A program made the translations under genes and the position numbers. A stretch of DNA of 35,513 nucleotides from Candidatus Halarchaeoplasma halalkaliphilum. Its GTDB lineage: Archaea > Thermoplasmatota > Thermoplasmata > Halarchaeoplasmatales > Halarchaeoplasmataceae. Each line of letters starts with the position of its first letter. Position 1 is the first letter of the stretch. Positions 1-35,513 of this stretch are shown here, piece by piece. The stretch spans positions 1 to 35,513 of the forward strand of contig SLLU01000069.1 of the NCBI GenBank assembly GCA_007133925.1, written 5' to 3'. Below the pieces are notes generated by a model. The model had not been told where the DNA came from and ran no database searches. It worked only from the letters and a program-made list of their open reading frames with translations.

Positions 1-3000
1 AGGCTGGCTGCAACAACGGCAACGATGATCAGTGCGATCATCCACAAGGGAATGCCTGTGGAGGGGTCGATCACTTCGAAGGAGGCAGAAGTGTACTCAG
101 CCTCATCCCCTCGGGGATGTTCAGGACGGATCACAATTCTGTAATCTCCACCTCTATCTGGGGTGACCAGTTCGATATAGAATGAACCATCACCACTGGA
201 TATAGCATCCGCCTCAACGATGGGGGTGCCATCCGCATCCACAAGGAACGCTCGAATTAACATATCTGGGATGGGTTTGCTGTCATGATCCCTAACGATT
301 TCCCCGAAGATTTCAATGAAATCTCCTATATTCAAATCGACCTGGCTGAAGTAAACCCCAACGAACCTCAGTTCCATAGGTTCGATGGTTATTTCCCGAG
401 AGATGCTGATGTTGCCATATTCGTTTACCAACTCAACTGTGATAGTTATCGTACCTGTAGTGTCCACGTTCCAGGTCCTGGAAGCTGTCACTATCTCACC
501 TACAGGTATATCAATGGTAGTACTGCCTATGTTCTCATTCTCGTGAGAAAAGAGGATCTCCGCATCTCTGAGAACTGTTCCCCCGTTATTTTCGATATTC
601 ACGGATATCTCAAGATCATCTCGTTCCATCACGGAATCGTCTTGGATATCTTCCCCGTTAACCTTCAATTCGATTTCTGGAGAATAGAACTCCGGTTGCG
701 GCGGTGCTCTCACGAGGACTTCAGTGAAGGCTTCATTGTTATCTATGTTGTGATCTCTTGGTGGGTCCGTTTCGGGATCCACGAACACGCGGATGTGTCT
801 TACTTCCTCTATTAAATTATCATGGGATAAGGTGGCGTCCCAGAAAATGCTGGCAGTCCTTACCGCATTTCGGGATACTGCTACAGTGGCAGTATCGATA
901 AGATTGTAATTTCCGCCATCGAGAATGTAAAAGCGTACTGTTGCTTCACTCACGTCTACCATGCCCACATTTGAGATGTCTGCGGAGATGACGGCAGTTT
1001 CCCCGACCATCAGGTCCCCGGGAGCCACTTCCACGTCACCATCGGAGACAGCCAGATCCGGCGTGTACACATCTTCAAACACTACCGGGATTGTATACAC
1101 ATATACGTCGGACGGATAATTCGGAATAGCGACATCCATACTTATTTCATGTTCTTCATATTCTGCTATGAGTTCGTAGTTACCAACAAAGGTAGGACCA
1201 TGTATGTTAACTATGTCGGAAAGGGCTGGTAAATAAACGATACCGTTTGCTGTGGTTCCCGATTGACTCTCGTCAGGGTCGTATGAGCTTTCCAATGTAA
1301 CATCCACATCACCCAATAATACGTCTCCGTGGCTCCTGGTTTCCACACGAACCCATCGAGACACTTCTATCCGGCCAGTACCAGAAACCACTACGGAAGG
1401 TGTGGCCACGGCCAATAGTTTAGCCTCGGTATGTTCAAAATCGTTTAGATGACCGGTGAAGGTACTGTCAGTACCTTCCATCCTTGTGGGATTGATGTGT
1501 ATGTCAGTTGAGGTGAAAGTCGAGCCAAAGACTTCAAAAAGTTCCGATGTCACGTGCATGGGACCTCTTACCGTGCTATCGCTTATTGTCAACGTTGAAT
1601 CATCGACGGCGTGGATCCGTACTTCCATATCTATGATGCAGTCATTCCGCACTTCTAGGATTCCCTGGTCCTCTATGATTATGTTCATGCGGTAGTCCGA
1701 ATATGCCCTTATGCTATCGAACACCAATCGCCCCTGATCCCGGACTATTATTCCGTATTGATTATGCCGTTCCTGCACCATCCTAAGGTTGCCATTGATG
1801 GTGAGTTCACCGCCTTGCTCAACTACGATGAACCCGTTGGGACTGAATGTGCCTCTGCTTTGAGTATTGGCCACTATAAGATCGAAGGCGTAGTCCACGC
1901 TGAATATGGGTTTGGTAACAGTCCGGTGTGCTTCCAAAACATCATCCAGCAATACTTCCACCCTTATCTCTCTATTTCCTCGTGTGGATGGGTTCCATGT
2001 GGTGGTCACCTCCGCCGTGCCCTGGGCCGGGATCGTTAACATTTGACTGGTCCCGGTTATTTCAACATTATCCGCATAAAAGCGTACTCGAGCATCAGCC
2101 AAGGCACCCTCATTATGGATCACTGCTGTTATGTCTAAATCATTCCCCATCTCCGGAAGGTCCTCGGATAAAGATATGCTTTCCACGGATAGGATAGGGG
2201 GTTTAACGATGGTCAGATCCCGTGTCTGTTGCTGTTCGCCAAGTGTAATCATTACAACTCTCGTTTCACTTAGTTCATCCGACACCATCTGTGCCAGCCA
2301 CGTTTGTTCCACAGTGGTAGTTCCTCCGCCGATCAATTCGGGAACAAGCTTTTCGCCCACTAGAGTGCCGTCGATATAAAAATTCGCGTAAGTGCTCCTT
2401 GAACCATATTCTCCAGCATTCATTATATGGGCAGACATAGTGAGGGTTTCACCTTCGTGTATTGTGGCGGGATCAAGTTCAAAATTGGTGATCTGGAGAT
2501 CCGCCTTTTCAAGTATAGTTATCGTTCGGGTACGTACGTTATCATCTGTGGTTTGCTGATGTATCTCTCCGTCAGGGTCCACTACCACTATAATCTGGTA
2601 TGTCCCTGTAGAAGGATAATCCCATACTAATGGTTCGGTCACCACATCTTCCTCACCCTGACCTTTGATGCTTACGAACCTTGTACCGAACTGGTTTCCC
2701 GGATCCTGCTCATCGTAATAGAAGGCAACTGTAACGTTCTCCACATCCGCTTCACCCATATTGTCTATACGGGCTGAAACGTGCACTTCGGCCCCGTCTT
2801 CGACTTCACTGCCCGGGTTGAATATGATCTCCCGTACCCTCAGGTGTGCCTGGCCAGGGAGTTCCATATCGAATTCCAGATCGGTTCTGATCAGATTATC
2901 AACCAGATTCGGGAAAGATTTGAGGGAAAGGTCTCTGGAAGCTTCGATTTCGTCGATCTCAAATTCCTCGTTCTCGTAGGTACCGTCCAAAATGTATGTA

Positions 3001-4655
3001 CCCCCTACGAACTTACTGTTCGGCCAGTTTTCAGGATGAGTGATATTGTCGCTGAGTAAGAACATGACCGTCCGTCCATTGCTAAGGGTTATGTAGCCTG
3101 TTCCCGGTTCATATATTGTTTCGTAAACCCGTTCCATGTAATCCAATGCCTCGGGGTTATGAACCGGATCGTTGTATGTACCTCTCATATTGTTGGGCAT
3201 TATCTCAGCACCCTTCAACACGTTTCCGGCTGTATCCATCGCAGTTACTTCCACCCAACGATACATGTTAACTATAGATTCATCGTCTGTTACCACTATG
3301 GGATCCCCGTCCGGTCTGGGCAATACCCCTTCGGGCAGTTCCAGACCATAGGTTCGAAGGGTGGAACCACCCAGGACCCGTATGACCCTGTGACTAAGGT
3401 CCGCATTTGCCATCCATGAGGTCTTGTCCGTGATGACCCGACCAGATCCGGGCCGGGGATTCACATCCGACGGGTTGAAATCTATGTCGATAACACTGTT
3501 GATCACCGTCATGGTTGAGTCCCACAGATGTATATCGTTGTCAAAGGCTGAATGAAGGGTTATTGATTCTATTGATATGGAAGCATTCTCGTTATCAGGA
3601 TCACCCATCGAATTGGATAGGGATACCGTCAGATCGAATGTGTAGTCACCATTTATCTTGCTGAGTCCGGGTTCGAATATATTGATTTCATCGAAAATCA
3701 GGCTACCGCCCGTGTTCATTATGGTAAAAGCCTCCTGGGGACCATCCGGGGATTGGTAGATCAGACTATCTTCCGCAGTATATTCGGTCCCGGTTCTGTA
3801 CCTCACTTCCATGACCAACGCACTTATCCTATCGAAAGGGTTGATATATGGATAACCCTGGGCTATAGATGGAAATTGAGGGTTGGCCAATTCCCATAAA
3901 TTAATAGTCATAGAGTCTCCGGGTCCCAGTACTGGAGGAATCGGGCCGCTGTAATCTGCGGGATACCACTGCATTGGTGAAAGGTGGTCATTACGATAAT
4001 AACCTCTTATTTCGGAATCCTCCAAAAGGACGTGGGACCCCATGTTGGCTATGAGTCGGGGACAATCATTATTGTCGTGTTCTCCCACTCGCATTTCGGA
4101 AGCACCCCAGGTAAAATCATAGTTCGGAACCTCATCCAGAGGTTCGAAGGTGGAGTCTCTCAATGTGAGGGTTGAGCCTTCGAGATAAACCCATCCAGGG
4201 AATTTAAAAGACGAGCCTTCCAGAAGTTCGATGGCGCCGTTGAAGGCGGAAATGTTAGTCTTTAGGAACGGCCTAAGAACAGTTCCCTCTCCTCTAAGGC
4301 TGGTGGTGATTTCACTGTTCCTCAGTGTCAATCTACCACCGTTTATGATGATGTTTCTTGGATTATACCCGTCTATCAACAGTACCATGGAGGTGTCTAT
4401 CAATTCGAGATGCCCGTTCGGACCGATCTCGATACTGGCATCCAGGGGAAGTTGTACGCCAGATAAGGTAACTGGTTGGTTTATGATCCACACATCGCCC
4501 TCCCCATCCCATCCGTGGATATCATTGTCAATGACCATTCCGTCGGGACTCTCCGCTAAATCATGTGCAAATGCCGGAAATGTTGCACTTATTAACAATA
4601 TAATCGTTGCTACTAGCCCAAATAATCTCAGATGCTCTGCTTTTTTATGGTTCAT
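1..4655 (-). CDS. Very large secreted/surface protein (>=1551 aa, 3'-truncated at window edge): signal peptide, beta-helix-like N-terminal segments, several CARDB-like repeats, C-terminal hydrophobic segment
   Basis: Own reverse-complement translation from ATG at 4655: MNHKKAEHLRLFGLVATIILLISATFPAFAHDLAESPDGMVIDNDIHGWDGEGDVWIINQPVTLSG... Frame checked at several points (e.g. LEFDMELPGQAHLRVREIIF near 2880; FEDVYTPDLAVSDGDVEVAP near 1080). Reaches the hydrophobic STGIPLWMIALIIVAVVAAS at the left edge. Not in the supplied ORF track because there is no stop inside the window. Confidence 0.85.
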   Translation of the reverse strand, partial: MNHKKAEHLRLFGLVATIILLISATFPAFAHDLAESPDGMVIDNDIHGWDGEGDVWIINQPVTLSGVQLPLDASIEIGPNGHLELIDTSMVLLIDGYNPRNIIINGGRLTLRNSEITTSLRGEGTVLRPFLKTNISAFNGAIELLEGSSFKFPGWVYLEGSTLTLRDSTFEPLDEVPNYDFTWGASEMRVGEHDNNDCPRLIANMGSHVLLEDSEIRGYYRNDHLSPMQWYPADYSGPIPPVLGPGDSMTINLWELANPQFPSIAQGYPYINPFDRISALVMEVRYRTGTEYTAEDSLIYQSPDGPQEAFTIMNTGGSLIFDEINIFEPGLSKINGDYTFDLTVSLSNSMGDPDNENASISIESITLHSAFDNDIHLWDSTMTVINSVIDIDFNPSDVNPRPGSGRVITDKTSWMANADLSHRVIRVLGGSTLRTYGLELPEGVLPRPDGDPIVVTDDESIVNMYRWVEVTAMDTAGNVLKGAEIMPNNMRGTYNDPVHNPEALDYMERVYETIYEPGTGYITLSNGRTVMFLLSDNITHPENWPNSKFVGGTYILDGTYENEEFEIDEIEASRDLSLKSFPNLVDNLIRTDLEFDMELPGQAHLRVREIIFNPGSEVEDGAEVHVSARIDNMGEADVENVTVAFYYDEQDPGNQFGTRFVSIKGQGEEDVVTEPLVWDYPSTGTYQIIVVVDPDGEIHQQTTDDNVRTRTITILEKADLQITNFELDPATIHEGETLTMSAHIMNAGEYGSRSTYANFYIDGTLVGEKLVPELIGGGTTTVEQTWLAQMVSDELSETRVVMITLGEQQQTRDLTIVKPPILSVESISLSEDLPEMGNDLDITAVIHNEGALADARVRFYADNVEITGTSQMLTIPAQGTAEVTTTWNPSTRGNREIRVEVLLDDVLEAHRTVTKPIFSVDYAFDLIVANTQSRGTFSPNGFIVVEQGGELTINGNLRMVQERHNQYGIIVRDQGRLVFDSIRAYSDYRMNIIIEDQGILEVRNDCIIDMEVRIHAVDDSTLTISDSTVRGPMHVTSELFEVFGSTFTSTDIHINPTRMEGTDSTFTGHLNDFEHTEAKLLAVATPSVVVSGTGRIEVSRWVRVETRSHGDVLLGDVDVTLESSYDPDESQSGTTANGIVYLPALSDIVNIHGPTFVGNYELIAEYEEHEISMDVAIPNYPSDVYVYTIPVVFEDVYTPDLAVSDGDVEVAPGDLMVGETAVISADISNVGMVDVSEATVRFYILDGGNYNLIDTATVAVSRNAVRTASIFWDATLSHDNLIEEVRHIRVFVDPETDPPRDHNIDNNEAFTEVLVRAPPQPEFYSPEIELKVNGEDIQDDSVMERDDLEISVNIENNGGTVLRDAEILFSHENENIGSTTIDIPVGEIVTASRTWNVDTTGTITITVELVNEYGNISISREITIEPMELRFVGVYFSQVDLNIGDFIEIFGEIVRDHDSKPIPDMLIRAFLVDADGTPIVEADAISSGDGSFYIELVTPDRGGDYRIVIRPEHPRGDEAEYTSASFEVIDPSTGIPLWMIALIIVAVVAAS

Positions 4656-4847
4656 ATCTTCCACCAAGGATCGCTACCTTTTGTTCTTCTAACATCCTAC
4701 GCTCACCTATAAAGTGTTTTGCATTTACTATGGATATGACATAATCCTATATAAAAGATTCTCTTAGAGCGTTGAATTAGTTATTATGATCGTTACCAAA
4801 TGTAAAAATGTTTAATAATCAGTGATAGCATTGGTATTTTGATTGGG

Positions 4848-6287
4848 ATGCGCGAGACCATTCTAAGAGAATTAGCTGAAAATAACACGCTGCTTTCACC
4901 GGGCGCATGGGAGTATCTGGATACATTGGATGATCCGGTTTCTATCGTACAAGAGATGGTAAGAACTTCCACCGACCTGCCCTTCCCCGTCGGACGGGAT
5001 GTTTTGGTCCCTTTCGTGGAGGCAAAACGCCCTTCTAGAAAAGAGAAAACACCGGATGTAAGGCCACCATCCATAAAAACCCACGAAGTGAAGATCAGAT
5101 CGGATATAACCGGTAATTCGACCTGCACGGGAGAGTTGTCTGATTTCACCAACCATTTCATGGACCGATACAATAAGCTCAAGACTATCCTGATAAGGAG
5201 AAGAGAGGCAAAAGGTATTTTGAACATCAACAATGTGGTGAAAAGAAAAGGCGAGGCCCGGATCATCGCCATGATAGGGGACGTATCAACCACCTCAAAC
5301 GGCAACATATCACTTACCCTTGAAGACCCAACCGGGCATATCAGAGGATTTATCTCGTCTGAAAGCGGTGCTTACAGTACCGACCTGTTGGAAGACGAGG
5401 TCGTAATAGCGGTGGGCAAGGTTTGGGAGAAAAAGAAAAGTTTCGACACCACCTTCGCCATAAACGAGATAATCCGTCCAGGGGTACCCAGAAGTGTGGT
5501 CAAAAGGAGCACCGATGTCCAGGGGAAGATCGCTTTCATAGGCGATATCCACATAGGTAGTAAAACATTCCTTAAGGATAGTTGGGAACGTTTTCTATCA
5601 TGGATGGAATCGGGGGAAAACGGTTCCTCCGAAATAGGATACCTGATTATTGCCGGGGACCTGATAGACGGCATCGGCATATACCCCAATCAAGAAGACG
5701 AATTGGAAATAAAAGATATTTATGAACAGTACAGGGTATTGGGAAAGATGCTCAGGAGGATACCATCCCATGTCCAGATAGTCGCAATTCCAGGCAACCA
5801 CGATATAGTTCGAAACATGGAACCCCAGCCATCGCTACCCAAGAACGTACAGGATTTATTTCCGGACAACGTCATCTTCTGCGGAAATCCATCCATGATC
5901 CACATAGGAGGTATCAAGATCCTTATGTACCACGGGGGTAGCATAAACGACCTGTCGGACATGCTCTCCAGCGTGGACACTGATCAACCCTGCACAGCCA
6001 TGAAGGAGATGCTGGAGAGAAGGCATCTGGTACCGGTTTACGGCAAGAAAACACCCATCGCACCTGAAAAAGAAGACATGTTGGTGATTAACGATGTGCC
6101 GGATATATTCGTAACAGGTCATATGCACAAAACAGACGTTATGCAGCATTACAATACATTATTGATTAACGCTTCAACATGGCAAGACCAAACGGATTAT
6201 CAAAAGATGCGGGATATACAGCCGGATCCGGCCTATGTGATCATATACGACCCTGTCTTGAATCAGGTGGACAAAAAGAAATGCTAG
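4848..6287 (+). CDS. polB: DNA polymerase II (PolD) small subunit DP1, calcineurin-like phosphoesterase
   Basis: Phosphoesterase motifs GDIHIGSKTF, IAGDLIDGIG, IPGNHD, VTGHMHKTD with N-terminal OB-fold region. Start is ATG 4848 or TTG 4839. Confidence 0.93.
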   Translation: MRETILRELAENNTLLSPGAWEYLDTLDDPVSIVQEMVRTSTDLPFPVGRDVLVPFVEAKRPSRKEKTPDVRPPSIKTHEVKIRSDITGNSTCTGELSDFTNHFMDRYNKLKTILIRRREAKGILNINNVVKRKGEARIIAMIGDVSTTSNGNISLTLEDPTGHIRGFISSESGAYSTDLLEDEVVIAVGKVWEKKKSFDTTFAINEIIRPGVPRSVVKRSTDVQGKIAFIGDIHIGSKTFLKDSWERFLSWMESGENGSSEIGYLIIAGDLIDGIGIYPNQEDELEIKDIYEQYRVLGKMLRRIPSHVQIVAIPGNHDIVRNMEPQPSLPKNVQDLFPDNVIFCGNPSMIHIGGIKILMYHGGSINDLSDMLSSVDTDQPCTAMKEMLERRHLVPVYGKKTPIAPEKEDMLVINDVPDIFVTGHMHKTDVMQHYNTLLINASTWQDQTDYQKMRDIQPDPAYVIIYDPVLNQVDKKKC

Positions 6288-6390
6288 TACCACTGACATA
6301 GAAGTTTTTTAGACTTATTCTAATTACACCGATAAGGGATTGATTCGTGAACCCTTGGTTCAAACCCCTTGTGTTACAAGTAAAATAAAA

Positions 6391-6487
6391 TGTCGGGGGC
6401 GGGGTTTGAACCCGCGGCCTCTAGATGTCCCAGGAACGCTCGATTTCCCTATGAGTCTAGCGCTCCACCAAGCTGAGCTACCCCGAC
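6391..6487 (-). tRNA. tRNA-Met(CAU) (elongator type) with 23-nt intron at 37/38
   Basis: RC: GTCGGGG TA GCTC AGCTTGGTG GAGC G CTAGA CTCATA [GGGAAATCGAGCGTTCCTGGGAC] A TCTAG AGGCC GCGGG TTCAAAC CCCGC CCCCGAC A; all stems pair once the intron (approx. 6427-6449) is removed. Confidence 0.9.
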
Positions 6488-6498
6488 ATAGGGAAACT

Positions 6499-7392
6499 CT
6501 AGTCCTTTCCATGAAGGGCGTTATGTATCTTCTTGGTAAATGCCGGGCCGACGCCCTCCACCTTCAACAGATCTTCCTCGGTAGCGTTCTTCAGCTGCTC
6601 GAGAGTTCTGTAACCCCCTCCATAGAGTTTTTCCGCCATCGTGGGACCGACACCGTCTATGGTCTGGAATTCCTGTAGTATATCCGGTTTGGACAGGACC
6701 TTCTCGGGTTCGGGCATTGTTTCTTCTTCCTCTACCACGGTGACCTCTTCCTTCACCTCTTCTTCCGTTAATATCAGGTCTTCCACCATTTCACTTTCAG
6801 GTATGGAAAGTATCTTGGATTTGCATATCTCCACAGTACGGAGTGGATATATCTCCTTGCAATCTTTCTTGATCTGGCTAGCAAGGGATCCGAACAGCAT
6901 CTTTTGAACCAGTTGAGACAGTGTGGATTTCGAAGCGGTCTCTGTTATGATCTCCATCTGCTTGTTACGTAGAGACCTCTTTATGGAGGTGTTGATCCTT
7001 TTGTTGGTAACCGAAAGTACCTTTATTCTAATCTTATAACCCTCTTTTGTGGAAACATCGAAGGCTGGATCTATCTTTGACCTTCTTCGACGGGTCAGAC
7101 GTCTAACAAAATCAGATGTCATATCATGACCGTAGAACTGGGTTCTGCATTCGCCACCCCTGATGGCATTGACCCTCAACTTGACCTTTACATGTACTTT
7201 GGAAAAATCTCCGGCCAGTTCTTGAAGACTGATCTCAGATATCCTACCAAGCAATAATTCCGGATCCGCTGAAGGTGTTTCACCCACCTTTGCACCCTGG
7301 AACATGTCCGGTGCTACTATGGTGTACCAACTCTTTGATTTCCATTTGTCCTTTACCCGTCTGGATGCTAGTCTGGACTTTCGCCTTGCCAT
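6499..7392 (-). CDS. rps3ae: 30S ribosomal protein S3Ae (eS1) with C-terminal helix-hairpin-helix extension
   Basis: N-terminal basic MARRKSRLASRRVKDKWKSKSWYTIVAPDMF... typical of S3Ae; C-terminus FQTIDGVGPTMAEKLYGGGYRTLEQLKNATEEDLLKVEGVGPAFTKKIHNAL is a tandem HhH. Confidence 0.92.
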   Translation of the reverse strand: MARRKSRLASRRVKDKWKSKSWYTIVAPDMFQGAKVGETPSADPELLLGRISEISLQELAGDFSKVHVKVKLRVNAIRGGECRTQFYGHDMTSDFVRRLTRRRRSKIDPAFDVSTKEGYKIRIKVLSVTNKRINTSIKRSLRNKQMEIITETASKSTLSQLVQKMLFGSLASQIKKDCKEIYPLRTVEICKSKILSIPESEMVEDLILTEEEVKEEVTVVEEEETMPEPEKVLSKPDILQEFQTIDGVGPTMAEKLYGGGYRTLEQLKNATEEDLLKVEGVGPAFTKKIHNALHGKD

Positions 7393-7479
7393 TGTGATTC
7401 CCCTGATTAACTTGGATTCATGCTATCTCCATATGATATAACAACTTTTTGGTATATGCTATGGGGACCTAGGCCTATG

Positions 7480-8994
7480 TTAAAGTAATTTTAAACCTTT
7501 CGGTGGATCTCCATGGAATTCCCTGAACCTTTCCGGCCAATCACCCGGTTCAAGACCTTTTTGGGCAAGGAAGGCTGAAGCCCACCGTTCAAGTCCGATA
7601 CCGGAGCAGCCGGAGTACAACTCTTTGGCCTGTGATTTTATGTTGAATACCTTGGTGTATTTTCCGAATATGCTGAGATTCTGAAATTCCAACCACTCAC
7701 TTTCCTTCCTGTCCCCCCGGTAGGGAAGATAGGCCTCGAAATCTATGGTCCCTTCATTTTCGTCCGCACCCTTGTCGGTACCCCCGGACTGCTGAAGGTA
7801 GAATGGTTCCACCTGAGCCATCCTCCATTCCAGTTCTAAAACCTCTTCGAACACATAAGTGTACCTTTGGATCAGTGACTCCCGTAAATCGGTAAGCTGT
7901 TCCAGTGTGCCGATATAGACCGGCTCGATACGATGGAACTCATCCACACGCTCTATCCCGTGCCTGCCCCCGGATTCGTACCTAGCGCTGGGTACGGTAC
8001 GGTCGTACACGAGTAAGGGAAGGCTTTCGTCCGCGATGGTTTGATTTCTAAGAGACCAATATATGACAGGACATTGAGCATAACATATGCCGCTTCGAGG
8101 TTCGGATATCAACTCTTTGAGGAGTGCTACGGGGATCTCCCTGGCGATCTTAACATGATCCACGAACCCCTCCCATTCCGAGGGTGTCCTTGTCAGGGGC
8201 TCCGAAACATAATAAATCTCGTTCGGGACCCCTTCCATGTGACCAGTATCGATCCACACGTCGAAGGGGACCATCATGGATTGAATGACCTCCTGAAATC
8301 CCAAGGGTTGGAGTACCTCTTCGATGGCTATCCTTTCCATTGTATTGAGTATCTTCGCCGCTTGGGGTTTGTAGAACCATTTACCCTTTGTGGGGCCCTT
8401 CAGAATCCACCCTCTTTTTTCCATCTCCACCGTGGGATCCTTGTCCCATACCATCCTTTTTTCTTGGGAACTCCAGATCAGGTTCCACTGTTCAGCTTTA
8501 CCTTTGTAATGTTGAGCATTCACTTTTTCCTGTATGCGCTTTATGATCCGGTCCACGTAGTTATTTTCCATCTGCTCCTGGGTGAGTTTTGATGCGTTGA
8601 AGCGACATAACCGTTCCTCGAACTCGATGTCCTCTGTGAAGGGGACCGTGACCGGTTCAATTGGCTTGAACTCACACTGGAGTTCCACTATATACGATAT
8701 GATATCTATTCCCCTGATGCCTATGTGGTATTCCTTTCCCAAGTTTCGGGACAAATTCTTTTTCAATCGGAATACCGCATCATGGGCCCTCACGTAGCGG
8801 TCGGAGACCACCTTCAGTTCAAGAGCATGGGGATGGAATATCATATCCTTAACGGAAGCACCACCCTCTAGGTCCTTTGGGACCCCTCTTTTGAGAAGGT
8901 CCTCTTCAGCCGCCTTGATCAATTTCGTTATGTAGTCCTGTTTGTCATCTACGTCCCCGCTGAATTTAAAGAGGCATACCAATTCAAATTTCAT
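7480..8994 (-). CDS. serS: Type-2 (archaeal/methanogen-type) serine--tRNA ligase
   Basis: 504 aa class II aaRS-like; regions CYAQCPVIYWSLRNQTI, ARYESGGRHGIERVDEFHRIEPVYIGT and YSGCSGIGLERWASAFLAQKG match the atypical SerRS family, not bacterial-type SerRS. Confidence 0.85.
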   Translation of the reverse strand: MKFELVCLFKFSGDVDDKQDYITKLIKAAEEDLLKRGVPKDLEGGASVKDMIFHPHALELKVVSDRYVRAHDAVFRLKKNLSRNLGKEYHIGIRGIDIISYIVELQCEFKPIEPVTVPFTEDIEFEERLCRFNASKLTQEQMENNYVDRIIKRIQEKVNAQHYKGKAEQWNLIWSSQEKRMVWDKDPTVEMEKRGWILKGPTKGKWFYKPQAAKILNTMERIAIEEVLQPLGFQEVIQSMMVPFDVWIDTGHMEGVPNEIYYVSEPLTRTPSEWEGFVDHVKIAREIPVALLKELISEPRSGICYAQCPVIYWSLRNQTIADESLPLLVYDRTVPSARYESGGRHGIERVDEFHRIEPVYIGTLEQLTDLRESLIQRYTYVFEEVLELEWRMAQVEPFYLQQSGGTDKGADENEGTIDFEAYLPYRGDRKESEWLEFQNLSIFGKYTKVFNIKSQAKELYSGCSGIGLERWASAFLAQKGLEPGDWPERFREFHGDPPKGLKLL

Positions 8995-9105
8995 GTTCTA
9001 TCAAAGAAAGCAATCTACGGTAGGTAATTAACGTTTTCCGAACCATTGAATTGTTTTCGAAAGGTTTAACATCTACTTGAATATTAGTATCCCTCGGGAT
9101 TACAC

Positions 9106-9672
9106 ATGCAGAGCTTCGAATACCCCCGGGTAAAGATACAGGATATCATGTCCACCAACCCGATCATAATCAAGAAAACCGAAAAGGTCTCTAGGGCAGC
9201 GGCCTTGATGAAAGAAGCGGGTGTTGGCAGTCTGGTTGTACTGGATGAAAATGGAGAACTAGAAGGTATAGTAACAGAGATGGATATAGTTTTCAAGACC
9301 GTGGCAGATGGTCTGGACCCTAACAAGGTTAAGGTAGTAGACATAATGTCAAGCCCGGTGGTTACGATATCTGGAAAAAAATACATCCGGGATGCAGCCG
9401 AAATGATGGCAAAGCTCCATGTCCGAAGACTGCCCGTGATCCGGGACGGAAAGATGATAGGCATAATCACCGAGAACGACATAATCGTGATATCACCGGC
9501 CCTGCTGGATATAACCAGAGAATACTCAAATATCCGATATCCCGATGATAAAAACCGTTACGACGAGCAGGACGAACCGGAAATTTCAGGTTATTGTGAA
9601 AGTTGCAAAGTGTTTTCCGAAAGACTAGCCACCGTTGAAGGGCAGTTGATCTGCCCCGAATGTGATAGATAG
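9106..9672 (+). CDS. Two-CBS-domain protein with C-terminal zinc ribbon
   Basis: Repeated CBS pattern (VKIQDIMSTNPIIIKKTEKVSRAAALMKEAGVGSLVVLDENGELEGIVTEMDIV; KVVDIMSSPVVTISGKKYIRDAAEMMAKLHVRRLPVIRDGKMIGIITENDII) plus CESC...CPEC. Confidence 0.9.
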   Translation: MQSFEYPRVKIQDIMSTNPIIIKKTEKVSRAAALMKEAGVGSLVVLDENGELEGIVTEMDIVFKTVADGLDPNKVKVVDIMSSPVVTISGKKYIRDAAEMMAKLHVRRLPVIRDGKMIGIITENDIIVISPALLDITREYSNIRYPDDKNRYDEQDEPEISGYCESCKVFSERLATVEGQLICPECDR

Positions 9673-9687
9673 AAAGAGTTGACTTGT

Positions 9688-10095
9688 ATGAAATTTGTAA
9701 AAATATCCCAAAAGGAGTTGAACGATATCGCAAAATTCTATGAAGGTGTGATGGCCACCGCCTACGAAGGCCTTTTCTATAGAGAAGGAAAGGTGATCGG
9801 GAACAGCATTACTGGGGTCATGGAAAGCGATGAAAATTTCATGGAGAAGGTCGAAAAACTAGTTCAGGCAAGGGGCTGGGTGGTCTCCTTGAAATTAGAA
9901 GAAGATACCGCGTATGCCGATGGCAGCGTGGAGGTGGATAATACTTCCCACACCAAGACCTGTCATCGTTTGAGAGGTATATTGTCTAGCATATATGAAA
10001 AGAAGACCGGTGATATGGTGGAGATAAAAGAGATGAAGTGTCAAAGCATGGGAGACGAAAGATGCGAGTTTGAGGTAAAGATAAAAGGTTTTTAA
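9688..10095 (+). CDS. V4R (4-vinyl reductase-like) domain protein
   Basis: MKFVKISQKELNDIAKFYEGVMATAYEGLFYREGKVIG...CQSMGDERCEFEVKIKGF; the ending MGDERCEFEV is typical of V4R domains. ATG at 9688 preferred over TTG 9679. Confidence 0.7.
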   Translation: MKFVKISQKELNDIAKFYEGVMATAYEGLFYREGKVIGNSITGVMESDENFMEKVEKLVQARGWVVSLKLEEDTAYADGSVEVDNTSHTKTCHRLRGILSSIYEKKTGDMVEIKEMKCQSMGDERCEFEVKIKGF

Positions 10096-10108
10096 TGGAG
10101 GAGTAATT

Positions 10109-10453
10109 ATGGAAGAGTATGAAAAAATGTTCAGAGAGCTTTCGGGCATGGGCGTCAGCGGAGTGGCATTGATCGGCCGGGATGGGATGATACAGTATTC
10201 AGAACTTCCAGTTGGAGTTCATGAAGAAACATTCGGGATCATGATGGCAACCATCGTAGGTGCCGCCAAAACAGCCAATATGGAATTGAGTATGGGATCA
10301 CCGAAAAAGATAGTCATAGATTCCCCGGATGGTGTCATAGTTACGTCGGCTGCCGGAAAGAAAAACATAATAACGATAGTTGTCGGGCCCGGACATGCCC
10401 TGGAACCTATCTTCGAGTATCTGGACGACTATTTATCAAGCATAACTGAGTAG
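10109..10453 (+). CDS. Roadblock/LC7 (MglB-like) domain protein
   Basis: 114 aa: MFRELSGMGVSGVALIGRDGMIQYSELPVGVHEETFGIMMATIVGAAKTANMELSMGSPKKIVIDSPDGVIVTSAAGKKNIITIVVGP; SD ggaggag just upstream. Confidence 0.85.
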   Translation: MEEYEKMFRELSGMGVSGVALIGRDGMIQYSELPVGVHEETFGIMMATIVGAAKTANMELSMGSPKKIVIDSPDGVIVTSAAGKKNIITIVVGPGHALEPIFEYLDDYLSSITE

Positions 10454-10454
10454 A

Positions 10455-11426
10455 TCATTCCAGTATATCTACGAGCTGGTTGAAAACCGCCTCGGCGGTT
10501 TGTTGTATCACCTGCTGGCGATCGCCCTTGAAATGATGTATTTCGACAGATGTATTTTGTTCCATTGCCATCCCTGTGTACACCGTCCCCACCTTCTTTA
10601 CTTTTGTAGCGCCCCCAGGTCCGGCGATACCCGTGGTACTTATACCTATGTCAACCCCTATCCGTTCTCTAACGTTCTCGGCCATACACCTGGCAACGGG
10701 CTCACTCACTGCACCGTGTTCTCTTATCAAATTGGCATCCACTTTCAACAGGTCTGTTTTTGACTGATCACTGTAAGAGATCACGCCGGCCATAAAATAC
10801 ATGGATGCGCCTGGGATGCTTGTCAGATACTGGGCGATGGCACCTCCTGTGCATGACTCTGCCGTAGCCACGGTCAATCCTTTTTTTGTCAGCAAGTGTG
10901 CAACTCTTTTCACCGGATTTTCAATACACTCCGTAAGAGGCCCACATCGAAGGGTGATATCCAACCCCTCTATATAATCTGCCACCGATGGGGGTACGAG
11001 GTGCTTCCACTCAACCCCATCATACATTTTTTCCCGTACAAGGGTTCCCTTCCAAATATCTCGATTGAACGCCTCTATGTCCACCAGTTCCACATCAATG
11101 TTACCCATGAGTTTTTTTACAACGGAAGATCGGGCATAGACCCTGTCGAATGACGGGAGCATGCTGTGGATGTAATGGGGCCATTCAGGATAACAGTGGA
11201 TATCGGGTATGGGATATATCTCATAATCCGATATGCCTTCGGCCTCCATGACCTTCCGTATCATGGTTATCCTCTCTCCACCGGAAAAGGGGTTGTCCGG
11301 AATCCGTTGGATCTGGGCACTGCCCACACCGATCATCAACACATCGCATTCCCTTTCCATCTGTTTTACGATGGCAAAATGTCCGTTATGGAAGGGCTGG
11401 AACCTGCCTATGAATAGACCCCTCAT
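10455..11426 (-). CDS. Fusion: nicotinamide-nucleotide adenylyltransferase (NadM-like) + CinA C-terminal / PncC NMN amidohydrolase domain
   Basis: N-term MRGLFIGRFQPFHNGHFAIVKQME... (archaeal NMNAT); C-term GLTVATAESCTGGAIAQYLTSIPGAS...GISTTGIAGPGGATKVKKVGTVYTG (CinA-C/PncC), one uninterrupted ORF. Confidence 0.9.
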   Translation of the reverse strand: MRGLFIGRFQPFHNGHFAIVKQMERECDVLMIGVGSAQIQRIPDNPFSGGERITMIRKVMEAEGISDYEIYPIPDIHCYPEWPHYIHSMLPSFDRVYARSSVVKKLMGNIDVELVDIEAFNRDIWKGTLVREKMYDGVEWKHLVPPSVADYIEGLDITLRCGPLTECIENPVKRVAHLLTKKGLTVATAESCTGGAIAQYLTSIPGASMYFMAGVISYSDQSKTDLLKVDANLIREHGAVSEPVARCMAENVRERIGVDIGISTTGIAGPGGATKVKKVGTVYTGMAMEQNTSVEIHHFKGDRQQVIQQTAEAVFNQLVDILE

Positions 11427-11489
11427 GATATGGGGATGATGTTATGATGTTGTATAAACATTGCGCTAACATCACTGAAAAAAACGTTA

Positions 11490-11564
11490 CGGGCGTGAGG
11501 GGATTCGAACCCCCGGTTTACAGCTTAGGAGGCTGTCGCCTTATCCAGACTAGGCCACACGCCC
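11490..11564 (-). tRNA. tRNA-Arg(CCT)
   Basis: RC: GGGCGTG TG GCCT AGTCTGGAT AAGGCG ACAGC CTCCTAA GCTGT AAACC GGGGG TTCGAAT CCCCT CACGCCC G; acceptor, anticodon and T stems pair. Confidence 0.93.
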
Positions 11565-11566
11565 AT

Positions 11567-11696
11567 GGTGACTCGGAAGCGGGTTTTCAGTATGACATTG
11601 AAGGCCAGCGCCATATCCAGACTATCTTCGAGAGCGGTGTTGCTGCCTCGAATGGTTCAGGGAATGTTTTTATTCCCTATGAGGCCACACGCCCAT
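11567..11696 (-). pseudogene. Interrupted, degenerate partial copy of the tRNA-Arg(CCT) gene
   Basis: + strand aggccacacgcccat (11682-11696) is identical to 11552-11566 in the tRNA; cgccatatccagacta (11609-11624) matches cgccttatccagacta (11537-11552) at 15/16. Same order and strand, separated by 57 bp. Confidence 0.7.
11625..11681. repeat. 57-bp insert with two inverted repeats splitting the duplicated tRNA-Arg 5' half
   Basis: TTCGAG (11627-11632) / CTCGAA (11647-11652) and AGGGAAT (11659-11665) / ATTCCCT (11672-11678) with a 6-nt loop. Confidence 0.6.
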
Positions 11697-11719
11697 TGGA
11701 GAGGTTGGTAGAATCATGG

Positions 11720-11793
11720 TGGGCCCGGCCGGATTTGAACCGACGACCATCTGGTTATGAGCCAGACGCTCCACCAGTCTAAGCTACGGGCCC
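11720..11793 (-). tRNA. tRNA with CAU anticodon (Met or Ile2); A73 and CCA appear genomically encoded
   Basis: RC: GGGCCCG TA GCTT AGACTGGTG GAGC G TCTGG CTCATAA CCAGA TGGTC GTCGG TTCAAAT CCGGC CGGGCCC A, followed by CCA (11717-11719). Confidence 0.9.
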
Positions 11794-11840
11794 CTTTATT
11801 TCGTTCAGATATCTGAGTATCGTATTTAAGTTTGATGGAA

Positions 11841-11935
11841 TGGGCCGAGGCGGGATTGAACCGCCGATCTTCGCCTTTCTTACCGTCCAATGAACGGTTG
11901 TAAGGGCGACGTCATAACCACTAGACCACCGGCCC
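11841..11935 (-). tRNA. tRNA-Val(TAC) with 22-nt intron at 37/38
   Basis: RC: GGGCCGG TG GTCT AGTGGTTAT GACG TCGCC CTTACA [ACCGTTCATTGGACGGTAAGAA] A GGCGA ... GGCGG TTCAATC CCGCC TCGGCCC A; stems pair when the intron is excised. Confidence 0.88.
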
Positions 11936-12011
11936 ATGGGGAACAGGGTTCGTCAGGAATGAATGCATATTTAATTCTTTTTGCCGATGAAGTACGAAGC
12001 GTGTGACAGGC

Positions 12012-14516
12012 TCACATGGAAAGGGGTATGGTCTTCATCTCACGCTGTACCTGTTCTATCATATTGTTTGCACCGCTTGATGTGAGGGACAGGAGGGACT
12101 TTCTGTAATTGGCTGCTATGCCTTCCTTGTTCCCCATCTTTTCCTGAAGCTTGGCCATGGAAAAATACGCCAGTCCTAGGGGGTAAGACGAACCCAGTTT
12201 TTGGTATATGGATATGGCTTTTGCCAGATTATCTTCTGCCAGATCATCCTCGTTCAAACGGGTGTAAGTCTGACCCAACAGTGCATGACCGTATGCCCTT
12301 TCCTCCTCGTATCTTAGTTCGGTGAATATCCGGGTGGCCTCTTCAGCGGCCTCGGCGGCTTCCTTGAATTCTCCCTTATCCAGATAACATTCGGTCAGGG
12401 TCAGAAGGGCAGATGCTTTCAACTTCTTGTAACCCATCTGCTCGCATATCTCAACTGTTTCCTTCAAAAATTCCTTGGCGTTGCTAAGGTCCCTTATGAC
12501 TTTGTAGAAGGCACCTATGTCGTGTAATCCACCCACTCGATGGTAGGTTTCCTCGATCCGTTCCCATGCGGATAAACCCCTTTCAAAAACGTCTAGAGCA
12601 TCCGGAAAGTTACCGCTGTCCCTTTCGACCCTGGCCATGAGGAAGTAGGCTGATGTTAGTATGGTGTACATACTGTTCTGTTCAAGGATATCTATTGCCT
12701 CCGTCAAATGCTTCCGGGCATCCTTCAGGTCCCCTTTCTTTGCACAGAGGTTAGCGATCTGGAAAAGTGTTTTACCAGTTAGTTGCGGGCTGGTAGTAGT
12801 AGAACGTGATATATCTATCGCCTTTTCGTACTCCAACAATGCAGAGTCAAACTGGCCCTGGTCCTCGAGTACCCTGGCGATACCATGGTGAGCGTATGTG
12901 ATAAGATCTTCGTCATCTCCATTTTCTATAACATATCGGTACTCTTCCAGGGACTGTGAAAACTCCTGGAGTATCCTGTTAGCTTCTCCTTTCCAGAAAC
13001 AAAGGATCGGAGAGCGCCTTTTGTCATCACAACGGATCCCGAGCCTTTCTATCAGTTCCAGCAGGGATCGACTGTAGCCACCAAATATTATATCAAAACC
13101 ATGTTCTTCAACAATTTCCAAGAATAAGTCGTATTTACCAGCGCTGGCTATGTGATACAGCATCTCGATCTTTTCCCAGATGGTCTTCGCGGGTATGTTA
13201 TCGTAATATTCATATGCGATGGTGTTAAGGGTTTTTTTCGTTTCCACAGGCAGGCGTCCCAAAAGCCTTTTTCGCACCTGTGGATGTATCACGGGTTTTT
13301 CCTCAAGGGATAGCGTGGAAAGGGGGGTTTTCATGAGGTTCGTTATGAGGTTGAAATTCACTGATTCCAGACCGCATATTTCGTTCTTTTCCACGGGATA
13401 CCTGTGGATGGACATGTAAGATAAAGCAAGGTGTTCCTCGGGAGTAAGATTATTTTCCAAGACCAGATCTAGAACGGCTTCGCAAGACTCGGACATCCCG
13501 TAATAATCTGCTAGTTCGACGAACATGGTTCTTTCACATTCTTCGTGTTCAAGGGATATGATCTCCGGTTGAATCATTAGTAATTCATCATGGGTTAATT
13601 TTCCCTCTTGAGTTGTGAAGATCATCATGGATCGTTCCATCTCTCGGATCTCGTCAGCCACCTCACCCAGGATACCCATCAACATAGGATTTTCATCTAT
13701 ATCATCTATGAACATGAACGCCCCGGGCAGCAGGGACATATCCATTTTCAGGTTGGCCAGTGCCTCTACGATCTTGAGCTTTTTCGTGGATTCTAGGTAT
13801 GAGGTGAGTTTGTGTTCTCCGTTCCTGGAAAAAAAAGCTGCCAGATGTTCTAAAAGATACCTTTCGTTGTGCCAATCCTCCACTTTCAGATAGAACATGG
13901 GCACCTTACCCATGTTAATCTCTGCCAAATGCGAGAGAAGGGTCGTTTTTCCGCTTCCGTGAGAACCTTCTAAAAGAACAACCGAAGAAAATGCATTAAA
14001 TTCCTCAGATACCTCCTTCAATACACCCAGTATCTTGACCGGTGGTTCCGGCATATTGAACAAGTAGTTCACCCGTTCCTTGGTGGCATCCCGTGAATCA
14101 TGTTCGATTATCCCATCCTCCGCACGGGTTACGATATCTATGAGAGAAAAATTCGTATGAAGGTATTTGTTCAGGTCCTTCAACAGGATGTCCCTGTCTT
14201 CCCCGTTGGATCTTACTTTCACAGAACTCTGAAGTATCCGAGAGGAGATTATTTTGGACTTTTTTACACCTTCATCCGTGAGGAAATAACCCTTTCGTCT
14301 TTGCTTTTTACCCTTGATCCTTGTTGTTTCCTCATTGAGAAGCCCTTCGTCAACCAGACTCCTAACAGAATACGATATGGTATTCTGCTTGGAACCGATG
14401 ACCATGGCCATGCCTTCCTGTGTGATATCGGCGGATTGCTGATATTTTTCCCGTGTTGGATAGTGTTCCAAAAGATGTACGAGGACCTTTTCTTTTGTGG
14501 TTACCTTTAGAACCAT
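12012..14516 (-). CDS. wHTH - P-loop ATPase (STAND-like) - TPR protein, putative regulator
   Basis: 834 aa; N-terminal wHTH (ITQEGMAMVIGSKQNTISYSVRSLVDEGLL), Walker A LLEGSHGSGKTTLL, Walker B FMFIDDID, C-terminal tandem TPRs. Confidence 0.85.
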   Translation of the reverse strand: MVLKVTTKEKVLVHLLEHYPTREKYQQSADITQEGMAMVIGSKQNTISYSVRSLVDEGLLNEETTRIKGKKQRRKGYFLTDEGVKKSKIISSRILQSSVKVRSNGEDRDILLKDLNKYLHTNFSLIDIVTRAEDGIIEHDSRDATKERVNYLFNMPEPPVKILGVLKEVSEEFNAFSSVVLLEGSHGSGKTTLLSHLAEINMGKVPMFYLKVEDWHNERYLLEHLAAFFSRNGEHKLTSYLESTKKLKIVEALANLKMDMSLLPGAFMFIDDIDENPMLMGILGEVADEIREMERSMMIFTTQEGKLTHDELLMIQPEIISLEHEECERTMFVELADYYGMSESCEAVLDLVLENNLTPEEHLALSYMSIHRYPVEKNEICGLESVNFNLITNLMKTPLSTLSLEEKPVIHPQVRKRLLGRLPVETKKTLNTIAYEYYDNIPAKTIWEKIEMLYHIASAGKYDLFLEIVEEHGFDIIFGGYSRSLLELIERLGIRCDDKRRSPILCFWKGEANRILQEFSQSLEEYRYVIENGDDEDLITYAHHGIARVLEDQGQFDSALLEYEKAIDISRSTTTSPQLTGKTLFQIANLCAKKGDLKDARKHLTEAIDILEQNSMYTILTSAYFLMARVERDSGNFPDALDVFERGLSAWERIEETYHRVGGLHDIGAFYKVIRDLSNAKEFLKETVEICEQMGYKKLKASALLTLTECYLDKGEFKEAAEAAEEATRIFTELRYEEERAYGHALLGQTYTRLNEDDLAEDNLAKAISIYQKLGSSYPLGLAYFSMAKLQEKMGNKEGIAANYRKSLLSLTSSGANNMIEQVQREMKTIPLSM

Positions 14517-14544
14517 ACGATAGACAATAAAGAAGAGGTAGTAT

Positions 14545-16062
14545 ATGTATATTTTTGATAATTCGAGGGAGGGTTTATTAAGAGGAGGCTATGTCCATCC
14601 GGATTTCAGAAAGGTTTATGTTAGAGGCTACGATGTTCATCTGATCCCATTGGAAAGAGAAGCAAAAGATATGGCAGAAAAACTGCTGGAAGAAGACCGG
14701 GTCCATATCGTATCCCACATAGATGCGGATGGAATCACCGCAGCCAGCATAGCATATGCCTCCCTTGAACGGGCCGGGGTTAACGCTACCGTAGGTTTCG
14801 TTAAACAGCTCGAGGAGAGGGAGATAAGCAGGATAAAAAAAGAAAGGCACCCTATGGTGTGGTTCACGGATCTTGGAAGCGGGCAGTTGGAGGGTTTGGG
14901 AGACATAAGGTGCGTTATCTCGGACCATCATGAGCCCAGAGGCACTCCTTCTCCAGGATTGGACAGGGGAAACATACTGAGCTATTTAAGAACGGAGGTA
15001 CTTGAATTGAACCCACACCGATTCGGAATCGATGGCTCCACAGAGATTTCCGGAGCGGGTGTAACATACCTTATCGGAAAACACATGGGTGACAACGTTG
15101 ACCTTTCCAAATTGGCCATCATAGGGGCTGTCGGGGATATGCAAGCTTCCGCAGAAGGTAAACTGGTGGGTGTAAACCGAAAAATTCTGGCTGAGGCCGA
15201 GGAAGGGGGATATGTGAACCGAGATATGGATATACAACTCTACGGCAGGGAGAGCCGTCCCCTTCACAAGTTACTTGAATTCGCGAGCGACCCCATATTG
15301 CCCGGACTAAGCGGTGACGAGAACGGATGCACTAGATTCCTGGAGGATCTTGGAATACCCCTTAGATCCAACGGGGAATGGAGACGGTGGTATCACCTGG
15401 ATAAAACCGAGAGGCGTACGATTATATCCGCCATGGCAGACCGGATGCTTGACAGGGGTTACCCGGCCCATTACCCTCGCTCCCTGGTGGGAGAGGTATA
15501 TACATTTCCAGGAGAGGAACCCGGAACCATGTTACATGAGGCAAAGGAATTTTCAACACTCCTGAACTCCTGCGGAAGGTACATGCGGGGGAAGGTGGGA
15601 ATGGAGGTCTGCCTCGGAGACAGAAACGGATATCTCAAGGAAGCTTATGATCTATTGAAGGGTCATCAAAGAGTCCTGGTGGACTGCATGAGGATGGTTG
15701 AATCCAGGGGATTGACTGAGAGGGAATATCTGCAGTACTTCCACGGAGAGAATTTCATACCTGAAACCGTCCTGGGAACCGTGGCGGGGATGCTTTTAGG
15801 GGGAGGTAAGGCAAACAGGAACATCCCCGTGATCGGCTTCGCTTTTACAGAGGAGGACGAAGGGGTGAAGGTCTCATCCCGTGGTACAAAAGATCTTGTG
15901 GAAGCCGGCCTTGATCTTGGGGCGGTCATGAATCGCTGTTCCAAGTTGTTGGGAGGTGAAGGAGGTGGACACGCCATCGCTGCCGGGGCGTTCATACCAT
16001 TGAACTCCGAAGTGGATTTTTTGGATCTGGCGGAGAACATGATACGGGGTCAATTGGGTTGA
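14545..16062 (+). CDS. DHH/DHHA1 phosphoesterase, archaeal RecJ/GAN-like exonuclease
   Basis: HIVSHIDADGITAASIAYASL, WFTDLGSG, VISDHHEP (DHH) and C-terminal GGEGGGHAIAAGAFIP (DHHA1). Confidence 0.85.
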   Translation: MYIFDNSREGLLRGGYVHPDFRKVYVRGYDVHLIPLEREAKDMAEKLLEEDRVHIVSHIDADGITAASIAYASLERAGVNATVGFVKQLEEREISRIKKERHPMVWFTDLGSGQLEGLGDIRCVISDHHEPRGTPSPGLDRGNILSYLRTEVLELNPHRFGIDGSTEISGAGVTYLIGKHMGDNVDLSKLAIIGAVGDMQASAEGKLVGVNRKILAEAEEGGYVNRDMDIQLYGRESRPLHKLLEFASDPILPGLSGDENGCTRFLEDLGIPLRSNGEWRRWYHLDKTERRTIISAMADRMLDRGYPAHYPRSLVGEVYTFPGEEPGTMLHEAKEFSTLLNSCGRYMRGKVGMEVCLGDRNGYLKEAYDLLKGHQRVLVDCMRMVESRGLTEREYLQYFHGENFIPETVLGTVAGMLLGGGKANRNIPVIGFAFTEEDEGVKVSSRGTKDLVEAGLDLGAVMNRCSKLLGGEGGGHAIAAGAFIPLNSEVDFLDLAENMIRGQLG

Positions 16063-16099
16063 GGGAAAGATTGATTACCCATTCCAACATTTTTGGTCC

Positions 16100-16618
16100 A
16101 TGAGTATGGATATCCCTGAGCCGGACGAACTCGACAGGGAACTCAAGATGAGGCAGGCCAAGGTGTGGGGGAATATGTTAGGTATGGCCATAATGTTAGT
16201 CTTCTTGGTAGTGATAATTTTCTATCCCACTGAGCCATGGATCAAAGTCGCATTGATCGCACTGTTTGCGATCTACATGGTGATAATTGGCTCCAGATTG
16301 AAAGACTCTTTGAAGCAGTATTACGCACTGAACGAGGAGTTGGTGATCAAGGGGGGGCATATCAAAAAGGTAAACTCCAAGATGGGTGTGGAAATATGGG
16401 AGATGCCTCTGGATGATATCATAGGAGTGTTTACTAACATAGAAGGGATGCCAAATACACTGTTTGTTCTGTTTGAAAAGGACGGTGAAAGGGGGGCCGA
16501 GAACTTCTACAAACATAGGATAAAGGATCTGGATAAGTTTAATATGTTGTTGAAAAAAAGAGGGTTACTGAATGAAAGCTCCGTCACCCTAGAAGAGCTC
16601 GAACGCAGGACCAAATGA
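16100..16618 (+). CDS. Membrane protein, two TM segments followed by PH-like cytoplasmic domain
   Basis: Hydrophobic AIMLVFLVVIIFYPTEPWIKVALIALFAIYMVII then NEELVIKGGHIKKVNSKMGVEIWEMPLDDIIGVF. Confidence 0.6.
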   Translation: MSMDIPEPDELDRELKMRQAKVWGNMLGMAIMLVFLVVIIFYPTEPWIKVALIALFAIYMVIIGSRLKDSLKQYYALNEELVIKGGHIKKVNSKMGVEIWEMPLDDIIGVFTNIEGMPNTLFVLFEKDGERGAENFYKHRIKDLDKFNMLLKKRGLLNESSVTLEELERRTK

Positions 16619-16650
16619 TTCGCCTTGATACGGGTCCTTTCTCGAACAAA

Positions 16651-16662
16651 AGTATTAAATAA
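16651..16662 (+). promoter_or_regulatory. Putative TATA box for the mbh operon
   Basis: AT-rich attaaataatt about 120 bp upstream of the first operon gene, in the intergenic gap. Confidence 0.4.
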
Positions 16663-16781
16663 TTATGGATAATCCCTCCAAATACATGAATCCGTATATC
16701 AGCTTGCATAGGAGATATTGTGTAGAGATGCTGGAATGCCTGCGCGGCTGTAGAATAAAATAACTTATGGAGGAGATAATC

Positions 16782-17303
16782 ATGGATGAATCCAAAGCAT
16801 TCGTCTCGACATTTTTGCTAGCACTATTCGTATATCTGTTTCTGACCCTGGCCGCAGGGAGGTCCATGATTGAGGGATCCATCCTGTGGAGCGTGGAAGA
16901 GTTGGTGCTCGGTATATCCATCGCACTGATAGTTGGTGCCGTGGGGAGCAGCATCCTCTGTCGCTCGGGCAACTACAGGATGCTCAATCCTTTGAGATGG
17001 TTGATCATATTGGTTTACTGTGTTCCCCTCTTCGTGGAGATGGTGAAGGCAAATATGGACATGGCCTACAGGGTGATAACAGGGAAGATAGATCCGGGCA
17101 TTGTAAGGATAAGCCCGAAACTGAAAACGGACCTGGGTATCACCGCCCTGGCCAATTCCATCACCCTGACACCGGGAACCCTCACCGTGGATGTGGACGA
17201 TGAAACCGGGGACCTTTTCATACACTGGATAAACGTGGGGAAAAACCCCACGAAAACCATCGCAGGTAACTTCCTGCCGTGGATAAGGAGGTTTGCGGAA
17301 TGA
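16782..17303 (+). CDS. mbhA: MrpE/MnhE-like subunit of membrane-bound hydrogenase (MbhA)
   Basis: First gene of the 14-gene block; VKANMDMAYRVITGKIDPGIVRISPKLKTDLGITALANSITLTPGTLTVDV is the MnhE signature. ATG 16782 preceded by SD ggaggaga. Confidence 0.85.
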   Translation: MDESKAFVSTFLLALFVYLFLTLAAGRSMIEGSILWSVEELVLGISIALIVGAVGSSILCRSGNYRMLNPLRWLIILVYCVPLFVEMVKANMDMAYRVITGKIDPGIVRISPKLKTDLGITALANSITLTPGTLTVDVDDETGDLFIHWINVGKNPTKTIAGNFLPWIRRFAE

Positions 17304-17569
17304 ACCTGTCATTTGAATTCTATCTGGTGGCGGTGGTGTTCGTGTTCTACATATTGATCTCAGTGTTGAGACTGTTTTTGGGCCCGACCGCACCGGATCG
17401 GGCTGTGGCACTGGATACCATAAACACGCTGGTAGTCGCCAGTATGGTGGGCCTGGGTGCCGCCACATGGGAAACCCTGTTCATAGACATAGCCATAGTT
17501 TATGCCATACTATCCTTCGTGACCACCCTTTACATAGCGAAATATCTTGAGGGGGTGAAGGAGGGATGA
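17300..17569 (+). CDS. mbhB: MrpF/MnhF-like subunit (MbhB)
   Basis: ATGA overlap with mbhA; LRLFLGPTAPDRAVALDTINTLVVASMVGLG typical of MnhF. Confidence 0.85.
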   Translation: MNLSFEFYLVAVVFVFYILISVLRLFLGPTAPDRAVALDTINTLVVASMVGLGAATWETLFIDIAIVYAILSFVTTLYIAKYLEGVKEG

Positions 17570-17931
17570 TATTCACGGCCTTCCTTTACGGGCTTTTGGT
17601 GGTATCTGTTCTGTTCAACGGCCTGGGCGTAATCGGCCTACATCGGTTCCCTGATGTTTACACCCGACTGCATGCGGCCACAAAATGCACCACCTTCGGA
17701 ACCATATTCATGACCTTTGCGGTGATGGCTTACAGTGGTTACATGTACTACACGAACCCGGACCAGACAGAATATCTCAACATGTCCCTTCACACCCTGG
17801 CAGCCCTTGTGGCCATATTGATAACCAATCCTACCGGAGCACATGCCATAGCCAGGGCTGCCCACAGAGTGGGCATCAAGCCCAAATTCGCTTCCGTGGA
17901 CCATCTGGCGAAAAAGGAGGGATACCCATGA
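17566..17931 (+). CDS. mbhC: MrpG/MnhG-like subunit (MbhC)
   Basis: ATGA overlap; GLGVIGLHRFPDVYTRLHAATKCTTFG is the MnhG signature. Confidence 0.87.
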   Translation: MIFTAFLYGLLVVSVLFNGLGVIGLHRFPDVYTRLHAATKCTTFGTIFMTFAVMAYSGYMYYTNPDQTEYLNMSLHTLAALVAILITNPTGAHAIARAAHRVGIKPKFASVDHLAKKEGYP

Positions 17932-18179
17932 TCTACTTTGTACTCCAGATACTGGTCCTAGTGGGACTCGTGATGACATCCCTGGCCGTGATACTGTTCA
18001 AAGACCTGATCTCGGCGGCCATATCCCTGGGGGCATCCAGTTTGATACTTTCCCTCCAGTTCTACCTTCTCCGGGCTCCGGACGTTGCCATAGCCGAAGC
18101 CGCAGTTGGTGCAGCCTTGACCACCGCCATCTTTATTTTCGCCATCAAAGCAAGTCAGAGAGAGGAGGGGTATCGATGA
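17928..18179 (+). CDS. mbhD: MbhD-like subunit (DUF4040 / MnhB-associated)
   Basis: ATG 17928 in ATGA overlap with mbhC; VILFKDLISAAISLGASSLILSLQFYLLRAPDVAIAEAAVGAALTTAIFIFAI. The ORF track start at 17685 is too long. Confidence 0.85.
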   Translation: MIYFVLQILVLVGLVMTSLAVILFKDLISAAISLGASSLILSLQFYLLRAPDVAIAEAAVGAALTTAIFIFAIKASQREEGYR

Positions 18180-18475
18180 GGAAATTGGTAGCGTTCCTGG
18201 CCATAATGATCATCTTCGCCTTCCTGGTCATCACAGCAGTGGAACTGAGGGGAGATGATGGGGGTTTCGGGGAGCCCGTGAATACAGAGATGGACGAATA
18301 CTTTTTGGAGAACAGTCAATCTCACAATCAGGTAAACAACATTGTAACCGCCATCCTGTTCGATTACAGGGGGCTGGATACCCTGGGCGAAGCCACTGTG
18401 CTGTTCGCCGCCGTATCCGGGGTTTTGACCGTGCTCAGGAAGATGAAACCGGTGAAAAGGGGTGGTAAAAGATGA
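18176..18475 (+). CDS. mbhE: MbhE-like subunit
   Basis: ATGA overlap; ...NNIVTAILFDYRGLDTLGEATVLFAAVSGVLTVLR, typical MbhE/MrpB-like. Confidence 0.83.
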   Translation: MRKLVAFLAIMIIFAFLVITAVELRGDDGGFGEPVNTEMDEYFLENSQSHNQVNNIVTAILFDYRGLDTLGEATVLFAAVSGVLTVLRKMKPVKRGGKR

Positions 18476-18939
18476 ACTGGGAGATGTCCAAGATCGTCCG
18501 AACGGTCACCGACATAATGGTAGTTCCCATAATCGTGTATGGTATCTATCTTATCGTACACGGGCATCTCACACCCGGAGGGGGTTTCCAGGGAGGCGCC
18601 GTCATAGCGTCATCCACCGCGCTTCTGATCATCGCATACGGTTCATTCAGGGACCATAAAGCGGACCTGTCCTCCATAGAATCCATAGGCCTTACACTGT
18701 TCATTATTTTGGCACTGTTGGGCTTGTTCTTGGGGGCGACCATGTTCCACAATTACAGCGCGGGAACGGGCGGGCTGTTCGGAGGGACTGTTCCCCAGGG
18801 CATAAACCCGGGATACATAAACACCGGGGGCACGGTGCCCCTGATGAACATCATGGTTGGCCTTGAGGTCGCCGCCGCACTCAGTTTGATCCTCTTGATG
18901 ATGGGAAAAGCCAGTGATTCAGTGGAGGTGGAAGCATGA
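18472..18939 (+). CDS. mbhF: MrpB/MnhB-like subunit (MbhF)
   Basis: ATGA overlap; IVYGIYLIVHGHLTPGGGFQGGAVIASSTALLIIAYG is the MnhB signature. Confidence 0.87.
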   Translation: MNWEMSKIVRTVTDIMVVPIIVYGIYLIVHGHLTPGGGFQGGAVIASSTALLIIAYGSFRDHKADLSSIESIGLTLFIILALLGLFLGATMFHNYSAGTGGLFGGTVPQGINPGYINTGGTVPLMNIMVGLEVAAALSLILLMMGKASDSVEVEA

Positions 18940-19289
18940 ACCAGTGGGTGATTGCGCTGCCTTTCATAACGGTGGCCCTGCTAATATCCCTGGGATTGTA
19001 CACCATACTCTTCAAAAGGAACCTAATCAAGATGATCATGGGTCTGGCCATAATACAGAACGGTGTCAATCTCTTTCTGGTTTCCCTTGCCTACCGTGAG
19101 GGTTACGCCGCACCCATATGGACCAGTGCGCCCGGAGAGGATATGGTGCTACCAACATCCCATGCATTGACCCTCACCAGCATCGTGATAGGTTTAGCCA
19201 CCACGGCTCTGATGCTTTCATTCGTGATAATGCTGAAAAAGCACAAAGGGTCCGTTGACTCTTTCAAGAACAGGAGGTGCAGAGAATGA
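18936..19289 (+). CDS. mbhG: MrpC/NuoK-like subunit (MbhG)
   Basis: ATGA overlap; GLYTILFKRNLIKMIMGLAIIQNGVNLFLVSLAY...ALTLTSIVIGLATTALMLSFVI. Confidence 0.87.
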   Translation: MNQWVIALPFITVALLISLGLYTILFKRNLIKMIMGLAIIQNGVNLFLVSLAYREGYAAPIWTSAPGEDMVLPTSHALTLTSIVIGLATTALMLSFVIMLKKHKGSVDSFKNRRCRE

Positions 19290-20806
19290 GTATGGACCTT
19301 GTATCGGCCTCTCCAGCCTTCGTCCTCGGCATTCCGTTGTTGTTTGCGTTCCTTACACCCCTAGCCAACCGGGTCTCCAAGGACCTGAGGGATGCCATGT
19401 TCGTGATAGGGTTGCTCCTTACCGCCCTGTTCGTGGGGATAATGGCATACGAGGTGTACACCTCCGGTAGCTGGATCTATGTATTCGGTTCCGAGGAGAG
19501 TCGGCCCACCCAGACCGCTTCATACTTCAGGATAATGTTCGCCGCAGATGGCTTCTCCGCCCTGGCATCCATAACCATGGTGATAACCGCTTTGGGAGCG
19601 GGGCTGTATTCCTTCGCATACATGGAAGGTAACACAGGTATGGAAAAGTTCTACACACTTTTTTTCCTCACCCTTGCAGGTGTCATGGGTATGGTACTAA
19701 CAGCGGACCTCTTCAACCTCTTCGTTTGGTTCGAAGTGACATCAATAGCGTCCTGCGGCCTCGTGGCCTTCCAGAACTACAAGGTGAAGAGCGTGGAAGC
19801 CGCCCTTAAATACATGTTCATAAGCGTGCTCGGAGGGTTGTTCTTTTTGGTATCCATAGGTCTGCTCTACGGTGAATACGGTGTACTGAACTTTTTCCTT
19901 CTGGCGGACGCACTCACTGGAGGTATGATAGACAAGGTGGCCCTGTCCATAATCATCGTAGTGTTCGCCATGAAGGCCAGTAGCGTGCCCATGCACATGT
20001 GGGCACCGGATGTTTATGCGGAATCCCCCGGTTCGGTCACACCCTTCATTGCGATCACGTCCCTGGGGTCCCTCTTCGTACTCACACGGATAATATTCAC
20101 CCTGTTCAGGTATTCCTTCGGTGTTGCGGCCGTGGGCCATCTGCTGATCATACTGGGTCTTCTATCCATGTTCGTGGGCATATCCATGGCCCTGAAGCAG
20201 AGTGATGTGAAGAGATTGATAGCGTACCTTTCCGTGTCCCAGATAGGATACATGCTCATGGCCATAGGAGTGGCCTTCGCCACCCTGGATTCTGCGGATT
20301 ATTCCTCTTTCGGAGCCATGGCCCTTGAAGGTGGCTTGTTCCATATGATCAACGACGGAGTTTACAAAGCCCTGCTCTTCCTTTCCGCTGCCTCGGTGGT
20401 CTATGCCACGGGCATAGGGGATCTGAACAAGCTCGGGGGTCTGGCACACAAGATGCCTTACACCACCATGTTCTTCCTCCTGGGTGGATTATCCATAGCC
20501 GGTGTTCCGCCCCTTTCCGGATTCAGCTCGAAATTGCTAATATACCAATCGGTGTACCTCTACCACCCCATACTGGCCATAATAGCACTGGTGGTGAGCA
20601 TAATCACATTCGCACTGATAGGTAAGATATTCTACAGTGCGTTCCTGGGCCCGGATCAGGGTCTAACCAGAGGGGAGGTACCCAGGTCCATGCTGGTGGC
20701 CATGGGGATCCTTACAGTAGTAGTCATATTGTTCAGCCTGTTCCCCAACTACGTTGTGGCGGAGATAGTGGTACCCGCGGTAGAGGGTTTGGGGGTGGTG
20801 GCGTGA
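19286..20806 (+). CDS. mbhH: MrpD/NuoL-M-N-like antiporter subunit (MbhH)
   Basis: ~506 aa multi-TM; ...LFNLFVWFEVTSIASCGLVAF, AMKASSVPMHMWAPDVYAESPGSVTPFIA, KRLIAYLSVSQIGYM, GVPPLSGFSSKLLIYQS. Confidence 0.92.
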   Translation: MSMDLVSASPAFVLGIPLLFAFLTPLANRVSKDLRDAMFVIGLLLTALFVGIMAYEVYTSGSWIYVFGSEESRPTQTASYFRIMFAADGFSALASITMVITALGAGLYSFAYMEGNTGMEKFYTLFFLTLAGVMGMVLTADLFNLFVWFEVTSIASCGLVAFQNYKVKSVEAALKYMFISVLGGLFFLVSIGLLYGEYGVLNFFLLADALTGGMIDKVALSIIIVVFAMKASSVPMHMWAPDVYAESPGSVTPFIAITSLGSLFVLTRIIFTLFRYSFGVAAVGHLLIILGLLSMFVGISMALKQSDVKRLIAYLSVSQIGYMLMAIGVAFATLDSADYSSFGAMALEGGLFHMINDGVYKALLFLSAASVVYATGIGDLNKLGGLAHKMPYTTMFFLLGGLSIAGVPPLSGFSSKLLIYQSVYLYHPILAIIALVVSIITFALIGKIFYSAFLGPDQGLTRGEVPRSMLVAMGILTVVVILFSLFPNYVVAEIVVPAVEGLGVVA

Positions 20807-21141
20807 TAGATATACTCTTGAAGGACATGTGGAGTCCCATCGTCTTCATAATAGTATCCTTGCTGACAGCATTGGTTGCCTACATGTTCTACAGGATAGG
20901 CGATGAGGGATACAAGCGTACGAGACACAAGGGAGAACCCTTCATATCGGGTAACATGCCCCCCAAGGACCCAAGGATGATACACGTGGGCGGGGATAAC
21001 GTGTTCTGGGGATTCACCCACGCCCTGAGAAAATATCTTGATCCCCTGGTCAAAGCTCACACGGGGATCATCAACGATTATGTTTACTGGATGGTCATAA
21101 CCATGGCACTGGTGCTGATATACGTCTATTTATTAATATGA
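20803..21141 (+). CDS. mbhI: MbhI-like subunit
   Basis: GTG start overlapping the mbhH stop; TM segments flanking DNVFWGFTHALRKYLDPLVKAHTGIINDYVYWMVI; position between MbhH and MbhJ. Confidence 0.78.
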   Translation: MIDILLKDMWSPIVFIIVSLLTALVAYMFYRIGDEGYKRTRHKGEPFISGNMPPKDPRMIHVGGDNVFWGFTHALRKYLDPLVKAHTGIINDYVYWMVITMALVLIYVYLLI

Positions 21142-21152
21142 GGTGAAATGTC

Positions 21153-21596
21153 ATGAAACTCACAAAAACCTTCGATAAAGCGCTCTGGGTCTTCCACGTG
21201 AACAGCGGGTCGTGTAACGGCTGTGACATTGAGATAGTTGCGGCATTGACTCCACGTTACGATGTGGAAAGATTTGGCATAAAACTGGTTGGTTCTCCTA
21301 GACATGCGGATGTGCTGCTCTTCACCGGCCCTGTCACAAGAAAGATGAAGGAACGCGTACTCAGGGTCATCGACCAGACCCCCGAACCAAAGGTGGTGAT
21401 GGTGGTAGGTAACTGCGGCAGTACCACTGGGGTATTCTACGATAGTTACGCCATAGATGGACCCATAGACACCCTTTTGCCCCCAGGGACCCACATAGTT
21501 TACGTAACCGGTTGTCCCGTGCGACCGGAGAATCTCATCAACGGTGTTAAGGAAGCATGGTTATACCTGGAAAAACTACGAGGTGATGATAAATGA
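21153..21596 (+). CDS. mbhJ: [NiFe]-hydrogenase small subunit (NuoB-like), MbhJ
   Basis: NSGSCNGCDIEIVAALTPRYDVERFG, VGNCGSTTGVF, TGCPVRPENLI: cysteine ligands for the proximal [4Fe-4S] cluster. Confidence 0.93.
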   Translation: MKLTKTFDKALWVFHVNSGSCNGCDIEIVAALTPRYDVERFGIKLVGSPRHADVLLFTGPVTRKMKERVLRVIDQTPEPKVVMVVGNCGSTTGVFYDSYAIDGPIDTLLPPGTHIVYVTGCPVRPENLINGVKEAWLYLEKLRGDDK

Positions 21597-22186
21597 AGAG
21601 TATAAAGCTCCCCATGAGCATGGACCAGCTGGAGGCCTATTTCAAAAAACATCTGGGCCAAGGAATACACGATCTAAGGAGGGAGGAGATCAAGAAAGGT
21701 ATCAAGCGGAAGCCCATGAAGCTTATATGGTTCACCGTGGACAGAAAATACTTTCGGAAAGCGGTCATGCTGGTATCCCAAATACACATACCCCATCTGT
21801 CGGTCACCTCCGGTTCGGACAGGGGCGATTTCGTGGAGTTGATTTATCACTTCGCTGTGAATTACGGACATCCGGGAGATGAGGTGAGCGTGAACATAAA
21901 GGTCCACCTGCCCAAGGATGACCTGACCATCCCCACCATCACGGACATGGTCCCCGGGGCCATAACCACTGAAAGGGAGAAGCAAGAATTTTTGGGGATA
22001 ACGGTCAAGGGTATCCCGGATTCCAGACGACTATGGCTGGATGAGAATTTCCCCAGGGACAGATACCCGTGGAGGTGGGATGAAACGGGCATGGAAAGTA
22101 TGTCAAGGTACGTTCACGACGAGAGCGAGGCCTCCAACCCGCCCACTGCCAAGAACCCCAGGAGAGGAGGTGACAAGGATGAGTGA
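21593..22186 (+). CDS. mbhK: NuoC-like subunit, MbhK
   Basis: FVELIYHFAVNYGHPGDEVSVNIKVHLPKDDLTIPTITDMVPGAITTEREKQEFLGITVKGIPDSRRLWLDENFP (30-kDa subunit signature). Confidence 0.88.
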   Translation: MKSIKLPMSMDQLEAYFKKHLGQGIHDLRREEIKKGIKRKPMKLIWFTVDRKYFRKAVMLVSQIHIPHLSVTSGSDRGDFVELIYHFAVNYGHPGDEVSVNIKVHLPKDDLTIPTITDMVPGAITTEREKQEFLGITVKGIPDSRRLWLDENFPRDRYPWRWDETGMESMSRYVHDESEASNPPTAKNPRRGGDKDE

Positions 22187-23417
22187 CAAGAACACCTATC
22201 AAGTCCCCATAGGACCAATACATCCAGCCTTCAAGGAGCCGTTCATGGTCAATTTCGTCCTGGATGGAGAAACCATAGTAGATGCCGAGGCGCACCCCGG
22301 GATGAACCACAGGGGCGTAGAGTTCATGGGGATGCACAGGAACCCACTGAAAGTGATCCCCCTGGCAGAGCGCATATGCGGTATATGCTCCATCGTTCAC
22401 CAGCACATGTTCACTACCGCAACAGAACATGCCGCAGGCATAGAGCCCACCGAACGTGCCAGATACATAAGAACCATACTTGCAGAATTGGAAAGGATCC
22501 ATTCCCACGTACTTTGGGCCGGGGTGGCCGCCCATGAGATAGGTTTCGACACACACCTCCACTTCACATGGAAGGTGAGGGAAAGGGTCATGGACCTTCT
22601 AGAATACATCACTGGCAACAGGGTCAACTATGCCATGTGGACCATAGGGGGCGTAAACCGTGATATCACAAAGAAAATGTATCCCAAGATAGAAGACACA
22701 CTACTTTACTACGAGTCACTCTACGGAAAATTAGAGGACATATTCCTGGGTGACACGAGCATACGACTTAGGACCAGGAACGTGGGCATACTCACGGAAG
22801 AAGATGCCCTACGCTTGTGCGGAGTGGGACCCACGGTCAGGGCCTCAGGGGTGAGAAAGGATGTCAGGATAGACCAGCCCTATGCAGCCTACGGTGATCT
22901 GGATCTGGATTATGTGATCCCTTCCTCCTTCGGTTACGAGAACACCGGAGATGTGTTCTCCAAGACCCTAGTACGGTTGAAGGAGATACCCCAATCCATA
23001 GACCTCATCAGACAGTGCGTTGACGGGATGCCGGATGGGGACATAGACAGTGAACCGAGGAAAGCGGTCCTGATCAATAAGCTTAAAAAGGCGGACGGCG
23101 AGGGGATCGGTCGTATAGAGGCACCCAGGGGAGAGGCATTTCATTACGTGAGATTGGAGGGTGGAATGGAAGAAGTTGCCAACTGGAAGGTGAGGGCGTC
23201 AACATACAACAACCTGACGACCTATCGCCCCATGTTCATGGGTGAGCAGATAGCGGATATCCCCATAATTGCCGCATGCATAGACCCCTGTATAGGTTGC
23301 ATGGATCGTGCCGAGGTGGTGGATGTTAGGTCAGGGGAGAGAAAACATTTCAGTCACGAGGAACTGCACCGGCTCAGCGTTGAGAAGACAAAAATGCTTT
23401 TGGGAGGATTACCATGA
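22179..23417 (+). CDS. mbhL: [NiFe]-hydrogenase large subunit (group 4), MbhL
   Basis: ATG 22179 overlaps mbhK; N-terminal RICGICSIVHQH and C-terminal DPCIGCMDR give all four Ni-ligand cysteines. The ORF track start at 22041 is too long. Confidence 0.93.
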   Translation: MSDKNTYQVPIGPIHPAFKEPFMVNFVLDGETIVDAEAHPGMNHRGVEFMGMHRNPLKVIPLAERICGICSIVHQHMFTTATEHAAGIEPTERARYIRTILAELERIHSHVLWAGVAAHEIGFDTHLHFTWKVRERVMDLLEYITGNRVNYAMWTIGGVNRDITKKMYPKIEDTLLYYESLYGKLEDIFLGDTSIRLRTRNVGILTEEDALRLCGVGPTVRASGVRKDVRIDQPYAAYGDLDLDYVIPSSFGYENTGDVFSKTLVRLKEIPQSIDLIRQCVDGMPDGDIDSEPRKAVLINKLKKADGEGIGRIEAPRGEAFHYVRLEGGMEEVANWKVRASTYNNLTTYRPMFMGEQIADIPIIAACIDPCIGCMDRAEVVDVRSGERKHFSHEELHRLSVEKTKMLLGGLP

Positions 23418-24412
23418 ATTTTGAGGAATGGACTCTGAGGCTTTTGGTAATACTGGTCTTGCCTTTCATCGGGATATTCCTGGGGCTCGCATACAAGGGC
23501 TTCGACAGGAAGATATCCGCCATGATGCAGTCCCGGATAGGACCACCCCTGAGGCAGCCCTTCAGGGATGTGAAGAAACTGTTCATGAAGGAGAATATAA
23601 TCCCGGACCACGCCGTGGCCTGGGTCTTCCATGGAGCACCTCTGTTCGCCCTTATCGCCCCGCTTGTAGCCCTGGCCTACCTACCCCTGGGACCCTTCGA
23701 ACCGGTAATGGAGGGCTACGGGGATCTCATATTGATACTATACCTACTGGCGATACCTGCCGTGGCCATGGCCATGGGAGGGTTGGCATCCGGTTCACCC
23801 TATGCCACCGTCGGTGCCCAGCGTGAGCTCGTCCTCATGATGAGCTATGAGTTCCCCCTTGCCATCGCGGCGGTGACAATTGCATGGAAATATGAGAGCT
23901 TTTCCCTGGCAGCCATATCCCAAACACCCGTCTGGAGTATGGTGGGTCCCATGGGAGCCTTGGGCCTATTGCTGATCGCCCTGGGCCTATTCGCCGTACT
24001 CCCAGGAGAATTATCAAAGGTGCCCTTTGACCAGGCCGAGGCGGAAACCGAGCTTGGAGGAGGGCTGTTCGTTGAATATTCCGGCAGGAACCTGGGTGTG
24101 TTCTATCTGGCAGAGGCCGTGAAGATGGTGGTTGTGGGGGCCCTGCTGATCGCCCTTCTGTTCCCCCATAACATATCCCAGTGGTACTCCTTCGGGGGAC
24201 CTGAATTGCTGGGAGTTTCGGTGCTCGGTACCGTTGCTGACGTTCTCTTCTTCCTATTCAAACTGCTGATCATAATATACGCGGGAGTGTCCCTGGTAAG
24301 GGTGGCCCTTGCCAGGTTCCAAATAGACAAAGCCAGTTACTTCTACTGGGTACCCATGACACTCCTGGGACTCCTGGGAACGGTACTGGTCGTGATGGAA
24401 GGAGTAATATGA
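23414..24412 (+). CDS. mbhM: NuoH-like membrane subunit, MbhM
   Basis: SRIGPPLRQPFRDVKKLFMKENIIP, LMMSYEFPLAIAA, PFDQAEAETELGGGLFVEYSGRNLG. Confidence 0.92.
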   Translation: MNFEEWTLRLLVILVLPFIGIFLGLAYKGFDRKISAMMQSRIGPPLRQPFRDVKKLFMKENIIPDHAVAWVFHGAPLFALIAPLVALAYLPLGPFEPVMEGYGDLILILYLLAIPAVAMAMGGLASGSPYATVGAQRELVLMMSYEFPLAIAAVTIAWKYESFSLAAISQTPVWSMVGPMGALGLLLIALGLFAVLPGELSKVPFDQAEAETELGGGLFVEYSGRNLGVFYLAEAVKMVVVGALLIALLFPHNISQWYSFGGPELLGVSVLGTVADVLFFLFKLLIIIYAGVSLVRVALARFQIDKASYFYWVPMTLLGLLGTVLVVMEGVI

Positions 24413-24422
24413 GGTGATATGA

Positions 24423-24827
24423 ATGCCAACATCTACCGTATTCACACTGATAAGACAACTGGTCACCAAAAAGGCGACCAACAAATTTCCGGTGACATAT
24501 GCTCCGGACAACATGCACGCAGCAGCAGCGGAGATCCAGAAAGGCAGGTTGAAGATCAACCCGCCGGTGGAGCTACCTCCGAACTTCCGGGGAAAGCTGG
24601 CCTATGACGTTGATGCATGCATAGGCTGCAAGATATGTTTGAAGGTCTGTCCGTCGGAGGCGCTGGTCTTTAAACCGGAGGAAAAGAAGATCAAGCATTA
24701 CGTATCACGGTGCACCTTCTGCAGCCAGTGTGTGGACGTTTGCCCCAAGGATTGTTTGAAGATGTCGGACGAGTTCCTCATAGCCGGATTGGATAAGTAC
24801 GGTAAGGATATGGTCCTGAACCCCTGA
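24423..24827 (+). CDS. mbhN: NuoI-like 2x[4Fe-4S] ferredoxin subunit, MbhN
   Basis: VDACIGCKICLKVCPSEAL and CTFCSQCVDVCPKDCL. Confidence 0.92.
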   Translation: MPTSTVFTLIRQLVTKKATNKFPVTYAPDNMHAAAAEIQKGRLKINPPVELPPNFRGKLAYDVDACIGCKICLKVCPSEALVFKPEEKKIKHYVSRCTFCSQCVDVCPKDCLKMSDEFLIAGLDKYGKDMVLNP

Positions 24828-25271
24828 TCACAGCCAGGGTATATCCTTCCATCCGTCGGTCATGAGTAATTCCAGCAGTTCCCCCTTTGCCCTTTCCAGC
24901 TCCGGGGTCATGCCCTCCCGTAGAGACATATCCTTGGGTTGAATTCCTATTAGCGTTACGGTTTCCGCCTTCCCGGCCAGGAAATCCATAACCAAAGAAA
25001 GGGGCAGTGCGTGGGTACTCATGGTGAAGACACCCAACCTATCCCTGGGGACCCTGCGTATCTCTCCGGGTTCCAGACCCATGTTCGCCGCATCCACGAT
25101 GACCACTTCTTGGTATATCCCCTCTTCGATGTGGGGGATGAAATTTTCTGGCATGGTGCCGCAGTCCTCAACATCCCACCCGTCCCGTTCAAATCCCCGG
25201 GCCACCTCCTCGCCGATGGCATCATCGCCCCTTATGTCGTTTCCCACGCCCAGGAGGATGTTTTTCTTCAT
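24828..25271 (-). CDS. [NiFe]-hydrogenase maturation endopeptidase (HycI-like)
   Basis: LLGVGNDIRGDDAIGEEVARGFE...VVIVDAANMGLEPGEIR...TMSTHALPLSLVMDFL...LIGIQP. Confidence 0.88.
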   Translation of the reverse strand: MKKNILLGVGNDIRGDDAIGEEVARGFERDGWDVEDCGTMPENFIPHIEEGIYQEVVIVDAANMGLEPGEIRRVPRDRLGVFTMSTHALPLSLVMDFLAGKAETVTLIGIQPKDMSLREGMTPELERAKGELLELLMTDGWKDIPWL

Positions 25272-25354
25272 GTCCCCGGGAGCAATGGGCAGGCATAATA
25301 AACATTTCCCAAAGAGAAAATTATTTGATACCCCTTTACTTAACCTACTTGGAC

Positions 25355-26275
25355 ATGGAGACCTTCAAAGAACGTTGCAAGAAGATAATGGAATTCGCAG
25401 ATCAGGAGGAGTTCGACGAGTATGCGGAACAGAATCTCAACAAAAAATTGTATTCGTGGAAAGAAAATTTCCGGGAACCCATCGCCTCGTTGGACTACTT
25501 CGTTAACGGGAAAGAATACTCGTCCCTGATGGAAGCGCTCTATAAGGAAGAAGTACTCTCAAAGATCAAGATCAACTTTTTGAAACCGTCCCTTAGCGGT
25601 AAGTGGAATTTTTCCAAGCCCACACAAAGCATAATGGAAAGGAGTGGAAAAGCACTGTTGAGGACCCTGGATTTCAAACCGGACTCGTTAAATCCCTGGG
25701 CCAATGCAAGACGTATAAAGGAAGAAAAGGTGATGTTAAGAGCATACATCACAGATTTCTACGTTCCCGTATCCATCCAAACCAAATCAAGATTCCACCA
25801 CGCCCAGGAAATACCAAGACAGTTCGACCCCCATCTGAAAAAGATGGCCGGGCTGTGGCGTGATGTGAGAAGGGGGGTTATACCCTTCGAGATATACGTC
25901 TGCGCTTACACCCCCAAAGACCGCTATATATATGTCATCAATGTCATGGGCGACGCACAGATGCCACATCCCCTGCACAAGATCCCCTATCATCACAAAG
26001 TGGACCGTCCGCCTCTGGAGTACATGATATTCGATACAGTTATAGCCCACGTTGAGTTTCCAGAACTGGTAAAAAAGATGTGGTTGTTCATATTCGAATG
26101 CGGCGAGACCACCGTCCCCGATCTGGCCCACAAATTCAACGTGCCTAACCAGATAGCACAGAACAACCTTAACGCACTGGCCTCCAAGAACCTTATATCT
26201 GTGAGGAAGGACATCTACTACAACGTGAATATGGAAGAGGTTAACAAGCGGGCCAGTAAGCTATCCAATATCTAA
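25355..26275 (+). CDS. Uncharacterised protein with predicted C-terminal winged helix
   Basis: ~306 aa ORF; C-term ETTVPDLAHKFNVPNQIAQNNLNALASKNLISVRKDIYY is wHTH-like; start taken as ATG (METFKERCKK). Confidence 0.7.
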   Translation: METFKERCKKIMEFADQEEFDEYAEQNLNKKLYSWKENFREPIASLDYFVNGKEYSSLMEALYKEEVLSKIKINFLKPSLSGKWNFSKPTQSIMERSGKALLRTLDFKPDSLNPWANARRIKEEKVMLRAYITDFYVPVSIQTKSRFHHAQEIPRQFDPHLKKMAGLWRDVRRGVIPFEIYVCAYTPKDRYIYVINVMGDAQMPHPLHKIPYHHKVDRPPLEYMIFDTVIAHVEFPELVKKMWLFIFECGETTVPDLAHKFNVPNQIAQNNLNALASKNLISVRKDIYYNVNMEEVNKRASKLSNI

Positions 26276-26760
26276 TTCGCCTTTGCCTGCTTTATAAGGT
26301 CCCCCAGTGTCAATACGGCCCCGTCGTTTGATGAGTGGGTTGGTGCCTCCTGATATTCGTCCATCAATTCTATGTTAAGAGACGATTCCAGTTTTTTTGT
26401 GAGTTCGTCGCTGGGTCGTAAAGAGCCCTTCTCTAGTTTGGCGATCACGGACTTTTTCTCATTCACACTTTGTGCCAGATCATCCTGGGTTTGTCCCATC
26501 TCCAATCTTGCCTCACGTATCCTGTCGCTGTAATCCAGTGCGAGCACTTTGTCGCCCCTGGACATCCCTCTTGTGCTGCTGTAGGCTTCCCTCTTCTTTT
26601 GGATACGTCGTAAGATCTCATCCTGGGATAGAGAATTCTTACCAGATGCTAAAACTTCTTTTCCGTGGCGGGAACAATCCGAACATACCTGGAGTGTCGA
26701 CCCCTCTATAGAAACTGTACTTGGCTTTCCAACTTTTTTTCCACATAGTTCACAATTCAT
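26272..26760 (-). CDS. Multiprotein bridging factor 1-like transcription factor (Zn ribbon + HTH_XRE)
   Basis: MNCELCGKKVGKPSTVSIEGSTLQVCSDC + IREARLEMGQTQDDLAQSVNEKKSVIAKLEKGSLRPSDELTKKLESSLNIEL. Confidence 0.92.
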   Translation of the reverse strand: MNCELCGKKVGKPSTVSIEGSTLQVCSDCSRHGKEVLASGKNSLSQDEILRRIQKKREAYSSTRGMSRGDKVLALDYSDRIREARLEMGQTQDDLAQSVNEKKSVIAKLEKGSLRPSDELTKKLESSLNIELMDEYQEAPTHSSNDGAVLTLGDLIKQAKAN

Positions 26761-26933
26761 CTAAAATTCCCCCAATCATGTGATAATGGAAAAGTGGTTT
26801 AGGGGTTATAAACATTTTCTTCCGATTTCAAAAAAAACGTCCGTTTTGCCCCTCATCTTAAAGAAAACTTATATATCCCCGTTTTCATTACCCTTTAGAT
26901 TAAAGGAGTCTTAAAATTATAAAATGTGGTATC

Positions 26934-27560
26934 ATGGCTTCGAAAAAGAAGGAAAAAACGGAAGCAGTTGATTGGTTCGACGAGCTTGACGAGGAATTGG
27001 AGAAGAAAACCGAAGAGACCTTTAGGGATATGGGTGAACGGGACTCCAAGTTAGCTGACATTAATCAACAGTTCATAAAGGACTTTTGGAGGATCTGGAT
27101 CCGCTTTGAAAAGATAAACGTGCACTTCAGCATGAAACCGGAATACAGCTCCTTTGCGAAGATAAAGGAATTTCCCGAGAACTGGGAGTTCAAGGAAAAC
27201 TTCGATTTTGCCGGGGTACGAACCATCCGACTGATGGATAAAACCCAGGATGAAAATCGGGCCGGAGACACTCTACTCATTGAGTATTACACCGATGAAG
27301 ATTCCTTCAAGGTGGGTATGTTCTTTGAATTCTGCGAAGGGGAGACCTACTACAAATACAGTGGCTGGAAAAGGATATACGCCAGATATATGATCTGGGA
27401 GACCGACTTCCCTCTGAAGAGCAAGGAGTTGGACAAATTCCATGAGTCCTTGAAGGATATCGTAAAGGTATGGTACGAGTCGCACCTGAAAAAGAATAGG
27501 AGTGTCATATTGGACCATATCAACCAGAACTACGACAAGATAGAGGAATATCCTGAATAG
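26934..27560 (+). CDS. Uncharacterised acidic, aromatic-rich protein
   Basis: 208 aa ORF with a promoter-like aaaacttatatatcc (approx. 26866-26880) upstream; no family recognised. Confidence 0.7.
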   Translation: MASKKKEKTEAVDWFDELDEELEKKTEETFRDMGERDSKLADINQQFIKDFWRIWIRFEKINVHFSMKPEYSSFAKIKEFPENWEFKENFDFAGVRTIRLMDKTQDENRAGDTLLIEYYTDEDSFKVGMFFEFCEGETYYKYSGWKRIYARYMIWETDFPLKSKELDKFHESLKDIVKVWYESHLKKNRSVILDHINQNYDKIEEYPE

Positions 27561-27664
27561 ATAAACCCCTTCCACTTTCACATTTTTTCTTGGCCCTCCC
27601 GTAAAGTGTTAAATACCTCAAAGGTTTAGCCGGTTATCACATTCGAAAAAAAAAGCGTGATAGA

Positions 27665-28975
27665 ATGAACAAAAACGAAGAACTCGCGCCCCATGTAAAC
27701 GATATAACCCGGGCGCTAAAAGGAAAAGCAAGCGAAGAAGAAGTCGAACGAGAACTCCAGGAGTGGCTGGAAAAATACAGGGTGGACCTGCCTACCGCCA
27801 AAAGATCGGTGGTCAACAAACTCGGAGGGGATCCCCAGGATCTTTACATCCGTACCGAGAAGAAGATCGGCGAGATAACAGGTGCGGAAAAGAACCTTGA
27901 GGTCAAGGTGAGGATCGTGTCCATAACCGAAAAGAACATAGAGGTGGATGGTGAACCCAAGAAGATATATTACGGTATCTTCGGGGATGACACGGGTACC
28001 ATACCCTTCACTCTGTGGGAGCCACTGACCGAGGAACTTGAAAAGGGTGATACAGTACATGTGATCAACGCATATGCCACCACATGGAACGACAAGCCCC
28101 AGATCAACATCGGTTCCCGGGGAAGGATGAAGATGCTCGAGGACGGTGATGTACCGGAATTCAAAAGAACCCCCCAGCGATGCAACATAATGGATGTTCG
28201 CGAGGGTATGAGAGACCTCATAATCACCGGTAGAATACTCTCTCTGGAGAACAAGATCATACAGACTGAAAACGGTGAAAAGGACCTCTGTTCGGGCATA
28301 GTCGCGGACCCCACGGGTAAGATACAGTTCAGCGCATGGCACGATTTTGACCTGAAAGAGGATCAGGTGATCGAGGTTGAGGGCGGATACATACGCTCAT
28401 GGAGAGGTGTACCCCAGCTGAGCTTTGACGAGAACGCCTCGGTGGAAGTCCTTGACGACTCCACTGTGCCCTCCGGAGCGGATCTGGAGGAGGCGGGTAT
28501 GATGACCATATCCCAGCTGGCCCGAAGGGGTGGTGCCGTGGATGCCATCATAGACGCCGTGATGATAGACGTGAAGAGCGGTAGCGGCTTGATATTCAGA
28601 TGCCCCGAGTGCAACCGTGTGGTCCAGAAGAGTGCGTGCAGGATACACGGAAAGGTTGACGGTGAACCGGACCTGCGTGTAAAGGGCATACTGGACGACG
28701 GTACCGGTGCCCTGACTGTCATAATCACCCGGGACGAAACCGAGAAGATACTCGGGTACGATCTGGACAAAGCGATGCAGATCGCCAGGGATCGGATGGA
28801 TCATGGTATAATAAAGGACGAACTCGAAGACCGACTCATAGCCCAGCCCCTGAGGTTGAAGGGAAACGTAACGTGCGACGACTACGGTCTCATGCTCATA
28901 GCAAGCGATGTGCAGGAGAAGAAGATAGACATGGAAAAGGAAGCCCGCAGACTCCTTGATGAGGTGAGGATATGA
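27665..28975 (+). CDS. rpa: Replication protein A (multi-OB-fold ssDNA-binding protein with zinc finger)
   Basis: Repeated OB-fold segments (GIFGDDTGTIPFTLWEP; GIVADPTGKIQFSAWHD) and CPECNRVVQKSACRIHG. Confidence 0.9.
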   Translation: MNKNEELAPHVNDITRALKGKASEEEVERELQEWLEKYRVDLPTAKRSVVNKLGGDPQDLYIRTEKKIGEITGAEKNLEVKVRIVSITEKNIEVDGEPKKIYYGIFGDDTGTIPFTLWEPLTEELEKGDTVHVINAYATTWNDKPQINIGSRGRMKMLEDGDVPEFKRTPQRCNIMDVREGMRDLIITGRILSLENKIIQTENGEKDLCSGIVADPTGKIQFSAWHDFDLKEDQVIEVEGGYIRSWRGVPQLSFDENASVEVLDDSTVPSGADLEEAGMMTISQLARRGGAVDAIIDAVMIDVKSGSGLIFRCPECNRVVQKSACRIHGKVDGEPDLRVKGILDDGTGALTVIITRDETEKILGYDLDKAMQIARDRMDHGIIKDELEDRLIAQPLRLKGNVTCDDYGLMLIASDVQEKKIDMEKEARRLLDEVRI

Positions 28976-29862
28976 GCATGATACAGAGAGAGGTCGCCTG
29001 GAGACTGTTCGCCGAGGAATTCAACCAGTCAACGCTGGAGATCAGCGGCAGCGAGGCGGAAAGGACCCCGTCCTACGTGGTTACCCCCTTGGGTGCCATG
29101 GTCAACCGGGTGTACATGGTGGGTGTTCTCACGGAAACGGAGAACCTCGGGACCCAGGACGATCCCATGTGGAGAGCCAGGGTTTCTGATCCCACAGGAA
29201 CCTATTTCGTGTCCGCCGGGCAGTACCAGCCCGGCGCGGCCACCGCCATATCATCCCTGGAACCCCCTGCCTTCGTGGCAGTTGTGGGAAAGTCCAGTGT
29301 GTACAGACCTGACGATGAATCCATGTTCACCTCCCTGAGGTGCGAGTGCATCAAGGTGGTATCCGAAGAGCTTCGGGATTACTGGATCCTAGAAGCTGCC
29401 CGTGCCCTTAAAACGAGGCTGGAGGCCATGGAAGAGGCACGCAAGATGGATAACGTGTCCGTGGAAGAACTGACGAAGCTCGGATTCGAATCGGATCTAG
29501 CCAGGGGCGTGGTCAAGGCTGCGGAGCACTATGATTCCATTTCCCTGGACAAGTACTGGTCCATGCTGGAGGATTCCCTGATGTACGTCCTTCCCGAGTA
29601 CGAGAGGAGAACTACCCTGGAGGAATCCACCGATGTTACAGAGGAGGATAACAGCGAACTCGAGGATTTGATACTGGAGATCATAGGTGAGATGGAAGAA
29701 GAGTTGAGTCAGGACGAAGGAGTGGACTACGGAGACCTCATGGTGGAAGTGATGAACCGGGCAAAGATATCCGAAGAGGAGTTCGAAGAGGCCGTGAAGA
29801 ACCTCAGGTCCATCGGTCATCTTTACGAGCCGGACCTCGGTTCCCTTAAAAGAATATACTGA
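28972..29862 (+). CDS. RPA-associated protein (COG3390-like)
   Basis: ATGA overlap with rpa; REVAWRLFAEEFNQSTLE...PTYFVSAGQ-like OB segment; acidic C-terminal region with helical/wHTH ending. Confidence 0.82.
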   Translation: MSMIQREVAWRLFAEEFNQSTLEISGSEAERTPSYVVTPLGAMVNRVYMVGVLTETENLGTQDDPMWRARVSDPTGTYFVSAGQYQPGAATAISSLEPPAFVAVVGKSSVYRPDDESMFTSLRCECIKVVSEELRDYWILEAARALKTRLEAMEEARKMDNVSVEELTKLGFESDLARGVVKAAEHYDSISLDKYWSMLEDSLMYVLPEYERRTTLEESTDVTEEDNSELEDLILEIIGEMEEELSQDEGVDYGDLMVEVMNRAKISEEEFEEAVKNLRSIGHLYEPDLGSLKRIY

Positions 29863-29863
29863 A

Positions 29864-30610
29864 TCAGCCCTTCCCTTCCCGCTGTTTACCGATGGCTTCC
29901 CTCAGTTTCAGCTTCCCTTCCACCACCTGCTGAGCCAGGTCCTTTGAGATGGTGATCTCACCGTCACTCTGTATCCTGCTGCGTCTCTGCATCTCTTTTA
30001 TTTCACCATCTGTAGCCTCTACGTGGTGAGGACCATATGCGATCTCACCCAGGGATATCGCTATCTTCTTGGCGGCCTCTATGTCCGGAGAATCTACATG
30101 ATGGGTGGTGTATTCCTCGTTGACTATCTCTATCCTCAGGGGAAGACCTTTCAACGAATTGAGTGTCCGGTTCCGGTTGGTTTTATCACCGTGGCCCACC
30201 TTTACAACCATGGTATGAAAATCGTATCCCGCCATGTATCTTTCGATCAGATCCCTTACCGTCTCGGGGGACTCCGCGTATGCAGTTTCAAGGACCTTTC
30301 CGTCGCCCAGGAGTACCACTCCCGGTCTGAAACCGGGGTCTATGCCCACCACCATAACATGGTATGACGATTTTCCGGAGAGGGCATTGAGGGCGATCCT
30401 GACACCCATGCGTATGTCCTCATCAATACCAATCACATTATCGTGCTCTATCAACGGTTCCTCCGGAGGGGTGGTGAGGATCACACCCACGTTATCGGGG
30501 ATCCTGTCATGGGGGGAAAGACTGAGGAAGGGGATATCCCTCTGTTTCAGTTCCCTGACGAGGTCATAGTAGAACTCGAAATTGTCCGTGGCGATGGCTA
30601 GTATCTTCAC
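29864..30610 (-). CDS. RuvC/YqgF-like (RNase H fold) protein of unknown function
   Basis: VVGIDPGFRPGVVLLGDGKVLETAYA (beta-hairpin with catalytic-type Asp), IEIVNEEYTTHH (cf. YqgF DERxTT), PDIEAAKKIAISLG (C-terminal Asp/helix). Confidence 0.65.
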   Translation of the reverse strand: MKILAIATDNFEFYYDLVRELKQRDIPFLSLSPHDRIPDNVGVILTTPPEEPLIEHDNVIGIDEDIRMGVRIALNALSGKSSYHVMVVGIDPGFRPGVVLLGDGKVLETAYAESPETVRDLIERYMAGYDFHTMVVKVGHGDKTNRNRTLNSLKGLPLRIEIVNEEYTTHHVDSPDIEAAKKIAISLGEIAYGPHHVEATDGEIKEMQRRSRIQSDGEITISKDLAQQVVEGKLKLREAIGKQREGKG

Positions 30611-30674
30611 TGTGAAGGGTAATAGTTCATGGGGATATATCTTTTTTGAAAAAAAAGAGAGAGAAAGGGTTTTT

Positions 30675-32033
30675 TTACTCCACGTGGGGAGCGGATCCGA
30701 TCAGTCCGGTTTCCATGAGGGTTTTCGTATGTTTTCTGCTTCTGAGTATAAGGCTCTCGGCCTTTGCCCTGAGTTCCTCCTCGCTGATCTCTATCCTTGC
30801 GATACCCTGTTCTATGGCTTTGAGACCCACACGGACCGCCTGATGGATGTAAACCTCGGTATTGTCCATGGTGGGTACCAGATAATCCTCATGTATGCCC
30901 TGACGTTCGGCAACCTCGGCTATGGCATAAGCCGCTTCTATGTGCATCTCGTCGGTGATGGTCTTGGCCCTGACATCCAGAGTACCCCGGAATATTCCCG
31001 GGAATCCGATGGAATTGTTAACCTGATTCGGGAAATCTGATCTCCCGGTACCCACTATCCTCACACCGGCCTCCTTGGCCTCCCAGGGCCATATCTCCGG
31101 TATGGGATTGGCTTCAGCAAAGAGGATACCGTCGTCGTTCATCTTGGTCAGCCATTCCTTCTTGATGGTGTCTGGTCCGGGTTTTGAGGCCGCTACGACC
31201 ACATCCTTGCCCTCGATTAGGTCGGGGATGCCGCCGTCCGTCTTGGCTTTGTTGGTCTTTTGTGCGAATTCCCACTTGACCGGGGAACGTTCCCTGTCCA
31301 GATCGTCCCTATCTGCATGCAGGAGTCCCCTGGAATCGCACAATGTGAGATTCTTTCCCGGGACACCGGCTTTTAATAAGGTTCGTGCCAAGCACAGATT
31401 GGCAGCCCCGGAACCTATCAGGCCTATCTCCACTTGGTCCAGTTCCTTGTCCACCACCTTCAAGCCGTTTATAATGGCTGCCAGGGTGATGGCTGCGGTG
31501 CCCTGCTGATCATCGTGCCAGACCGGTATGTCCATCTCTTCCCTTAGCCTGTCCAGTATGTAGAAACACTTGGGTTTGGATATGTCCTCCAGGTTGATAC
31601 CTCCGAAGGAGGGGGCTATCCACTTGACGGCCTGGATTATATCATCCGGCTCGTGGGCATCGATGCATATGGGAAATGCATCCACTCCACCCAGGTACTT
31701 GAAGAGCAGACCCTTGCCCTCCATGACAGGCATGCTCGCTTCCGGGCCGATATCTCCCAGCCCGAGAACCCTGCTCCCGTCACTGACCACGGCCACGTTG
31801 TTCCATTTGTTGGTGTGCTCGTAAACCTTCAGGGGGTTTGCGTGTATATCCTGACATGGCTTTGCGACACCTGGGGTGTACCAAACCCCAAAATCATCGA
31901 AGCTACTGACCTGTACCTTAGGGGATATCTCTATCTTGCCTCTGTAAAAGGGATGCCATTTCATGGACTTCCTTGCCGGTAGTTCCGCCTTCTTTATGAG
32001 TTCCTCTTTTGTAAGTTGCTCTTTTTTGCTCAT
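30675..32033 (-). CDS. NAD(P)-dependent malic enzyme (malate dehydrogenase, oxaloacetate-decarboxylating)
   Basis: FGVWYTPGVAKPCQDI, VVSDGSRVLGLGDIGPEASMPVMEGKGLLFKYLGGVDAFPICID, VWHDDQQGTAAITLAAIINGLK. Confidence 0.95.
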   Translation of the reverse strand: MSKKEQLTKEELIKKAELPARKSMKWHPFYRGKIEISPKVQVSSFDDFGVWYTPGVAKPCQDIHANPLKVYEHTNKWNNVAVVSDGSRVLGLGDIGPEASMPVMEGKGLLFKYLGGVDAFPICIDAHEPDDIIQAVKWIAPSFGGINLEDISKPKCFYILDRLREEMDIPVWHDDQQGTAAITLAAIINGLKVVDKELDQVEIGLIGSGAANLCLARTLLKAGVPGKNLTLCDSRGLLHADRDDLDRERSPVKWEFAQKTNKAKTDGGIPDLIEGKDVVVAASKPGPDTIKKEWLTKMNDDGILFAEANPIPEIWPWEAKEAGVRIVGTGRSDFPNQVNNSIGFPGIFRGTLDVRAKTITDEMHIEAAYAIAEVAERQGIHEDYLVPTMDNTEVYIHQAVRVGLKAIEQGIARIEISEEELRAKAESLILRSRKHTKTLMETGLIGSAPHVE

Positions 32034-32088
32034 GGGACTGCCTCTGCGGAGGAAAGAATAAATGGCATATAAATATGTAATGGGGCTT

Positions 32089-32580
32089 TCACAGCAAATT
32101 CACGATCAATAGGAAGTTTCCTAGTCCCAGGAACACTCCCAGCAATATGGCCATGGCCATGAACATCCATGCCCGTATCTCCTCGCCCAGATGTTCCGCC
32201 CGTACGGCACCCAGAACGAGGCCGAGACCGATGATGACCATCCCTACGTTTATGAACAAAAGGGAGAAGATTATCATGGTTGATGCGTATCTGACCGGTT
32301 CTTCTGACCATTCCGATACAGCGTGCATGGAGAACAGAAGGGAATAGCCGGCGATCAAAAGGAGGAAGCCTATGATCAATATGTTGACATACCCAGTGTA
32401 TCTATCGGCGGTGGCAGATCTTCTGGGTTTTAACTTCTTCTTGCCGGAAGGGGATGCTGACCCGGTGTCCCATTTGAACCTGCGGTTGCATTTATTGCAG
32501 ATTCCTGAGCCATCTTCCAGGAACTCCATATCATCTGAGCCGCACGAACCGCATATGCCTTCCTGGGGTTTCCTCACCAT
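32089..32580 (-). CDS. Zinc-ribbon membrane protein
   Basis: CGSCGSDDMEFLEDGSGICNKCNRRF followed by several hydrophobic segments. Confidence 0.75.
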   Translation of the reverse strand: MVRKPQEGICGSCGSDDMEFLEDGSGICNKCNRRFKWDTGSASPSGKKKLKPRRSATADRYTGYVNILIIGFLLLIAGYSLLFSMHAVSEWSEEPVRYASTMIIFSLLFINVGMVIIGLGLVLGAVRAEHLGEEIRAWMFMAMAILLGVFLGLGNFLLIVNLL

Positions 32581-32627
32581 TGATCCACCTTTTTTATAGC
32601 AACCGGGCGGGGGTCATAAATAAGTTT

Positions 32628-33599
32628 CTATTTTCTCCAGGCGATGTCAACCTCGTCGGTACGATAATTCTGCATGACGGCACTTTTTTCCAAGGGTGTT
32701 TCACAACCTGCCTTGTACATAATATAGCCAGTCCAGGCGATCATGGCTCCGTTGTCCACGCAAAGAGGGCCTGGAGGAGCGTATGCCCTGGCCCCTCTTT
32801 CTGCGGCCATGGTTTCCACCATGCCCCTTAGTCTTTTGTTCCGTGCAACGCCCCCTCCCAGTAAAACCTCGTTCTTGCTCGTATGTGCCAGAGCCCTCTC
32901 AGTGACCTCAGTGAGCATGGCGAAAACCGTTTCCTGCAAGGAGTAACAGAGGTCATCCAGGGGACTTGAAGAATTGAGAGAGGCTGTCAATATACCCGAG
33001 AAGGACACGTCCATCCCCTTGACACTGTAGGGCAGCTCAACGAATCCTTTGGCAAGGCTGGCCCTTCTTTCTATCTCCGGGCCAGCGGGGAAGGGCATGT
33101 GGTTCATCCTTCCGAACTTGTCAAGCATGTTCCCTACCCCTATATCCAGTGTCTCACCGAACACCCGGTACCTCCCCCGTGAAAACGCTATGACCTGGGT
33201 GTTTCCGCCGGAAGCGTAGAGTAGAACAGGGTCCGAGCAATCCGTTGTAAGTCGACCGATCTCTATATGGGCTATGCAGTGGTTCACCCCCACCAGTGGA
33301 ACCTTCAAGGCAAGAGATAATGCCCTGGCGGCGGTGGCCACCGTACGTAGGCAGGGGCCCAGGCCAGGACCCTGGGAAAAGGAGACGAGGGAGATATCCT
33401 CCCGCACTATACCTGCGGTTTCCAGGGCTTCGTTGATAGCGGGGAGCATATTGCTCGCATGGTGGTTGGCTGCCTCTCTTGGATGAATCCCCTCCTTTGG
33501 TTTGTAGCTCTTCATCACATTGGCTAACACGTTACCTTCTTCATCCAGGATACCCACGCCCAGTGTATGCGCGGTTCCCTCTAATCCCAATATATGCAT
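32628..33599 (-). CDS. kae1: tRNA N6-adenosine threonylcarbamoyltransferase Kae1 (no Bud32 fusion in this ORF)
   Basis: MHILGLEGTAHTLGVGI, NHHASNMLPAI, SFSQGPGLGPCLR, GVNHCIAHIEIGR, YASGGNTQVIAF, LLGGGVARNKRLR. Confidence 0.95.
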   Translation of the reverse strand: MHILGLEGTAHTLGVGILDEEGNVLANVMKSYKPKEGIHPREAANHHASNMLPAINEALETAGIVREDISLVSFSQGPGLGPCLRTVATAARALSLALKVPLVGVNHCIAHIEIGRLTTDCSDPVLLYASGGNTQVIAFSRGRYRVFGETLDIGVGNMLDKFGRMNHMPFPAGPEIERRASLAKGFVELPYSVKGMDVSFSGILTASLNSSSPLDDLCYSLQETVFAMLTEVTERALAHTSKNEVLLGGGVARNKRLRGMVETMAAERGARAYAPPGPLCVDNGAMIAWTGYIMYKAGCETPLEKSAVMQNYRTDEVDIAWRK

Positions 33600-33635
33600 A
33601 AAAAAAAGAAAGGGGAAGTGGGTTATACGTTTTTC

Positions 33636-33782
33636 TTACTTGGATTTACCGATGCGATAGACACCAGTACCGCAACCCGGGCACTCGCCCTTGTTGGCAG
33701 GTCTGCCGTTCTTCATGGTGACGGCCTGGGCGTTCTTCATCTCTACCTTTTTCCTACATTTTACACAGTATGCTTCTACCAT
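33636..33782 (-). CDS. Small zinc-binding protein (DUF5679-like), 48 aa
   Basis: MVEAYCVKCRKKVEMKNAQAVTMKNGRPANKGECPGCGTGVYRIGKSK; the longer ORF-track start (33914) would run into the RNase P RNA. Confidence 0.85.
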   Translation of the reverse strand: MVEAYCVKCRKKVEMKNAQAVTMKNGRPANKGECPGCGTGVYRIGKSK

Positions 33783-33866
33783 AATATTCACTGAGGGAGG
33801 TATAGGCGCCATGGATATTAAAGCTTTCCTTAGTTTGTGCCTAAATAGCCTCATATCAAAAGAGTT

Positions 33867-34198
33867 GAACAGGTGACCGTAGTAAGCCCCTTTCTGTTTC
33901 AAGACGGCATTCATCTATGCGTCCTACCCGCCGGTCCCGGAATGATCATCCCGGCATCTTTGGACTTGCTCCGGTGGGGAGTCGCCGTTTCATCGATCCC
34001 TCCGGTTCTCAGCTCTGCGGGTTAACTCACCTTGCCTTGCGGCAGGCTTCGCACACTTCACAGCTCACCGGAGGACGTGTCGTTTCTGCGCCCTTGCCGA
34101 GACTCTCGCCTCACCGCCTTGCGACGGTCCACCTTTTCCGCGGAGAGGGGACTTTCCTCAGGGTCGAACCCCGTCGGCCGTCCTCGGTCTCCTGTTCG
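33867..34198 (-). ncRNA. rnpB: RNase P RNA (archaeal)
   Basis: RC contains GAGGAAAGTCC (34149-34159), GGAGCAAGTCCAAAG and the 3' ACAGAAAGGGGCTTAC. P1-like helix GAACAGGAGACC (5') / GGTCACCTGTTC (3') sets the ends; TATA-like ttatttata about 25 nt upstream. Confidence 0.93.
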
Positions 34199-34219
34199 CA
34201 CTGTAGGTGGACTTCCGAT

Positions 34220-34228
34220 GTATAAATA
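34220..34228 (-). promoter_or_regulatory. TATA box for RNase P RNA
   Basis: Minus strand TTATTTATA located about 25 nt upstream of the P1-defined 5' end. Confidence 0.6.
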
Positions 34229-34246
34229 ATTGTTGATGGCCCTGCC

Positions 34247-34942
34247 TCAATGTATCTCCGGCCTGCCCTCGCTCCTGAGGACCCACATACCCTTATACTG
34301 GCTATACTCGAAAAAACCGTCTATCACGATGTGGTCGCCCTTGGCCATGTCCCTGTCAACATGCCAACCGTCCACCTCGCAGCTCAGCCTCCTGTACGGG
34401 TTATCTAGGGGGCAGATCACTATGTGTGTACCCCTTGAGATGGTCCAAAGGTCCTTCACCTCCCCGCGGACCCTTACGTTGGTGCCCTCGTACCACGTGG
34501 GATTCTCCAGTATGGACTCTATGGGTGTGAAACTGGATCTGGCCCTTTCCACCATCCTCATATCCCCGGGATTGGAGACCCTCATGCGATACTGGCGACC
34601 GTACTGTTCCACACGCCCCTGAAAGTACACTATTGCACCCGGGATCATGTACTCCTTTCCATCCACGTCCTCCATCACGTCCGAGTTTATCAACACCGTG
34701 ATTTTGTGTTCGTCTTCCGGCTCCCGTATGGAAACATGAAAGGTCCCGTGAAATAGTCTTCTGTCCATAACGTAACCCTGGGTCTTCACCACGGTATCCA
34801 AGTATTCCCCGTCTATATCCCCCACGGCGACCTGAGGGGGTTCTTGTGAAGCAGAGAGGACGAACAATGCGGATGTTCCCAGAAGAGCACCTAGAGTGAC
34901 GATAAATAACAATCTTTTTCCGTCGGGTTTGGGAAGTTCCAT
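34247..34942 (-). CDS. Membrane-anchored protein with two OB-fold-like domains
   Basis: N-terminal TM (RLLFIVTLGALLGTSALFVLSA) then two segments of the form VVKTQGYVMDRR...IVYFQGRVEQYG and NVRVRGEVKDLW...HIVIDGFFEYS. Confidence 0.6.
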   Translation of the reverse strand: MELPKPDGKRLLFIVTLGALLGTSALFVLSASQEPPQVAVGDIDGEYLDTVVKTQGYVMDRRLFHGTFHVSIREPEDEHKITVLINSDVMEDVDGKEYMIPGAIVYFQGRVEQYGRQYRMRVSNPGDMRMVERARSSFTPIESILENPTWYEGTNVRVRGEVKDLWTISRGTHIVICPLDNPYRRLSCEVDGWHVDRDMAKGDHIVIDGFFEYSQYKGMWVLRSEGRPEIH

Positions 34943-34946
34943 CAGA

Positions 34947-35513
34947 TCACCCCAGGAGTTCCGTCAGCCTGGTTTCCAGTATCTCCGCGGGTATGTCCGA
35001 TAGTGAAACTTCCGTTGTCCGACCCCTGTTGGATGAAACGGTGGTGGTGTTTAGGAGTCCGTGATCCGATATGGAGTTCAGGTACTTCCAGAACTGGGTG
35101 TGGCCCAGCTTTTTTTGTCCGAACTCTTCGCACACCACCTTGTAACATTCCTCTACGTCACCGGTGGTGGTGAAGGGTGAAGACCTCAGGAGCCGGACCG
35201 CCGATAGCAGCACCAGGCGTTCCTGAAGATTGAGTTCCCTTATCTTGTCCTCGGTGAAATAGGGATCGATATCCGCCTTGGCACCCCTTATGTCCTCCGC
35301 ACCTATGTTGTCCTTTCCCTTGGCCTCCGCAATAAGGGAGGCACGTTCAAGGAGCTCTATGCCGAACCGGGCATCGCCCCTTTCGGACGACGCTGTGGTT
35401 GACAGAAGTCTCAACTCCGCTTCACCCAGAGCATCTGGATAAAGGGCCAGCTCCGAACGATATGCAAGGATGTCGTGGAGTTCCTCCTGGGAATACTTAG
35501 GGAATTTTACCCG
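34947..35513 (-). CDS. Orc1/Cdc6 replication initiator, C-terminal part (5'-truncated at window edge)
   Basis: Frame is open to the edge: RVKFPKYSQEELHDILAYRSELALYPDALGEAELRLLSTTASSERGDARFGIELLERASLIAEAKGKDNIGAEDIRGAKADID... with C-terminal wHTH. Confidence 0.92.
   Translation of the reverse strand, partial: RVKFPKYSQEELHDILAYRSELALYPDALGEAELRLLSTTASSERGDARFGIELLERASLIAEAKGKDNIGAEDIRGAKADIDPYFTEDKIRELNLQERLVLLSAVRLLRSSPFTTTGDVEECYKVVCEEFGQKKLGHTQFWKYLNSISDHGLLNTTTVSSNRGRTTEVSLSDIPAEILETRLTELLG

Follow-up and report, generated by a model that had tools for sequence, protein, structure and literature searches.

Hairpin-bearing units at the ends of archaeal tRNA genes, a possible family of mini-elements that copy into tRNA loops

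In a 35,513-nt stretch of DNA from Candidatus Halarchaeoplasma halalkaliphilum (hereafter, the window), a partial copy of a tRNA-Arg 5′ half, interrupted by a structured insert of 57 nt, lies upstream of an intact tRNA-Arg(CCT). Relatives also carry the insert in conserved form, and many other tRNA genes show this kind of arrangement; both facts had been missed in an earlier sequence-only reading of this DNA. Roughly a quarter of the tRNA genes in three archaeal families bear hairpin units of ~100 bp at either end. We observed the common architecture of these units, their match to the target tRNA, breakpoints at loop edges and conserved hairpins, as well as empty and filled sites, tandem arrays, near-identical copies and, in the window's family, a motif of fixed polarity. 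We hold, with about even confidence, that the unit in the window belongs to a family of small hairpin elements, free of ORFs, that insert copies of themselves into tRNA genes without destroying the tRNA.

Results

A displaced tRNA-Arg 5′ copy in the window carries a two-hairpin insert

On the minus strand of the window, the tRNA genes follow in the order tRNA-Val (11935-11841, with the Val identity taken from orthologues), tRNA-Met(CAT) (11793-11717) and tRNA-Arg(CCT) (11565-11490), and the unit sits between tRNA-Arg(CCT) and tRNA-Met(CAT), the next tRNA upstream. The intact tRNA-Arg(CCT) was called by both ARAGORN and Rfam (RF00005, 67.9 bits), with one limit at 11564 or 11565 depending on the caller. 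The displaced copy is on the same strand and begins with a first segment, ATGGGCGTGTGGCCT (11696-11682), that consists of two leader nucleotides and tRNA nucleotides 1-13 and is identical at 15 of 15 positions to the start of tRNA-Arg(CCT) together with its own two leader nucleotides. The 57-nt insert (11681-11625) follows at the edge of the D-loop, and the second segment (11624-11600) then resumes at tRNA nucleotide 14 and runs to approximately nucleotide 36, from the D-loop to the anticodon. The beginning of the second segment, TAGTCTGGATATGGCG (11624-11609), matches tRNA-Arg(CCT) at 15 of 16 positions. These coordinates and identities, and the 57-bp spacer between two tRNA-Arg pieces in their proper order, had been reported in the sequence-only reading and were re-derived here. 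Its two perfect inverted repeats were likewise found in the insert: hairpin 1 (11678-11659) is AGGGAAT-AAAAAC-ATTCCCT, with a 6-nt loop, and hairpin 2 (11652-11627) is TTCGAG...CTCGAA. Since matches of at least 11 nt upstream of swapped tRNAs occur at only ~1-3%, two in-order tRNA matches of such length within 130 nt are not due to chance.

The sequence past the second piece had been described as only faintly tRNA-like. Instead, the similarity continues to 11600: AGTCTGGATATGGCGCTGGCCTTC (11600-11623; G000:C45:11600-11623) is identical at 23 of 24 positions to the tRNA-Arg(TCT) of a relative, compared with 19 of 24 (manual count) for the adjoining tRNA-Arg(CCT). The second segment is a chimera, with a CCT-like start and a closer resemblance to tRNA-Arg(TCT) over all 24 nt. 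A 34-nt tail (11599-11566) connects the copy to the intact tRNA and contains an AAAACC stretch, similar to that in the tails of units at tRNA-Arg(TCT). An Rfam scan of the window at gathering scores returned only tRNAs and RNase P RNA, with no rtT RNA, and the scan over the unit itself gave only a chance match to chrB-a (E 1.9).

The hairpins are conserved, and hairpin 2 shows compensatory change

Among 41 genomes searched, matches to the arrangement at 73-76% identity turned up in other genera, where they precede tRNA-Arg(CCT) or tRNA-Arg(TCT). When we compared eleven units preceding these genes, including that of the window, the two-hairpin fold was common to all eleven. The tRNA-derived segments track the local tRNA, with GGGCGTG and AGTCTGG at CCT loci and mostly GGGCGCG and AGCCTGG at TCT loci. 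Hairpin 2, which consists of 10 paired positions and one constant mismatch, has undergone two-sided compensatory change at 6 of the 10 pairs, in a total of 18 cells. In 2000 column shuffles, pairing as good as that observed was never obtained, although the relatedness of the sequences makes the shuffle test lenient. As only 1 of 106 pairs is G-U, the pattern could reflect homogenization of the arms in the DNA as well as selection on an RNA.

These comparisons bear on several earlier interpretations. The proposal of a decayed tandem duplicate with an element in the D-arm describes the anatomy fairly well, except that the insert is not decayed: its hairpins are conserved and compensated across genera, and the arrangement recurs. 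The insert is missing in some sister species but is structured wherever it is present, contrary to the alternative that it would prove absent or random in relatives. Conservation and compensation rule out a lone decayed pseudogene, and recurrence of the feature in many independent assemblies rules out misassembly. We rejected a D-loop intron, as had been suggested, and a split or permuted tRNA, because the copy ends at the anticodon and lacks a 3′ half, with an intact tRNA alongside; by inspection, no bulge-helix-bulge was visible in the folds at the insert borders.

Similar units occur at both ends of many tRNA genes

We masked the tRNA genes and looked, within 400-500 bp of each one, for exact copies of at least 11 nt of that tRNA. 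In three Thermoplasmata families (f1, f4 and f11; nine genomes), ~84 of 289 tRNAs have an upstream (5′) unit and ~66 of 289 have a downstream (3′) unit, totals that are approximate because the MAGs are fragmentary and the sequence sets overlap. In the window genome, units were found upstream of 3 and downstream of 9 of the 31 tRNAs. Counts for other families were 1/48 upstream and 0/48 downstream (f6, f13, f17 and f19), 3/28 and 0/28 (f12) and 0/16 and 1/16 (f5). When each tRNA was instead compared with the flanks of other tRNAs in five genomes, upstream matches of at least 11 nt were obtained at 0.8-3%.

Within f4, a similar two-hairpin module is embedded in 5′ copies of Arg, Leu, Gln, Val, Thr, Ala, Ser, Ile, Asp and Met tRNAs, and each copy matches the adjoining tRNA. 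Mirror units lie downstream, where the 3′ part of the tRNA is copied with hairpins in the T-loop; one at tRNA-Tyr (L232), in the genome to which the window belongs, reads ...CCCCGGTTCA-(two hairpins)-AATCCGGGAGTCGGGAC. Units are ORF-less and ~50-140 bp long, with an average of ~130 nt for those elsewhere than the window. They occur singly or in tandem, and their number differs between sister species.

A search of genome contigs with the unit pattern matched Thermoplasmata MAGs and scattered bacterial records, of which the archaeal matches were inspected. Some isolate names among the related MAGs suggest salt or soda-lake sediments. Separately, genome G057 contains a unit-like double hairpin (GGAACTCC..GGAGTTC, CGCAAAGGCGTTACTTTG) at L115:493-514, L118:1501-1522 and L122:1-17. 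This double hairpin is located between inverted repeats, which in L115 are GAGCCATGGTGC and GCACCATGGCTC, outside any tRNA copy and with no Rfam match, and it may represent a unit in another RNA gene.

Breakpoints, junctions and a polar motif follow common rules

In standard tRNA numbering, breakpoints of the first segment of 5′ copies cluster at nucleotides 10-14 and 21-22, the edges of the D-loop, and many second segments end at nucleotides 35-41, in the anticodon. The starts of 3′ copies cluster at nucleotides 54-64, in the T-loop. Reading outward from the tRNA, 86 of 142 junctions with a tRNA copy have the end of a perfect hairpin no more than 6 nt away, compared with 5% in shuffles. Families f1 and f4 give this signal strongly, and f11 only weakly (3/20). 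For 5′ units of f4, the most common junction end is GTG (19/49). In the window's family, the motif TTRGAA...TTCYGA is present in outward orientation in 8 of 26 units on the 5′ side and 12 of 24 on the 3′ side, whereas none of the 50 has it inward; as the motif was first noticed in the very units counted, an independent test is needed. This polarity is the best evidence for one element of fixed polarity at both tRNA ends.

The mismatches in the stems also differ between strands. In the discovery set (83 units), the sense strand of 5′ units has no G-T mismatches and 15 A-C mismatches, and 3′ units lean in the opposite direction (5 G-T and 3 A-C), which places wobble mostly on the outward-reading strand. 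Counted for the folded strand, wobbles in this set number 20 outward and 3 inward. A prediction of this bias, fixed beforehand, was then compared with held-out units, which gave 13 outward and 6 inward (one-sided p ~0.08), a result that goes in the predicted direction and is not significant alone.

Could the units instead be maintained as RNA? A transcribed unit might fold as a tRNA-half-like RNA and function in tRNA processing, decoying or regulation. In the window, it would probably be part of a tRNA-Met-to-tRNA-Arg transcript, and elsewhere it would be a leader, a trailer or a separate RNA. A structured leader that competes for the 3′ strand, as in the sequence-only reading, is likewise conceivable. 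Selection on an RNA would be consistent with the strong compensation in hairpin 2, next to tRNA segments that hardly differ from the neighboring tRNA, and with the presence of units at tRNA-Arg genes in all five f4 genomes sampled. In addition, a promoter scan of copies and tRNAs detected TATA-like boxes before 11 of 25 copies in f4, and the short gap between tRNA-Met and tRNA-Arg in sister species of the window's family suggests cotranscription. However, the TATA-like signals are inconsistent (3 of 16 copies in f1), orthologous tRNAs of sister species lack units, and units vary in number and are common to different tRNA types. Moreover, the rarity of G-U pairs and the location of most 5′-unit wobbles on the antisense strand are not what an RNA would lead one to expect. 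We regard a maintained RNA as doubtful, although it is the likeliest of the alternatives.

Empty and filled sites and near-identical units suggest insertion and copying between loci

The gap between tRNA-Met and tRNA-Arg is 151 nt in the window and ~25 nt, with no unit, in two genomes of the same genus (G002 and G003). At this gap, G001 contains an insertion of ~80 bp with unchanged flanks on both sides. The tRNA-Arg(TCT) locus is empty in the window genome and G002 and filled in G003. The displaced copy occupies the spot where the ancestral tRNA began.

Near-identical units were also found at different loci of one genome. An identical 3′ unit is present at three tRNA-Ala loci of G041, where the outer flanks soon diverge, and two tRNA-Ser loci of the same genome differ by one exact whole-unit indel. 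In G010, two tRNA-Leu genes have a 5′ unit in common and diverged DNA upstream. Such pairs could have arisen by transposition or gene conversion. With respect to tandem arrays, a tRNA-Ser 3′ unit of 80 bp is repeated in the window's own genome (L223), and an additional, degenerate unit is present in tandem arrangement upstream of tRNA-Arg(TCT) in G012 (L032).

Some units contain a segment of their own tRNA in inverted orientation (19 of 83 and 15 of 67 units above the 95% swap level, where 4 and 3 were expected). These segments are unexplained by a pure landing model, and such units could have arisen through templated rearrangement on the spot instead of the landing of an element. One version is that slippage or recombination duplicates tRNA ends in place and template switching at hairpins inverts pieces of them, such that the units would be neutral by-products whose similarity is kept by gene conversion. 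The tandem arrays also point in this direction, as does leader sequence that is partly common to the regions preceding the copy and the tRNA. Nevertheless, local duplication does not predict one oriented motif at both the 5′ and the 3′ side of tRNAs that are unrelated to each other (20 versus 0), nor does it predict a preferred junction end, a two-hairpin grammar that holds across tRNA types or compensated stems, and we consider it unlikely.

Discussion

Our preferred reading is that short, ORF-less hairpin elements (~50-140 bp) have spread among the tRNA genes of certain Thermoplasmata. A unit would join a tRNA gene at the D-loop edge on the 5′ side or the T-loop edge on the 3′ side, in an orientation that is constant relative to the tRNA end, and the old tRNA terminus would stay behind as a displaced fragment bearing the hairpins. 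Since a complete tRNA remains beside the displaced fragment, we propose that the host is unharmed. In the window, a relative of the units found at tRNA-Arg(TCT) genes sits at tRNA-Arg(CCT). We infer that the moving or copied form is a folded single strand, handled by a recombinase that the cell supplies; alternatively, tRNA genes could exchange units by homologous recombination or gene conversion. A more specific form of this proposal, which we put forward only tentatively, is that the units are a class of mobile DNA, namely ORF-less hairpin cassettes that enter the D- or T-loop as a folded single strand, carry a tRNA terminus that restores the gene and are possibly driven by a XerA-like enzyme. 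Such a system would be integron-like, with host tRNA genes as att sites.

How do the units compare with known elements? The double-hairpin elements of fungal mtDNA are short, ORF-less, palindromic mini-elements of mitochondria. The units have the properties of palindromic mini-elements in that they are short and ORF-less, have conserved hairpins, are sporadic among relatives and are multicopy per genome. They resemble yeast GC clusters, which are also short, ORF-less and sporadic, with one or two hairpins, shuffled modules and constrained structure (PMC4478555). However, GC clusters and double-hairpin elements are mainly intergenic, whereas the units described here join tRNA genes at the edges of loops, with a constant orientation, and keep a partial copy of the target next to an intact tRNA. 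By analogy, the units may work like palindromic mini-elements (PMC4478555) that also leave a displaced fragment in the manner of tRNA integration (PMC4383910, PMC9897764).

A related possibility is that the units are shrunken integrative elements, in which remnants of plasmids or viruses persist at tRNA-half att sites after near-total deletion. A displaced tRNA fragment together with an intact tRNA is the classical footprint of such integration (PMC4383910, PMC9897764). For pTN3-like elements, attB is the 5′ half of a tRNA, which their integrases use, and archaeal cleavage has been proposed to occur at the borders of tRNA loops; the units resemble these elements in the intact and displaced partial tRNA, the 5′ half and the loop-border breakpoints (PMC8371274). 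Of the att-site remnant proposed in the sequence-only reading, the displaced fragment and the loop-edge breakpoints fit. What does not fit is that no integrase-bearing element lies between copy and gene, where the window has 57 nt and a short tail, and that the arrangement recurs in tandem and at both ends of many tRNAs. The archaeal displaced-fragment cases cited here contain ~9-23 kb of inserted DNA (PMC9897764). The units, in contrast, measure 50-140 bp time after time, have conserved hairpins and encode neither an integrase nor any other gene. Three unit patterns had no match in IMG/VR viral contigs, and no parent element was found in these contigs or in the surveyed tRNA flanks. Shrinkage from larger elements therefore strikes us as quite improbable.

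Other small repeats show more limited parallels. Rickettsia palindromic elements and REP/RAYT sequences are small, palindromic, non-autonomous repeats inside or beside genes; these do not copy tRNA ends, and several of the unit-rich genomes have no Y1 transposase. In one E. coli operon, the tyrT repeats (rtT RNA) are tandem repeats that each include the 3′ end of the neighboring tRNA. Those repeats are longer, and the units described here also include 5′ units and inserted double hairpins and have no Rfam match. The hallmarks of integron attC cassettes are an R-box core (GTTRRRY/RYYYAAC) and an integron integrase. The units resemble attC sites in their imperfect hairpins by the recombination point, possible ORF-less cassettes, tandem arrays and strand-specific folding, but differ in that they target tRNA loops and that neither an integron integrase nor an attC core has been established for them.

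If a cell-supplied recombinase moves the units, which enzyme might it be? One lead is a small tyrosine recombinase of 183-200 amino acids that aligned solely to the C-terminal catalytic part of the archaeal XerA model. An example (L305:1450-2010; G000:C102:3153-3701), at 186-200 amino acids, is conserved across its family. The gene is present in most f1, f11, f12 and f5 genomes, and f4 has a more distant form. It was not found in the unit-rich genome G018 and is present in G019, which has few units (1/16). Judging from sequence, the small XerA-type recombinase is a candidate driver. We rejected Y1 transposase for this role, as it is patchy and missing from several unit-rich genomes.

We found no published description of such tRNA-end hairpin units in the open-licence literature that we searched. 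Large mobile elements favor tRNA genes as docking sites. Should the units be mobile, few tRNA-targeting elements would be smaller, and sparing of the host gene would be built in; should they be RNAs, a large class of tRNA-half-like RNAs would have gone unnoticed. On either reading, the units could mislead tRNA annotation and could feed tRNA gene evolution by supplying fragments, introns and isoacceptor changes.

Other genes in the window

Several other genes in the window merit mention. Directly 3′ of tRNA-Arg, on the minus strand, is a nicotinamide-nucleotide adenylyltransferase fused to a CinA/PncC amidohydrolase domain (10455-11426). The minus strand also encodes a 504-amino acid serine-tRNA ligase (7480-8994) whose best NCBIfam matches, PRK00960 and serS_MJ, are below the curated cut-offs; with matches at this level, the protein may be the rare methanogen-type enzyme, which would be unusual in this lineage. 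Ribosomal protein S3Ae (6499-7392, minus strand) has an additional C-terminal helix-hairpin-helix domain. The archaeal RNase P RNA detected by Rfam (221 bits) is at 33871-34193, also on the minus strand.
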